Source: Mycobacterium botniense (GTDB taxonomy: Bacteria; Actinomycetota; Actinomycetes; Mycobacteriales; Mycobacteriaceae). Taken from it: a stretch of DNA of 64,000 nt. The translations under genes were made by a program, and so were the position numbers. Shown here in pieces: positions 1 through 64,000 of this stretch. The notes beneath the pieces were generated by a model. It saw nothing but the letters and a program-made list of their open reading frames with translations. It did not search any database and had not been told where the DNA came from. Position 1 is the first letter of the stretch; every line of letters starts with the position of its first letter. The stretch lies in assembly GCF_010723305.1 (NCBI RefSeq), contig NZ_BLKW01000002.1, forward strand, positions 1,798,001 to 1,862,000, in the 5' to 3' direction.

Positions 1-1518
1 TCCGGCATGGCCGCCGAGCAGTTCCCGCAGCGCCGGTCCGCTGCATACGTGCGGGAGATCATCACCGGGGATTGTCGGCAGGACAACCCGGCCACCGGTC
101 GCAACAACCACCGCCTCCGGCGCGAACTCGACGATCTCGCCGACTGAAACAGCATGGCCCAGATGCACTTTGACAGTACTCAAGTCGATTTCTTGAAGAA
201 GATACTGCAAAAACGGCTCGTTCTCCGGATGCAGGATTGACGCCCAGCGCAGTGAGCCGCCCAGCTGGCCGGTGCGCTCGAACAGCGTCACCCGGTGCCC
301 GCGTTCGGCGGCGACCCGGGCAGCTTCCAGGCCCGCAGGTCCACCGCCGATCACCGCCACCCGCTTGGTCTGCGAGGCCCGCCTTACCGCCAGTTCACGT
401 TCCTTGCCGGTGCGGGGATTGACCGCGCAGTCAACCGAAAACCGCTGTTCCATGGCGTCAATGCAGTTTTCGCAGGAGATGCATTTGCGCACCCGGTGCA
501 CCTGTCCGGACGCCACTTTGCGGAGCAGGTCGGCGTCGGCGAGCAGCGGACGTCCCATCGCGATGAAATCAGCCCGCCCGTCGGCCAGGATTTTCTCCGC
601 CCGCAGTGGGTCGTGGATGCGGCCCACAGCAATCACCGGGACGTCGACCACTTCTTTGACCGCGGCTGCAGCACCGACGTTGAGCTCATCGCCGTCGTCG
701 GCGCCGTTGACCATCTGCGTGACCAGCCGATCGATGACTCCTCCACTGACATGAAAAGCGTCCACCCCGGCGGCCACGAGTTGTGGCGCCATCTGCGCGG
801 TTTCATAAATCGGCCGTCCGCCGGCTACGCGCTCATACCCGGAGACGCGCAGCGTGATCGGCAGCGCGTCGCCGATTTCCGAGCGGATCGCGGCCAGTGC
901 CTCCAGCACCACCCGAAAACGCCCCGCCACCGCATCGCCGCGATAGTCGTCAGTCCTCCTATTACGCTGCGGGGCAAGGAAAGAACCCAACAGCATGTAG
1001 CCGTGGGCGGCGTGCAGCTCGATGCCGTCATATCCGGCCTCGGCGGCGCGTCGCGATGCCGCCTTGAACAAGTCGAGCACGTCGACAAGTTGCTGTTTGG
1101 TGATCTCGGCCGACGGGCGGCCGGTCAGATATGACGGAATCACCGATGGTCCCAGTGCCGTGACGCCATGTATCTCGGGTCCGAGGCTATCGGGGCCGGC
1201 GTGCACGATTTGCGGCTGGATTTTGGCACCGTGTTCGTGCACCGCCTGCACTAGCGCGCGGTGCGCCTTCACGGCGGTGTCGGTCCCCAGCTGCAGGCCG
1301 CCGGGAGTTTCCGGATGTTTAGGGTCGATCCCGGTGGCGCCTAACGTGATCAGCCCCACTCCTCCCCGAGCGCGCGCGGCGAAGTAGTCGCAGGTGCGCG
1401 GCGACGGCAGACCGTCGGATGTCCCGTACATGGTCTCCATCGGAGACATCACCAGCCGGTTGCGCACCGACATGGTGCCGATCCGTCCCGGCCGCAGGAG
1501 ATGAGGAAATGTGTTCAC
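1..1518 (-). CDS. FadH-like NADH:flavin oxidoreductase / 2,4-dienoyl-CoA reductase (partial, C-terminus off window)
   Basis: Read by hand on the minus strand: a GTG start at 1518 gives MNTFPHLLRPGRIGTMSVRN, the typical N-terminus of an Old Yellow Enzyme barrel. About 506 codons lie in the window and no stop is reached. Residues 1-330 form the FMN barrel. A CISCENC cysteine cluster near residues 345-351 fits the 4Fe-4S site of the 2,4-dienoyl-CoA reductase class. VIGGGPAGLEAA near 386 is the FAD/NAD(P) dinucleotide fold. The family reduces activated C=C bonds of enoyl thioesters or enones; the substrate here is unknown. The start codon overlaps the stop of the upstream gene (GTGA), so the two are probably co-translated. 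Family members usually run to about 650-670 residues, so roughly a quarter is missing. Confidence 0.85.
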   Translation of the reverse strand, partial: MNTFPHLLRPGRIGTMSVRNRLVMSPMETMYGTSDGLPSPRTCDYFAARARGGVGLITLGATGIDPKHPETPGGLQLGTDTAVKAHRALVQAVHEHGAKIQPQIVHAGPDSLGPEIHGVTALGPSVIPSYLTGRPSAEITKQQLVDVLDLFKAASRRAAEAGYDGIELHAAHGYMLLGSFLAPQRNRRTDDYRGDAVAGRFRVVLEALAAIRSEIGDALPITLRVSGYERVAGGRPIYETAQMAPQLVAAGVDAFHVSGGVIDRLVTQMVNGADDGDELNVGAAAAVKEVVDVPVIAVGRIHDPLRAEKILADGRADFIAMGRPLLADADLLRKVASGQVHRVRKCISCENCIDAMEQRFSVDCAVNPRTGKERELAVRRASQTKRVAVIGGGPAGLEAARVAAERGHRVTLFERTGQLGGSLRWASILHPENEPFLQYLLQEIDLSTVKVHLGHAVSVGEIVEFAPEAVVVATGGRVVLPTIPGDDLPHVCSGPALRELLGGHAG

Positions 1519-2639
1519 CGCGACGATCGCAGGCGCTGAGAAACCGGGGCGCTGTCAGCGGGCAGAGCAAAGCGGCCCGCGAATGCCCGCAGCGGCAGGT
1601 CCGCGCTGGTAATGATGCCGGGCGGTGCATCCACGACCGCCCGGATCGCGTTAAGCGCAGGCATGCCGGTGACGGTCATGCCGACGGATGCGAACGCTTC
1701 CGGGCTCGAGAAGTCGCTGCCTGCCTTGGGCAAGATCTGATGTTTGCTGTAGATGCACGGATCACCCTGGATCTTGGTAATGTAGCAGCCCTGAATATCC
1801 CAGTGCGGCATCGTGTGTGGTGTCATCTGCCATTCCAGATGTAACTCCACGCGCGGTAGCCCGCCAACCATGCCGACATATTGAAACGCTGCACCGCCCA
1901 GCGAGCCGGCCGGCAAACGGTACCATCCCAGATCCACGTCTTTGGTGCACGCACCCAGCTGGTAGGAGAATCGGACCTCGTCTAAGGCGATCCCGAGGCA
2001 GTCGGCCATCATCCGCACCCCGTCTTCGAACACCCGCGTTCCCAGCTCCAGCAGGCGCGGGGTCTCGGGGTCGTCAACGGACCGGCCAAATCCGCAGTTC
2101 TTCCACGTCGGTGCGGAGTGGTGACAGGAGACATCCACCGATTCGATGCAGGTGACGTTTTGGATATCGGCGACGTCGGCGCTGTGCACGATTGTGAGGA
2201 TCTGCGCCAGACCCGGATTCATTCCAGTCCCGTAAAAAGTTGAATTCCCGCGCAAGCACGCGGCTTGCAGGATCTCGGATTCGGTGCGGTCGTCGGGGAA
2301 CCGGTGATTGTTGTCGCGGTGATGCCCGGTGACCCAGTCCGCGGTGGTGACGATATTGATACCCGCCTCGAGCACCCGCCGGTAGAGTGCGACATCCGGC
2401 CACACCCCGTGGAAGGTCACGCAGTGGGGACGGGCGGCGATGATCTGGTCGACCGACCCGGTGGCGATGACGCCGATGGGCCCGATCCCTGCGATCCGCC
2501 CGGCGTCCTGGCCGATTTTCTCAGGCGAATAGCAATGCAGTCCGACAAGTTCCAGTTCTGGATGGCGAGCTATCCGCTTGATCATTTCGGTGCCGACGTT
2601 CCCGGACGCCACCTGAAACACTCGCAGCGGCGCGGCCAC
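1515..2639 (-). CDS. DapB-like NAD(P)-binding dehydrogenase
   Basis: 374 residues from a GTG start (MAAPLRVFQVASGNVG). The N-terminal Rossmann fold has GNVG near residues 13-17, as in dihydrodipicolinate-reductase-like and 2,4-diaminopentanoate-dehydrogenase-like proteins. It is longer than true DapB (about 245 residues) and dapB functions are normally encoded elsewhere, so a lysine-pathway role is unlikely. It starts 5 bases after the adhB stop and overlaps the following flavoenzyme gene by 4 bases, so it belongs to the same transcription unit. A role in oxidising or reducing a small amino or keto intermediate is inference only; the substrate is unknown. Confidence 0.75.
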   Translation of the reverse strand: MAAPLRVFQVASGNVGTEMIKRIARHPELELVGLHCYSPEKIGQDAGRIAGIGPIGVIATGSVDQIIAARPHCVTFHGVWPDVALYRRVLEAGINIVTTADWVTGHHRDNNHRFPDDRTESEILQAACLRGNSTFYGTGMNPGLAQILTIVHSADVADIQNVTCIESVDVSCHHSAPTWKNCGFGRSVDDPETPRLLELGTRVFEDGVRMMADCLGIALDEVRFSYQLGACTKDVDLGWYRLPAGSLGGAAFQYVGMVGGLPRVELHLEWQMTPHTMPHWDIQGCYITKIQGDPCIYSKHQILPKAGSDFSSPEAFASVGMTVTGMPALNAIRAVVDAPPGIITSADLPLRAFAGRFALPADSAPVSQRLRSSR

Positions 2640-2644
2640 AGCGC

Positions 2645-3772
2645 CTACCTGTCAGCGTCAGTGTAACGGATAATGCCGCGAATGTTCTTGCCGTCCAACA
2701 TATCTTGGTAACCATCGTTGATCTGCTCCAGCTTGTACTGCCGGGTGATCATGTCGTCGAGGTTAAGTTTGCCCGCCTGGTACATCGACAACAACTGCGG
2801 AATGTCGTACTGCGGGTTACCGCCACCGAAGATGGTGCCTTGCAGGTTCTTCTGCATCAGGGTCAGCATCGCGAGGTTTAGCGTCACCTGGGTATCCAAC
2901 AGGCTGCCGATGGCGGTCAGCACACACGTACCGCCCTTGGCGGTGATGTTCACATAGCTGTCGATATCGGCACCTTTAAGTTCACCGACGGTGATGATCA
3001 CCTTCTTGGCCATCAGACCGTGGGTGACTTCCGCAATGCCCATCAGCGCGGCTTCGATATCCGGATACACGTGAGTGGCACCGAATTTCAGAGCCTGGTC
3101 GCGTTTCCATTCCACCGGCTCGACGACGAAGATGTAGCGGGCACCGGCGTTAACCGCCCCCTGCAGCGCTGCCATGCCGACCCCGCCGACGCCGACGATG
3201 GCGACATCGTCTCCAGGCCGGATGTCCGCCGTGTGGGTCGCCGACCCATAGCCGGTGGTGACACCGCAGCCGACCAGGCAGGCGACTTCAAAGGGCACCG
3301 AGGGGTCGATTTTCACCACAGAGCTTTCATGCACCACCATGTACGGGGAGAACGTGCCCAACAGTGTCATCGGGTACACGTTTTGGCCGCGGGCCTGAAT
3401 GCGGAACGTCCCGTCGCTCACCGCTGCGCCGTTGAGCAGCCCTGCGCCTAGATCGCACAGGTTACGCAACCCGGCCTGGCAGGACTGGCATTTGCCGCAG
3501 GACGGGATGAACGACAACACCACGTGGTCGCCCTCGGCGAGGTCCTCGACACCGGGACCCACCTCGGTGACGATGCCCGCGCCCTCATGCCCGCCCAGCA
3601 CCGGGAAGCCGGCCATCGGGATCCCGCCGGTTACCAGATGGTGGTCGGAATGGCACATCCCGGCCGCCTCCATCTGGATTTTGACCTCGTGCTCGCGCGG
3701 GTCACCGATCTCAATTTCCTCGACCGACCACGGCTGGTTGAACTCCCAGATCAGCGCGCCCTTTGTCTTCAC
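2645..3772 (-). CDS. adhB: Zinc-dependent alcohol dehydrogenase, AdhB type
   Basis: 375 residues, full length for the medium-chain zinc alcohol dehydrogenase family. Catalytic zinc ligands are visible at Cys40 (MCHSDH), His62 (GGHEGAG) and Cys169 (CLVGCG). The structural zinc has four cysteines at 92, 95, 98 and 106. NAD-binding GVGGVG lies at 193-198. The sequence resembles the mycobacterial and rhodococcal NDMA-dependent/mycofactocin-type ADH group (Rv0761c-like, from memory). It oxidises a primary alcohol to an aldehyde; the substrate is not predictable. A gap of 99 bases separates it from the upstream NTF2-like gene, so it may be read through from the CYP51 operon or have its own promoter. 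Confidence 0.9.
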   Translation of the reverse strand: MKTKGALIWEFNQPWSVEEIEIGDPREHEVKIQMEAAGMCHSDHHLVTGGIPMAGFPVLGGHEGAGIVTEVGPGVEDLAEGDHVVLSFIPSCGKCQSCQAGLRNLCDLGAGLLNGAAVSDGTFRIQARGQNVYPMTLLGTFSPYMVVHESSVVKIDPSVPFEVACLVGCGVTTGYGSATHTADIRPGDDVAIVGVGGVGMAALQGAVNAGARYIFVVEPVEWKRDQALKFGATHVYPDIEAALMGIAEVTHGLMAKKVIITVGELKGADIDSYVNITAKGGTCVLTAIGSLLDTQVTLNLAMLTLMQKNLQGTIFGGGNPQYDIPQLLSMYQAGKLNLDDMITRQYKLEQINDGYQDMLDGKNIRGIIRYTDADR

Positions 3773-3871
3773 CGTGAACCTGCTTTCATCGGAGGTTTTG
3801 TACCGACAGCGTAGTGATGTGGGTCTCAGTGAGTATGCCCGGGTGGCGAGGTCGGCCGGGGAGGCGCTGCG

Positions 3872-4429
3872 CTACCACAACGGCACCGGGGCCTTGCCCA
3901 GCGGATAGTAGCCGGGCACCTTCTCGCCGGCGATGCTTCGTTCGATGCGCTTGTGCATGCCCGCCGACAGTTCACCCGCTTTGATCAAATCCGCGTAGAG
4001 CGCCGACACGTGACCGAAGTCGAAAAAATCGCGTTGCCAGCTCCATTTGCCGCCACCCGCGTACCGAAACCAGCTGCCACCGATCCCATACACCTCTCGT
4101 CCCGCACCCTCGGCAGCCCCTGCTGGTGGGGGGGCAACCTGTTTCCAGAAGCCGACTACTTCGCCTTGCCTGTCGTCGATGATCACTTTCTGGTAGGGGT
4201 AGCGCCAGCCCTGCAGGCCTTCCATCTCTTGACCGAGTGCAATATCGCGGATCTCGTCGATGCCGATGCACATGACGTCTTCTTTGGGCCCGATGTTCCA
4301 GCCGTAGGTCGCGTCGTCGGTATAGAAATCGGCGAGAATGCGCCAGTCCCCGCGCCGCTCCGCTTCGCGGTTGGCCTCCAGCCAGCGCCCGACGACGTCT
4401 TCGAGTTCTTCGCGGGGGAATCCTGCCAC
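3872..4429 (-). CDS. NTF2/SnoaL-like protein of the CYP51 operon
   Basis: 185 residues from the GTG at 4429 (MAGFPREELEDVVGRWLEAN), two bases after the ferredoxin stop. An in-frame start 51 bases further upstream would overlap ferredoxin heavily and is less likely. The order of an N-terminal helix, DFYTDDATYGW and a curved-sheet core matches the NTF2/SnoaL fold, which in bacteria includes small isomerases, hydrolases and non-enzymatic binders. It is the counterpart of Rv0762c. Its place directly after CYP51 and ferredoxin suggests a role on the same sterol or lipid substrate. This is inference; no catalytic residues can be assigned with confidence. Confidence 0.8.
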   Translation of the reverse strand: MAGFPREELEDVVGRWLEANREAERRGDWRILADFYTDDATYGWNIGPKEDVMCIGIDEIRDIALGQEMEGLQGWRYPYQKVIIDDRQGEVVGFWKQVAPPPAGAAEGAGREVYGIGGSWFRYAGGGKWSWQRDFFDFGHVSALYADLIKAGELSAGMHKRIERSIAGEKVPGYYPLGKAPVPLW

Positions 4430-4431
4430 GG

Positions 4432-5992
<1,561 letters not shown>

Positions 5993-5996
<4 letters not shown>

Positions 5997-6880
5997 ATCT
6001 TCGGCATCCCCTCTCCACGCCGGCCTGATCGCTCAGCTTCGCCGCCGGCCGTTTGACCCCACGTCGCCGACGCATCCAGCTTCAGTTCGTGGCGCTCCGG
6101 CGGCGCGTCCGTCAGCGGCGCCTCCGGCTGGATCTCCATGTTGACCACGAACGAGCCCCGCGGCGTTTCAGCAACGAACGCGATAGCCCGCGCGATGTCA
6201 CTGGGACGCAGAAAGTAGTTGTGGCGGGCCTGACCCCACTTCGCCCAGTCTTCGAGCATCGGACCCACCTGTTCGGCGGAAAGCTGCCAGCCCATACCGG
6301 TCAGTGTCGGCCCGGGATGCACGATCGACGCGCGGACGCCGGTGCCCTCTAGCTCCATCTGCAAATTGGTGACCATGGCGATCAGGCCTGCTTTGGCGGC
6401 GCCGTAGGCTCCCATGTGCGGTCGTTGGCGCAGCGCGACATCGGAGCCGACGAAGATGACGTCACCGCGGCGCCGCGCCACCATGTCCGGCAGCACTGCG
6501 GTGGCCAGCCGGTTGGCGCCGACCAAATGGATGTGAATCTGTTCGGTGAAGGCCTCGGTGCTGATTTCGTGCAGCCGCCCAGGCAACATGTCACCAGCTC
6601 CCGACACCAGCACCTCGATCTCACCGAGCGCATCAATGGACTGTGCCACAAAGGATTTCACGGAGTCCGCATCAGTGACGTCGAGCGGGAACGCCACCGC
6701 CTCGCCCCCGCCCGCGCGGATCTCGGCAACCAGTTCGTTGAGCTTGTCGATGCGCCGGGCACCCAGTGCGACGGGGAAGCCCCGGCCGGCGAGTTCAATG
6801 GCCGTCGCCGCGCCAATGCCTGACGACGCACCTGCGACGATGGTGGGACGGCGGGCCGGATGAGGTTCGAAGCGCGGCAT
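5993..6880 (-). CDS. Short-chain dehydrogenase/reductase
   Basis: 295 residues. The cofactor motif is the SDR glycine pattern AGASSGIGAA near residues 17-26, and the catalytic YGAAKAG (Tyr-xxx-Lys) lies near 160. The C-terminus is longer than that of a minimal 250-residue SDR. It corresponds to Rv0765c. It is embedded between cyp123 and cyp51 with direct abutment and a 4-base overlap, so it probably oxidises or reduces a hydroxyl or keto group on the substrate processed by these P450s. That functional link is inference from the operon. Confidence 0.88.
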
Positions 6881-8104
6881 TTACGCAAGCTCCACGGTGA
6901 TCGGCAGGCACGCGAACCCACGCACATTGCTGGAGTGGACACGCACGGCGTTGGGCTCGTCCACCTGATAGTCACGGATCCGATCCAAGAATTCTTCCAG
7001 CGCGACCCTGGCCTCCATCCGAGCCAGGTGCGCCCCCAAGCAGAAATGTGCGCCGCTGCCGAAACTTACTAGTTTCGAACCGATCTCGCGCCCGACACGG
7101 TACTCGTCAGGGTTGTCGAACACTCGGTCATCGCGGTTGGCCGAGCCCGGCAGCAGCAACAACACATCGCCTTTGGGGACAGTGGTGTCATAAATCGTGA
7201 GATCCTGGGCGACGGTGCGGGCCAGAATCTGGCTGGAGGTGTCGTAACGCAGGGTTTCCTCCACCCACAGCGGGATCCGGGAGTGATCGGCGAACACCGT
7301 GGCCAGCTGATCGGGGTTGCGCGCAGCCCAAAAGACGGCATTGCCCAGCAGTTTGGTGGTGGTCTCGTTGCCGGCGACGACCATGAGGAAAAGAAACGCC
7401 ACCACCTCCTGGTCGCTGAGCCGGTCGCCATCGAGTTCGGCCTGCAGTAGTGCCGAGGTCAAGTTGTCGGCGGGGTTTTGGCGGAACTCGTTGATCAGGT
7501 CGAAGTAGTAGACCATGAGCTCGGCCGACGCCTGGACCGCCGACTCGGGTACATCGGCGACCCCGTCGTCGCGATGCAGCACACCATCTGCCAGCGCGCG
7601 GATGCGGGGCCGGTCGGCTTGCGGGACGCCCATGAGTTCGGAGATCACATCCATCGGCAGCTTGCCGGCGAATTCGGCGATGAAGTCGAAGCTTCCCGAT
7701 CCGTCCGCCTGCAGCGCGTCGTCCAGGTGGGCACGGGCCAGCTCGCGCACCCGCGGTTCGAGTTCACGAATCCGCCGTGGTGTGAAGCCTTTGGAGACCA
7801 GGGTGCGCAGGCGCAAATGGCCGGGGTCATCCATGGCCAGAAACGACATCACCTTGTGGGCATCAGGATTACGGGAAACGGGATCCAGCGAAACGCCATA
7901 GGCGTTGGACAGCGCAGTGCTGTTGCGAAAGCCCTGTAGCACGTCCTGATGCCGTGACAGTGCCCAGAAGTTGAGCTCATCGTTACGGTACAGCGGAGCC
8001 TCGTCCCGCAGCCGCCGGTAGTACGGGTACGGATCCTCGTGGAACTGGTAGTCGTAGGGGTCAAGCACGAGTTCGTCAGGGCGGTCACCCACGTGGATGT
8101 TCAT
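6881..8104 (-). CDS. cyp123: Cytochrome P450, CYP123 family
   Basis: 407 residues. Heme motif FGSGAHFCLGAHLARME with Cys355, I-helix VAGNETTTKLL and ExxR EETLRY are all present, so it should be active. It fits CYP123 (Rv0766c) by sequence character and by position between the TetR gene and the SDR. The substrate is unknown. The start lies inside the last codons of the TetR gene (4-base overlap), which makes it the first enzyme of the operon and directly subject to that regulator's promoter. Confidence 0.93.
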   Translation of the reverse strand: MNIHVGDRPDELVLDPYDYQFHEDPYPYYRRLRDEAPLYRNDELNFWALSRHQDVLQGFRNSTALSNAYGVSLDPVSRNPDAHKVMSFLAMDDPGHLRLRTLVSKGFTPRRIRELEPRVRELARAHLDDALQADGSGSFDFIAEFAGKLPMDVISELMGVPQADRPRIRALADGVLHRDDGVADVPESAVQASAELMVYYFDLINEFRQNPADNLTSALLQAELDGDRLSDQEVVAFLFLMVVAGNETTTKLLGNAVFWAARNPDQLATVFADHSRIPLWVEETLRYDTSSQILARTVAQDLTIYDTTVPKGDVLLLLPGSANRDDRVFDNPDEYRVGREIGSKLVSFGSGAHFCLGAHLARMEARVALEEFLDRIRDYQVDEPNAVRVHSSNVRGFACLPITVELA

Positions 8105-8754
8105 TGGTCTGCTCCGGCCGGGTGCCTTGTTTCTCGGGGGCGCTCGGGGCCGTCGGGCAGGATCAGTCCCACCACGTAGGCCAGCCGGTCGGCGATCTGG
8201 TGATAGGTGAAAGCGCCGCTGCCGGCCTGGACCAGAGCACCGAAAAAGGCCATCTCCAGGGCGAACACCGTGCGCGGGTCGGCATCGGGTCCAATCGCCG
8301 AGGTGATGCGCCGATGGATCTCCGCACCGATCCGGTCGCGGACGCTGCGCACCGCAGGATCAGCGCCGCCGCCAAGGAGTGCCGTTGTGCACGCGGCGGC
8401 CACCTCGGGCTCGTCGGCGACCACCAGCGCCAGGTGCCGCAGCGCCTTGTCCACCCGGGCCGGCATGGGATCGTTCACATCGGTGAAGTACGGGACTTGC
8501 CGGACCAAATCCAGGTAGATCTCGGCAATGAGGTGGTTCTTCGACGAGAAATAGGTGTATGCGGTCGCCGGGGCCACTTTGGCGCGGGCGGCAACCGCAC
8601 GCACGGTCAAGTCGGTATAGGACGTCTCCCGCAGAGTCTGCAAACCCGCTGTCAGCACTTTGCGGAAGGTCTCTTCCTGCCGGCGGTTGCGAGGAATGTC
8701 GCCAGACTTGTCACCGGCCTCAGATGTGATCACAACCGCAGCTTCGCTGGACAC
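8101..8754 (-). CDS. TetR-family regulator of the cyp123-cyp51 operon
   Basis: 217 residues from a GTG start. The N-terminal helix-turn-helix spans about residues 25-70 (RAVAARAKVAPATAYTYFSS), followed by a helical ligand domain. It is the Rv0767c counterpart. It is the first gene of the minus-strand operon and divergent from aldA. A -10-like TAATCT ends only 6 bases before the start codon and a 7+7 palindrome covers that -10 and the start, so the mRNA is probably leaderless and the protein probably represses itself. The ligand is unknown. Confidence 0.9.
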   Translation of the reverse strand: MSSEAAVVITSEAGDKSGDIPRNRRQEETFRKVLTAGLQTLRETSYTDLTVRAVAARAKVAPATAYTYFSSKNHLIAEIYLDLVRQVPYFTDVNDPMPARVDKALRHLALVVADEPEVAAACTTALLGGGADPAVRSVRDRIGAEIHRRITSAIGPDADPRTVFALEMAFFGALVQAGSGAFTYHQIADRLAYVVGLILPDGPERPRETRHPAGADQ

Positions 8755-8790
8755 ATGTCCAGATTATCGGATGCGCGTGGAGCGAATCAA
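8747..8790 (-). promoter_or_regulatory. Leaderless promoter with overlapping operator for the TetR-cyp51 operon
   Basis: On the minus strand TTGATT (8785-8790) and TAATCT (8761-8766) are separated by 18 bases, and the GTG start of the TetR gene lies 6 bases downstream of the -10. The palindrome CTGGACA-CA-TGTCCAG at 8747-8762 overlaps the -10 and the start codon. This geometry suits repression of a leaderless transcript. Confidence 0.6.
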
Positions 8791-8904
8791 GTGCTGCCGA
8801 TGAAAATCCTAGTGAACAGGCGATTCTCTGCTCCTGGGGATAGCCACGAAGGTCGGCTCTTGCACCGCCGATGGTCGGAGAGCTATGGTTCGACAGAATG
8901 AATT

Positions 8905-8918
8905 CGGACAAGTGTCTA
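8905..8918 (+). promoter_or_regulatory. Second TetR-type operator, upstream of aldA
   Basis: CGGACA-AG-TGTCTA shares the GGACA-NN-TGTC core with the site at 8747-8762. It overlaps a possible TACTCT -10 for aldA at 8917-8922. Two matching palindromes at the two edges of one divergent intergenic region suggest that the TetR protein controls both directions. Confidence 0.5.
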
Positions 8919-8951
8919 CTCTATCGCGCAGGGTAGAGGCGGGAGCGGGAA

Positions 8952-10421
8952 ATGGCGTTACTGGCCGATGGCACAAGTGCACTGCTGATCGACGGCAAAC
9001 TGGTGCCCGGCAGCTCGGGCACGTTCCCGACTCTTAATCCGGCCACTGAGGACGTGCTCGGGACGGCTGCAGATGCCGACGCCGAAGACATGGGCCGGGC
9101 GATCGAAGCCGCTCGGCGTGCCTTCGACGAGACCGACTGGTCGCGTAACACGGCGTTGCGGGTGCGCTGTGTACGCCAGTTGCGTGCGGCGCTGCGCGAG
9201 CACGTCGAGGAGCTCCGCGAGATCACCATCGCCGAGGTGGGCGCACCGCGGATGCTGACGGCGACTGCCCAGCTCGAAGGACCCATCGAGGACCTGGGGT
9301 TCTCCGCGGACACGGCCGAGTCCTACCAGTGGAATCAGGATCTCGGCCAGGCTGCCCCGATGGGCATTCCCACCCGGCGCACCATTGCGCGCGAGGCCGT
9401 CGGTGTGGTCGGAGCGATCACCCCGTGGAATTTCCCGCATCAGATCAACCTCGCCAAGCTTGGTCCGGCGCTGGCTGCGGGTAACACCGTCGTGTTGAAA
9501 CCCGCGCCTGACACCCCGTGGTGCGCGGCGGCGCTCGGCGAGCTCATCGCCGGGCACACTGATTTTCCACCCGGTGTCGTCAACATTGTCACCTCCAGCG
9601 ACCACAGCCTGGGGTCGCTGTTGGCCAAAGATCCACGGGTGGACATGGTTTCGTTTACCGGTTCGACGGCCACCGGCCGCAGCGTGATGACCGACGCCGC
9701 CGCCACCATCAAGAAAGTGTTCCTGGAACTGGGTGGCAAGTCCGCGTTCGTCGTGCTTGACGACGCTGACCTGGCTAGTGCGTGCTCGGTGTCGGCGTTC
9801 TCGGTATGTATGCATGCCGGTCAGGGGTGTGCGATCACCACTCGGCTGCTGGTGCCGCGGGCCCGCTACGACGAGGCTGTTGCTACGGCCGCGGCGACCA
9901 TGTCGTCGATCAAGCCCGGCGATCCGTCCGACCCCGGCACGGTGTGCGGGCCGCTGATCTCGGCGCGTCAACGCGACCGGGTACAGGGCTACCTCGATCT
10001 CGCCGTCGCCGAGGGCGGAACGTTCGCCTGTGGCGGTGGCCGGCCCGCGGACAAGGCGGTCGGCTTTTTCATCGAGCCCACTGTGATCGCCGGCCTGACC
10101 AACGAGGCTCGGGTTGCCCGGGAGGAGATTTTCGGCCCGGTGCTGACTGTGATCGCGCATGATGGCGACGACGACGCGGTGCGCATCGCCAACGACTCGC
10201 CCTACGGGCTTTCCGGCACCGTGATGAGCTCCGACCCCGACCGCGCCGCCAGCGTGGCGGCGCGATTGCGGGTGGGCACTGTCGCCGTCAACGGCGGAGT
10301 GTGGTACTCGGCGGACGCACCGTTCGGCGGCTACAAGCAGTCCGGTATCGGCCGCGAGATGGGTCTGGCCGGATTCGAAGAGTACCTGGAGACGAAACTG
10401 ATTGCGACAGGAGTCCAATGA
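8952..10421 (+). CDS. aldA: NAD(P)-dependent aldehyde dehydrogenase
   Basis: 489 residues. Active-site residues of the ALDH superfamily are all in place: Asn160 (TPWNFP), Glu259 (LELGGKSA) and the nucleophile Cys293 (HAGQGC). FTGSTATG near 235-242 is the cofactor motif. It oxidises an aldehyde to an acid and corresponds to Rv0768. A GGGAGCGGGAA stretch precedes the ATG. It heads a plus-strand operon with an SDR and a 3-hydroxyisobutyrate-dehydrogenase-like protein, and is divergent from the P450 operon with shared operator sites. It may act on products of the adjacent AdhB or P450s. Confidence 0.93.
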   Translation: MALLADGTSALLIDGKLVPGSSGTFPTLNPATEDVLGTAADADAEDMGRAIEAARRAFDETDWSRNTALRVRCVRQLRAALREHVEELREITIAEVGAPRMLTATAQLEGPIEDLGFSADTAESYQWNQDLGQAAPMGIPTRRTIAREAVGVVGAITPWNFPHQINLAKLGPALAAGNTVVLKPAPDTPWCAAALGELIAGHTDFPPGVVNIVTSSDHSLGSLLAKDPRVDMVSFTGSTATGRSVMTDAAATIKKVFLELGGKSAFVVLDDADLASACSVSAFSVCMHAGQGCAITTRLLVPRARYDEAVATAAATMSSIKPGDPSDPGTVCGPLISARQRDRVQGYLDLAVAEGGTFACGGGRPADKAVGFFIEPTVIAGLTNEARVAREEIFGPVLTVIAHDGDDDAVRIANDSPYGLSGTVMSSDPDRAASVAARLRVGTVAVNGGVWYSADAPFGGYKQSGIGREMGLAGFEEYLETKLIATGVQ

Positions 10422-10494
10422 TCGCGCGGAGTCGGAATTGCGTCGCGGGCGCGAACAGGGGCGCCCTAACCGGCCACTGAGCAGAGAGGAAAGC

Positions 10495-11244
10495 ATGCGA
10501 TTCGCAAACAAAGTGGCCATTGTCACCGGTGCGGCCCAGGGCATCGGGTTGGTCTACGCACAGGCGCTCGCTCGTGAAGGCGCGTCGGTCGTGGTCGCCG
10601 ACATCAACGCCGACGCCGCCGAGGGGGCCGCTAAGCAGATCGTCGCCGACGGTGGCACGGCGATCCATACCCCGGTCGACGTGTCCGACCCGGATTCGGC
10701 CACGGCGATGGTCGATCGCACCGTTGCCGAGTTCGGCGGCGTCGACTACCTGGTCAACAACGCCGCGATCTACGGCGCGATGAAACTCGACCTACTGCTG
10801 ACGGTGCCGTTCGACTACTACAAGAAGTTCATGAGCGTCAACCTCGATGGGGCACTGGTGTGCACGCGAGCGGTGTACCGGCAGATGGCCCGGCGGGGCG
10901 GTGGTGCGATCGTCAACCAGTCGTCGACGGCAGCGTGGCTGTACTCCAACTACTACGGCCTGGCCAAAGTCGGTATCAATGGGCTGACCCAACAGCTGTC
11001 CCGTGAACTCGGCGGGATGAATATCAGGATCAACGCTATCGCGCCCGGCCCGATCGACACCGAAGCCACCAGGACCGTCACCCCGGGCGAGATCGTCAAG
11101 GACATGGTCAAGCAGATCCCGTTGTCGCGCATGGGCACACCAGAGGATCTGGTGGGATTGTGTCTGTTCCTGTTAAGTGATTCGGCATCGTGGATCACCG
11201 GCCAGATCTTCAATGTCGACGGCGGACAGATCATCCGCTCATGA
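10495..11244 (+). CDS. Short-chain dehydrogenase/reductase
   Basis: 249 residues from the ATG at 10495, preceded by a GAGAGGA ribosome site. An upstream in-frame start at 10402 would precede the end of aldA, lacks SDR homology and is rejected. TGAAQGIG is the cofactor loop, NNAAIYG the NNAG-like motif and YYGLAK (Tyr-xxx-Lys) the catalytic pair. The C-terminal ITGQIFNVDGGQ is classical SDR. It corresponds to Rv0769. Its last codon overlaps the start of the next gene (ATGA), indicating coupled translation in the aldA operon. Confidence 0.9.
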   Translation: MRFANKVAIVTGAAQGIGLVYAQALAREGASVVVADINADAAEGAAKQIVADGGTAIHTPVDVSDPDSATAMVDRTVAEFGGVDYLVNNAAIYGAMKLDLLLTVPFDYYKKFMSVNLDGALVCTRAVYRQMARRGGGAIVNQSSTAAWLYSNYYGLAKVGINGLTQQLSRELGGMNIRINAIAPGPIDTEATRTVTPGEIVKDMVKQIPLSRMGTPEDLVGLCLFLLSDSASWITGQIFNVDGGQIIRS

Positions 11245-12110
11245 GTGAACAGGTGAAGCTGGGCTACATCGGACTGGGCAACATGGGTGCACCGATGGCC
11301 CGCCGCCTGCTCGACTGGCCGGGCGGCTTGACGGTCTTCGACGTGCGATCCGACGCCATGGCACCTTTCGCCGACGCCGGCGCCACCGCGGCGACCACCG
11401 TCGCCGATGTTGCCGACGCCGACATCATCAGCGTGACTGTGCTCGACGACGCGCAGGTGCGCGAGGTGATCGCCGGTGAGAACGGGCTGGCGCACCACGC
11501 CACACCGGGCACCATCATCGCCGTCCACTCGACAATCAGCGATAGCACCGCGGTCGCATTGGCGAGGCAGCTGGAACCCGAGGGAATCCACGTCATCGAC
11601 GCCCCGGTCAGTGGCGGCGCGGCAGCGGCCACCAAAGGGGAGCTGGCAACCATGGTCGGAGCCAGCAACGAGGTTTTCACCCGGATCCAGGAGCCGTTCT
11701 CCCGCTGGGCGTCGCTGGTGATCCACGCCGGTCCGCCGGGCGCGGGGACACGAATGAAGCTGGCACGCAACATGATCACTTTTATCTCGTATGCGGCTGC
11801 GTGTGAAGCGTCGATGCTCGCCGAGGCAAGCGGCCTGAACCTTCACGACCTCGCCAAGGTGGTGCGGCACACCGACGCGCTGACCGGGGGCGCGGGAGCA
11901 ATCATGTTGCGTGACACCATGAAACCCCTTGAGCCAGAACACTTCCTCTACCAGCCTTTCCTGCATACTCGCGGGCTGGGGGAGAAAGATCTGAGCCTGG
12001 CGTTGGGGTTGGGCGAGGCGTTGTCGGTGCAATTGCCGCTGGCCCAAGTGGCACTCGAGCGGTTGGCGGACGGTCTGGGGGTACCCCACACCGCGACGGA
12101 GTCCCCGTAG
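11241..12110 (+). CDS. 3-hydroxyisobutyrate dehydrogenase family protein
   Basis: 289 residues. The N-terminal GYIGLGNMGAPMAR is the NAD(P) fold of beta-hydroxyacid dehydrogenases, and DAPVSGGAAAA near residues 115-125 is the substrate-binding signature. The helical C-terminal half, with the KLARNM lysine near 174, is the catalytic part. It corresponds to Rv0770. Members oxidise beta-hydroxyacids such as 3-hydroxyisobutyrate or reduce succinic or glyoxylic semialdehyde; the substrate is not predictable. It overlaps the SDR by 4 bases. Confidence 0.88.
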   Translation: MSEQVKLGYIGLGNMGAPMARRLLDWPGGLTVFDVRSDAMAPFADAGATAATTVADVADADIISVTVLDDAQVREVIAGENGLAHHATPGTIIAVHSTISDSTAVALARQLEPEGIHVIDAPVSGGAAAATKGELATMVGASNEVFTRIQEPFSRWASLVIHAGPPGAGTRMKLARNMITFISYAAACEASMLAEASGLNLHDLAKVVRHTDALTGGAGAIMLRDTMKPLEPEHFLYQPFLHTRGLGEKDLSLALGLGEALSVQLPLAQVALERLADGLGVPHTATESP

Positions 12111-12129
12111 ACCGGAGAGGAGAAACGCG

Positions 12130-12561
12130 ATGGACGAATTGCGCCGCAAAGGCTTGGAAAAGATGAACGAGGTCTACGCCTGGGACATGCCCGACATGCC
12201 GGGCGAGTACTTCGCCTTGACCGTCGAGCATCTTTTCGGCCGCATCTGGACCCGGCCCGGACTGTCGATGCGTGACCGCCGGATGGCGGTAATCGCGGTC
12301 CTGACGGCCCAGGGTCAGGAAGACCTGCTCGAGGTTCAGGTCAACGCCGTCCTGCACAACGAGGAATTGAGTCTCGATGAGCTGCGCGAACTCGCGGTGT
12401 TCATCACCCATTACGTCGGCTTCCCGCTGGGGTCGAGGCTCAACAGCGCCATCGAGCGAGTCGCGGCCAAACGCAAGAAGGCGGCCGAGAACGGCGTGCC
12501 GGCCGACAAGAAGTCCAATGTCGCCGAGGTCCTCGCCAAGGAGTCCGGCCAATCGGGCTAA
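12130..12561 (+). CDS. Carboxymuconolactone decarboxylase family protein
   Basis: 143 residues with an all-helical pattern. LSMRDRRMAVIAVLTAQGQE and a late HYVGFP match the gamma-CMD family (Rv0771). No CxxC redox pair of the AhpD branch is present, so a peroxidase role is unlikely. A GGAGAGGAG site precedes the ATG, and it follows the previous gene after 19 bases. Its task in the aldA operon is unknown. purD starts 11 bases downstream, so it may share the transcript. Confidence 0.82.
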   Translation: MDELRRKGLEKMNEVYAWDMPDMPGEYFALTVEHLFGRIWTRPGLSMRDRRMAVIAVLTAQGQEDLLEVQVNAVLHNEELSLDELRELAVFITHYVGFPLGSRLNSAIERVAAKRKKAAENGVPADKKSNVAEVLAKESGQSG

Positions 12562-12572
12562 CCTGATGTCTC

Positions 12573-13841
12573 GTGCGTGTCCTGGTGATCGGGTCCGGTG
12601 CCCGCGAACATGCGCTGCTGTTGGCGCTCCGCAAAGACCCGCAGGTCGACGGACTTGTTATCGCTCCCGGTAACGCCGGCACCGCTCTGATCGCCGATCA
12701 GCACCAGGTCGACATCACCTCCGGTGATGAGGTTGCGGCGCTGGCCCGCCGCGTGAAGGCCGATATGGTGGTCATCGGCCCTGAGGTACCTTTGGTACTC
12801 GGCGTGGCCGATGCTGTACGCGCTGATGGCATCGTCTGTTTCGGGCCCACTAAAGAGGCGGCCCGGATCGAAGGTTCCAAAGCATTCGCCAAAGAAATCA
12901 TGGCAGCGGCCGGTGTTAGCACCGCTGCAAGCGAAATCGTCGATAATCCAGCATATTTGGATAGGGCGCTGGACCGGTTTGGGCTGGCCGTCGGCGAACC
13001 TGCCTGGGTGGTTAAAGATGACCGGCTGGCCGCCGGTAAGGGTGTAGTAGTGACCCCGGATCGTGCTATCGCGCGTGCCCACGCGGCCAGACTGCTCGAA
13101 TCTGGGCATCCGGTGCTGCTGGAGTCCTATCTGGACGGGCCCGAGGTATCGCTGTTCTGTGTGGTCGACGGCATGACGGTGGTGCCACTGCTGGCGGCGC
13201 AGGATTTCAAGCGGGTCGGTGACGGGGACACGGGGCCTAACACCGGTGGAATGGGCGCTTACGCGCCTTTGCCGTGGCTGCCGGAAGGCATCTGCGCTCA
13301 GATTGTCACTGAAATCGTGGAACCTGTGGCGGCCGAGCTTACCCGGCGCGACTGTCCGTTCCAGGGCCTGCTCTACGCGGGGCTGGCGATCACCAAAAAT
13401 GGTCCGGCTGTGGTCGAATTCAATTGCCGTTTTGGTGATCCCGAGACGCAATCGATCCTGGCGCTGCTGGACTCACCACTGGGGCAGCTGCTTTATGCCG
13501 CGGCCACCGGTGAGCTGGCTGCTTTTGGCGCACTGCGCTGGCGCGACGGCGCGGCCGTGACCGTGGTGCTGGCTGCGGAAAACTACCCTAACCATCCCCG
13601 GCTTGGCGACGTCATCATCGGGTCGGACGCCGATGGAGTGCTGCATGCCGGCACGACGCGGCGCGGAGACGGGACAGTCGTGTCCTCCGGCGGGCGCGTG
13701 CTGTCGGTGGTGGGCACCGGTACCGACCTATGTGCCGCCCGCTCGGCGGCTTACCGCATTCTCGAGTCGATTCGTTTGCCCGGCGGGCACTTTCGCACTG
13801 ACATCGCCCTACTGGCCGCTGAAGGCAAAATTCACATCTAA
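12573..13841 (+). CDS. purD: Phosphoribosylamine-glycine ligase (GAR synthetase)
   Basis: 422 residues from GTG. The ATP-grasp architecture is intact: N-terminal [14 protein letters not shown], the glycine-rich [15 protein letters not shown] loop, and [14 protein letters not shown] near residue 285, the PurD signature. It joins phosphoribosylamine and glycine in step 2 of de novo purine synthesis. It corresponds to Rv0772. It is one of eight purine genes in the window, none adjacent to it. Confidence 0.96.
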
Positions 13842-13913
13842 GCCCAGCCGGCTCGCGCACGCCGCGGAATTCCCGGGGGCTCGGGACCCTCAGTGCGGCC
13901 TGGGTGCGGCGGG

Positions 13914-15497
13914 CTAGCAGCCGGCGGCTTGGCCGTCCCGGCGCGGGTCACTGGCGGCGAAATACCCATCGTCGAGCCGCCAGATCGCCTGGCAGCTACC
14001 GAAGTCGTTGTAGTCATCCACAACCACCAGCTGGTGGCCGCGGCGGTGCAGCTCGTCCAGCGTTGACTGCGGTAAACCGGGCTCACAGCAGAGCTGCATA
14101 CCCTGCAGCCACCGGAACCTGGGCCCGTCGCAAGCCGTCTGCGGGTTCTGGCCGTAGTCGGCGATGCGCACCACCATCTGCACATGGCCCTGGGGCTGCA
14201 TCGTGCCGCCCATCACGCCGAAGCTCATTACCGGCGCGCCGTCCCGGGTCAGGAAACCGGGGATGATCGTGTGGTAAGGACGCTTGTTCGGCCCGACTTG
14301 GTTCGGATGCCCGCGCGTCACGGCGAAACTCGAGCCACGGTTCTGCAGGGCGATGCCGGTCCCGGGCACCACGACGCCCGAGCCGAATCCCATGTAGTTC
14401 GACTGGATCATCGACACCATCATCCCGGCGGCGTCGGCGGCGGCGAGATACACGGTGCCCCCGCCCGGCTGTCCGGCAGATGCCGGCGTGGCCCGGTTGA
14501 GGTCGATGAGCGTCGCCCGGTGCCGCAGATACTCGCTGTCGAGCAGTTGCTGTGGTGCCAGCGGCATATGACCGATATCGGCGACGTAGGTGTGCGCGTC
14601 GGCGAAGGCGAGCTTCAGCGCTTCGATCTGCAGATGCAGACTGTCAGCAGAATCGACGGGGAACGAGCCGATGTCGAAGTGCTCAAGAATGCCTAGCGCT
14701 ATCAACGCGACGATGCCCTGGCCGTTGGGCGGAATCTCGTGGACGGTGTAGCCGCGGTAGGCTGCGCTGACCGTACCGACCCAGTCGGGGCGATGCGTGG
14801 CGAGGTCACTGGCGCGAAGGGCGGCGCCGTGGGCGGCGGCGTGCGCCTCGAGTTCTGCCGCGAGTTCACCGCGATAGAACGCCTCGCCGTTGGTCATGGC
14901 GATGGTCTCGAGCGTAGCCGCATGGTCGGGGAACCTGACCAGTTCACCGGGTTTGGGTGGCCGTCCGCGCGGCAGGAACACCTCGGCGAACCCGGGCTGG
15001 GATTCACATATCGGTGCCTGCGCCGCCCACTGCGCCGCCACTGTCGGTGAGACCAGAAATCCGTTGCGGGCGTAGGTGATTGCGGGCTCGAAAACACGGG
15101 TGAACGGTAGCTTTCCGAACTTCGCGTGTAGTTCCACCCATGCCGACACCGCACCGGGCACGGTGACTGAATCCCAGCCCAGGGTGGGCACTGCCCGCCC
15201 GCCGAAGTACTCCGGCGTCCACGCGGCCGGAGAGCGGCCTGACGCGTTCAGCCCATGCAGTCGCTGACCATCCCAGACGATGGCGAAGGCGTCCGAGCCG
15301 ATGCCGTTGGACACCGGTTCGACCACGGTGAGTGTGATAGCGGCGGCGAGAGCCGCGTCGACCGCGCTGCCGCCCTCACTGAGCATCCGAAGGCCCGCTT
15401 GTGCGGCAAGCGGCTGCGAGGTGCACACAACGTTTTGCGCCAGAACCGGTTTCCGCGGCCACGCATAGGGCAACTCCCAAGAGAAAGGCACAGTCAC
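13914..15497 (-). CDS. ggtA: Gamma-glutamyltransferase family hydrolase
   Basis: 527 residues from GTG with AAGGAG upstream. N-terminal LAQNVVCTSQPLAAQAGLRM and SAVDAALAAAITLTVVEP are typical of the Ntn-type gamma-glutamyltransferases. The processing threonine is in GGGTVYLAAAD, after which MIQSNYMGFGSG continues the small-subunit core. It corresponds to Rv0773c. No clear signal peptide is visible, so it may be cytoplasmic and act on gamma-glutamyl or acylated amide substrates. It lies 18 bases after the fadD7-like gene on the same strand. Confidence 0.87.
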   Translation of the reverse strand: MTVPFSWELPYAWPRKPVLAQNVVCTSQPLAAQAGLRMLSEGGSAVDAALAAAITLTVVEPVSNGIGSDAFAIVWDGQRLHGLNASGRSPAAWTPEYFGGRAVPTLGWDSVTVPGAVSAWVELHAKFGKLPFTRVFEPAITYARNGFLVSPTVAAQWAAQAPICESQPGFAEVFLPRGRPPKPGELVRFPDHAATLETIAMTNGEAFYRGELAAELEAHAAAHGAALRASDLATHRPDWVGTVSAAYRGYTVHEIPPNGQGIVALIALGILEHFDIGSFPVDSADSLHLQIEALKLAFADAHTYVADIGHMPLAPQQLLDSEYLRHRATLIDLNRATPASAGQPGGGTVYLAAADAAGMMVSMIQSNYMGFGSGVVVPGTGIALQNRGSSFAVTRGHPNQVGPNKRPYHTIIPGFLTRDGAPVMSFGVMGGTMQPQGHVQMVVRIADYGQNPQTACDGPRFRWLQGMQLCCEPGLPQSTLDELHRRGHQLVVVDDYNDFGSCQAIWRLDDGYFAASDPRRDGQAAGC

Positions 15498-15515
15498 CGC
15501 CGGACTCCTTGGCGT

Positions 15516-17036
15516 TCAGGCTCGACTGGCCCCGAATTTTTCGGCGGCCGCACGGCGATCGACGGAACCTTTTGCGGTGTGGGGCAACTCGTCCGTCACC
15601 TGGATGGTGGCAGGGACCTCGAAAGCAGCCAGCCGCTCCCGGCAGAACGAGGCGAGTTCGGTGGTGTCCGGGTGATCCGAGGCTCCAGCGACCACGACTG
15701 CGGCGACCGTCTCCCCGTAGATCGGGTCCGGGACGCCGAACACCGCTGCCTCCACCACATTTGGGTGACTAGTCAGAACCACCTCGACCCGTTCGGGCGA
15801 GACCTTCTCCCCGGCCCGGTTGATGAGCTCCTTGATACGCCCGCGCAGTGTCAGCTCTCCCCCCGCGGACAGTGATCCCAGGTCGCCGGTGTGCAGCCAC
15901 CCGTCCGTGAATGTCCGCGCCGTTGCGTCGGGATCTCCCAGGTAGCCACGCGCCACCGTGCGGCCGCGCAGCCAGATCTCGCCCACCGCATCGGGCGGGC
16001 AGGGTCGGCCGTCATCCCCGACGATCCGGATCTGTGCTCCGGTGGAGCAACCAACGAAACCCGCCGCCGGGATCTGGTCGTCGGTTGTGCTCGCCACCTG
16101 GTGGGTGGCCTCGGTCATGCCATAGGCGCTCATCACCGGTGCACCGAATTCGGTCCGCAGTGCCTGCGCCGTTTGGGTGCTGAGCGCCGCGCTGCAGCTG
16201 CGAATGAACCGCAGCCCGCCGGAGTGCTCGGCCGCGGCACGTTTCAGGAGAATCTGGTGAATCGTCGGCACTGCCGTGAACCAGGTCGCGTGTGCGGCAC
16301 GGATATCGTCCCAAAAAGTGTGTGCGGAAAACCGTCCCCCGGCGGGTAACAGCACAGTCCCTCCGGAAGCCAGGGTGGACAGCAGTGCCGCGACCAGCCC
16401 ATGACCGTGAAACAGCGGCATCACCGCGACCGTCGCATCCTGCGGGCCTAACCGATAGGTGTCGATCACTCCACGTACCGCGGACGCGATGTTGTCGCAG
16501 GTCCACGGCACCATCTTCGGTGAACCCGTCGTGCCTCCGGTGAACATGATCACAGCGTCGTCGGACCGCAGCCCGTCGGGCGCCGCGCTGACCGGGTAAG
16601 GCGGGGCGGCGGCGTCGAGGTCGATGCGGAGACCGCCGCGGCTCACCGGAACCGAGACCGGCCAGCATGGGAATGCGGTTTCGCCGGTTTCGCCGGACTG
16701 GTCGATCAAGGCCACTCGCGCGCCGGCCGCCGCGATCCTGGCGTTCTGCTCGGCGAGTGGCAGTGCGGGGTCCAGGGGAACCGCGACAAGCCCTGCCCGG
16801 GATGCCGCCAAGAACCCGAGGACGAAAGCAGCGCTATTGGGTGCGCGCAGCGCGACCCGGTCACCCGGCTGCAGGCCGCGCCGGGCCAGCTGCCCGGCCA
16901 GCTCGTCGACCAGCGTGATCAGGTCGCGATAGGTGACCGGGACGCGGTTGGCGGTGACGATGAGTGCCGGTGTTTCCGGGTGGCGTCTCGCGGCGGCCTC
17001 GACCAGAGCGGCGATTTGCGGGGCGGCGGCGGTCAC
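15516..17036 (-). CDS. fadD7: AMP-forming acyl-CoA ligase, FadD7 / oxalyl-CoA synthetase-like
   Basis: 506 residues from the GTG at 17036 (MTAAAPQIAALVEAAARRHP), 10 bases after AAGGAG; an in-frame upstream ATG at 17072 is possible. The adenylation P-loop MFTGGTTGSPKMVP lies near residue 160, YGMTEATHQ near 290 and LHTGDLG near 375. The closest functional guess is the oxalate-CoA ligase branch because it faces oxcA, as fadD7 and oxcA do in M. tuberculosis (Rv0119/Rv0118c, from memory). Together they would activate oxalate and decarboxylate oxalyl-CoA to formyl-CoA. Substrate assignment is inference from context. Confidence 0.8.
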   Translation of the reverse strand: MTAAAPQIAALVEAAARRHPETPALIVTANRVPVTYRDLITLVDELAGQLARRGLQPGDRVALRAPNSAAFVLGFLAASRAGLVAVPLDPALPLAEQNARIAAAGARVALIDQSGETGETAFPCWPVSVPVSRGGLRIDLDAAAPPYPVSAAPDGLRSDDAVIMFTGGTTGSPKMVPWTCDNIASAVRGVIDTYRLGPQDATVAVMPLFHGHGLVAALLSTLASGGTVLLPAGGRFSAHTFWDDIRAAHATWFTAVPTIHQILLKRAAAEHSGGLRFIRSCSAALSTQTAQALRTEFGAPVMSAYGMTEATHQVASTTDDQIPAAGFVGCSTGAQIRIVGDDGRPCPPDAVGEIWLRGRTVARGYLGDPDATARTFTDGWLHTGDLGSLSAGGELTLRGRIKELINRAGEKVSPERVEVVLTSHPNVVEAAVFGVPDPIYGETVAAVVVAGASDHPDTTELASFCRERLAAFEVPATIQVTDELPHTAKGSVDRRAAAEKFGASRA

Positions 17037-17199
17037 CTCGATCACACTCCTTCTCCAGACGCACGCGGGCACGCGAGGGCAGCGCCCTCACCTGTACGAT
17101 GCCCGCACACCTCATGAGCTGTCCAACCACTGACGTATTGGCGCTGGTTGGCAGGATCGCGGTTGGACTCCGATGCCAAACCGACAAGAGTTAAGTCAG

Positions 17200-17400
17200 T
17201 GTCAGGGTGAGATGCCGCATGTTGCGGTGGTTGGATCCTGATCACCTGGTGTCTGGCTCGTAGAGTGTCTGCCGCCTTCGGGCTGGCGTGCATGGGTTTT
17301 GTCGGCATCAGGTGTGAAGGACCGGCCGGCGTGACTTGATAGGAGCGTGGCATCCGCCCCGACTGAGATGTGTCCGCCGACCGGCCCAACCGTCACCTCA
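17200..17400 (+). ncRNA. Candidate IS110 bridge RNA region
   Basis: IS110-group elements encode a bridge RNA in the noncoding left end upstream of the transposase. This stretch is noncoding and rich in short stems, for example CCGCA-TGT-TGCGG near 17214 and a GTGAC/GTCAC pair at 17330-17334 and 17391-17395. CTTGATAGGAG at 17335-17345 nearly repeats the right end of the element (CTTGACATAGGAG at 18469-18481), as a donor-binding guide should. TGGCATC at 17348-17354 is complementary to GATGCCA at 17172-17178 near the presumed left end. Boundaries are approximate. Confidence 0.4.
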
Positions 17401-17420
17401 CAGTGAAGGAGGCAACCACC

Positions 17421-18473
17421 ATGGTTGTTGTTGGAGCCGATGTACACAAGCGCACGCACACGTTCGTCGCGGTCGATGAGGCCGGGCGCAAGCTGGCCGA
17501 GAAGGTTGTCAAGGCCACTACTGCAGGTCATGCCGAGGCGGTGATGTGGGCCCGAGAAAGCTTCGGGCCAGAGGTGGTGTGGGCGATCGAGGATTGCCGG
17601 CATCTGTCGGCCCGGTTAGAGCGTGATCTGATGGGCTTTGGTCAGTCGGTGGTGCGGGTGCCGCCGAAGTTGATGGCCCAAACGCGGGCTAGCGCACGCA
17701 CCCGGGGCAAGTCTGATCCAATCGACGCCTTAGCAGTCGCGCGCGGTTTTCTGCGTGAACCCGATCTGCCGGTCGCCTCCCATGATGAGGTGTCGCGGGA
17801 GTTGAAGTTGTTGGTGGATCGCCGGGAAGTCCTTGTGGCGCAACGCACTGCCACCATCAACCGGCTGTTGTGGCGGGTGCACGAGCTCGACCCCGACCAC
17901 GCGCCCAAAGCCCGTTCGCTGGATCTGGCCAAGCACCGCCGGATTCTCGGCGATTGGCTTGCCACGGTGCCTGGCCTGGTCGCTGAGTTGGCGCGCGACG
18001 AGCTAGCCGACATCATCCGACTCACCGAGACCATCAACGCCTTGACCAAGCGCATCGGACAGCGAGTTCGCCACGTCGCCCCGGTGCTGCTTGCTCTTCC
18101 AGGCTGCGGGGAGCTGACCGCGGCCAAACTCGTCGGAGAAACCGCCGGGGTGACCCGGTTCAAAAGCGCGGCCGCCTTCGCGCGCCATGCCGGGGTGGCG
18201 CCTGTCCCGGTGTGGTCGGGAAACACTGCCGGTCGCGTGCGCATGACCCGCTCGGGCAACCGCCAACTCAACGCCGCCCTGCATCGCATCGCCGTAACCC
18301 AGATCCGTCTCAACGGCCTTGGGCAGGTTTACTACCGGAAGCGGCTAGCCGACAGCGATTCCACCACCGAAGCCCTGCGCTGCCTCAAACGCCGCTTGGC
18401 CCGCGTCGTCTTCGGCCACCTCCAGACCGACGAACAGAACCGTCAACAGCCTTGCCAACCGGCAGCGGCTTGA
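17421..18473 (+). CDS. IS110-family transposase (recombinase)
   Basis: 350 residues from the ATG at 17421, preceded by GAAGGAGG. The N-terminal RuvC-like domain shows the DEDD set: Asp7 (GADVH), Glu57 (AIEDCR), Asp99 and Asp102 (GKSDPIDA). The C-terminal Transposase_20 domain has PGCGELTAAKLVGE near 227-240 and the expected catalytic serine at 278 (TRSGNRQLNAAL). No internal stop is seen, so it is probably functional. It is transcribed in the same direction as oxcA, whose ATG is only 14 bases after the stop, so oxcA may now be expressed from the element. Confidence 0.93.
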   Translation: MVVVGADVHKRTHTFVAVDEAGRKLAEKVVKATTAGHAEAVMWARESFGPEVVWAIEDCRHLSARLERDLMGFGQSVVRVPPKLMAQTRASARTRGKSDPIDALAVARGFLREPDLPVASHDEVSRELKLLVDRREVLVAQRTATINRLLWRVHELDPDHAPKARSLDLAKHRRILGDWLATVPGLVAELARDELADIIRLTETINALTKRIGQRVRHVAPVLLALPGCGELTAAKLVGETAGVTRFKSAAAFARHAGVAPVPVWSGNTAGRVRMTRSGNRQLNAALHRIAVTQIRLNGLGQVYYRKRLADSDSTTEALRCLKRRLARVVFGHLQTDEQNRQQPCQPAAA

Positions 18474-18487
18474 CATAGGAGAAACCC

Positions 18488-20194
18488 ATGAACATCCAAT
18501 CCGCCCCTGAGGGACTGACCGACGGTTTCCATCTGGTAGTGGACGCCCTGAAGCTCAACGGGATCGACACCATCTACGGTCTGGTCGGTATTCCCATCAC
18601 CGACCTTGCCCGAGTCGCACAGGCATCGGGTATCCGCTTCATCGGATTTCGTCACGAAACCTCAGCCGGGAACGCCGCGGCCGCCGCCGGGTTTCTCACC
18701 CGAAAGCCCGGCATCTGTTTGACAGTGTCGGCCCCGGGTTTCCTCAACGGGCTGGTCGCGCTGGCGAACGCAACAACGAACTGTTTTCCGATGATCCAGA
18801 TCTCAGGATCCAGCGAGCGCGCACTCGTGGATCTCCAGCGCGGCGCCTATGAGGAACTCGACCAACTGAGTGCGGCGCGGCCGTTCGCAAAAGCAGCGTA
18901 CCGAATCTCCCGTGCGGAAGACATCGGACTCGGCGTCGCGCGCGCCATCCGCGCCGCGGTGTCGGGCCGGCCGGGTGGGGTGTACCTCGATATCCCCGGT
19001 GCCGTGCTCGCTCAGGCCCTCGACGCGACCGCCGCGGCCAGCACCCTGTGGCGGGTCGTCGACCCTGCTCCCCGGCAGCTCCCCGCACCCGAGGCGGTTG
19101 AGCGGGCGCTGGACTTACTGGCCACCGCGCGCCGGCCGCTGATTGTGCTCGGCAAAGGCGCCGCCTATGCCCAGGCGGACACCGTGATCCGGCGTTTCGT
19201 GGAGACTACCCGAATCCCCTTCTTGCCGATGTCGATGGCGAAGGGCCTCGTGCCGGACACACACCCGCAGTCGGTTGCGGCTGCCCGGTCGCTGGCGCTG
19301 AGCCGCGCGGACGTGGTCATGTTGATCGGCGCGCGATTGAACTGGCTGTTAGGCAATGGTGAATCACCACCGTGGTCTGCCGACGTGAAATTCGTCCAGG
19401 TGGACGTTCAAACGTGCGAATTCGACAGCAACCGGCCGATCGCCGCGCCGCTGGCCGGCGATATCGGCTCGGTGCTGTCGGTGCTCCTGGACCGCATCAT
19501 CACCCAGCCGCTCGCCGTGCCGACGGCGTGGACTGATGAACTCGCCGAGCGCAAAGCTCGCAACGATACCGCAATGCGTGAACGCCTCGCGGAGGATGCG
19601 CATCCGATGCGGTTTTACAGCGCGCTGCGGGTGATTCGCGAGGTGCTGGCGCAGCACCCCGAGGTCTATGTGGTCAACGAGGGCGCTAACGCCCTAGATA
19701 TCGCCCGCAACGTCATCGATATGCAGATGCCGCGGCATCGCCTAGACAGCGGAACCTGGGGTGTCATGGGTATCGGCATGGGCTACGCCATCGCGGCGGC
19801 GATCGAGACCGGACAGCCGGTGATTGCGATTGAAGGTGACAGCGCGTTCGGCTTCAGCGGGATGGAATTCGAAACGATATGTCGCTATCGGCTCCCGATT
19901 ACCGTTGTCGTCCTCAACAACGGCGGCGTCTACCGCGGCGACGAGGTCGCGGCCAGCGGAACGGATCCGGCACCCACCGTACTGAGCGCGCATGCGCATC
20001 ACGAAAAGATCGCAGAGGCGTTTGGCGGCAAGGGGTATCATGTCATCACTCCCGTTCAATTGGAGTCTGCTCTCGTCGACGCGTTAGCATCGGGGACGCC
20101 GGCGATTATCGATTGTGTACTCGATCCCGCCGCCGGCGTGGAAAGCGGACATCTGACGGCGCTGAACCCGAAAAGCGCGGCTGCCGGCGGCTAA
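18488..20194 (+). CDS. oxcA: Thiamine-diphosphate-dependent oxalyl-CoA decarboxylase
   Basis: 568 residues, full length for the family. The N-terminal ThDP-PYR domain has the catalytic Glu region FRHETSAGNAAAAAG near residues 55-70. The C-terminal domain has the ThDP motif beginning GDSAFGFSG near 450 and ending VVVLNNGG. This matches OxcA (Rv0118c-like), which converts oxalyl-CoA to formyl-CoA and CO2. The facing fadD7 would supply oxalyl-CoA. The AGGAG 6 bases before the ATG lies at the junction with the IS110 element, so the native promoter is probably displaced. Confidence 0.88.
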   Translation: MNIQSAPEGLTDGFHLVVDALKLNGIDTIYGLVGIPITDLARVAQASGIRFIGFRHETSAGNAAAAAGFLTRKPGICLTVSAPGFLNGLVALANATTNCFPMIQISGSSERALVDLQRGAYEELDQLSAARPFAKAAYRISRAEDIGLGVARAIRAAVSGRPGGVYLDIPGAVLAQALDATAAASTLWRVVDPAPRQLPAPEAVERALDLLATARRPLIVLGKGAAYAQADTVIRRFVETTRIPFLPMSMAKGLVPDTHPQSVAAARSLALSRADVVMLIGARLNWLLGNGESPPWSADVKFVQVDVQTCEFDSNRPIAAPLAGDIGSVLSVLLDRIITQPLAVPTAWTDELAERKARNDTAMRERLAEDAHPMRFYSALRVIREVLAQHPEVYVVNEGANALDIARNVIDMQMPRHRLDSGTWGVMGIGMGYAIAAAIETGQPVIAIEGDSAFGFSGMEFETICRYRLPITVVVLNNGGVYRGDEVAASGTDPAPTVLSAHAHHEKIAEAFGGKGYHVITPVQLESALVDALASGTPAIIDCVLDPAAGVESGHLTALNPKSAAAGG

Positions 20195-20233
20195 TTTCTG
20201 CGGGAGCAGAGTTATCGCGGGCAGGCGCTGAGG

Positions 20234-21445
20234 TTATCGCAACGGCAAACCGGTGATCGCCCTGCTGATAACCAGCCGTTGAATTTCGCTGGTACCTTCA
20301 AAGATCGTGAAGATCTTGGCATCTCGGCGCATACGCTCAACCGGGTAGTCACGCGTGTAGCCATTACCACCAAGGATTTGCAGCGCTTCGTCGGTGACGT
20401 AGACGGCGGTCTCGCTGGCGACCAGCTTAGCCATCGATCCCTCGGCGGCCAGGAAAGGTTTGTTATGGCGAGCCATCCACCCGGCGCGCCACACCAGTAG
20501 CCGCGACGCGTCAATCCGGGCTTTCATGTCCGCCAGTTTGAACCCGATCGCCTGGAAATCCCCGATTTTGCGGCCGAACTGCTCACGTTGTTGCGCGTAG
20601 TCCAAGGCATACTCGTAGGCGGCGCGCGCAACCCCCAACGCCATTGCGCCCACAGTAGGTCGGGTCCGCTCGAATGTTGCCAATGCTTCGTGGCTACTGG
20701 TGCTTTTCCCCTCCCTGGCGCGTGCGATCCGTTCGTCGAACTTGTCCTTCCCCCCGACGATCAACCTTCCGGGAATCCGGACATCCTCCAAAACCACCTC
20801 GGCGGTGTGCGAAGCCCGGATACCGTGCTTGTGAAATTTCTGTCCCTGCTGAAACCCCTGCGTATCCGGCGGGATGATGAACATGGCCTGTCCCCGCGAT
20901 CCCAGATCCGGATACACCGACGCCACGACGATGTGCACGTTGGCGATACCGCCGTTGGTGGCCCAGGTTTTCGTGCCGTTAAGAATCCACTCGTCACTCG
21001 CCTCGTCATAGCGCGCCCGGGTCGCGATTGCGCCGACATCCGAGCCCGCGTCCGGCTCCGACGAACAAAATGAGCCCAGCTTGGGATCATCGACGGTGCC
21101 GAACATCTGCGGCAGCCACTCGCCGAGCTGCTCGCGTGTGCCGTTCGCGGCCAGCGCCGCTGCGGCCAGTCCGGTGCCCAGAATCGACAGGGCGATTCCA
21201 GCATCACCCCAGAACATCTCCTCGAAGACCGTCAGCATGCCCAGGCCGGTCGGCTCGGCGGCTTGGGTTGAGAACAAGTCGATCGAGTAAAGCCCGACCT
21301 TGGCCGCTTCCTGGATAATCGGCCACGGGGTCTCCTCACGCTCATCCCACTCTGCGGCTGCCGGTCGGATCACGTCGGCGGCGAACTCATGGACCCAGTC
21401 GCGCACGTGTATGACGTCGTCGGAGAGTTCGAGCGAGAACGACAT
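20234..21445 (-). CDS. Acyl-CoA dehydrogenase (FadE type)
   Basis: 403 residues from the ATG at 21445, preceded by AAAGGA; the frame is open for another 53 codons upstream, but that part is unlike the family. Acyl-CoA dehydrogenase signatures are clear: CSSEPDAGSDVGAIATRA near residue 130, QQREQFGRKIGDFQAI near 280, and FEGTSEIQRLVISRA near the end, whose Glu is the usual catalytic base. The FAD enzyme forms a 2,3-double bond in an acyl-CoA thioester. It is convergent with oxcA. It may act in the same organic-acid pathway, but this is not shown. Confidence 0.9.
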   Translation of the reverse strand: MSFSLELSDDVIHVRDWVHEFAADVIRPAAAEWDEREETPWPIIQEAAKVGLYSIDLFSTQAAEPTGLGMLTVFEEMFWGDAGIALSILGTGLAAAALAANGTREQLGEWLPQMFGTVDDPKLGSFCSSEPDAGSDVGAIATRARYDEASDEWILNGTKTWATNGGIANVHIVVASVYPDLGSRGQAMFIIPPDTQGFQQGQKFHKHGIRASHTAEVVLEDVRIPGRLIVGGKDKFDERIARAREGKSTSSHEALATFERTRPTVGAMALGVARAAYEYALDYAQQREQFGRKIGDFQAIGFKLADMKARIDASRLLVWRAGWMARHNKPFLAAEGSMAKLVASETAVYVTDEALQILGGNGYTRDYPVERMRRDAKIFTIFEGTSEIQRLVISRAITGLPLR

Positions 21446-21649
21446 CGCTATGATCCTTTCGACTGTGGTGGGTGGCACCATGTTGTCGGGCCAGAGGTTG
21501 GGACGCGTGACGCCGAGCAGGTTTAACGGCTCGTCGCGGTCGGGTTCACCGCACACCATCCAAGTCAGATAGCCGTCCACGTCTGGTGAACGGTGGTACA
21601 CCATAGCAGCAAAGCGGCGTTTCGGTCTCGCGTCAGGGCGACGCGACCG

Positions 21650-22576
21650 TCAGGCAGCGACCAGCAGCGGCGCGATCCAGCTCAACTCCGCGGGTAGTTG
21701 CGCACTCCAGAACGACGGATCGTGTCCGCCCGGTGAGAAACCACCCGAGGGCGGATGGGGTAGCTGAGCGGTGAACTGCCGGGTGGCGTCGTAGAACGGA
21801 TCGCTAGTGCCGCAGTCCACCCGGATAGGGATTGACGCCAGAGTTGGCAGCCCGAAGACCGAATTCGCTGCCCAGTCGTCGGGGCCGTCGAAGGCGCCCG
21901 GCGCGGCGGCGCCGGGCGCCAGCCACAGTGCCGGGCTGACCGCGCAGATTGCTGCGGTACGCGCCGGCCCCAGCCTCCCGCCCAGCAGCAATGCGCCGTA
22001 GCCGCCCATCGACCAGCCCAGAAACGCCACCCGCGAAGTGTCCAGGCCCTGATCGTCAAGCATCGGGATGAGCTCGTTGAGCACCATGGCCCCGGAATCC
22101 TCGCCAGACGACCTTTTGTGCCAGTAACTTCCGCCACCATCGACAGCGACGACTGCGAAGGGTGGCAACCCGGCGGTAACAGCTTGCGCCAAACCCTGTT
22201 CGACGCCGCCGGCCATCACCGTGGCCGCATCAGAGCCTTTGCCGTGGAGGGCGATGAGCGGCCGCAGGGCTTGGGTCTGGCCAGGCGGGCGGGCGATCGC
22301 CCAGTTCGTCATCTTCCCCCCGCGCGCTGCCGACACGAACGACCCTGTGGACATTGTCGGTGCAGCCGCCGGCGCGCGTGGCGGCTGCACCGGTGCCCGG
22401 GGTTGCTGACCTGGCGCCCACGCGGCGCCACTGCCGGTCATCGAGACCGAAACGGCCCGCGAACGACGAGGACACAAGAGTTTCTCGAGCGCGTCCGCGC
22501 CTACTGCACCTGCGGCCACACTGGCACCAAGGCGCAGCAGTGCACGCCGGGTGACGTCGGGCATGCGGGCTATCAT
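21650..22576 (-). CDS. Exported alpha/beta-hydrolase (esterase)
   Basis: 308 residues from the ATG at 22576; the ATG at 22564 (MPDVTRRALLRLG) is equally possible. RRALLRLGASVAAGAVG is a signal of the twin-arginine kind. A proline/alanine-rich linker follows. The hydrolase core has the GWSMGG nucleophile elbow (Ser), an Asp in CGTSDPFY and a His in GGHDPSFW, completing the triad. It corresponds to Rv0774c, reported as an esterase. It probably acts outside the membrane on a lipid or ester. It is divergent from the TetR gene at 22638, which may control it. Confidence 0.8.
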   Translation of the reverse strand: MIARMPDVTRRALLRLGASVAAGAVGADALEKLLCPRRSRAVSVSMTGSGAAWAPGQQPRAPVQPPRAPAAAPTMSTGSFVSAARGGKMTNWAIARPPGQTQALRPLIALHGKGSDAATVMAGGVEQGLAQAVTAGLPPFAVVAVDGGGSYWHKRSSGEDSGAMVLNELIPMLDDQGLDTSRVAFLGWSMGGYGALLLGGRLGPARTAAICAVSPALWLAPGAAAPGAFDGPDDWAANSVFGLPTLASIPIRVDCGTSDPFYDATRQFTAQLPHPPSGGFSPGGHDPSFWSAQLPAELSWIAPLLVAA

Positions 22577-22637
22577 GCCAGAGGCGTTTGCCCGAAAGGG
22601 CAATGTGGTGCCAACCTGGCTGGCAGCATGACTAAGA

Positions 22638-23258
22638 GTGACGGCAGCAGTTACCCCCAAGGGAGAACGTCGGCGGTACGCGCTGGTGAGTGCTGCCGCT
22701 GAGCTGCTGTGCGAGGGCGGGTTGACGGCGGTGCGTCACCGGGCAGTTGCTCGCCGGGCGGGTCTGCCGCTCGCATCGACCACCTACTATTTCTCCTCGC
22801 TCGATGACCTCATCGCAGGGGCGGTCGAGCATATCGGGATGTTGGAGGTCGCCCAGCTGCGGGCCCGGGTCGCAAGCCTGTCGCGGCGCCGCCGCGGGCC
22901 CGAGACAACTGCTGAAGTGCTCGTCGACCTGCTCGTCGGCGACAGATCCGGGTCACACCTCACCGAGCAGTTGCTCTCGCGTTACGAGCGTTATATTGCC
23001 TGCGCGCGACTGCCTGCGCTACGCGAGATTCAACGGCGAAATCTGCGTCAGCGTGCCGCAGCTGCCGCCGAGGCGATTGAGCGGTCCGGGCGGTTCGCCC
23101 AGATCGAACTGGTCTCCGCATTGGTCTGCGCAGTCGACGGTGCGGTGGTTTCTGCGCTGGTCGACGATTGGCGGGATCCGCGTGCCGCCGCGCAGGCGAC
23201 CCTGGTGGACATCATCGACGTGCTGGCACCCGTCGACCAGGGAACGGCGCGTGTGTGA
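22638..23258 (+). CDS. TetR-family transcriptional regulator
   Basis: 206 residues from GTG (MTAAVTPKGERRRYALVSAA). The HTH occupies about residues 10-55, including LTAVRHRAVARRAGLPLAST and TYYFSS. The ligand domain is helical. It corresponds to Rv0775 and is divergent from the esterase with about 60 bases between the starts, so that gene is the obvious candidate target. Its 3' end overlaps the convergent DUF429 gene by 47 bases. Confidence 0.88.
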   Translation: MTAAVTPKGERRRYALVSAAAELLCEGGLTAVRHRAVARRAGLPLASTTYYFSSLDDLIAGAVEHIGMLEVAQLRARVASLSRRRRGPETTAEVLVDLLVGDRSGSHLTEQLLSRYERYIACARLPALREIQRRNLRQRAAAAAEAIERSGRFAQIELVSALVCAVDGAVVSALVDDWRDPRAAAQATLVDIIDVLAPVDQGTARV

Positions 23259-24015
23259 CTCGCCGGGGTAGCTTCGCGGGAGCCACCAAATCCGGTGGAA
23301 GCGCGGGTGTCACGATGTAGCCGCTGGCGAGGTCCCCGTAGGTGCTGACGCTGGCCGGGCGGCGCTGCGCGTACAAGGCCACATATGCGCAGAGCACAGC
23401 ATCGACCGGATCCTCCACGCGGCGCAGATCGCTTTTGCGCCGGGCGGTTTCGGCCTGTCGGCGCAAGACGTCCCAGTCCTCGGTCACCCGCAGCGGCACG
23501 GCTGCCGTCGCGAGCCTCTCGATCTCGTCCATCAGCCGCAGCAGCTCGGACTTGAGCTGTTCGAAGCTGCGGCCCGTCTTGGCCTTGTACTTCAGCGTGT
23601 GTTCCAGGCGAAACAGCGCGACGGCCGCTGGGTGCGGGTAAACCTCGATCGCGCGGCGCCGGGCTGATGATCGCGGATCTATGTCGAGATCGAGCGCAGC
23701 GGCCAGCCGGCCGCCGCGGGGACCTGCTGCAAACTCGGGCCGTGCCGTGTTGGTGGGATGCGCACCGGCCTCAAACCTCCGGAAGTCGCGATTTAGCGCG
23801 ATCTCAGCCGGTCGCGGGCCGGACCGGTTGGTCACCACCAGCGGCGCATCGATGGCTACCAGACAATCACCTTGTACATAGGGCCCTATGGCCGCCACCA
23901 CCGCCGCATCGTCGCGTGCGCTGCCGACGCGCTTCAGGCGTCCTCGAGCGTCGAGTACTGCGATACCGCTCGGATTGCGCTCGCCCCAGGCGAGATCCAC
24001 GCCGACGAAGTACAT
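23212..24015 (-). CDS. DUF429 protein, predicted RNase H-like fold
   Basis: 267 residues. The N-terminal YFVGVDLAWGERNPSGIAVL, with an early acidic residue, is typical of DUF429, a family with a predicted RNase H-like fold and no settled function. Further acidic residues occur in VAIDAPLV near 58 and VEDPVDAVLCAYVAL near 220. It corresponds to Rv0776c. It is divergent from purB with 40 bases between the starts, and its end overlaps the TetR gene. Confidence 0.8.
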   Translation of the reverse strand: MYFVGVDLAWGERNPSGIAVLDARGRLKRVGSARDDAAVVAAIGPYVQGDCLVAIDAPLVVTNRSGPRPAEIALNRDFRRFEAGAHPTNTARPEFAAGPRGGRLAAALDLDIDPRSSARRRAIEVYPHPAAVALFRLEHTLKYKAKTGRSFEQLKSELLRLMDEIERLATAAVPLRVTEDWDVLRRQAETARRKSDLRRVEDPVDAVLCAYVALYAQRRPASVSTYGDLASGYIVTPALPPDLVAPAKLPRRVTHAPFPGRRVPARR

Positions 24016-24055
24016 TCATCTAGCTTGCGGCATCACAACCGTAAGCTGTGTCGTT

Positions 24056-25483
24056 GTGAGCATTCCCAACGTGCTGGCCGACCGTTATGCCAGCGCGGCG
24101 ATGGTGGCCATCTGGTCACCCCGGGCCAAGGTGATCGCGGAGCGGCGGCTGTGGCTGGCGGTGCTGCGCGCACAGGCGGAATTGGGTGTCCCCATTGCTC
24201 CGGATGCCCCGAGCGTCATCGCCGACTACGAACGCGTGCTCGAAGATGTCAACCTGGATTCGATCGCCGCGCGGGAGCGGGCGTTGCGCCACGATGTCAA
24301 GGCCCGCATCGAGGAATTCAACGCACTGGCCGGCCACGAGCAGATCCACAAAGGCCTGACCAGTCGTGACCTCACCGAGAACGTTGAGCAGATGCAGATC
24401 CACCGGTCGCTGGAGCTGGTGTTCGGGCACGCGGTGGCGGTGCTGGCCCGGCTGGCCGAGCGGGCGGTCGCCTACCGCGATGTGGTGATGGCCGGGCGCA
24501 GCCACAATGTCGCCGCTCAGGCCACCACACTGGGCAAGCGGTTCGCCTCGACGGCACAGGAGATGCTGATCGCGCTGAACCGGCTGCGTGAGTTGATCGA
24601 CCGCTACCCGCTGCGCGGTATCAAGGGTCCGGTGGGCACCGCCCAGGACATGCTTGACCTGTTCGGCGGAGACGCGACCAAACTGGCACGCCTTGAGCAG
24701 CGTGTTGCCGAATTCCTTGGTTTCACAAAGGTTTTGACTAGTGTCGGCCAAGTCTACCCGCGCTCGCTGGACTACGACGTGGTGTCTGCGCTGGTCCAGC
24801 TGGGCGCTGGACCGTCGTCGTTGGCGCACACCATCCGGCTGATGGCCGGCCATGAGCTGGTCACCGAGGGTTTCGCGCCGGGACAGGTCGGCTCCTCGGC
24901 CATGCCGCACAAGATGAACACCCGCAGCTGCGAACGGGTCAACGGACTGCAGGTGGTATTGCGCGGCTATGCCGCGATGCTGGCCGAGCTGGCCGGTGCC
25001 CAGTGGAACGAAGGTGACGTGTCATGTTCGGTGGTACGCCGAGTGGCGTTGCCGGACAGCTTCTTCGCCGTCGACGGCCAGATCGAGACGTTTTTGACCG
25101 TGCTCGACGAGTTCGGCGCTTACCCGGCGGTGATCGACCGCGAGCTGGATCGCTATCTGCCGTTCCTGGCCACGACGAAGGTCTTAATCGCGGCGGTGCG
25201 CGCTGGGATGGGCCGAGAAGCCGCGCACGAGGTGATACGTGAACACGCGATAGCAGCGGCGCTTGCGATGCGGGAAAAAGGCGGCGAACCGGACCTGGTG
25301 GAGCGGCTGGCCGCCGACGCGCGGCTGCCGCTGGACCGGGCGGCGCTGGACGCCGTGCTGACCGACAGGCAGGCGTTCACGGGGGCCGCCGGGGATCAGG
25401 TCGATCAGGTGGTCGCAGCGGTAGATGCGCTAGTCGGGCGCTACCCGGAAGCGGCGAAATACACCCCGGGTGCGATCCTGTAG
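24056..25483 (+). CDS. purB: Adenylosuccinate lyase
   Basis: 475 residues from the GTG at 24056 ([13 protein letters not shown]); the frame is open upstream to 23888, but that overlaps DUF429 on the other strand. The fumarase/aspartase-superfamily signature [13 protein letters not shown] lies near residue 283. It cleaves SAICAR to AICAR and adenylosuccinate to AMP. Length agrees with mycobacterial PurB (about 472). cyp126 starts 4 bases after the stop. Confidence 0.95.
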
Positions 25484-25487
25484 GGCC

Positions 25488-26735
25488 ATGAGCGCCCCTG
25501 CCGTCCTTTCCGGGATCGATTTCACCGATCTGAACAACTTCGCCAACGGGTTCCCGCATGAGTTGTTCGCCCTGCACCGCCGCGTCGCCCCGGTGTTTTG
25601 GCATGCGCCCACCGAGCACACCCCCGACGCGGAAGGTTTCTGGTCGGTGGCCACCTACGCCGAAACCCTTGCGGTGCTGCGTGATCCGCTGACATTCTCG
25701 TCGGTGACCGGTGGTAAGCGGCCCTTCGGCGGCACGGTGCTGCAGGATCTGCCCATCGCGGGTCAGGTGCTCAACATGATGGACGACCCGAGGCACACCA
25801 AGATTCGGCGGTTGGTGAGCTCCGGCCTGACCCCGAGGATGATCCGCCGCGTCGAAGACGATCTGCGTGCACGGGCCCGTCGGCTGCTCGACGGGGTCCG
25901 ATCAGGCGTCGCATTTGACTTCGTGGTCGACATCGCCGCCGAACTTCCCATGCAGATGATCTGTATTCTGCTCGGCGTCCCCGAGGCGGATCGGCACTGG
26001 TTGTTCCAGGCTGTGGAGCCGGGGTTTGATTTCGGTGCCTCCCGAACGGCGTCGATGCCGACGCTAAATGTCGAGGACGCCGGGTCGCGAATATACGCCT
26101 ACGGGTTGGAGCTGATCGCCCGCAAGCGGGCAGAACCAGCCGACGACATGCTCTCTACGGTTGCCAACGCCACCATCGACGATCCCGACGCGCCGTCACT
26201 CTCCGACGCCGAGTTGTATCTGTTCTTCCATCTGCTGTTCAGCGCCGGCGCTGAGACCACCCGCAATGCGATTGCCGGCGGCCTCTTGGCCCTGGCGGAA
26301 CACCCTGAGCAGTGGCGCCGGTTGCGGGGTGATTTCAGCGTGCTGCCCACAGCGATCGAGGAGATCGTGCGATGGACGTCGCCGTCGCCGTCCAAGCGGC
26401 GCACCGCCACCCGCGCGGTCAGCTTGGGCGGTCAGCCGATCGAGGCTGGCCAGAAGGTGCTGGTGTGGGAGGGTTCGGCGAACCGCGATGCCGATGTCTT
26501 CGACCATCCCGACGAATTCGACGTTCTCCGAAAGCCCAATCCACACCTAGGTTTCGGTCAAGGGGTGCATTACTGCCTGGGCGCCAATCTAGCGCGGCTG
26601 GAACTGCGGGTGCTCTTCGGGGAACTGCTGTCGCGTTTCGAGGACGTCCGGGTCGTGGCGCCCGTCGACTGGACCCGCAGTAACCGGCATACCGGCATCC
26701 GACATCTGATCGTGGAATTGCGTGATCGGCCGTGA
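25488..26735 (+). CDS. cyp126: Cytochrome P450, CYP126 family
   Basis: 415 residues from the ATG at 25488. Heme motif [17 protein letters not shown] with Cys363, I-helix [14 protein letters not shown] and ExxR EEIVRW are present. Position directly after purB matches Rv0778 (CYP126). The physiological substrate is unknown and no ferredoxin lies nearby. Its stop overlaps the next gene by 4 bases (GTGA), which couples it to a membrane transporter. Confidence 0.93.
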
Positions 26736-27730
26736 CCATGCGGCTCAGCGCCATCGAGCCGACACCCGATGCGTTCGCCGCGGTGATGGCGACCGGAATC
26801 TTATCGATCGCCGCCCGCAACCACCAGTACGCAAGGATCAGCGAAACACTCGATGTTCTGGCGGTGTTCGCTTTTTCGGTTCTGCTTGCCCCAGTGGCCG
26901 CTGCCGCCGTCAGACGCCGGGTCGCCCCTTGGGATCTAGAAGATCCTGACGTGACGCTGCGGCTTTTTACGTTCGTCGCCGCGTGTGCGGTGCTGAGCAG
27001 TCGGGTGGCCTCCCATCCGATGGCCGCTGGCATCCTCGGCGCATCAGCGCTGGCGTCTTGGCTGTGGTTGGGCGTGCTCACCGTGCGGAACATATCGGCT
27101 CGCCCGTGGCCGGTGCTGCGCGATCATGTGCATGGTGCATGGGAACTGGCCAGCGTCGGCACATCGGGGTTGGTGATCATGGTGATGCTGCTCGCAGAGC
27201 ACTCCGGACGCCGCTGGTGGCTGGTGGCCGCGGTGCCGCTCTGGGTGGCGGCGATTGGGCTGTATGGGCTGATGACGTGGCTGATCCTGTGGCGCGCGTT
27301 AGCAGAGCGACAGGATCGCGACGGATTCGAACCGGATAGCTGGATCCTGATGGGTGCGCTGGCCATCGTGACCCTGGCCGGTGATTACCTTCACCAACTG
27401 GCCCGCGGCTGGCTGGCCGGGGGCATTCGCGCGGTCACCCAGGTGACCTGGCTGGCGGCCACGCTATGGATACCGCTGCTCGTCTACTTCGGCCTGCGGC
27501 GCATCAGCCGGCGGCCTGCGGTGCTGCAGTTTGCCGGTGTGTGGTGGGCGATGGTGTTCCCGCTCGGCATGTACTCTGCGGCGACCTACGCCATGTCTGT
27601 CGAGCTCGGCGTGCGGTCACTGCAGACGGTGTCGCTGGTGTTCTTCTGGGATGGGCTGGCGTTGTGGCTGATCGTGGCTGCTGCCGGACTGCAGCGGTTG
27701 TGGTGCGTGGCGGCCCGCTCGAGGACATGA
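26732..27730 (+). CDS. TDT/SLAC1-type membrane channel (TehA-like)
   Basis: 332 residues with about ten hydrophobic segments. The opening [17 protein letters not shown] is characteristic of the tellurite-resistance/dicarboxylate transporter (TDT) and SLAC1 anion-channel family. Substrates in the family include C4-dicarboxylates, sulfite and anions; none can be assigned here. GTG is taken as the start because it overlaps the cyp126 stop, and an ATG lies two codons later. From memory it is not part of the M. tuberculosis order at this locus, so it may be an insertion or a loss there. Confidence 0.8.
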
Positions 27731-28014
27731 GCGCAGAAATTCGCTGAGGCATCATTCGACACAGTCGCCTCTTGCGTCGCTAGATGAGCGATGAGTACCC
27801 CCGCCAACTCGATATCGTATTGGATATCACACTGCCATGACGCTCCAGAGCGCCTCGTGGCGTTCTGTGAGCACGCACGCCGAGCAGAAACTCGCGTCGG
27901 GTAGGGATGAACCCTGTGATATCGCATGTGCCATCGTTCTCGGCGGCATGTCATACCCACTATCGCGTTGCGGGTGTGCCTGGTGACACAGATGGGGAAC
28001 GGCTATTTGGCGCC
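27731..28014. other. Intergenic region with GATATC repeat
   Basis: 284 bases between the TDT channel and the convergent membrane-protein gene. No gene is supported. GATATC at 27811-27816 and again at 27823-27828, spaced by 6, forms a palindrome that could be an operator. A 49-codon frame begins at 27837 (MTLQSASWRSVS) but has no recognisable similarity. Confidence 0.4.
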
Positions 28015-28635
28015 TCACACCGAGTCCCACCGAGCGCCCGCCGACCGCAGCTCCAAGGCGGCCAGCCGGCGGATGATGCTGAGATCCTCGCGGCGCCATG
28101 CGCCAACGGGATCGGAAGTAACTTCGGTCAGCTGGCGAACCGGCCGATTAGCCAACGCTCGCAGTGCGAGCAGCTGGTCGCCGGCTGGCGTCGCGGCCAC
28201 GCTGGTCACGGTCCATTTGCGCCGGACGAACCGTAGCCGCAGAACCAGCCACGGCGCTATCACCGCAAGTACCGGCGGCGCCGCGACCGCCATTGCCAGC
28301 AACGCAGCCAACCAGCTCGCGGTGGTGTCCAGGTTGTGCCCGGCACCGGCGACGTCCAGCGCAGCCTGGCTGGCCGCGGTCAGGGGCTTGCTGACGGCGG
28401 CACCGACGAGCGGGATGTGCCGGGCGCTGTGGCCGGCCGACTCGAGGTTGTCGGCGAGGCCATGCGCGCCCGTGTCGACCTGTCGTCCCACGCCGGCGAC
28501 GCTCGAGACCATGGTGTTGATAGCCACGCCGATAAGCACCCAGCCGGAAACCCACCCGAGTACGGCGATGTCGGCGATCAGCTGCGCGATGAGCCGACGT
28601 GGGGTGCTGGCATAAGGCAAGAACCGAACGTTCAT
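28015..28635 (-). CDS. Conserved membrane protein
   Basis: 206 residues from the ATG at 28635; the frame is open further upstream but that part is antisense to purC. Two hydrophobic segments (about residues 15-45 and 110-140) flank a roughly 65-residue region with VGRQVDTGAHGLADNL that is probably extracytoplasmic. The C-terminal 60 residues are charged and cytoplasmic, ending in a helical DLSIIRRLAALELRSAG. It corresponds to Rv0779c. Function unknown. It is divergent from purC with about 40 bases between. Confidence 0.8.
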   Translation of the reverse strand: MNVRFLPYASTPRRLIAQLIADIAVLGWVSGWVLIGVAINTMVSSVAGVGRQVDTGAHGLADNLESAGHSARHIPLVGAAVSKPLTAASQAALDVAGAGHNLDTTASWLAALLAMAVAAPPVLAVIAPWLVLRLRFVRRKWTVTSVAATPAGDQLLALRALANRPVRQLTEVTSDPVGAWRREDLSIIRRLAALELRSAGARWDSV

Positions 28636-28676
28636 GGCCCTGATCCCAACACAGCGGTGCCGGATAGGCTGACGCG

Positions 28677-29570
28677 GTGCGTCCCGCGTTATCCGACTAT
28701 CAGCACGTGGCCAGCGGCAAGGTCCGCGAACTGTACCGCATCGACAACGAGCACCTGCTGCTTGTGGCAACCGACCGAATCTCAGCTTTCGACTATGTGC
28801 TCGCCAGCACCATCCCGGACAAGGGCCGCATTCTGACCGCGATGAGCGTGTTTTTCTTCCACCTCGTCGAGGCCCCCAACCATGTGGCGGGACCGCCGGA
28901 TGATCCCCGTATCCCTGACGAGGTGCTCGGGCGGGCGCTGGTAGTGCGAAAGCTCCAGATGCTTCCCGTGGAATGTGTCGCCCGCGGATATCTGACTGGC
29001 TCAGGACTGCTGGACTACCAGCGGACCGGCGAGATATGCGGTATTCCGCTCCCTGCTGGCCTGGTAGAAGCCAGCAGATTTCCAACACCGTTATTCACTC
29101 CGGCGACGAAAGCTGAACTCGGACAGCATGATGAGAACATTCCGTTGGCACGGGTGATAGAGATGGTGGGCGCGGTGCGCGCCAACCAGCTGCGCGACCT
29201 TACGCTTCAGACTTATGTCCAGGGCGCCCACCACGCCTTGACGAAGGGGATCATCATCGCCGACACCAAGTTCGAATTCGGGGTGGACGCCGATGGCAAT
29301 CTGGTACTGGCCGACGAGATCTTCACGCCGGACTCGTCGCGGTATTGGCCGGCCAATGAGTATCAGCCGGGTGTGGTGCAGACCAGCTTCGACAAACAAT
29401 TCGTGCGCAACTGGCTCACCAGCCCCGAGTCTGGCTGGAACCGCACCGGCGCACAGCCACCGCCTCCGCTTCCGGATCACATAATCGAGGCGACGCGCAG
29501 TCGGTATATCGAAGCCTATGAGAAGATTTCCGGCCAGAGCTTCGAAGACTGGATCGGCCCGGGCGCATGA
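28677..29570 (+). CDS. purC: SAICAR synthetase
   Basis: 297 residues from GTG. Family features: ASGKVREL near residue 11, [12 protein letters not shown] near 32, [13 protein letters not shown] near 98 and DTKFEFGVD near 198. It joins CAIR and aspartate to give SAICAR. Length is normal for the actinobacterial enzyme. Its stop overlaps the ptrB start (ATGA). Confidence 0.96.
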
Positions 29571-31711
29571 GCGCGACACCGCCGGTTGCCAAGCGGCTGG
29601 ACAGTCGCCGCGTGTTCCACGGCGACGTCTTCGTGGACCCATATGAATGGCTTCGCAACAAGTCTGACCCCGAAGTCATCGCCCACCTGCAGGCGGAAAA
29701 CGACTACGCCGACCGGATGACAGCCCACCTTGAGCCGCTGCGGCAGCAAATTTTCGATGAGATCAAGGCTCGCACCAAGGAAACCGACCTGTCGGTGCCG
29801 ACCCGTCGCGGGGAGTGGTGGTACTACGTTCGCACCTTCGAGGGAAAACAATACGGCGTCCAATGTCGCTGCCCGGTAGCACAGCCAAGCGACTGGCACC
29901 CTCCGTTGTTCGATGAGCACACTGAGATCCCGGGTGAACAGGTGCTGCTTGATGAAAACATCGAAGCCGACGGTCACGACTTCTTCGCGCTGGGCGCCGC
30001 CAGTGTCAGTCCAGACGGCAATGTGCTCGCATACTCCGTAGACGTCGTTGGCAATGAACGGTATACATTGCGGTTCAAAGACTTACGCACCGGACATCAA
30101 TACCCTGATGAGATCGCTGGCATCGGCGCAGGAGTCACGTGGGCCACCGATAACCGCACCGTGTATTACACGACCCTCGACGCTGCCTGGCGGCCCGACA
30201 CGGTGTGGCGGTACCGACTCGGTTCGGGGGAGCCGGCCGAGCAGGTCTATCACGAGCGTGATGAGCGGTTCTGGCTGGCGGTGGGCCGCACCCGCAGCGA
30301 TGCCTATGTGGTGATCGTCTCGGCCTCGGCGATCACCTCCGAAGTGCGTTATGCGAAGGCCTCTGACCCGCGCGCACCTTTTACCACTGTGCTGCCCCGC
30401 CGCGATGGTGTCGAGTACTTCGTGGAGCACGCGGTCATCGGCGGTGAGGACCGATTTTTGATTTTGCACAACGACGGTGCGGTGAACTTCACGCTGGCGG
30501 AGGCCCCGGTGAGCAATCCTGCCGAGCAGCGGACACTGATTCCGCACCGCGATGATGTCCGGCTGGACGGCGTGGACGCGTTCGCCGGCCATCTGGTGGT
30601 CAGCTATCGGCGTGCGGCGTTGCCGCGGATCCAGTTGTGGCCCATCGGACCTGATGGTGGCTACGGCGTGGCCGAGGAGCTCTCGTTCGAGTCCGAGCTG
30701 ATGTCTGCCGGGCTAGGGCCTAACCCAAGCTGGAATTCACCGAAGCTTCGTATCGCCACCGGGTCTTTCCTCACCCCCACGCGCATCTACGATGTCGACC
30801 TGGTCAGCGGTGAGCGCACGCTGTTGCGCGAGCAACCGGTGCTCGGCGAGTATCGGCCCGAGGACTACACCGAGCGCCGGGATTGGGTCCGCGGCACAGA
30901 CGGCGCCCGGATACCGGTGTCTATCGTGTATCGATCTGATATCGAATTTCCTTCTCCAGCAATACTTTACGGCTACGGAGCTTATGAGATCTGCGAGGAT
31001 CCCAGGTTCTCGATCTCGCGGCTGTCGTTGTTGGATCGCGGCATGGTATTCGTCATAGCCCATGTCCGCGGCGGCGGTGAAATGGGCCGGCTGTGGTACG
31101 AGCACGGGAAGCTGTTAAAGAAGAAAAACACCTTCAGCGACTTCGTCGCGGTGGCGACCTATCTGGTCGAGTCAGGGTTGACCCGTCCGCAGAATTTAGT
31201 GGCAATGGGCGGTAGTGCGGGCGGACTACTGGTGGGCGCGGTCGCCAACATGGTGCCGGACCTCTTCGCCGGCATTCTGGCTCAGGTGCCGTTCGTCGAT
31301 CCGCTGACCACGCTCTTGGATCCCTCGCTTCCGCTGACCATCACCGAGTGGGAAGAATGGGGAAACCCCTTAAGTGACAGTGACGTCTACTGGTATGTGA
31401 AGTCCTATTCGCCGTATGAGAACGTCACGGCTAAAAAGTATCCCCCGATTCTGGCGATGACGTCGCTGCACGACACCAGGGTTTATTACGTTGAGCCTGC
31501 GAAATGGATTGCAGCGTTGCGACACCACAAGACCGATGGAAATCCTGTGCTGCTGAAGACTCAGATGGCCGCCGGCCACGGCGGGATCAGTGGCCGCTAC
31601 GAACGATGGAAAGAGATCGCTTTCCAGTATGCGTGGTTGTTAGCTGCTGCCGATCGCGAGCACTACGGCGGCGCCCAGGAAGACGACTTCTATGGCCGCG
31701 CGGAGGGGTAA
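29567..31711 (+). CDS. ptrB: Prolyl oligopeptidase family protease II (oligopeptidase B), intact
   Basis: 714 residues. An N-terminal beta-propeller (about 70-400) is followed by an alpha/beta-hydrolase domain. The nucleophile is Ser550 in [10 protein letters not shown]; the acid is in TSLHDTRV near 633 and the histidine in [10 protein letters not shown] near 670. S9A peptidases of this type cut short peptides after basic residues. In M. tuberculosis the gene is annotated as two parts (ptrBa/ptrBb, Rv0781/Rv0782), whereas here the frame is continuous, so this copy should be active. Translation is coupled to purC. Confidence 0.93.
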
Positions 31712-31781
31712 CCTCGTGCTCATCGACTTGGGCGGGGCAGCAGCATCCCCGCGGTGTGCACGGCAGTCACGATCGGCTACA

Positions 31782-33437
31782 TCAGGGTGCAACGACCGCG
31801 ACTTGGCCCGGGCCCGGGGCGACAGGTTTTTTGGGCAGAAACATCGCGGGGATTAACGCCAACACCGCCAGGACAACCGCTGCCACGAAGACGGCGGTGT
31901 AGGCGTGTGAAAGATCGCGCAGGACGTTGCTCATGAAGTCGGAAACAGCTGTGCTACGCGGCATTAACGCCGGGTCAGGTATCAGATCACGGCGTCCCGG
32001 TTGCAGGATGCCGGCTTTGCGCGCAGCTGCAATGTTTTTGCTGTGATCAAACTGACTGGTCAAGATCACCGACATCAACGCCGTGCTGATCGACGCTGCC
32101 ACTTGCAGGTTGACGTTGATCAGTGCTGAACCGCGGGCGATCTGATGCGGAGCCAAAGACTGCACAGCCGCGGCTGTCAGCGGCATTGTTGTGCAACCTA
32201 AGCCCATGCCCATGAGCACCAGCCCCGCGAGTAGAACCGGCAGGTAGCCCACCTGTGCTGCGACACCATAAGCGAAGGTGGCCATGCCCGCACCGATCAG
32301 TGTGATGCCGGTGAGCACAACCTTATCCGGGCCGCGCCTGTCCAGCAGAACTCCGGCAATCGGCATTGTCAGCATGGCACCGATACGCTCCGGCATCATG
32401 TGCACCCCTGACTGCAATGGTGTCTGGTGCAGCAGTTGCTGCAAGCAGCTTGGGATGAGCAGCGCGGCACCGAAAAAAGCTGCCCCGGAAAGTAACATCG
32501 TCAAGTTTGCGGCCGTGACCTCCCGATTCTTGAACAGCCGCAGGTCGATCAGGGGATTGCTCGTGCGCAAAGCGTGCAACACGAAGCTTCCGATAAGTAT
32601 CAGACCGATGCTCGCCGGTATCCACACGTGAGGGTCGATGACAAGACCGCGTGCCGGAATGGATGAAATGCCGTAAAGAAATGCCGCCAGGCCAGGCGAG
32701 AGCAGCAGTAAACCGGCGACGTCGAAGGTCTCCGAAGGGGTTGCGCGATCTTTTGGAAACACGATGGCCGCAAGGATGAATGCCACCATGCCGATCGGGA
32801 GGTTGATACGGAAAATCCACTGCCAACCGTAGGCGTCGATCAGCCAGCCACCCAAGATCGGCCCCGCGATCGGTGCGAGCAGCATCGGAATGCCGAGTAC
32901 GGCCATGAGCCGCCCGATCCGCTTCGGCCCCGCCTCGCGCGTCAAGATGGTGATGGTAAGAGGCATCAGCATGCCTCCTCCAAGGCCCTGTACTACTCGA
33001 AAAACGATGAGCACCAAAATATTTGGTGCAGTAGCGCAGAGCAACGAACCCACTGTGAAAGCGAGCACGGAACTCATGAACAGCCGCTTGGTGCCAAACC
33101 GGTCGGCAGCCCAACCCGCCAGGGGAATCACCGTGGCCAGCGCGAGCGTGTAGCCCGCCATTGTCCAGGCGACAACGGCTTGGCTGGACTCAAATACGGT
33201 GATGAAGGTGCGTTGGGCGACACCGACCACCGTGGTGTCCAAAATCGTCATCACCACAGCCAGCACGCACACTCCCGCGACCCGCAGCAGCCCGGCGTCG
33301 AGTTTGTCTGGATAGATTCGTTCGCCCACCGTCAACTTCCGGGCGGGAAAGGCCGGCAGGGATGACCCGTTCGGAGACGGTTTCGGGGTCGGCGGTTGCC
33401 GCGGCTGCGGATTGACGGGGCGATGCACCACGCCCAC
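31782..33437 (-). CDS. emrB: DHA2-family MFS multidrug exporter, EmrB type (copy 1)
   Basis: 551 residues from GTG with about 14 membrane segments. Motif A is represented by GWAADRFGTKRLF near residue 107, and TILDTTVVGVAQRTF near 64 is the D1 motif of drug:H+ antiporters of the DHA2 branch. The first 45 residues are proline-rich and cytoplasmic. It corresponds to Rv0783c. It lies 13 bases after a closely related gene in the same direction, so the pair is a tandem duplication. No EmrA partner is present, as usual in actinobacteria. Confidence 0.88.
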   Translation of the reverse strand: MGVVHRPVNPQPRQPPTPKPSPNGSSLPAFPARKLTVGERIYPDKLDAGLLRVAGVCVLAVVMTILDTTVVGVAQRTFITVFESSQAVVAWTMAGYTLALATVIPLAGWAADRFGTKRLFMSSVLAFTVGSLLCATAPNILVLIVFRVVQGLGGGMLMPLTITILTREAGPKRIGRLMAVLGIPMLLAPIAGPILGGWLIDAYGWQWIFRINLPIGMVAFILAAIVFPKDRATPSETFDVAGLLLLSPGLAAFLYGISSIPARGLVIDPHVWIPASIGLILIGSFVLHALRTSNPLIDLRLFKNREVTAANLTMLLSGAAFFGAALLIPSCLQQLLHQTPLQSGVHMMPERIGAMLTMPIAGVLLDRRGPDKVVLTGITLIGAGMATFAYGVAAQVGYLPVLLAGLVLMGMGLGCTTMPLTAAAVQSLAPHQIARGSALINVNLQVAASISTALMSVILTSQFDHSKNIAAARKAGILQPGRRDLIPDPALMPRSTAVSDFMSNVLRDLSHAYTAVFVAAVVLAVLALIPAMFLPKKPVAPGPGQVAVVAP

Positions 33438-33450
33438 CAGCCTAACGAAG

Positions 33451-35115
33451 TTAAGTAACTACGTTCGTGTGCGTTCCGGGTGAGGTTTTCGGTTGTAGTG
33501 AATTTCTGGCGAGCAACGCTACGGGTAGGTACATCAGTGTGATCATGACCACTGCGACCGCGAAAACCAGGCCGTAAGCATGTGATAGATCGTGTTGCAC
33601 GGCGCTGGTGAAGTCCGGCAGAAGGGCGCGCCGCGGTATCGCCGACGGGTCCAGCGACGCCCCGTGGCTGGCCGCGGTCTGCCGAAGAGCCGCGAGTTTA
33701 TTCGCAGCGATGATGTTTCCACTGCGAGCGAACTGGCTGGTCAGGATTGCCGACATGAGCGCGGTACCCACCGAGGCCGCGACTTGGTGATTGACGCTGA
33801 GCAGTGTGGAACCGCGGGCCACCTGATGCGGGCGCAGCGGGCGCAACGCCGCAGCCCATAATGGCATCAAGGTACAGCCCATGCCCATACCCATGATCAT
33901 CAGGCCTGCCAGTAGCGTGGGTGAGTAGTCCATGCCGTTCCAAACCCCGTACGCGAAAGTGCCCATCCCGAGCGCGGTCAGCGTCACGCCGATCGGCACG
34001 ACTTTGGCCGGGCCATATCGGTCCATAATGTATCCGGCGGTCGGGATCGTGAGCATGGCGCCGATGCCCTTGGGGATGAGGTGCAGCCCCGACTGTAGCG
34101 GCGTCTGATGCAGCAACTGCTGAAAGCAACTCGGGAAGAGCAACGTAGCGCCGAGATAGGCAGTCTCGGAGAGCAACAGTGCCGCGTTGGCCAGCGCAAC
34201 CGCATGGTCTTTAAACAGCCGCAGGTCGATCAGCGGGTGCGCCGCTCGGTAGCGGGTGTGGAGCACGAATCCGGCAATCAGCAGCACGCCGATGCCCACG
34301 GGTGGCCAGATATGGATATCGGCCACCGTGGCACGGCCGGGTATCGATGACACCCCGTAGAGGAATGCGGCCAAACCTGGAGACAACAGCAGCATTCCGA
34401 CAACGTCGAAGGCTTCGGAGGGTTTGGTGCGGTCTTTCGGGAAAATGACGCCGGCCAGCAGGAACGCGGTCACGCCAATCGGCACGTTGACCAGAAAGAT
34501 CCATTGCCAGCCGAAGGCTTCGATTAGCCAACCACCGACGACCGGATCGCAGATCGGGCTGAGCAAAGTGGGAACCCCGGCCACGGCCATCAACCGCCCC
34601 AACCGGTTGGGGCCTGCTGCCTGGGTCATGATGGTGTATTTCAGCGGCAGCAGCATGCCGCCGCCGAGACCTTCAAGGATCCTAAATCCGATCAGCAACG
34701 TGATGTTCGGTGCCATCGCGCACAACAGTGAGCCTAGGGTGAAAAAAAGCACCGAGCCCATAAACAGCCGCTTGGTGCCAAAGCGGTCGGCCGCCCATCC
34801 GGCCAGCGGGATCACGGTGGCCAGTGCCATGGTGTAGCCGGTGATCGTCCAGGCCACGACGGCCTGGCTGGACCCAAACTGGGCAATGAACGTGCGCTGA
34901 GCTACGGCGACGACGGTGATATCCAAGATGACCATGAGGCGAGCAAGGACGCACACCCCGCTGATCCATAACAGACGAGCGTCAAGCTTGTCCGGGTAAT
35001 CCCCATCCCGGGTGACCAGCTGCCGGTCAGGCGCTGTGGACACGCCGACATGATCGGCGTCCTTGTGAGGTATCTGGGTTTTCCGTGGCCGCGGATTGAT
35101 GACACGCTCCACCAC
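33451..35115 (-). CDS. DHA2-family MFS multidrug exporter, EmrB type (copy 2)
   Basis: About 554 residues from the GTG at 35115, chosen because VVERVINPRP aligns with the start of copy 1 (GVVHRPVNPQP); an ATG at 35175 is also open. It shares with copy 1 the segments DKLDARLLWISGVCV, GWAADRFGTKRLFMGSV and SCFQQLLHQTPLQSG. It retains the Asp of the D1 motif (VILDITVVAVAQ). Differences are spread along the protein, so the duplication is not recent and substrates may have diverged. Confidence 0.85.
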   Translation of the reverse strand: MVERVINPRPRKTQIPHKDADHVGVSTAPDRQLVTRDGDYPDKLDARLLWISGVCVLARLMVILDITVVAVAQRTFIAQFGSSQAVVAWTITGYTMALATVIPLAGWAADRFGTKRLFMGSVLFFTLGSLLCAMAPNITLLIGFRILEGLGGGMLLPLKYTIMTQAAGPNRLGRLMAVAGVPTLLSPICDPVVGGWLIEAFGWQWIFLVNVPIGVTAFLLAGVIFPKDRTKPSEAFDVVGMLLLSPGLAAFLYGVSSIPGRATVADIHIWPPVGIGVLLIAGFVLHTRYRAAHPLIDLRLFKDHAVALANAALLLSETAYLGATLLFPSCFQQLLHQTPLQSGLHLIPKGIGAMLTIPTAGYIMDRYGPAKVVPIGVTLTALGMGTFAYGVWNGMDYSPTLLAGLMIMGMGMGCTLMPLWAAALRPLRPHQVARGSTLLSVNHQVAASVGTALMSAILTSQFARSGNIIAANKLAALRQTAASHGASLDPSAIPRRALLPDFTSAVQHDLSHAYGLVFAVAVVMITLMYLPVALLARNSLQPKTSPGTHTNVVT

Positions 35116-35254
35116 GCCACTAGCGTACCGGCTCTGACACAGACTGAGGTGGTTGGCCGGAAGTGAATATCGCATCAGGGGTACGGACGGGATCGACGCT
35201 TGCTGTCTGCGTGTTCGTCACATTCTTGTCATCTGACGTGGGCACACTGCGGGT

Positions 35255-35959
35255 GTGTCTGGGAAATTGATCGTCTCGGTCTCGGGGATCGGCGACCGCA
35301 CCCTGGCCGACATCGACGCGTTTTGTGCGCAGATGGATGCACGGAACGTCCCGGTGTCATTACTGGTGGCGCCCCGGCTCAACGGCGGCTACCGGCTGGA
35401 GCGGGACTCGCGCACCGTCGAGTGGCTGACGAATCGGCGCACCCGCGGCGACGCGATTGTGTTGCACGGCTACGACGAAGCGGCCGCCAAAAAGCTTCGC
35501 GGCGAATTCGCGACGCTGCCCGCACACGAGGCGAATCTGCGGCTGATGGCCGCCGACCGGGTGCTCGAGCACCTCGGGCTGCGCACCCGGCTGTTCGCGG
35601 CGCCAGGCTGGCTGGTGTCACCTGGAACCGTCACGATGCTGCCACGCCATGGATTCCGGCTGTTGATCGGTCTTTACGGGATCACCGACTTGGTCCGGCA
35701 CACCACCACCCGGGCCCGGGTACTGGGAATCGGTGAAGGTTTCCTCTCCGAGCCGTGGTGGTGCCGGATGCTGGTGCTCTCCGCGGAGCGTATCGCACGT
35801 CGTGGCGGCCTTGTGCGAGTGGCAGTTGCCGCCCACCACTTGCGCAAGTCCGGGCCGCTGCAGGCGATGCTCGACGCGGTGGATCTGGCCTCGATGCATG
35901 GCTGTGCGGCGACCGTGTACCGTTGGGGGTCCGAGAGCGAGGTTCTCGACGCGGCCTGA
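35255..35959 (+). CDS. DUF2334 polysaccharide-deacetylase-like protein
   Basis: 234 residues from GTG. The opening KLIVSVSGIGDRTLADIDAF and the central IVLHGYDE fit DUF2334, which has the barrel of NodB-type deacetylases. The usual metal-binding Asp pair near the N-terminus is not obvious, while the HGY histidine near residue 71 is kept, so activity is uncertain. It corresponds to Rv0784. No signal peptide is seen. It is followed after 27 bases by the flavoprotein gene. Confidence 0.75.
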   Translation: MSGKLIVSVSGIGDRTLADIDAFCAQMDARNVPVSLLVAPRLNGGYRLERDSRTVEWLTNRRTRGDAIVLHGYDEAAAKKLRGEFATLPAHEANLRLMAADRVLEHLGLRTRLFAAPGWLVSPGTVTMLPRHGFRLLIGLYGITDLVRHTTTRARVLGIGEGFLSEPWWCRMLVLSAERIARRGGLVRVAVAAHHLRKSGPLQAMLDAVDLASMHGCAATVYRWGSESEVLDAA

Positions 35960-35986
35960 TCGCCGGGTTCACTACGCTGGAGTGGC

Positions 35987-37642
35987 ATGAGCGATTCCGC
36001 AGCTGCTGACGTCATCGTCGTCGGTGCTGGGCTGGCCGGTTTGGTGGCCGCCTGCGAGGTAGTGGACCGCGGATTTCGGGTATTGATCCTGGATCAGGAG
36101 AATAGCGCCAATCTGGGTGGACAGGCGTTCTGGTCATTCGGTGGACTTTTCTTCGTCGACAGCCCCGAACAACGCCGTTTAGGCATTCGCGACAGCCACG
36201 AACTCGCTCTGCAAGATTGGCTGGGCACGGCCGGGTTCGACCGACCCGAGGATTACTGGCCGCAACAATGGGCGCATGCCTATGTCGATTTCGCAGCGGG
36301 TGAAAAACGGAGTTGGCTGCGTGCCCGGGGCCTGCGGATCTTCCCGCTGGTGGGCTGGGCCGAGCGTGGCGGCTACGATGCACGCGGGCACGGCAATTCG
36401 GTGCCTCGTTTCCACATCACCTGGGGCACCGGGCCGGCTCTGGTTGAGATTTTCGCACGCCGACTTCAGGGCCAGCCAAGGGTGCGGTTCGCGTACCGGC
36501 ACCAAGTGGACGAGCTGATCGTCGAGGGTGGCGCGGTCACCGGGGTGCGGGGAACGGTGTTAGAGCCCTCAGCCGAACCACGCGGTGTACCTTCATCACG
36601 AAAAGGATTAGGGCAATTCGAATTTCGTGCTCCGGCGGTGATCATTACCAGCGGCGGCATCGGTGGTAATCATGAACTAGTGCGGCAAAACTGGCCGCAG
36701 CGGATGGGGCGGGTTCCTGAGCAGCTGCTGAGTGGAGTGCCCGCCCATGTCGACGGCCGGATGATCGGCATCGCCGAGAAGGCCGGCGCGCGGGTGATCA
36801 ACCGCGATCGGATGTGGCATTACACGGAAGGGATCACCAACTACGACCCGATTTGGCCACGTCACGGCATCCGGATCATTCCAGGCCCGTCCGCACTGTG
36901 GCTGGACGCTGAAGGCAAGCGATTGCCGGCCCCGCTTTATCCGGGCTTCGACACGCTCGGCACACTGGAGTACATCACCAAATCAGGTTACGACTACACC
37001 TGGTTTGTGCTGAACGCCAAGATTATCGAGAAGGAATTCGCGCTGTCCGGCCAGGAGCAGAACCCGGACTTGACCGGACGGAGCGTGCCCGAACTGCTGC
37101 GCTCCCGGGCCCGGCACGGCCCGCCGGGACCGGTGCAGGCATTCATCGACCGGGGCATTGACTTTGTCACCGCGAACTCATTGCGGGACTTGGTCTCTGC
37201 CATGAACCAACTGCCCGATGTAGTCCCGTTGGATTACGCAAGGGTGGAAGCCGAAGTCACCGCTCGCGATCGTGAGCTGGCCAACCCGTTCAGCAAAGAC
37301 AGCCAGATCATCGCGATCCGCGCCGCTCGCCGCTACCTGGGTGACCGGTTAGGCCGGGTGGCGGCGCCGCACCGGCTGACCGACCCGAAGGCCGGGCCGA
37401 TGATCGCGGTCAAGCTGCACATTCTGACCCGAAAGACGTTAGGAGGACTGGAAACCGACCTCGATTCGCGGGTGCTCAAGGCTGACGGCACCCCACTGGA
37501 CGGCCTGTACGCCGCCGGGGAAGCGGCCGGATTCGGTGGCGGCGGTGTCCATGGCTACCGGGCTTTGGAGGGCACTTTCCTCGGTGGCTGCATCTTCTCC
37601 GGCCGGGCCGCCGGCCGCGGCGCGGCCGGCGATATCGCCTAG
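35987..37642 (+). CDS. FAD-binding dehydrogenase (fumarate-reductase/ketosteroid-dehydrogenase type)
   Basis: 551 residues. VIVVGAGLAGLVAACE at 9-24 is the FAD dinucleotide fold, followed by LILDQENSANLGGQAFWSFGG. The C-terminal VLKADGTPLDGLYAAGEAAG and GVHGYRALEGTFLGGCIFSG close the FAD site as in the fumarate reductase/flavocytochrome c family. It corresponds to Rv0785, annotated as an FAD-binding dehydrogenase in mycobacteria. It probably dehydrogenates or reduces a keto-steroid-like or organic-acid substrate; specificity is unknown. Confidence 0.85.
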   Translation: MSDSAAADVIVVGAGLAGLVAACEVVDRGFRVLILDQENSANLGGQAFWSFGGLFFVDSPEQRRLGIRDSHELALQDWLGTAGFDRPEDYWPQQWAHAYVDFAAGEKRSWLRARGLRIFPLVGWAERGGYDARGHGNSVPRFHITWGTGPALVEIFARRLQGQPRVRFAYRHQVDELIVEGGAVTGVRGTVLEPSAEPRGVPSSRKGLGQFEFRAPAVIITSGGIGGNHELVRQNWPQRMGRVPEQLLSGVPAHVDGRMIGIAEKAGARVINRDRMWHYTEGITNYDPIWPRHGIRIIPGPSALWLDAEGKRLPAPLYPGFDTLGTLEYITKSGYDYTWFVLNAKIIEKEFALSGQEQNPDLTGRSVPELLRSRARHGPPGPVQAFIDRGIDFVTANSLRDLVSAMNQLPDVVPLDYARVEAEVTARDRELANPFSKDSQIIAIRAARRYLGDRLGRVAAPHRLTDPKAGPMIAVKLHILTRKTLGGLETDLDSRVLKADGTPLDGLYAAGEAAGFGGGGVHGYRALEGTFLGGCIFSGRAAGRGAAGDIA

Positions 37643-37700
37643 TCAGATACCGCCCGGCCGACGTGAGCAGAGTATGCGGCTGCTCGCGCGGAGACCACGG

Positions 37701-38339
37701 TCAGAATGTGACCGCGCTTTCCTCGGGCAACACCTGGAAGTCGGTACTGGTCATTTCGCTGAGCCGGCTGTAGTAGATGCCCCGAGCTGCGGGGGAGATG
37801 ATGCCCTGGTGGATGGGCACCGCTCGCGAGGGCGCGACGGCCCGCAGATAGTCGACGGCTTCGGAGATCTTCATCCACGGCGCAGCCGCCGGAGTAGCCA
37901 GCACATCCACCGGCTCCTCAGGCACGAAGAGGGCATCGCCGGGATGCATCAGCCGTGCGGCGTGGCTGTCGTCACCCACCAGATACGAGATGTTATCGAT
38001 CACAGGGATTTCCGGGTGGATTACCGCGTGTCGGCCACCGACTGCCCTGATGCGCAATTGACCGACCCGCAGCTCATCGCCGACGTGCACGGCCTGACAT
38101 GGCTCACCCAGCTGCGCGGCGGTTTGCGGGTCGGCGTACAGCTCGGCCTGCGGGTTGGCCTCGAGCAGCGCGGGCAGCCGTGACTGGTCGACGTGATCAG
38201 GGTGCTGGTGGGTGATCAAGATGGCGGACAGCCCGCTGATGCCCTCGAACCCGTGCGAGAAATTTCCCGGGTCGAACAGCAGAGTCGCGTGGTCGAACTC
38301 GGCGAGTAAGCAGGAATGGCCGAAATGCGTCAGCTGCAT
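37701..38339 (-). CDS. Metallo-beta-lactamase-fold hydrolase (UPF0173-like)
   Basis: 212 residues from the ATG at 38339 (MQLTHFGHSCLL); the longer frame to 38519 lacks family features. Metal ligands: THQHPDHVDQ (HxHxDH) near residue 57, then a further His in GGRHAVIHPE and an Asp in MHPGDALFVP near 140, with a final IHQGII His near 177. It corresponds to Rv0786c. Related proteins hydrolyse esters or phosphodiesters; the substrate is unknown. It is divergent from the exported-protein gene. Confidence 0.82.
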   Translation of the reverse strand: MQLTHFGHSCLLAEFDHATLLFDPGNFSHGFEGISGLSAILITHQHPDHVDQSRLPALLEANPQAELYADPQTAAQLGEPCQAVHVGDELRVGQLRIRAVGGRHAVIHPEIPVIDNISYLVGDDSHAARLMHPGDALFVPEEPVDVLATPAAAPWMKISEAVDYLRAVAPSRAVPIHQGIISPAARGIYYSRLSEMTSTDFQVLPEESAVTF

Positions 38340-38383
38340 GTCTACGATTGTGCGCTCAAGTATGCGCTCAAGGGGAAGTGCGG

Positions 38384-39043
38384 ATGCGGGCAGTGCTGGC
38401 GACCATGCTAGTCGTGGGTGGGGCGGTGGCTCCGGTGGCCGCGATGGCCGTGCATGCTGACCCGGAAACCTGCCCGGCCGTGTGTGACCGGATTCCCGGC
38501 AGCGCGTGGATTCCCGCACGCGACGTGCCGCTCAACGCGGTGTACCGCTGGCCTGCGCTGGCCGCGGCGGCGGTCGCGGTTACCGGGACGACGCCCCGCT
38601 TTCGGTTCGAGGAATTGTGCGCCACACCGACGCCGCCGCAGGATCCCCGCCAGTACGCCGTGGCGGCACGGGCCGCCGTCGCCAATCCGGATGGTCAGTG
38701 GCAGTTGCAGGCTCAGGTGCTGCACTGGCGCGGTGATACAGCACGCGGCGGCCAGGCCGCGGCGTCGGTGTTTCGCAATGCCGCGGCCGCGCTGCAGGCC
38801 TGCCAGCCGGGCACATCGCCGCCGATCACGCTCGAGCAAACCGACCGGCTGGTCGCAGTGGTCGGCGGACCGGTCGTTCTGCACACCTATCTTCTCGCCC
38901 ATCCCGCGAGCAGTACCGTCAGCGAACTCGCGTTGTGGTCGTCGGACCCGCCGCAGGTGCCGTGGCCACTGACGGCCGACACCCAAATACTGGACGCGAT
39001 GACCGCCCCGTTATGCACCGCCTACATTGCCTCGTGCCCGTGA
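38384..39043 (+). CDS. Exported conserved hypothetical protein
   Basis: 219 residues from the ATG at 38384. The first 28 residues (MRAVLATMLVVGGAVAPVAA, then MAVHA) are a Sec signal peptide with probable cleavage before DPETC. The mature part has five or so cysteines that could form disulfides. The start may be earlier (GTG at 38378). It corresponds to Rv0787. Function unknown. It lies just before purS, but the 52-base gap with a separate ribosome site gives no sign of a shared role. Confidence 0.72.
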   Translation: MRAVLATMLVVGGAVAPVAAMAVHADPETCPAVCDRIPGSAWIPARDVPLNAVYRWPALAAAAVAVTGTTPRFRFEELCATPTPPQDPRQYAVAARAAVANPDGQWQLQAQVLHWRGDTARGGQAAASVFRNAAAALQACQPGTSPPITLEQTDRLVAVVGGPVVLHTYLLAHPASSTVSELALWSSDPPQVPWPLTADTQILDAMTAPLCTAYIASCP

Positions 39044-39095
39044 GATCGGGGTCGTCGGTAGAGTTGGCGCCATACACGCCTGAGGAGGAATGCTG

Positions 39096-39335
39096 GTGGC
39101 CCGGGTGGTTGTCAATGTGATGCCCAAGGCGGAGATTCTCGACCCGCAGGGCCAGGCGATTGTCGGTGCGCTGGGACGCCTGGGGCATACGGGAATCTCA
39201 GATGTACGGCAGGGCAAGCGATTTGAGCTTGAAGTGGATGACAGTGTCGATGATTCCGAGCTCGCTGAGATCGCAGAGTCGCTGCTGGCGAACACGGTTA
39301 TCGAGGACTGGACGATAAGCCGGGAACCGCAGTGA
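39096..39335 (+). CDS. purS: Phosphoribosylformylglycinamidine synthase subunit PurS
   Basis: 79 residues from the GTG at 39096, which sits 7 bases after GAGGAGGA; the ATG at 39090 is too close to that site. [20 protein letters not shown] and [13 protein letters not shown] are the PurS fold. PurS bridges PurQ and PurL in the three-part FGAM synthase. Its stop overlaps the purQ start. Confidence 0.95.
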
Positions 39336-40006
39336 CGGCCCGGGTCGGGGTCATCACCTTTCCCGGGACACTCGATGACGTCGATGCCGCGCGGGCGGCG
39401 CGGTTCGTGGGCGCCGAAGTCGTCAGCCTCTGGCACGCCGACTCAGACCTCAAGGGTGTCGACGCGGTCGTGGTTCCCGGCGGATTCTCCTACGGGGATT
39501 ATCTGCGCGCGGGCGCGATCGCCAGGTTCGCTCCAGTCATGGCCGGAGTCATCGATGCTGCCAGCAAGGGTATGCCGGTGCTGGGGATTTGCAACGGCTT
39601 CCAGATTCTCTGCGAGGCCGGGCTGCTGCCTGGTGCTCTCACCCGCAATGCGGGTCTGCATTTCATCTGCCGGGATGTGCGGCTTCGTGTGACGTCGACC
39701 GCGACAGCGTGGACATCGGTTTTCGAGCCGAACGCCGACATCGTGGTCCCCTTGAAATCCGGCGAGGGACGCTACGTGGCTTCTGAAAGGATGCTCGACG
39801 AACTCGAAGGCGAGGGGCGAGTGGTGTTCCGCTACCTCGACAACCCGAACGGCTCGCTCCGCGACATCGCCGGGATCAGTTCCCCCAATGGGCGCGTGGT
39901 CGGGCTGATGCCACATCCCGAGCATGCCATCGAAGCCCTCACCGGACCCTCTGAAGACGGGCTCGGCGTATTCTGCTCGGTGCTGAATTCGGTTCTTGAA
40001 GCCTGA
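39332..40006 (+). CDS. purQ: Phosphoribosylformylglycinamidine synthase glutaminase subunit PurQ
   Basis: 224 residues from GTG (GTGA overlap with purS). It is a class I glutamine amidotransferase: nucleophile Cys in GICNGFQ near residue 87, and His and Glu in [10 protein letters not shown] near 195. [12 protein letters not shown] near 48 is the PurQ signature. It supplies ammonia to PurL, whose gene lies 3.3 kb downstream beyond the encapsulin, DyP and pepC genes. Confidence 0.96.
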
Positions 40007-40056
40007 TTTGACCTGTGTGTGCCTCGCTGACGGTGGTCTCGCTCCAGCCGGCACTG

Positions 40057-40854
40057 TCATGAGCTCAACGCCACCGAGGCCTCAGCTGTGTAGCACAAGA
40101 AGGTCAGCGTCTCCTGCAGGTATAGCTGTACCGTGTTAGCGTCATGAGCGAGGTAACCGATCGCCACGTCGGTCCCTAGTTGAAGATCGAAATCGCCTCC
40201 GCGAGTGGTCAATACGAAAGCACCATCGATAGCGGGCGCCCAGATGATATCGCCGTCGATCAGTCGGTGGATGTGCTCGCGAATCGGGTAGCCTTGCTCG
40301 GTGGTTTCGCTGACCTTGGTGTAGGCGTTCGCCGACAGCAGCACTGAATACGGGCCGTCCACACCGGCCAGTCGCAGGCCGGAAAGCGCCTGTGCGATCA
40401 CATCAGGGAAGTCACGGGCGTCTTTGGGCAGTTTCAGCGGAGGGTTCGAACTGGCGCTTCGAATGCCCTCGATCGACGCGGCGGCGTAGCCTTCGAAGAT
40501 GGTCCGATCTTCCACGAATGCCAGCTTCTTCGCAGCCACCTTAATGGGATCCCAGTTGGAGTCACGCGATCCACGTTCCACGTCATCGATCTCCGAACGT
40601 GAGAGCGTAAACGGAACGCGCAACTGCACAAGGGGTTTACTCGACCGCAGGTGGGCGACCACGCCGTCGGTTGGCGCGGCTACGTCAATCAGCCGGCCGG
40701 TGCTGACCGCTGCCGTCGTCGGCCCACTGGGACCGCTGACGTCAACGACGCGCCGTCCGGCGATATGGCGTTTGAATGTCCGTGACGCCTCCAATTCGAT
40801 TTCAGCCCATGCAGCTTCAGTGATCGGCGCGAGCTCGCGGTAGAGATTGTTCAT
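40057..40854 (-). CDS. enc: Encapsulin shell protein (Cfp29)
   Basis: 265 residues, standard for a family 1 (T=1) encapsulin. [20 protein letters not shown] is the conserved N-terminal arm that forms the cargo-binding pocket. WAPAIDGAFVLTTRGGDFDL and GYLAHDANTVQLYLQETLTF are the E-loop and A-domain regions of HK97-fold shells. It corresponds to Rv0798c (Cfp29). Sixty copies should assemble into a roughly 24 nm compartment. It is translationally coupled to the cargo DyP gene (ATGA overlap). Confidence 0.96.
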   Translation of the reverse strand: MNNLYRELAPITEAAWAEIELEASRTFKRHIAGRRVVDVSGPSGPTTAAVSTGRLIDVAAPTDGVVAHLRSSKPLVQLRVPFTLSRSEIDDVERGSRDSNWDPIKVAAKKLAFVEDRTIFEGYAAASIEGIRSASSNPPLKLPKDARDFPDVIAQALSGLRLAGVDGPYSVLLSANAYTKVSETTEQGYPIREHIHRLIDGDIIWAPAIDGAFVLTTRGGDFDLQLGTDVAIGYLAHDANTVQLYLQETLTFLCYTAEASVALSS

Positions 40855-41855
40855 CGAGAGATTCCTTTCAGACTGCCGATCGTTAACGAGCCGTCGGCGA
40901 GGTCAACTGTCGCCGCCGGGTGCGACCCAGGCAGCGGCGGCGGATCATCGAGGAAGCCGACGGTGGGCGAGAAGAACAAGCCGCCAGTGACGGCGGTGGA
41001 GAACTCCAAAATGCGGTCGGTGTTGCCAGGTGGGTTGCCCAAGAACATGTGGCGCAGCATCTTTTCGGTGACTTCAGGTGTGCGCGAATAACCGATGAAA
41101 TAGGTGCCGAACTCGCCCCTGCCGACCTCGCCGAATGGCATGTTGTGCCGCACGATCTTCAGTTCGGTGCCGTCGTCGTCGGTGATGACGTTGAGGGCGA
41201 TATGCGCGTTTCCCGGTTTGTCGTCCAGCTCGATGTCTTCCAGCTTGGTCCGTCCGATCACTCGCTCTTGTTCGGTGACCGACAGCGATTCCCACGCCGC
41301 CATGTCGTGCACGTACTTTTGCACGTGCACATAGCTGCAGCCCGCGAATTCTGGGTCCTCGTCGCCGACCTGGGTGGCTGTGGCGGCCAGCGGTCCCTGC
41401 GGATTTTCGGTGCCATCGACAAAGCCGAGCAGATCCCGGTTGTCGAAAAACCGGAAGCCGTGCACTTCGTCGACGACGGTCACGGCGCCGCCCATGGCCT
41501 TGAGGATCCGGTTGGCCAGCTCGAAGCAGACATCCATGGTCTCGGCCCGGATGTGGAACAACAGATCACCGGGCGTGGCCGGCGCGGTGTGCCGCGGGCC
41601 TTGCAGCTCTACGAATGGGTGCAGCGCCGCAGGCCGCGGACCGGCAAAGAGGCGGTCCCAGGCGTCGGAGCCGATCGAGGTGACCACCGACAAGTTTTTC
41701 CCCGGATCGCGGAAACCGATCGCGCGCACCAGCCCGGAAAGCTGGGGCAGTGCGTCATGCACGGTCTTTTCGCTGCCGCGCTCGATGATGGCCACCAGGA
41801 AGATCGCGGCAGGCGTTAGCGGCGCCAAAACGGGTTGCGGCAAAACGGCGGACAT
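40851..41855 (-). CDS. dyp: DyP-type heme peroxidase, encapsulin cargo
   Basis: 334 residues from the ATG at 41855. [11 protein letters not shown] is the GxxDG motif with the distal Asp of dye-decolorising peroxidases, and GYSRTPE near 240 and MLRHMFLG near 254 are also family features. The last residues [14 protein letters not shown], after a proline-rich linker, form an encapsulin cargo-loading peptide (LTIGSLKG type). It corresponds to Rv0799c. It is probably packaged in the adjacent shell and protects against oxidants. It is divergent from pepC. Confidence 0.95.
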
Positions 41856-41904
41856 AGTCACGACCCTAACGTCCCCCCTGACGCGTGGTGATAAACATAG
41901 GTGC

Positions 41905-43170
41905 ATGACGGCCACGGCGGCAGGCCTCTGTGAGTTCATCGACGCGTCTCCGTCACCGTTTCATGTCTGCGCCACGGTTGCGCAGAGATTGCGGACCGCC
42001 GGGTACACCGAGTTGGCCGAAATCGACGCATGGCCGCAGGCTGGAAGATTTTTCACGGTGCGTGCGGGTTCGCTGGTGGCCTGGGACAGTGGCGGTGATT
42101 GCGCGGACGATCCCAGGCCGTTTCGCGTTATCGGCGCCCATACCGACAGCCCCAACCTGCGCCTCAAGCAAAATCCCGACCGGCAGATCGCGGGATGGCA
42201 GGTGGTGGCGCTGCAGCCCTACGGGGGTGCATGGCTCAACTCGTGGCTAGATCGCGATCTCGGTATCAGCGGCCTGGTGTCGGTGCGCGAGGACGGCCAT
42301 ATCACCCACCGGTTAGTCCGTATCGATGATCCGATCCTGCGGATCCCGCAGCTGGCCATTCACCTGGCCGAGGACCGCAGGTCGGTCGCCCTGGATCCGC
42401 AGCGGCACATCAATGCGGTGTGGGCGGCCGGCGGCTCCCCTCGCTCATTTGTCGACTATGTCGCCGAGCGGGCCGGTGTGGAAGCCGGCGACCTGCTGAG
42501 CGCGGATTTGATGGCTCACGAGGTGGCTCCGTCGAGGCTGTGCGGGGTGGACGACGATTTCGTCAGCGCCCCGCGGCTGGACAACCAGGTCAGTTGCTAT
42601 GCGGGGTTAGAGGCCTTCCTGGCCGCCGAACCGCGGGGCTATCTGCCGGTGCTGGCGCTGTTCGACCACGAGGAGGTTGGGTCTACGTCCGATCACGGCG
42701 CCCAATCTGAGCTGCTGCTGACCGTGCTGGAACGTATTGTGCTGGCAGCCGGAGGAGGGCGGGAAGACCTACTGCGCCGACTCCCTGGCTCCATGGTGGC
42801 CTCGGCGGATATGGCGCACGCTACCCACCCCAATTACCCCGACCGCCATGAGCCCAATCATCCGATCGCCGTCAACGCGGGCCCGGTGCTAAAGGTGCAC
42901 CCCAACCTGCGTTATGCCACCGATGGCCCGACGGCCGCGGCATTTGTGCAAGCCTGCCGGCAGGCCGGAGTGCCGCTGCAGCGCTACGAGCATCGCGCCG
43001 ACCTGCCGTGCGGTTCGACGATCGGCCCGCTGACAGCAGCGCGCACCGGGATTCCCACTGTCGATGTGGGCGCCCCCCAACTGGCGATGCACTCCGCGCG
43101 CGAACTGATGGGTGCCCGTGACGTGGCGGCGTACACCCTGGCGCTGCAAGCATTCCTGTCGCCCGAGTAA
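41905..43170 (+). CDS. pepC: M18-family aminopeptidase
   Basis: 421 residues from the ATG at 41905 ([20 protein letters not shown]); the frame is open upstream but is antisense to dyp. Zinc-site motifs of the aspartyl aminopeptidase family are clear: [13 protein letters not shown] near 80, DHEEVGS near 255 and a late His in [12 protein letters not shown] near 400. It removes N-terminal residues from peptides in the cytoplasm and corresponds to Rv0800. Confidence 0.94.
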
Positions 43171-43312
43171 GAAACCTTCCTGCGGCCACCCAGCCTGCAG
43201 CCACGGTCTGCAATCGAGCGTCCCCGCCCGCACCCTCGCCAGGCCGCCCATCGGCCAGCTGGGCACAACTATCTGCTCAAAAGTCTGCTCAAAAGCCCGA
43301 AAACATGGAATT

Positions 43313-43325
43313 TAGACTGTCGGGG
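43313..43325 (+). promoter_or_regulatory. Probable leaderless promoter of purL
   Basis: TAGACT at 43313-43318 fits the TANNNT -10 element and ends 6 bases before the GTG start of purL, with no ribosome site between. No good -35 is seen. The 12-base unit TCTGCTCAAAAG is directly repeated at about 43270-43293 just upstream. Confidence 0.45.
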
Positions 43326-45619
43326 TGACATCTGGGCTCACTCACGCGGTCGATACCGTTGAGCGCGCCGCCGCTACCCCTGACGAGCCCCAGCCGTTTC
43401 GTGAACTAGGGCTCAAAGCCGACGAATACCAGCGGATTCGAGAGATCCTGGGCCGCCGGCCCACTGACGCTGAGCTGGCAATGTACTCGGTGATGTGGAG
43501 CGAACACTGCTCGTACAAATCGTCGAAAATTTACCTGCGCTATTTCGCCGAGACCACCACTGACGAGATGCGCGCCGGCATGCTGGCCGGTATCGGCCAA
43601 AACGCCGGCGTGGTCGACATCGGGGACGGCTGGGCGGCCACGTTCAAAGTGGAGTCACACAACCATCCCTCCTATGTCGAGCCATACCAGGGGGCGGCCA
43701 CCGGTGTCGGCGGGATCGTCCGCGACATCATGGCAATGGGCGCCCGACCGGTCGCCGTGATGGACCAGCTCCGCTTCGGGCCGGCCGACGCTCCCGATAC
43801 CCGACGGGTTGTCGACGGCGTGGTGCGTGGTATAAGCGGCTACGGAAATTCACTGGGCTTGCCTAACATTGGCGGAGAAACCGTTTTCGATCCCTGCTAT
43901 GCCGGCAATCCGCTGGTCAATGTGTTATGCGTCGGAGTGCTGCGCCGGGAGGACTTGCACCTGGCATTCGCTTCGGGCGCCGGCAACAAGGTCATCCTGT
44001 TTGGGGCACGGACGGGGCTAGACGGTATCGGCGGGGTGTCGGTGCTGGCGTCGGACACCTTCGGAGGTGACGAGTCGGGGCCCGGCCGCAAGAAGCTTCC
44101 GTCGGTTCAAGTCGGCGACCCGTTTATGGAGAAGGTTCTCATCGAGTGCTGCCTCGAGCTGTACGCGGCTGGCTTGGTGATCGGCATCCAAGATCTGGGT
44201 GGTGCGGGGTTAGCTTGCGCCACATCGGAGTTAGCGTCGGCCGGCGACGGTGGCATGACAGTGCGACTGGATGCTGTGCCGCTGCGGACCAACAACATGA
44301 CGCCTGCCGAGGTGCTGTGCAGCGAGTCGCAGGAGCGGATGTGCGCGGTGGTTGCGCCGCAGAACGTGGACGCTTTCTTGGCGGTGTGCCGCAAATGGGA
44401 GGTGCCGGCCACTGTGATCGGCGAGGTCGCCGACGGTGACCGGTTGCGCATCACCTGGCACGGTGAAACGGTTGTCGATGTCCCGCCGCGGACGGTGGCA
44501 CATGAAGGTCCCGTATACCACCGCCCGATCGCCCGACCCGCTTCGCAAGACGAGCTGAACGCTAATACTTCGAGAACGCTGCACCGGCCGGCCACGGGTG
44601 AGGAGCTACGCTCAACTTTACTTGCGTTGCTTGGTAGTTCGCATCTGTGCAGCCGTAGGTTTATCGTCGAACAGTACGACCGCTATGTGCGCGGCAATAC
44701 CGTGCTCGCCGAGCACGCCGACGCCGGCATGCTGCGCGTCGACGAGTGCAGCGGCCGGGGTATCGCCGTGTCCACCGATGGTTCCGGACGGTATACGCTG
44801 CTGGATCCCTACACCGGTGCTCAGCTGGCGCTTGCCGAGGCATACCGCAACGTCGCCACCACCGGTGCCACGCCGGTCGCAGTGACCAACTGCCTCAACT
44901 TCGGTTCGCCCGAAGATCCCGAGGTGATGTGGCAGTTCGCTCAGGCGGTGCGTGGCCTTGCGGACGGCTGCGCGGTGCTGGGCATTCCGGTGACCGGTGG
45001 CAACGTGAGCTTCTACAACCAAACCGGCTCGACGCCAATTCTGCCTACCCCGGTGGTCGGGGTGCTCGGCGTCATCGACGACGTCAACCGGCGCATCCCC
45101 CCGGCGCTGGGTAGCAAGCCGGGTGAGGTGCTGATGCTGTTGGGTGACACCCGCGATGAGTTGGACGGCTCAGTGTGGGCCCAGGTCACCGCGGATCATC
45201 TCGGCGGGCTGCCGCCGGCGGTCGATCTGGCCCGTGAAAGAGTCCTGGCCGAGGTGCTGTCTGCGGCGTCGCGTGACGGGCTGGTCTCAGGCGCACATGA
45301 TCTGTCTGAAGGCGGCCTTGCCCAGGCTATCGTCGAAGCAGCACTAGCCGGTGAAACCGGTTGCCGGATCGTGTTTCCCGAGGGCTACGACCCCTTTGTG
45401 ATGTTGTTTTCCGAGTCAGCGGGCCGGATACTGGTGGCGCTGCCGCGCGACGGTGAGAACAAATTCCGGTCGTTGTGCGACACGCGTGGGCTGCCGGCAA
45501 CCCGCATCGGGGTCGTCGATAAGGACTCGGACACACTGGAGGTTCAGGGTCTTTTCTCGGTCACTCTCGCCGAGCTGCGCAGCACGTCTTACCGGGTGCT
45601 GCCCGGGCTTTTCGGATGA
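43325..45619 (+). CDS. purL: Phosphoribosylformylglycinamidine synthase subunit PurL
   Basis: 764 residues from GTG, the small PurL form that needs PurS and Pur[13 protein letters not shown] near 58 is the catalytic His region. [19 protein letters not shown] near 110 and [15 protein letters not shown] near 290 are ATP and substrate motifs of the AIR synthase-like domains. Two PurM-like halves are visible. A probable leaderless promoter precedes it, so it is transcribed apart from purSQ. Confidence 0.96.
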
Positions 45620-45629
45620 GCAGCCGGGC

Positions 45630-47394
45630 ATGAGCACGGGTGTGCACGACGTTGCCGGCGCGTCGGTTGCGGGAACGTCGCCGCGCGGCAGGCATCCGCT
45701 GCTGGTATGGGCGTGGCATCTGCTGCGGCTGAGATTCGTCGGCGTGGCGTGCGGCGCAGTGTTTTTTTTGCTTGTCGCTCACGCCGTCGCTGCTGCCCCG
45801 CGACTGGCTGTTCCAGGGCCTGATTGGCGGTATCAACGCCGCTTTCGGCTACGCCCTGGGCGTGGTGATCGACAAGATAGTGCAGCGTGTCGTGCTCCAC
45901 GCGGCCAGCTGGTGGCCGCCTCCTGCGCCGGTGCTGTGGGCAATGAAGGCCACGGTGGTGGGCCTTTCGGCGGCGGTATGTGTGCTGATGCTCATCCCGG
46001 CCGCTTCCTGGCAACGGCAGGTCTCGGCCCTGATGGGTATTCCGGGTCCGGCGACACTCGGTTATATGCGCACACTGCTCGTCGCGGTGGGAGTTGCTGG
46101 CCTGCTGGTCGGCACCGCCCGGGTGCTGATCGACGCTGTCATGCTGCTTGCCCGGACGTTGATCCGGCACTGGCATGTCCACGACGAAGTAGCCTTGTTC
46201 ATCGGCGCCGCGATCGTGGTGGGGCTACTGGTGACGCTGATCAACGGCGTTCTCGTCCGCGGCTTCTTCGCCGTGGCGAGCGCGATTGCCGAGCCGCGGA
46301 ACGCCAGTACACGCGGGGGCCTTCATCAACCGCTGTTGCCCGAAAAGTCCGGCAGCCCAGCATCATTGGCCGGGTGGGAGACACTAGGTTTTCAGGGCCG
46401 CAACTTTGTCGCCACCGGACCGCACGCCGCTGAGCTGACCAGAATCAACGGCCGGCCCGCTAAAGAGCCCATCCGGGTATACGCCGGTTTGCAGAGCGCC
46501 GCCAACGACCACAGCCGGGTCCGGCTGCTGGTCGGAGAGCTCGAGCGAACTCGGGCGTTCGACCGAAAGCTGCTCGTCGTTATCCCGACCACTGGCACAG
46601 GCTGGATCGATCCGGTAGCGGCACGGTCGTTGGAGATGATGTATAACGGCGACACCGCGATCGCCGGTCTGCAGTATTCGTACCTGCCTAGCTGGGTCTC
46701 CTTTCTGGCTGACCGGCAGAAGTCGATGGACGCCGGCCGGCTGATGATCGACGCAATTCACGACCGTTGGCAGCAGCTGCCAGCCGATCACCGGCCGAAA
46801 TTGGTGCTCTACGGCGAAAGCCTGGGTTCGATGGCCGGGCAGGCCGCGTTCCGGTTCCTTCCCGATATCAGCAAGATGGGTTTCGACGCGGTGCTGTGGG
46901 TGGGACCTCCGCAGGCCAGCCCGTTATGGCATGCGCTGGTTATGCATCGTGACCCGGGCACGCCGGAAGTGCAGCCCCGTTATGACAGTGGGAGCACAGT
47001 GCGGTTCTCCGAGGCGATCGACCCCGGGGATATCGCGCGGATCACAGCGCGACCGTGGCAGGGGACGCGGGTGCTCTTCCTGCAGCACCCCTCCGACCCG
47101 GTCGTGTGGTGGTCGCCCGAGCTGTTGTTCCACCGGCCGGCCTGGCTTGCGGAACCGCCGGGCCGGGACCGCAGCGCGTCCATGCGCTGGTATCCGGTGG
47201 TGACGTTCTGGCAGGTCAGTGCTGACCTGACGAACGCCGAGGGCGTGCCTGCCGGGCATGGTCACGACTACGCCAACACCATCGTGGACGGCTGGGCTGC
47301 GCTGGTGCCGCCGGACGGCTGGACTGTCGTCGACACGGAACGGATCCGTATTGCGCTTAAGCAGTCAGCAGGATCCGACGGGTACGAGAAGTGA
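45630..47394 (+). pseudogene. Membrane alpha/beta-hydrolase gene with single-base frameshift in a T8 run
   Basis: The ATG at 45630 opens a frame encoding MSTGVHDVAGASVAGTSPRG and the start of a membrane helix (LRLRFVGVACGAVFF). At a run of eight T (45762-45769) the frame is lost. From 45772 another frame continues as LSLTPSLLPRDWLFQG and runs 540 codons to 47394. Removing one T joins them as AVFFCLSLTPSLLPR, the expected family sequence, and gives 587 residues, the length I recall for Rv1069c. The protein has several N-terminal membrane helices and a C-terminal hydrolase domain with the GESLGSMAG elbow (Ser). It may be a real mutation, slippage-controlled expression, or a sequencing error. 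Confidence 0.85.
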
Positions 47395-48017
47395 TGCACG
47401 AGAACACATGTCGGAGGATCGCGGCGCTGTCGCTGGCATCGGTGCTGATCGGCTGGAGCTTTGTGAGCCCATACCTGCCGATGCGGTGGCGGGTACCGAT
47501 GCAGGCCGGGCTGGGCGGGCTTCTGGTGCTGGTCACCCGCACGTCGCTGGGCCTGACACCGCCGAAGCTGTGGGCAGGGTTGCGGCTGGGTTCAGCGGCC
47601 GCGGTACTGGCAGGGGTTGCGGTTGGGGTGATGACATCGGTGCGCCGGGTGCGGCTGGCGATGTCCGCGCGCGAACCGTTCACGTCAGCACCGGTCTGGC
47701 TGGGGTGGCAGATACCCTGGGGCACGGTGTGGGCCGAAGAAGCGGCGTTTCGCGGTGCGCTGAGCAGCGTCGGGATGGCGGCCTTCGGCCCGACCGGGGG
47801 ACGGATACTGCAGGCCGGGGCTTTCGGGCTCTCTCACGTCATCGACGCCCGTGCGCACGGGGAGCCGGTGGCGGCTACGGTGCTGGCTACCGGCATTGCG
47901 GGCTGGGTGCTCGGTTGGTTTGCCGAGCGGTCCGGGAGCATAGCGGCGCCGATGCTGGCGCATCTGGTGCTCAACGAGACTGCGGCGGCCGCCGTGCTGA
48001 CTATCCGGCATCGATAG
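47391..48017 (+). CDS. CPBP-family intramembrane metalloprotease
   Basis: 208 residues from GTG overlapping the previous stop, or ATG one codon later. Several hydrophobic segments are present. The CAAX-protease/bacteriocin-processing signature is complete: EEAAFRG (Glu116, Glu117, Arg121), then FGLSH (His149) and HLVLNE (His and Asn near 187-191). It corresponds to Rv0804. Bacterial members are membrane proteases or scaffolds; the substrate is unknown. Confidence 0.82.
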   Translation: MMHENTCRRIAALSLASVLIGWSFVSPYLPMRWRVPMQAGLGGLLVLVTRTSLGLTPPKLWAGLRLGSAAAVLAGVAVGVMTSVRRVRLAMSAREPFTSAPVWLGWQIPWGTVWAEEAAFRGALSSVGMAAFGPTGGRILQAGAFGLSHVIDARAHGEPVAATVLATGIAGWVLGWFAERSGSIAAPMLAHLVLNETAAAAVLTIRHR

Positions 48018-48096
48018 GCGCCTTGGGCGCCGCCAACTGCGCAACCTCATGTACGGTAGGCGGCGGTGCAGGCTCATGACGTTGCCACCCTGAAAC

Positions 48097-48489
48097 GTGT
48101 CGACCCGTCAGCAGGCTGATCCAGCCAAGACCCGCGACGCTGTCGTGGCGGTCGCGCAGTGGTTGCGCGATGCCACCCGTCCTGCGCCTGACCGTGCCGA
48201 CCTGGCGGCTGCCGTTCGGCTCACCGCGCGCACGCTGGCCTCGCTGGCACCCGGGGCCAGCGTCGAGGTCCGGATTCCGCCGTTCGTGGCCGTCCAATGC
48301 GTGTCCGGGCCAAAGCACACCCGGGGTACACCACCCAACGTTGTCGAGACGGATCCGCGGACCTGGCTGTTGTTGGCGACCGGGCTGCAGACGATCACCG
48401 AAGCGAAGGCCAGCGGTGCGCTGACACTATCGGGTGCCCGGGCCGGCGAGATCGAATCGTGGCTGCCGATAGTGAGTTTGTCGTGCTGA
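48097..48489 (+). CDS. SCP-like (sterol carrier family) protein
   Basis: 130 residues from GTG. The alternation of an N-terminal helix, VEVRIPPFVAVQCVSG, and a C-terminal half with TDPRTWLLLATGLQTITEA and GALTLSGARAGEIESWLPI fits the bacterial sterol-carrier-like family, with a lipid-binding or dimerising fold. It corresponds to Rv0807 and precedes purF as there. No catalytic residues are known. Function unknown. Confidence 0.78.
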   Translation: MSTRQQADPAKTRDAVVAVAQWLRDATRPAPDRADLAAAVRLTARTLASLAPGASVEVRIPPFVAVQCVSGPKHTRGTPPNVVETDPRTWLLLATGLQTITEAKASGALTLSGARAGEIESWLPIVSLSC

Positions 48490-48589
48490 GTTATGCTTTG
48501 CGGCGCAACACGCCTGCTGGATGCGGCGACTGCAGCGCCCTCGCCGTAAACTCGGGTACATCACCGACAGCGCAGGGAGCCGCCCCACA

Positions 48590-50161
48590 GTGACCGGCCA
48601 GCACCCCTCACCCGGGGAGAACCCGCCCCGCGAAGAGTGCGGAGTATTCGGTGTCTGGGCCCCTGGCGAAGATGTCGCCAAGCTCACCTACTACGGTTTG
48701 TACGCGTTGCAGCACCGGGGTCAGGAAGCAGCCGGCATCGCGGTCGCCGACGGATCTCAGGTGCTGGTGTTCAAGGATCTCGGTCTGGTCAGCCAGGTAT
48801 TCGACGAACAGACGCTGGCCGCTATGCCGGGTCACGTCGCTATCGGGCATTGCCGCTACTCCACGACCGGCGACACCACCTGGGAGAATGCTCAGCCCGT
48901 CTTCCGGACCACAGCCGCCGGTACCGGGATCGCCCTAGGCCACAATGGCAACCTCGTGAACAGCACTGCACTGGTGGCCCGGGCCCGCGAGGCCGGGCTG
49001 ATCAGTCCCAAGCTGCCGGGTGCGGCGACCACCGACTCGGACATCCTTGGTGCGCTTTTAGCCCACGGAGCTGCTGATTCCAGCGTGGAGCAGGCGGCGC
49101 TGGAGTTTTTGCCCACCGTGCAGGGCGCTTTTTGCCTGATATTCATGGACGAAAACACGCTGTATGCGTGCCGCGACCCTTACGGGGTACGGCCGTTGTC
49201 GTTGGGGCGGTTGGACCGTGGCTGGGTGGTGGCCTCGGAAACAGCTGCGCTCGACATTGTCGGTGCCTCGTTCGTCCGTGATATCGAACCGGGTGAACTG
49301 CTGGCGATCGACGCCGACGGAGTGCGCTCCAGCCGCTTCGCCAACCCAACACCCAAAGGGTGTGTTTTCGAGTATGTCTACTTGGCGCGACCCGACAGCA
49401 CGCTATCGGGCCGGTCGGTACATGCCGCTCGGGTGGAGATCGGCCGCCGGCTGGCCCGCGAATGCCCGATCGAGGCCGATCTGGTGATCGGGGTGCCCGA
49501 ATCGGGCACCCCGGCGGCGGTCGGCTACGCCCAGGAGTCTGGTATTCCTTTTGGCCAGGGCCTGACGAAAAACGCCTATGTCGGGCGTACGTTCATTCAG
49601 CCGTCGCAGACCATCCGCCAGCTTGGCATCCGGCTCAAGCTCAACCCGCTGCGCGAGGTGATCCGCGGCAAGCGCCTGGTCGTCGTCGACGACTCGATCG
49701 TGCGCGGCAACACTCAGCGAGCCCTGGTGCGGATGCTGCGCGAAGCCGGAGCGGTAGAAGTGCATGTGCGCATCGCCTCACCACCGGTGAAGTGGCCTTG
49801 TTTCTACGGTATCGACTTCCCCTCACCAGCCGAGTTGATCGCCAACGCGGTCGAAGCCGAAGACGAGATGCTCGAAGCGGTGCGGCATGGTATCGGCGCT
49901 GACACGTTGGGTTACATTTCGCTGCGGGGTCTGATCGCCGCCGCCGAGCAGCCAGCGTCACGGCTGTGCACCGCCTGTTTCGACGGTAAGTATCCGATCG
50001 ATTTGCCCAGCGAGGCCGCCTTGGGCAAGAACGTCATTGAGCAGGTGCTCGCCACCGCTGTGCGTGCTGCTGCCTCTGACCTCGCGTCCGGCGAAGCGGC
50101 TCGTCGCGCTGGCGAAAGCGCCCGTGGCCCCGAAGACGCCACTGCGCTGGAGCGTCGGTAA
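48590..50161 (+). CDS. purF: Amidophosphoribosyltransferase
   Basis: 523 residues from the GTG at 48590; an upstream in-frame start would add up to 23 residues. The propeptide ends before Cys17 (REECGVFGVW), the N-terminal glutaminase nucleophile. The PRPP loop VVVDDSIVRGNTQ lies near 365. Cysteines in RLCTACFDGKYP near 465 and an upstream one are Fe-S ligands of the Bacillus-type enzyme. It catalyses the committed step of purine synthesis. purM follows 68 bases later. Confidence 0.96.
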   Translation: MTGQHPSPGENPPREECGVFGVWAPGEDVAKLTYYGLYALQHRGQEAAGIAVADGSQVLVFKDLGLVSQVFDEQTLAAMPGHVAIGHCRYSTTGDTTWENAQPVFRTTAAGTGIALGHNGNLVNSTALVARAREAGLISPKLPGAATTDSDILGALLAHGAADSSVEQAALEFLPTVQGAFCLIFMDENTLYACRDPYGVRPLSLGRLDRGWVVASETAALDIVGASFVRDIEPGELLAIDADGVRSSRFANPTPKGCVFEYVYLARPDSTLSGRSVHAARVEIGRRLARECPIEADLVIGVPESGTPAAVGYAQESGIPFGQGLTKNAYVGRTFIQPSQTIRQLGIRLKLNPLREVIRGKRLVVVDDSIVRGNTQRALVRMLREAGAVEVHVRIASPPVKWPCFYGIDFPSPAELIANAVEAEDEMLEAVRHGIGADTLGYISLRGLIAAAEQPASRLCTACFDGKYPIDLPSEAALGKNVIEQVLATAVRAAASDLASGEAARRAGESARGPEDATALERR

Positions 50162-50229
50162 CCGGTTGAACGAGATTGCCGGGCCCGAGCAATACCGGCC
50201 GGAAGCGGCGCCCGGTAGCCTGTATCGCG

Positions 50230-51312
50230 ATGACGGATCGCGGAATCACCCCCGGCAATCGAGGCATCACCTATGCATCGGCTGGGGTGGACATCGAAGC
50301 CGGCGATCGCGCAGTCGAATTGTTCAAGCCCCTTGCAGCTAAGGCCACCAGGCCTGAGGTGCGCAGCAAGCTGGGTGGATTCGCGGGGCTGTTCGCTCTT
50401 CGCGGCGACTACCGCGAACCTCTGCTGGCCGCTGCCAGCGACGGGGTGGGCACCAAGCTGGCAGTCGCTCAGGCGATGGACAAGCACGACACCGTCGGGT
50501 TGGACCTCGTGGCGATGGTGGTCGACGATCTGGTGGTCTGCGGCGCCGAGCCGCTGTTCCTGTTGGATTACATCGCGGTAGGGCGCATCGTCCCGGAACG
50601 GCTCAATGCGATCGTTGCCGGGATTGCTGACGGCTGTCTGCGCGCCGGCTGTGCGCTGCTCGGCGGTGAGACCGCGGAACACCCAGGTTTGATCGAACCC
50701 GATCACTACGACATCTCGGGCACAGCTGTGGGGGTGATCGAAGCCGACGACGTGCTCGGACCCGAGCGCGTCAAACCCGGCGACGTCATCATCGCGATGG
50801 GCTCATCCGGTCTGCATTCCAACGGCTATTCGCTGGCGCGCAAGGTCCTGCTGGAGATCGACCGGATGAACCTGGCCGGATATGTCGAGGAGTTCGGCCG
50901 CACCCTGGGCGAGGAATTACTCGAGCCCACCCGCATCTACGCCAAGGATTGTTTGGCGTTGGCCGCTGAAACGCATGTCCGCACTTTCTGCCACATCACC
51001 GGCGGTGGGCTGGCCGGCAACCTGGAACGTGTCATCCCGCACGGACTTGTCGCCGAGGTGGACCGCGGCACCTGGACACCCGCGCCGGTGTTCGCCATGA
51101 TTGCGCAGCGCGGCCGTATCAGCCGGCCGGAAATGGAGAAGACGTTCAACATGGGCGTGGGCATGGTCGCTGTTGTCGCGCCGGAAGACACCGACCGTGC
51201 ACTGGCGATCTTGACCGCACGCCACCTGGACTGCTGGGTGCTGGGAACCGTTAACAAAGGCGGGAAAGACGAACCCCGGGCCAAACTAGTGGGCCAACAC
51301 CCGAGGTTCTAA
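50230..51312 (+). CDS. purM: Phosphoribosylformylglycinamidine cyclo-ligase (AIR synthetase)
   Basis: 360 residues from the ATG at 50230. TYASAGVDIEAGD at the N-terminus, SDGVGTKLAVA near 75, LGGETAEHP near 150 and THVRTFCHITGGGLAGNL near 250 are PurM motifs. It closes FGAM to AIR with ATP. It forms the purF-purM pair. Confidence 0.96.
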   Translation: MTDRGITPGNRGITYASAGVDIEAGDRAVELFKPLAAKATRPEVRSKLGGFAGLFALRGDYREPLLAAASDGVGTKLAVAQAMDKHDTVGLDLVAMVVDDLVVCGAEPLFLLDYIAVGRIVPERLNAIVAGIADGCLRAGCALLGGETAEHPGLIEPDHYDISGTAVGVIEADDVLGPERVKPGDVIIAMGSSGLHSNGYSLARKVLLEIDRMNLAGYVEEFGRTLGEELLEPTRIYAKDCLALAAETHVRTFCHITGGGLAGNLERVIPHGLVAEVDRGTWTPAPVFAMIAQRGRISRPEMEKTFNMGVGMVAVVAPEDTDRALAILTARHLDCWVLGTVNKGGKDEPRAKLVGQHPRF

Positions 51313-51373
51313 TGGGTTGGCCAGACCTCCCGGGGCGGCGACGCCGTCCGCGCAACACGGTGAGCACGCACCT

Positions 51374-51565
51374 CTAGCGGTGCCGGTCGTCCGCCTCGTC
51401 CCACGGGTCTGCAGAGAACCGGTCGTCGCCGTCTAACTGGTCGGATTCATCCGAACCCGATCCTGACAGCTCACGCTGGAGCCGCTGAAAATCGGTCTGC
51501 GGGGAGCTGTACTTCAGTTCTCGAGCAACCTTGGTCTGTTTTGCCTTCGCCCGGCCGCGGCCCAT
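51374..51565 (-). CDS. DUF3073 small protein
   Basis: 63 residues from the ATG at 51565. MGRGRAKAKQTKVARELKYS is the highly conserved basic start of DUF3073, and the second half is acidic (DESDQLDGDD, then DPWDEADD). It corresponds to Rv0810c. Such small bipolar proteins are widespread in actinobacteria. A nucleic-acid-related role is plausible from the basic head, but nothing is established. Confidence 0.88.
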   Translation of the reverse strand: MGRGRAKAKQTKVARELKYSSPQTDFQRLQRELSGSGSDESDQLDGDDRFSADPWDEADDRHR

Positions 51566-51695
51566 GGGGGAACCCCCTCGCGCAATAACGGAGCGGCCCA
51601 ACAATGAGGCGGCTCCGATCTGTCGGTGTCTTTGTTGTCCTGCCTCAGTTTACCGTGCCCGTCGGCTGGCTGTGGGTGTGGTCTGTCGACCAATG

Positions 51696-52796
51696 TCACG
51701 GTCCACGGGACGCGCCGCGTAACCGCTCGACAGCCAGCCGACCGGCCCCTGCGACCTTGGCGGCCGGCACCGAGTCGGCGTCGATCATCGCGGCGACCTC
51801 AATTTCCCCGCCGGTGACCAAAGCGGTGTCGACCGGCAGCCCGCGCTTGAGCAAGGCCAGTGCAATCGGCCCCAAGTCGGCGTGTTCAACCACAGTTCCG
51901 AGGCGTCCGACCGGGCGACGGTCGGAGCGCAGCACATCGCCCGTCGACGGCCGCTGCGCGGCACCGTCGAGGTGCAACAACACCAGCATGCGGGGTGGTT
52001 GACCAAGGTTGTGTACCCGTGCGACGGTTTCCTGGCCGCGGTAACAACCCTTGTTCAGGTGCACAGCGCCAACACCCGGCCCCCCGATCCAGCCCACCTC
52101 GTGCGGTATCGTGCGTTCGTCCGTGTCCAGGCCAAGCCGGGGACGCACTGCTGCGACCCGGTGAGCTTCATAAGCCCACACCCCGGCCGGCCGCAGCCCC
52201 GCCCGCGTCAAACGGCCTTGCCAATCCCCCGCGTCTCGGCGTGGCACGACGAGATCGAGTTCGATCTGGTCCGCGCGGGCACTGGGCATTCGGCGCACAA
52301 ATCCGCCACTGCGAAGGGGCACCGCGTGCATGTGCTCGGGCAGCGTTTCCACGCCTAACACGTCGAGCACGGTCCGGTCGGCCAACCGCGGGCCGAGCAA
52401 AGACAGCACCGCCATGTCGGCTGCGCTGGGGACCACGTCGGCCCAGAACACCATTGTGCGCAGGTAGGCCAGCAGCGGTTCGCCCCGCCATGGTTCGGTG
52501 TCGAGATATGTGGTGGCATCCAATTCCGTCTGGACCCAGTGATCCTCGATCCGGCCCTGGCTGTCCAGGCTGAGATTGTGTGTGCTGCTGCCCTCGGCCA
52601 GTTCGCTGACATGCTGTGTGGAAATGCTGTGCAACCAGGTTTTTCGGTCGGCACCCGTCAGCGTGAGCACAGCGCGATGCGAGCGGTCCACCAGTGCGGC
52701 GTCGGTTTCGGCTGCGCGTTGCTCACCGAGGGGGTCGCCGTAATGCCACACTGCGCCCGCATCGGGTCCGGGATCGGGGGCGGGAACAGCGGTCAT
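51696..52796 (-). CDS. YgfZ/GcvT-type folate-binding protein
   Basis: 366 residues. The signature KGCYRGQETVARV near residue 235 (KGCYxGQE) defines the YgfZ family, with the GcvT-like fold earlier. YgfZ proteins help assemble or repair Fe-S clusters in a folate-dependent manner. It corresponds to Rv0811c. It is divergent from the PabC-like lyase gene. Confidence 0.9.
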   Translation of the reverse strand: MTAVPAPDPGPDAGAVWHYGDPLGEQRAAETDAALVDRSHRAVLTLTGADRKTWLHSISTQHVSELAEGSSTHNLSLDSQGRIEDHWVQTELDATTYLDTEPWRGEPLLAYLRTMVFWADVVPSAADMAVLSLLGPRLADRTVLDVLGVETLPEHMHAVPLRSGGFVRRMPSARADQIELDLVVPRRDAGDWQGRLTRAGLRPAGVWAYEAHRVAAVRPRLGLDTDERTIPHEVGWIGGPGVGAVHLNKGCYRGQETVARVHNLGQPPRMLVLLHLDGAAQRPSTGDVLRSDRRPVGRLGTVVEHADLGPIALALLKRGLPVDTALVTGGEIEVAAMIDADSVPAAKVAGAGRLAVERLRGASRGP

Positions 52797-52960
52797 ATCC
52801 CAACTCTACGGAACCGGGCACCGAGGTAGCCGATCATCGGCTTACGTCTCACCGCACCGATGCCGGCGGGCCGGGGGCAGCGTCAGGCTCCTGGCGGGGC
52901 CCGGGCCCCGTTCGGCAATTAGGCTTCTCCTTCGTGGCAGGCACAGCGGGCCAGGCGGGT

Positions 52961-53821
52961 GTGGTCGTCACGCTTGACGGTGAGATCCTTTCCACCGGGA
53001 CTCCGCTGGTGCATGCCGATGACCTCGCGGTAGTGCGTGGAGACGGTGTCTTCGAAACGCTGCTGGTCCGCGAGGGCGGGGCCTGCCTGGTCGAGGCGCA
53101 TCTCCAGCGGCTGACCCACTCGTCGAAGTTGATTGACCTGCCCGAGCCAGACCTCGTCAAGTGGCGCTGCGCCATAGACCGGGCTGCACACCACTGGGCA
53201 GCGGTTACCGCCGCTGAGGGTGCGATGCGGCTGATCTATAGCCGCGGGCGGGAAAGTGGCTCGGCGCCAACGGCTTACGTTATGGTCAATCCTCTGCCGG
53301 AACGGGTGGCCGCCGCCCGCCGCGACGGGGTGGCCGCGATCACCCTGGACCGCGGAGTATCCGCCACGGGCACCGGCGCGATGCCGTGGTTGCTGGCCGG
53401 TGCCAAGACACTGTCTTATGCGGTCAATATGGCGGCCTTGAGGCACGCGGCCCGGCAGGGTGCCGGTGATGTCATCTTCGTCAGCTCCGACGGCTACATC
53501 CTGGAGGGCCCGCGCTCCACGGTGGTGATCGCGGCCGACGTCGGCGGCGCCGTCGGCCTGCTGACGCCGCCGCCGTGGTATCCGATTTTGCGTGGCACGA
53601 CCCAACAAGCACTTTTCCAAGTGGCCCGCGCCAAAGGCTACGACTGTGACTACCGGTCTTTGCGTGTCGCTGACCTGTTTGCCGCCCAAGGGGTTTGGCT
53701 GATATCCGCGATGACCTTGGCCGCCCGCGTACACACCCTCGACGGCCGCCCGTTGCGACGCTCTCCGATGGCCGCGGAGTTCGCCGAACTGGTCGACGCC
53801 GCCATCGTCAGCGATCGCTGA
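52961..53821 (+). CDS. pabC: 4-amino-4-deoxychorismate lyase-like PLP enzyme
   Basis: 286 residues from the GTG at 52961 (VVVTLDGEILSTG); the GTG at 52934 is possible. Fold type IV aminotransferase features: RGDGVFETLLV near 28, the PLP lysine in LAGAKTLSYAVNM near 150, and EGPRSTVVIA near 185. It corresponds to Rv0812, assigned to p-aminobenzoate formation for folate. A branched-chain or D-amino-acid transaminase is the alternative within this fold. Confidence 0.85.
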   Translation: MVVTLDGEILSTGTPLVHADDLAVVRGDGVFETLLVREGGACLVEAHLQRLTHSSKLIDLPEPDLVKWRCAIDRAAHHWAAVTAAEGAMRLIYSRGRESGSAPTAYVMVNPLPERVAAARRDGVAAITLDRGVSATGTGAMPWLLAGAKTLSYAVNMAALRHAARQGAGDVIFVSSDGYILEGPRSTVVIAADVGGAVGLLTPPPWYPILRGTTQQALFQVARAKGYDCDYRSLRVADLFAAQGVWLISAMTLAARVHTLDGRPLRRSPMAAEFAELVDAAIVSDR

Positions 53822-53833
53822 GTTTTTGTTGTT

Positions 53834-54030
53834 CCTGTGCCGGCAGCCGGGTACGGTCAGCCGTACACAGGGAAGGAGGTGGTCCGCGAATTGTTAGCTT
53901 TCAGGACATGTGAGGTGGTTGCGCGCTAGCAGCGCCGCGCGAGGAATCAGCGGGACGCGCTGGCGAATTCCCCGCAGCCACCCGGCCCCCGAGCCCCTGA
54001 CCTGTCCAGTCAGGAATTACGGCTCGGGGG
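53834..54030 (+). ncRNA. Candidate structured RNA with tiny reading frame and terminator-like hairpin
   Basis: The intergenic region is densely folded on the plus strand. GTACGG-TCAG-CCGTAC (53851-53866) lies within a CCTGT/ACAGG stem (53834-53838, 53867-53871). A strong AAGGAGGT follows at 53873-53880. The last hairpin pairs CCCCCGAGCC (53986-53995) with GGCTCGGGGG (54021-54030) and nests CCTGAC/GTCAGG (53996-54001, 54009-54014). It does not lead into a plus-strand gene, so it looks like a self-contained transcript or a 3' element of pabC. Confidence 0.45.
53891..53929 (+). CDS. Possible 12-residue peptide in the structured region
   Basis: A TTG start 10 bases after a near-perfect AAGGAGGT opens MLAFRTCEVVAR, followed by TAG. 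A GTG at 53879 in the same frame overlaps the ribosome site and would add four residues. The strong site before so short a frame suggests a translated or regulatory mini-ORF. No function can be assigned. Confidence 0.35.
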   Translation: MLAFRTCEVVAR

Positions 54031-54059
54031 CTGTTCTGTGCGGGGGCACGGCAGAACCG

Positions 54060-54722
54060 CTATCCGGCGAAGCGCGACAGCCGCGCAGACAGGCGCGGCA
54101 CCAGGCCGCCGTCGGCGTCTACTCGCTCCTCGACGTAGGCCAAATCCCCGCCCTCCACGATGCCGTACAACCGTCTCGCGCCGCCGACCAGCGCACCAGA
54201 TTTGCTGCGCGCCAGCGCGTCGGTGACCAACTCCCAGGACGACTGCGTGCGTGGCCGTCCGTAGAACAACTCCACGTAGCCCGCTGAATGTGCCAGCAGC
54301 AGCTCGATGGCTTGTGACTCGGTCGGGTCAGTGGGGTCTTCGACGAAGCGCCAGAAGCCGGTCTCCCGCAGGTCTGGCCCCTGGTAGTCACCCGAGTCGC
54401 TGAGCCGCCACGACCGGGCCTCCCAATTGAGGTATTCGCCGCCGTCATGGGAGACGACGATCTGCTGGCCGAACCGGTAGTCGCCGTCGCTGCTGCGACC
54501 TTCGCCCTGGCCGCGCCACACCCCCACCAACGGCAGCAAGGCCAGCAGCGCATGGTGCAGACTAGCGCCTTCACGCAGGTTGGCGGTATCGGCCGGGATC
54601 GGGAGGTCATCGAAACCGGGGATGTTGCGCGCCGCGGTCACCTTGGCGCGCTCAGCTGCTGCCGCCACGGCACGGTTGCCGGAGCCGATGGGGCCGCCAC
54701 GACCGCGATGCTCGTCGGGCAT
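54060..54722 (-). CDS. Nitrobindin-like / FABP-like beta-barrel protein
   Basis: 220 residues from the ATG at 54722. GVWRGQGEG near residue 67 is the GxWxGxGxG hallmark of the nitrobindin/THAP4-like heme-binding barrel. About 45 N-terminal residues are an extension. A late His expected for heme binding is not obvious, so ligand type is open (heme or fatty acid). It corresponds to Rv0813c. Its start overlaps the stop of a tiny membrane-protein frame (TGATG). Confidence 0.85.
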
Positions 54723-54820
54723 CACGAGTCGTCGGTGATGAGGCGGTATAGCACATACAGCCCGAACCACGCGATGGCCACCACCGCCGCCACCAGCATG
54801 ACCTCAAAAAACAGCACCAC
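54722..54820 (-). CDS. Possible 32-residue single-span membrane protein
   Basis: Read by hand: GTGGTG at 54820 opens [20 protein letters not shown], continuing [12 protein letters not shown] and ending at 54722. One membrane helix is followed by a short charged tail. It overlaps the next start by one base (TGATG), a coupling typical of real gene pairs. The ribosome site is weak; an ATG at 54799 is an alternative start. Function unknown. Confidence 0.5.
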
Positions 54821-54953
54821 GGAGACGAGTCTAATTCGTCTGCGGTAGCCGGTGTTCGAGTGTCGCAGACGGCGACGGGCCGCCCCGGGATAAGCCCCCT
54901 GGCGAGCGATGCGCGACGGCGTTGTGGTTTGCGGCCCTCACAGGGAAGGCGCG

Positions 54954-55256
54954 TCAGGCGATCTTAACGTCGACCTCGTGGATTCCCGCGCCGGACGGCC
55001 TTACCACGGCGTCGCCGTTGCCGGCGGGCGAGAGTGCCCGCACCGTCCAGGTCCCCGGCGCGGCGAAGAACCGGAAATCCCCGGTCGCCGATGCCACGAC
55101 CTCGGCGGTGAACTCCTCAGAGGCGTCCAGCAGGCGCACAAACGCCCCGCCCACGGGTTGGCCGGAGCTGTCCACGACGCGGCCAGTGATCACCGTTTCC
55201 TTTTCCAGATCGACACTGGCCGGCAGGGTTTGTCCTTGTTTTGGTCCAGAGCACAT
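54954..55256 (-). CDS. sseC: SseC-type DUF1416 protein
   Basis: 100 residues from the ATG at 55256 (MCSGPKQGQTLPAS), one base after the cysA stop. VITGRVVDSSGQPVGGAFVRLLD and WTVRALSPAG have the pattern of a transthyretin-like beta-sandwich (DUF1416). It corresponds to Rv0814c (SseC2), always paired with the sulfurtransferase CysA2. A role in sulfur transfer is inferred from the pairing only. An in-frame extension to 55478 exists but is antisense-like and overlaps cysA. Confidence 0.9.
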   Translation of the reverse strand: MCSGPKQGQTLPASVDLEKETVITGRVVDSSGQPVGGAFVRLLDASEEFTAEVVASATGDFRFFAAPGTWTVRALSPAGNGDAVVRPSGAGIHEVDVKIA

Positions 55257-55257
55257 A

Positions 55258-56091
55258 TCAGCTTCCCAACTCGATCGGGACTCCCACCAGGGAGCCGTAT
55301 TCGGTCCAACTGCCGTCGTAGTTTTTGACGTTTCGGTGTCCAAGCAGTTCGTGCAGGACGAACCAGGTGTGCGACGAGCGCTCACCAATCCGGCAATAGG
55401 CGATGGTCTCCTTCGAGCCGTCCAAACCGGCGTCGGCGTATAGCTTGGCCAGTTCTTCATCAGACTTGAAGGTGCCATCCTCGTTCGCGGTCTTGCTCCA
55501 CGGCACGTTGATCGCGCCGGGAATGTGACCGGGTCGTTGGCTCTGCTCCTGCGGCAGGTGCGCGGGAGCCAGGATTTTGCCGGAAAACTCGTCGGGCGAG
55601 CGGACGTCGACCAGGTTCTTATTGCCGATCGCAGCGATCACCTCATCGCGAAACGCCCGGATGCTGTTGTCGGGTGGGGATGCGGTATAGGACGTTGTGG
55701 GCCGAGTGACCGGATCGGCCGACAGCGGGCGGCCGTCCAGCTCCCACTTTTTGCGGCCGCCGTCGAGCAGCTTGACTTTTTCGTGGCCGTAGAGCTTGAA
55801 ATACCAGTACGCGTAGGCAGCGAACCAGTTGTTGTTGCCGCCGTACAGGATCACGGTGTCGTCATTGGAGATGCCCCGGTCACTGAGCAGTTTGGAGAAC
55901 TGCTGGGCGTCGACGAAGTCACGGCGGATCGGATCTTGCAAATCGGTACGCCAGTCCAGCTTCACTGCACCAGGGATGTGGCCCCTGTCGTACGCGCTGG
56001 TGTCCTCGTCCACCTCGACAAAGACCACGCCAGGAGTGTCGAGATTGCTCTCGGCCCAGTCCGCAGAGACCAGGACGTCGGAGCGTGCCAT
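55258..56091 (-). CDS. cysA: Thiosulfate sulfurtransferase (rhodanese)
   Basis: 277 residues with two rhodanese domains. The first (about 1-125) is inactive. The second has the active loop AYCRIGERSS with Cys233. VSADWAESNL and RGHIPGAVKLDW are typical of the N-terminal domain. It corresponds to Rv0815c (CysA2) and transfers sulfane sulfur from thiosulfate or a similar donor. It is preceded by a long leader containing a polycysteine peptide, suggesting control by cysteine supply. Confidence 0.95.
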   Translation of the reverse strand: MARSDVLVSADWAESNLDTPGVVFVEVDEDTSAYDRGHIPGAVKLDWRTDLQDPIRRDFVDAQQFSKLLSDRGISNDDTVILYGGNNNWFAAYAYWYFKLYGHEKVKLLDGGRKKWELDGRPLSADPVTRPTTSYTASPPDNSIRAFRDEVIAAIGNKNLVDVRSPDEFSGKILAPAHLPQEQSQRPGHIPGAINVPWSKTANEDGTFKSDEELAKLYADAGLDGSKETIAYCRIGERSSHTWFVLHELLGHRNVKNYDGSWTEYGSLVGVPIELGS

Positions 56092-56792
56092 GGTGGATAT
56101 CCTTTCGATTGCTTACGAAAATGCTTATGACAAAACAGGGTTCAGGCGGATCGGGGCGCCAAGAGCCCCGCCCGGTGTAGTGACCGCGGCCCCAGCACTG
56201 CCGTTGGCTAGGGCGCCGCGCGCTCGAGGTGACGAGCTGAGCCGATAACCCACACGAGCCCCTTTCGGGAATGCACCCGCCAACCTTGCTGCGGTGGTGC
56301 TGACCACGGACCGCCCAGCACTGGCGGCATATCGCAGCCCCCATGCCTCTATCGGTACGTTGATGGTGGTCGACACAGCACTACTCCTGTTGCTACAACA
56401 ATGGGAAGAGACACGCCACAACGGGTGCTCCGAGCTCGCGGCAGTGCGCGGCTACTCAGCGGTTACAGCAACAGCCCGCGGTACGGCACAAATCTATTGC
56501 GCGACGCTTGGTGAGCGTGGGCTCCAGGCGGGCTGACACGGTCGATAGTTTACCCAATGACACCTTCGTCAAGCCAATGGTGCGGCCGGGATGAGCCTGA
56601 ACCGGCGCCGGAGGCGCTCCGCCGCGACGGGCTTCCCCGGGCGTCGATGACCAACGATCGGCCGTATCAGCACCCAAAACTGTTGCGCTGTAGCTGATTT
56701 AGTAGCAATACCAGCACCGGCGCACGGCCAGCGCACTTCAGCGGCTCGTCGTTGGTCGCGGCGACATTGGCCAAACAGCGCAGCCAGGCTAT
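56092..56792 (-). other. Long leader of cysA-sseC and adjoining intergenic region
   Basis: About 700 bases without a full gene. The leader peptide at 56456-56539 starts a transcript whose remaining 364 bases before cysA could fold into alternative structures. GGTTACAGCAACAGCCC (56459-56475) on the plus strand covers the Cys codons. A second minus-strand frame (56125-56421) begins with His-Cys-Cys but is unsupported. From 56555 to 56792 nothing is recognised. The thiX gene expected here from M. tuberculosis is absent. Confidence 0.6.
56456..56539 (-). CDS. Polycysteine leader peptide of cysA-sseC
   Basis: 27 residues from the GTG at 56539. The end RRAIDLCRTAGCCCNR carries three consecutive Cys codons directly before Asn-Arg-stop, plus one earlier Cys. 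This fits the actinobacterial RRxxDLCR leader peptides and the polycysteine upstream ORFs reported in mycobacteria, which couple ribosome stalling at Cys codons to sulfur-gene expression. A TAAACT -10 (56549-56554) ends about 9 bases before the GTG, so the transcript is leaderless or nearly so. TTGACG lies 14 bases further upstream, a shorter gap than ideal. Confidence 0.8.
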   Translation of the reverse strand: MSARLEPTLTKRRAIDLCRTAGCCCNR

Positions 56793-57608
56793 TCATGACT
56801 GTTTGAACTCATTGAGGGTGATTGTTACCCCGTCGGTGATGCCCTCGATGATGACATCCGAGCCGCGCGCTCCCTGGCTGGTCGGCGCCACCGCGAACGG
56901 AAGCTTCTGGTCGGGCAGCCGGCCGCTGAACGCGCTGAGCACCGCGTCCCGCTTAGCCGCCGGGACGCGGTGATTGGCGGTGTCCGGTCCGGTGAGGATG
57001 CCGGTGGGGGTGAGCACCAGAGTGGTCCGGTCATCGCCGGTCATTGACAGGTCCACGGACACGCTTACGCGTTTGTTGAAGTTGGCAGATTTCGGCGTGC
57101 CGGTAAACACCAAACCGTGACTGCTTGAGATCCCCGATTCGGTAGTGCCACCGGTCGCGTCGTTAGTTTCGGCAGGCGGCGCCTCAACCATCAGGTCGGG
57201 TATTCCGAGATAACGACCCAGATGCACCGAGTCGATGATGATGCGGCTCTCCAGTTTGCCCACGGCAAGCTTCGCGCCCGGCCTGAAAAGCCAGGACGCA
57301 TTGCTCAGATCGATCGAATGCATGGTGGCCTCCAGCGTGGCCTTGCCCACCATCGCATGGTCGACGGCATTCGCCTTGATCTCTAGCTCGTCGTAGTGGT
57401 CCCGCATCGCCTGTGGAATGAACGGAAAGCCCAGGATTGCCACGAACGGATCGGATCCAAGGCCAGCGGCATCGCGCACTGCGCAGGACAGCCGGTATTC
57501 GGCGTAGATGCAGGTTCCGAAGTCGACGGCGACGGCAACCATGACGGCGACGGCCACGGCCAGCACCGTTCCGCCCATACCAATCAGCAGCTTGCGCACC
57601 AGGATCAT
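56793..57608 (-). CDS. lmeA: LmeA-like DUF2993 secreted lipid-binding protein
   Basis: 271 residues from the ATG at 57608 (MILVRKLLIGMGGTVLAVAV); a longer frame to 57680 adds 24 residues before the membrane segment. Residues 3-30 are a signal or anchor helix. The rest is the DUF2993 fold, with FPFIPQAMRDHYDELEIKAN and a repeated beta pattern. It corresponds to Rv0817c; its M. smegmatis counterpart is the mannan elongation factor LmeA, active in the periplasm in lipomannan maturation. It is divergent from glnR. Confidence 0.85.
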   Translation of the reverse strand: MILVRKLLIGMGGTVLAVAVAVMVAVAVDFGTCIYAEYRLSCAVRDAAGLGSDPFVAILGFPFIPQAMRDHYDELEIKANAVDHAMVGKATLEATMHSIDLSNASWLFRPGAKLAVGKLESRIIIDSVHLGRYLGIPDLMVEAPPAETNDATGGTTESGISSSHGLVFTGTPKSANFNKRVSVSVDLSMTGDDRTTLVLTPTGILTGPDTANHRVPAAKRDAVLSAFSGRLPDQKLPFAVAPTSQGARGSDVIIEGITDGVTITLNEFKQS

Positions 57609-57785
57609 TGTGGCGTATCGGGCTTGTGGCGCGAGTGCGCCCGGGAACCGATTTTCCGATTGCTGCGCGCTCCGCCCCATCAGCGCGGTGCAGGCGTCGG
57701 GCCGCCTTTGGCCGGCAGCCGCGTCTGATCCCGCATCGTCGGCGCGCTAAAGACCAGGTAGCACGCTATCGTTAAATGACCTGGT

Positions 57786-57814
57786 CGGTAACGGCACATT
57801 GCCCGCCGTTAACG
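57786..57814 (+). promoter_or_regulatory. Inverted repeat upstream of glnR
   Basis: CGGTAACGG (57786-57794) and CCGTTAACG (57806-57814) are inverted copies with one mismatch, centred 20 bases apart. ACCAGGT and ACCTGGT flank a further inverted pair just upstream (about 57751-57783). Either could be an operator for glnR or lmeA; no protein can be assigned. Confidence 0.4.
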
Positions 57815-57857
57815 CCCAAGCTGGAAGACGCCTTCCCCACACGGCTGGAGGGGCTTG

Positions 57858-59551
<1,694 letters not shown>

Positions 59552-59681
59552 GCTGTTTAGCCGGTCTTCACCCGTTATGCGGGGTCTGGTCAGCGCCGAA
59601 GCGTATGTTCCCGATGACCCGGGCAAGGTCTGGGCCGGGCAGCACAATTAGCGGTCGTAGACACGGAGAAAGTGAGCTGAG

Positions 59682-60806
59682 GTGAAGTTTGACACGGTTC
59701 GCCTGACTGCTGTGACGGCGGTGTCGGTGACAGCGCTGAGCGCCCTGGCGGCGACCGCGTGCGGCAGCGATAAGAATGTCGGCGAAGCGACATCGGGAAG
59801 CTCGGGAACGCTGGCTGCACATGTCGGCTGCGGTGGCAAGAATGATTTGACAGCCGAGGGCTCAACCGCCCAGCAGAATGCGATCGCATTATTCAACCAG
59901 GTGTGGGGCCAACGGTGCCCGGGGAAGAACGTGTCCTACAACCCGACCGGCTCAGGCGCCGGCCGCGAGCAGTTCATCGCCGGTCACGTGGACTTTGCGG
60001 GCTCGGACTCACCGCTGGTTTCTCAACAGATCCAGCCCGCTGTCAACCGATGCAACGGCAACCCGGCGTGGGACCTACCGCTGGTCTTTGGGCCAATCGC
60101 CCTGGCTTACAACCTGCCCGGAGTCAATCGCCTTGTGGTCAATGCTGATGCGCTGGCCAAGATTTTCACTGGCGAGATCACCAGGTGGAAAGACCCGGCG
60201 CTCACTGCGCTCAACCCGGGCACAGTCCTTCCTGACACCAAAATCACGCCCATCTACCGCTCCGACTCGTCGGGCACGACCGACAACTTCCAGAAGTACC
60301 TGGCCGCGGCGGCGCCTCAGAGCTGGATCAAGGGGGTGGGCACCGAGTTCCAAGGCGGTGCCGGGGAGGGCGCGCAAAAGTCGGCAGGTGTGGTTCAGGC
60401 CGTGCAGGCGACACCCGGCGCGATCGGCTACGTGGAGAAGGGCTTTGCTGAGCAGGCGGGTCTGCCGTTTGCGCAGATCGATGACGGCAGCGGCCCGGCG
60501 CCGCTGACCGACGAGACGGCCCGGAAGGCCATTGACGCCGCCAAGTTCGCCGGTCAGGGCAACGACCTGGTGCTTGACCTAGATTCGTTGTATGCGACCA
60601 AAGAGGCCGGCGCCTACCCGCTGGTGCTGGCGACTTACGAGATCGTGTGCTCCAAGGGCTACGACTCGAGCACCGCGGCGGCGGTCAAATCGTTTTTGAC
60701 GGTAGCCGCCAACGACGGTCAAGCCGGTCTTTCACAGGCCGGGTATGTGCCGCTACCGGACAGCTTCAAGCGGCGCCTGCTGGCTGCGGTGAACGCACTA
60801 CAGTAG
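59682..60806 (+). CDS. pstS: Phosphate-binding lipoprotein PstS
   Basis: 374 residues from GTG. The signal peptide ends in a lipobox with Cys27 (ALAATACGSD), so the mature protein is lipid-anchored outside the membrane. AEGSTAQQNAIALF, NPTGSGAGREQFI, FAGSDSPL and YRSDSSGTTDNFQKYL are the phosphate-binding loops. It delivers phosphate to the PstC-PstA channel. From memory M. tuberculosis keeps its pst genes elsewhere, so pstS-C-A between mshD and phoT is a different arrangement. Confidence 0.95.
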   Translation: MKFDTVRLTAVTAVSVTALSALAATACGSDKNVGEATSGSSGTLAAHVGCGGKNDLTAEGSTAQQNAIALFNQVWGQRCPGKNVSYNPTGSGAGREQFIAGHVDFAGSDSPLVSQQIQPAVNRCNGNPAWDLPLVFGPIALAYNLPGVNRLVVNADALAKIFTGEITRWKDPALTALNPGTVLPDTKITPIYRSDSSGTTDNFQKYLAAAAPQSWIKGVGTEFQGGAGEGAQKSAGVVQAVQATPGAIGYVEKGFAEQAGLPFAQIDDGSGPAPLTDETARKAIDAAKFAGQGNDLVLDLDSLYATKEAGAYPLVLATYEIVCSKGYDSSTAAAVKSFLTVAANDGQAGLSQAGYVPLPDSFKRRLLAAVNALQ

Positions 60807-60909
60807 GCCACCGACGCAGGAGGGTAGTTCGGGTCCGTCGGCGATCGACCGGATGCCCCGATAACGATGGCCGCCAGACCGGAACGACGATGGGATCGCA
60901 GGTAACACG

Positions 60910-61935
60910 ATGACCGCACCGGATCCAGCCGACGCCGGTTCGGCTGACGCCATCGCCGGGCCTTCTCTCGGGCTGCCCTTGTCCCCCCTTAAGCCGTGGG
61001 GAAAAGCCAAACCGCGCCCGGGCGATCGGGTGTTTCGGGCACTAGCGAAAGGTTCCGGTGGCCTGATCGTCGTGCTGATCGCGGCGATCGGTGGCTTTCT
61101 GGCCTGGCGGGCAATACCGGCTCTTGCGCGCGACAAGGAGAACTTTTTCACCTACGGAGGCAATTGGGTCACCACCGACACGTCGGCGATGCATTTCGGA
61201 ATTCGCGACCTGCTTCAGGTGACGGTGTTCGTGTCAGTGTTCGCGCTGATCCTGGCGATGCCGATAGCGCTCGGTATCGCGATCTTTTTGACCCAGTACG
61301 CCCCGCGCGTGCTCGCCGGGCCGCTGTCATATACGGTCGATCTCCTGGCGGCGGTGCCTTCCATCATCTACGGCGTCTGGGGCTTGTACGTCCTGGCGCC
61401 GGAGCTGAGGCCGATCGCGACGTGGCTCAACGCCAACCTGGGCTGGTGCTTTTTATTCGCGACCGGCAACGCGTCGGTGGCGGGAGGAGGGACGATATTC
61501 ACCGCCGGGATCGTGCTGGCTGTCATGATCTTGCCGATCATCTCGGCGGTCACCCGCGAGGTGTTCGCGCAGACCCCCCGCAGTCACATCGAAGCTGCGC
61601 TTGCGCTTGGCGCCACCCGATGGGAGGTGGTCAAGACCACTGTGCTGCCGTTCGGATTATCCGGTTACATCAGCGGAGCGATGCTGGGTCTCGGCCGCGC
61701 GCTGGGTGAAACGATTGCGCTGCTCATCATCCTGCGCGGCACCCAGCAAGCGTTCGGCTGGTCGCTGTTTGACGGAGGCTACACCTTTGCCTCCAAGATC
61801 GCTGCTACCGCGTCCGAATTCAACGACCAGTTCAAAGCAGGTGCCTACATCGCCGCGGGGCTTGTGCTCTTCTTACTCACGTTCGTGGTCAATGCGCTGG
61901 CCCGGGCCGCCGTCGCAGGTAAAGGAACGCGATGA
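60910..61935 (+). CDS. pstC: Phosphate ABC transporter permease PstC
   Basis: 341 residues with six membrane helices after a roughly 45-residue cytoplasmic start. The EAA loop [20 protein letters not shown] near 225-245 docks the ATPase. [18 protein letters not shown] follows. An ATGA overlap joins it to pstA. A 103-base gap separates it from pstS. Confidence 0.94.
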
Positions 61936-62846
61936 CGGCGATGCTGGACCGGCCCCTTAAGGCGCGCACGTTCGCCGGAGTCAGTCTGCGCCGTCGGGTC
62001 GCCGACAGCGTCGCGAGTGTGCTGGTGACACTCTCGATCGGGATCGCTCTGGTGCCGCTGGTGTGGGTGCTGTATTCGGTGATCGCCAAAGGGTTCCGGA
62101 TGATCACATCCAGCGTGTGGTGGACACATTCGCAAGCGGGGATGACGGCGTTCATGGCCGGCGGCGGCGCCTACCACGCGATCATCGGCACCGTGTTGCA
62201 GGGGCTTGTGTGCGCGGTTATCTCCATCCCGATCGGAATCTTCGTCGCCATCTATTTAGTGGAGTACGGTGGTGGCACCCCGATGGGCAGGCTGACCACG
62301 TTCATGGTCGATGTCCTCACCGGCGTCCCCTCGATCGTGGCCGCGCTGTTTATCTACGCACTATGGGTGGCCACGCTGGGTTTTCCCCGATCTGGGTTCG
62401 CAGTATCACTGGCGCTGGTGTTGCTGATGATTCCCGTAATCGTGCGGGCGACCGAAGAGATGCTGCGGATCATCCCCATGGACCTGCGCGAGGCCGGTTA
62501 TGCGCTGGGCTTACCAAAGTGGAAAACGATTACCAGGATCGTGATTCCCAGCGGACTGTCCGGCATCGTCACCGGGGTGTTGCTGGCATTGGCCAGGGTG
62601 ATGGGCGAGACGGCTCCGCTGCTGATCCTGGTCGGCTATTCGCAGGCGATGAATTTCAACTTATTCAGCGGATTCATGGGATCGCTGCCTGGCATGATGT
62701 ATGACCAGACCTCAGCCGGCGCCGGCGCCAACCCGGTTCCCACCGAACGGCTATGGGGTGCTGCGCTGACCCTGGTGTTGCTGGTCGCGGTCATCAACGT
62801 GACGGCTAAGGTGTTCGCGAAAACCTTTGCCCCGAAGAAGGGCTAG
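61932..62846 (+). CDS. pstA: Phosphate ABC transporter permease PstA
   Basis: 304 residues, complete, with six helices. [17 protein letters not shown] near 133 and the EAA loop [20 protein letters not shown] near 183-203 are family features, followed by [18 protein letters not shown]. With PstC it forms the inner-membrane channel. A truncated second pstA follows directly. Confidence 0.94.
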
Positions 62847-63315
62847 GAAAACCTTGGGGTTTTCCCTGCTGGCCGGCGTGCTGACGCTGTCGGTCCTGGG
62901 TATTCCCTATATCGCCAAGGCCACCGAGTCCGCGCTTGGCCAGGTGCCGACCTCGTACCGGGAGGGGGCCGAGGCGCTCGGGCTGCCGGCTGGGTGGACC
63001 TTGCGCAAGATCGTGTTGAAGTCGGCGCTACCCGGAATCGTTACCGGCATGCTGGTGGCGTTAGCGCTGGCGGTCGGCGAGACAGCGCCCATGCTCTACA
63101 CGGCGGGCTGGTCGGATTCCCTTCCGACCGGGAAGCTCACCGACTCGCCGGTTGGGTACCTCACTTACCCGATCTGGACGTTCTACAACCAGCCCTCGAA
63201 GACGGCCCGCGACCTCTCCTATGACGCGGCGTTCTTGCTGATCGTCCTCCTGCTGTTGCTGATCGCCATCGGACGGCTGATCACTGGGGTCTCACGGCGG
63301 CATTCCGAATCCTAA
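62827..63315 (+). pseudogene. C-terminal half of a second pstA (remnant)
   Basis: A frame of 162 codons, of which about 153 (from 62857) match the C-terminal half of a Pst[20 protein letters not shown], the EAA loop [20 protein letters not shown], and [20 protein letters not shown]. The N-terminal half (about 130 residues with the first helices) is missing. The nominal TTG start lies inside the complete pstA. The tail resembles PstA2 rather than the adjacent PstA, so this is probably a deletion remnant of another pst gene and not a fresh duplicate. It is unlikely to work alone. Confidence 0.75.
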
Positions 63316-63758
63316 GCGACAATGTCTTTCCGATGGAGAGTCAACTGCGCCAGTGGTTTTCGTGTAGTAGTTGGTGACGCCGGGCATCTGGTCGGGTGAT
63401 GGACGTGTCGAAGAGCGTCCACTGGTCATGTCTAGCTGACCAACCGCGACAGCCGCGCCGGAGCGAGGTGATATGGGCTGTGCCCGCCCGGTTGGTTCTC
63501 GCAGACCGGCTGGTCCCGCGCGGTGTCGGTCCGGTTGAGGTTCAGTGACCTTCGGCTGAACAGTCAGGGCGATACTTCACCGCTATGCAGCGTCAGGATG
63601 TGGATACGGTCAACATCTAAGCTTGCCGACGGCGAACGGTGAATCGAGGAGAGCGCTGGTAGCCAGTGGGTCGGGGGCGTCAGAACGGTCGATCCCCGCC
63701 AGGCTCTAATCGGGTATCCAGCAGGTCGGTAGATTGAATCCTCGGCGAAGGAGTTTTG
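63316..63758. other. Intergenic region before phoT
   Basis: 443 bases with no supported gene on either strand. The only clear signal is GAAGGAG at 63747-63753, the ribosome site of phoT. It may contain the phoT promoter or eroded sequence linked to the pstA remnant. No repeat, tRNA or hairpin terminator was recognised. Confidence 0.5.
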
Positions 63759-64000
63759 GTGGCCAAACGGTTGGACCTCAAAGAGGTCAACATCTACTAC
63801 GGGTCATTCCATGCGGTCGCCGATGTGTCGCTATCCATCCTGCCGCGCAGCGTGACCGCGTTCATCGGCCCGTCGGGCTGCGGCAAGACCAGCGTGCTGC
63901 GCACCCTTAACCGGATGCACGAAGTCATCCCCGGCGCCCGGATCGAGGGCACTGTGCTGCTCGATGACGAAGACATCTACGGCGCTGGTGTCGATCCCGT
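63759..64000 (+). CDS. phoT: Phosphate ABC transporter ATPase PhoT/PstB (partial, C-terminus off window)
   Basis: 80 codons from GTG with GAAGGAG upstream. [20 protein letters not shown] and the Walker [10 protein letters not shown] at 37-45, then [17 protein letters not shown], identify the PstB class. The signature motif and Walker B lie beyond the window. It would energise the PstC-PstA channel and corresponds to Rv0820. Confidence 0.95.

Follow-up and report, generated by a model that had tools for sequence, protein, structure and literature searches.

The window, a stretch of 64,000 nt from Mycobacterium botniense (GCF_010723305.1, NZ_BLKW01000002.1, positions 1,798,001-1,862,000, forward strand), carries a complete IS110-group element between fadD7 (15516-17072, minus strand) and oxcA (18488-20194, plus strand), the location given in the preliminary description, and the oxcA ATG begins two bases after the right end of the element. 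A noncoding left end (17196-17420, 225 bp) precedes the transposase gene. Relatives whose left end gives a BLAST match at least 84% identical to that of the window are called group A below; L123 (79.6%), with a group-A-like right side, lies outside it. The features discussed are as follows.

17186-17195, plus strand: host-DNA left target, AAGAGT (-10-like, differing from TAnnnT by a single base) followed by TAAG, read from the sequence
17196-18485, plus strand: complete IS110-group element, 1290 bp, T...C, from four genomic copies and empty-site comparisons (ends to within about one base)
17203-17208, plus strand: CAGGGT, candidate -10 of a putative promoter (TTGACA, 17 nt, CAGGGT) present in joined ends only, read from the sequence
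17205-17395, plus strand: predicted bridge RNA region, from a consensus fold over 38 sequences
17213-17229, plus strand: 5' stem-loop of the bridge RNA (helix 1, 98.7% of cells paired)
17260-17269, plus strand: left target guide GTAGAGTGTC in the target-binding loop, from the permutation test and entropy profile
17270-17288, plus strand: apical hairpin between left and right target guides (helix 5, 96.3% of cells paired)
17291-17295, plus strand: right target guide CATGG, complement of the host start-codon sequence CCATG (5/5 pairs at the window site)
17336-17345, plus strand: left donor guide TTGATAGGAG, in the same sense as right end TTGACATAGGAG (ATAGGAG invariant in 38/38)
17362-17367, plus strand: right donor guide ACTGAG, reverse complement of the joined-end CTCAGT, from sequence and conservation
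17421-18473, plus strand: IS110 transposase (recombinase), 350 aa, with D7, E57, D99, D102 and S266, from profile matches and alignment
18470-18485, plus strand: right end TTGACATAGGAGAAAC, with a -35-like TTGACA, the donor sequence and a Shine-Dalgarno-like AGGAG (18477-18481), identical in 51 of the 57 group-A right ends listed
18486-18490, plus strand: right target CCATG, its ATG (18488-18490) being the oxcA start, read from the sequence

The transposase matches Pfam PF01548 and PF02371, scores 196.6 bits against NCBIfam NF033542 (cut-off 140) and has both the DEDD RuvC-like domain and the Tnp domain with its catalytic serine, which bears out the earlier assignment of an IS110 transposase with a DEDD set and serine. 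The residues were placed by alignment with ISCro4 and IS621, D7 being aligned to ISCro4 only and the placement of S266 presuming that the IS621 chain as deposited contains two additional residues. The genome holds four near-identical copies of the element at four sites, with CCATG next after each copy; the other copies set the left end at T17196 or C17197, empty-site comparisons favour T17196, and the bounds of 17170-18490 first proposed are corrected accordingly to 17196-18485. Comparisons that favour T...C inside the element are those at the dcd-like site (L045 against L160 and L162, equal in letters and length), at the oxcA site (against L063, equal in length) and at the pheA-like L026 (equal in length to seven of nine relatives). 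Counter-cases are L014, shorter by one base than its two closest relatives, and the oxcA relatives L080 and L085, whose spacer is two bases longer; in the pJCM15296 comparison the junction has no gap and one-base gaps lie 13 bp to its left and about 130 bp to its right, so the reading frame there cannot fix the boundary. A boundary with a host T or a host C is less likely; most of the empty sites, though not all, favour T...C in the element. With T17196 and C18485 counted as element, the core bases are variable in rebuilt group-A targets; were T17196 host DNA, T would be constant across them. The empty-site comparisons show no target-site duplication at the oxcA, pheA-like, dcd-like and pJCM15296 sites, and the junction of the joined ends in a circular form is predicted from the assigned ends to be GGAGAAACTCAGTG, give or take one base. 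As the other three copies are 99.77-99.92% identical to the window element and occupy three further sites, present-day activity is plausible; frameshifting one-base deletions are found in two of the three.

A left-end bridge RNA within an intact IS110 element, as the preliminary description had suggested, is well supported. The anticipated conservation of an RNA fold across homologues was found over 38 sequences, in three parts (a stem-loop at the 5' side, then two stems interrupted by internal loops), with 98.6% of cells paired in the consensus and six pairs changed on both sides versus 2.2 on shuffling, a modest covariation support; the single-sequence fold has a z of -2.79, with 3 of 200 shuffles as good. 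An Rfam search of 15000-20000 at E up to 5 returned no IS110 RNA, only weak Yfr1 and SgrS matches below the gathering score. Mean entropy is 0.86 and 0.64 bit at the guide positions versus 0.16 in the surrounding conserved RNA, and in the left target guide the T, A and T of TAnnnT are nearly fixed while the other bases differ between elements. CTTGATAGGAG (17335-17345) had already been described as nearly identical to the right end, CTTGACATAGGAG (18469-18481); its ATAGGAG (17339-17345) does not vary among the 38 left ends aligned, so the match is not a chance one, and this half of the proposed donor-loop arrangement stands. The other half, a pairing of TGGCATC (17348-17354) with GATGCCA (17172-17178) as left-end donor target, does not: GATGCCA is host DNA outside the element, an outcome named beforehand as refuting the proposal, and TGGCATC sits in the apical hairpin of the donor-loop stem and varies in homologues. 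ACTGAG is the better right donor guide, its TGAG invariant and its A and C kept in at least 90% of the 38 sequences. Both donor guides match the element ends within RNA that is nearly invariant over the 38 sequences, and the ends vary too little for covariation. The target loop and its targets, a -10-like box and a start codon, had no place in the preliminary description.

Comparison of target-loop sequences with the flanks of each copy, which had been proposed at the outset, ties the guides to their targets. Eleven of 83 distinct insertions (L012, L057, L061, L109, L113, L117, L118, L123, L128, L130 and L131) were left out, having either no parsed guide or too short a flank; left guides were scored at the best of five registers, permuted pairs being treated alike. 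L018, which joins left and right ends 2.7 kb apart, and L051 probably represent a single insertion that entered the 62 group-A rows twice, and the permutation used one row per unique guide. For 31 unique guides, the left guide matches its own left target at a mean of 7.52 of 10 positions versus 5.59 (sd 0.20) when permuted, with 0 of 20000 permutations as high. The right guide is fully paired, wobble included, in 31 of 53 copies and has four of five pairs in the other 22 (0/20000 permutations over 28 representatives). T2, A3 and T7 are kept in all 30 ten-nt group-A guides, and the 9-nt M. lepraemurium guide is without them. A second set of relatives, group B (L060, L111-L121 and others), shares the scaffold RNA, a similar left end and a left guide matching the left flank; its seven left guides score 8.0 versus 4.80 (sd 0.90; 9/20000), with matches reaching 10/10 and one row at only 4/10. 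That every guide resembles its own flank would also be expected if the left guide were copied from the flank after insertion, the match being a consequence; this is very improbable given that the four copies in the M. botniense genome have one common guide beside four different flanks, as do those at four M. interjectum sites. Group B differs from group A in that its left guide abuts the insertion point (10/10 rows), its listed targets are not start codons, and its right end is GGAGCAAT or GGAGCTAT; the guide-to-insertion distance in group A varies from 0 to 3 nt. Among mobile replicons, 39 plasmid records have a match, two of them with a single place covering at least 80% of the element, and four phage records carry distant transposase relatives, all below 60% identity.

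Rebuilt group-A targets share the geometry of a leaderless promoter, as judged from their letters. In all 55 copies with a complete right end GAAAC (L013 and L029 being excluded as mutated), a start codon lies at offset 2 past the junction (ATG in 39, GTG in 16); in L013, with its mutated right end, the ATG is one base further. TAnnnT stands 5-9 nt upstream of the start codon at 49 of these 55 sites and is missing there at six, versus 79 of 7380 control codons (1.1%). The downstream frame is open for at least 60 codons in 52/55 versus 528/1100 controls, and closes earlier in three. Among relatives of the target genes, the 27 uninterrupted dcd-like genes parsed have a -10 box 6-7 nt before GTG, and those of the L014 site comprise two that look leaderless and five with a GAGGAG-type leader. 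Promoters chosen by the recombinase or by host RNA polymerase, for example through open or bent -10 DNA, would yield TAnnnT too, as at those 49 sites, with the RNA match a by-product. We regard this as improbable, because guide bases beyond TAnnnT match their own site in a permutation that retains the shared motif (0/20000), the right guide varies along with the right flank, and group B combines this scaffold with guides and targets that are both unrelated, the matches reaching 10/10 (one row at 4/10). Moreover, in a related plasmid one insertion sits at a TACCGT-6-GTG mimic running antisense to an annotated Mu transposase gene, which favours sequence, not transcription, as the cue. Broad insertion followed by selection, in which only harmless copies persist because the right end rescues the start codon, would account for the open downstream frames and for the AGGAG in the right end; it is equally improbable, as survival alone cannot explain one exact offset in 55/55 together with element-specific guide matches. 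Targeting is well supported by sequence comparison: an RNA-guided IS110 lineage probably homes to leaderless-type promoters and inserts two bases before the start codon. The same probability covers this explanation as a whole, in which the element is an autonomous IS110-group one that encodes the bridge RNA in its left end.

The window's own oxcA site is a weak example of the pattern. It matches its own left guide at 5/10, among the poorest of 62, and the T of TAnnnT is missing; the relative L063 has AACAGTGGAGCCATG at the left-target position. In all 29 oxcA relatives TAnnnT is absent at 5-9 nt ahead of any start-like codon near the start, and 19 of them have an AGGAG/AGGAA-type leader, so oxcA is not a typical leaderless gene. 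That most of these relatives do not look leaderless slightly weakens both targeting and any promoter capture, and slightly strengthens the alternative of targeting without capture considered next.

Mechanistically, the left guide in the target loop copies the -10 box of a promoter (TAnnnT and flanking bases), and the right guide is complementary to the start codon along with its two preceding bases; the two guides would direct insertion to sites of leaderless geometry, in the same sense as the codon, and the donor loop would pair with the joined element ends. We infer that the RNA is produced and that cleavage and exchange follow. Once integrated, the element has the host -10 box 4-6 nt outside it; the host promoter could begin transcripts at the element's first bases and so yield bridge RNA and transposase, and the right-end AGGAG, 6 nt before the ATG, may act as a Shine-Dalgarno sequence that keeps the host gene translatable. 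Alternatively, targeting may proceed as proposed with no promoter capture or gene rescue, start codons being simply a common conserved word and transcription coming solely from a joined-end promoter. TTGACA-17-CAGGGT would arise at the junction, much as the joined ends of IS621 are described in PMC11208160 as forming a junction promoter, and A2 and T6 of CAGGGT are kept in 63/65 group-A and 16/18 group-B left ends. AGGAG, furthermore, is kept in group B too, whose insertions are not at start codons, so that its conservation could be explained by donor pairing alone, and relatives of several target genes have a Shine-Dalgarno leader. Insertion in the start-codon sense in 55/55, mostly 4-6 nt behind a -10-like box, is on the other hand what capture requires, and we place the alternative only just short of an even chance. 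Tentatively, and with somewhat less than even confidence, it is suggested that the guides evolved into promoter mimics, with TAnnnT fixed in the left one, the start codon in the right one and a flexible spacer of 6-8 nt between these two words, whereby the element would seize the host promoter for its guide RNA and recombinase, turn a leaderless host gene into a Shine-Dalgarno-led one, and find in the many leaderless genes near-harmless homes.

Several traits are shared with the bridge-RNA recombinases of IS621 and the IS110 family, as set out in PMC11208160 and PMC11208158: a DEDD and serine recombinase; a left-end bridge RNA that comprises a 5' stem-loop, a target loop and a donor loop; left guides in top-strand sense and right guides complementary to the top strand; and CT at the inferred joined ends, a candidate junction promoter and no target duplication seen. 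Unlike IS621, the window lineage has targets made of a -10-like box and a start codon, apparently does not keep the CT core in rebuilt targets (with ends known to within one base), and has, in 60 of 62 group-A rows, an insertion point 1-3 nt further downstream than the left-guide register. The seekRNA of ISEc21, also of the IS110 group, is likewise described in PMC11187229 as arising from an upstream noncoding region, with a bottom-strand match before a top-strand match and natural retargeting through guide changes; its targets there lie in a conserved part of IS3-family transposase genes rather than in promoters, and the main text contains neither 'mycobacteri' nor 'IS900'. The downstream bridge RNA of the IS1111 group is not the arrangement here, where the RNA lies upstream and only 12 bp separate the stop codon from the right end.

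IS900 belongs to the IS110 family and reportedly targets translation initiation signals (Doran et al. 1997). It resembles the window lineage in being a mycobacterial insertion sequence, from M. avium subsp. paratuberculosis, whose insertions lie next to start codons, and its insertion motif is given as CATGNNNNNNTCTCCTT in PMC8141618, where Doran et al. are cited for the hed gene. We read CATGNNNNNNTCTCCTT as a Shine-Dalgarno-to-ATG gap on the opposite strand. The window lineage differs from this description (PMC8141618) in that its element lies in codon sense, just downstream of a -10-like box, and its rebuilt target contains no Shine-Dalgarno; insertion of the IS900 type, opposite to the gene, is not what the 55/55 sense insertions and the TAnnnT at 49/55 display.

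Bridge RNAs are known as programmable guides, and their natural programming and guide change are little described in the literature covered; within its scope (titles and abstract openings, with most subscription journals and all preprints outside it), no bridge RNA aimed at leaderless promoters was found. Variation in the RNA of these relatives is concentrated in short guides, one matching a promoter box and the other a start codon, and this provides a natural guide-target series. If the proposed reading is true, it would raise the question of whether a matched core and a constant distance from guide to cut are required by IS110 recombinases; it would also tie RNA-guided transposition to leaderless promoters and suggest a low-harm route of spread.

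The stretch between fadD7 and oxcA had been described as containing an intact IS110-family element, and Pfam and NCBIfam assignments agree on the family:

17421-18473, 350-aa IS110-family transposase
Minus strand, flank of the element, fadD7 (NF004511)
Plus strand, flank of the element, oxcA (NF006721)

In a phmmer search against solved structures, ISCro4 (9t56) and IS621 (8wt6) align with this transposase. The complete DEDD set and C-terminal serine claimed earlier were recovered by transferring the catalytic residues described for IS621 (D11, E60, D102, D105, and S241; PMC11208158) through these alignments to D7 (ISCro4 alignment only), E57, D99, D102, and S266 (presuming two extra residues in the deposited IS621 chain). 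A DNA search of the genome found four full copies, including that of the window, and one weak partial match. The other three copies differ from the window copy by one substitution, by one one-base deletion, and by three one-base deletions, respectively; two of the four carry frameshifting deletions, whereas the window copy is intact. The single-base transposase deletions (one in L003, three in L004, both loci of this genome) are possible assembly errors. As four nearly identical copies occupy four sites, the sequences point to recent movement of the element.

Left flanks differ among all four copies, and the right end precedes CCATG in each. Together with rebuilt empty sites (host sequence with the element removed) set against uninterrupted relatives, these copies are best fitted by an element running from T17196 to C18485, rather than the 17170..18490 of the preliminary description, with no target loss or duplication, although either terminal base could be host. 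Three relatives can be aligned over the oxcA junction, one of equal length (L063) and two that are two bases longer (L080 and L085). The spacer is 6 in 7/9 and 7 in 2/9 relatives of a pheA-like gene with a recognisable promoter, and 6 in 23 and 7 in 4 of the 27 uninterrupted, parsed relatives of a dcd-like gene (30 loci fetched; two bear an element and one was not parsed). In plasmid pJCM15296 the junction is gap-free, with one-base gaps 13 bp to the left and about 130 bp to the right, while the rebuilt L014 site is one base shorter than both closest relatives. Two different elements lie at the dcd-like gene start in two genomes (L024 and L045), with a third in L169, which suggests either that this site has been used repeatedly or that an insertion was inherited.

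The left end had been proposed to encode a bridge RNA, and a three-part fold is conserved over 38 distinct aligned left ends: a 5' stem-loop is followed by one stem whose internal loop carries the target guides, one on either side of an apical hairpin, and by another whose loop carries the donor guides. The layout reported for the IS621 bridge RNA is the same (PMC11208160). Covariation lends this putative fold modest support, because paired cells are about as frequent as in shuffles (98.6% vs 98.1%), pairs changed on both sides number 6 vs 2.2, and additional pair types show no excess (36 vs 35.2); related sequences can, moreover, beat shuffles even when unstructured. More weight rests on the conserved layout. 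Pairing drops to 53% or less in slid controls, and the window sequence alone folds with a z of -2.79 (3/200 shuffles equally good).

Among group-A elements (left ends at least 84% identical to that of the window), the guides vary most, with a mean column entropy of 0.86 bit in the left guide and 0.64 in the right vs 0.16 in the remainder (27 sequences). Within the left guide, the T, A, and T of the -10-like box TAnnnT are nearly fixed and the other bases variable; the 9-nt left guide of M. lepraemurium is without the A. Comparison of target-loop sequences with flanks, as proposed at the outset, found both target guides to match their own flanks above permutation. When each left guide is compared with the flank to the left of its own element and the best of five registers is taken, the mean score is 7.52/10 vs 5.59 permuted in group A (0/20000 as high; 62 rows, 31 unique guides) and 8.0 vs 4.8 in group B, the scaffold-sharing relatives not at start codons (9/20000; ten rows, seven guides), with single rows ranging from 3 to 10. 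The excess is element-specific, because permutation retains the shared TAnnnT. The right guide forms five Watson-Crick pairs in 19, four in 28, and three in 6 of 53 copies, and pairs fully in 31/53 with wobble allowed; the base preceding its last G tracks the first right-flank base in 14/28 representatives (7.9 expected; 34/20000 permutations as high).

In 55/55 group-A copies with a GAAAC right end, ATG (39) or GTG (16) lies exactly two bases past the junction; L013 and L029, whose right ends are mutated, fall outside this set. The downstream frame is open for at least 60 codons in 52/55 vs 528/1100 controls, and TAnnnT occurs 5-9 nt upstream in 49/55 rebuilt sites vs 79/7380 control codons (6 nt in 31, 7 in 13, 8 in 4, and 5 in 1). 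Transcription starts about seven bases past a -10 box; the geometry of these sites therefore suggests that the target is a leaderless promoter. Of those M. tuberculosis genes that have a primary start site, 26% are described as leaderless, and TANNNT is described as common to three quarters of start sites (PMC3898074). The site in the window itself, AAGAGTTAAG|CCATG, exemplifies this geometry poorly, with the T of TAnnnT missing and a guide match of 5/10. The rule holds for sites, not for every gene family struck, because oxcA and L014 relatives often carry Shine-Dalgarno-type leaders: 0/29 oxcA relatives have TAnnnT at 5-9 nt upstream of a start-like codon close to the start, 19/29 have an AGGAG/AGGAA-type leader, and 5/7 L014 relatives have a GAGGAG-type leader. 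An insertion with identical flanks in an M. intracellulare plasmid (L197) and M. scrofulaceum (L006) lies at a promoter mimic antisense to a gene annotated as Mu-transposase in pJCM15296.

The left guide adjoins the insertion point in 10/10 group-B rows; in group A the distance between them is one base in 39 rows, two in 18, three in 3, and zero in 2, a spread resembling that of natural -10-to-start spacing. Given the ends placed here, the group-A target gives neither core base, the donor supplying T on the left and C on the right, unlike the mixed core bases that might be expected from the staggered cuts described for IS621; cleavage within the two-base core, a bias in repair, or a one-base error in the placing of an end could each account for this.

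At an E threshold of 0.001, 92/248 sampled genomes of the genus match the element, many of them only over part of its length, and a protein search of genome contigs, which reaches close relatives only, returned 26 loci, 23 of them mycobacterial by name. M. lepraemurium has six copies (L025-L030), of which five share one internal deletion at several start-codon sites and the sixth matches only over its left portion; movement in trans may account for the deleted copies, and L026, the sole deleted copy translated, has a broken reading frame. L026 and L029 have an identical 20-nt left flank but differ in the flank on the right, possibly as a result of recombination between copies. A 432-bp miniature (L200:256-687) lacks the transposase yet retains the right end and the greater part of the bridge RNA region; an 84-bp one (L201:301-384) consists of the two ends only. 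In many group-B elements (L060, L111-L121, L128, L129) the sequence just before the insertion is GACAC, GCAC, or GTGTC, and several have right flanks resembling GCTCGC.

By homology, the recombinase would use the RNA to bring the target into contact with the element's joined ends, and would cleave via its serine (PMC11208158). Joining the ends would produce GGAGAAACTCAGTG, which contains a CT core and CTCAGT, partner of the right donor guide. The junction would also form a candidate promoter, TTGACA-17-CAGGGT; 63/65 group-A and 16/18 group-B left ends conserve its key bases. Once the element has inserted, 4-6 nt would separate it from the host -10 box, and the host start point should therefore be found among the first bases of the element; AGGAG stands 6 nt upstream of the displaced start codon. 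AGGAG is present in group B too, where donor pairing alone explains it. From the positions of the -10 box and AGGAG, the element may capture the host promoter and rescue translation of the host gene.
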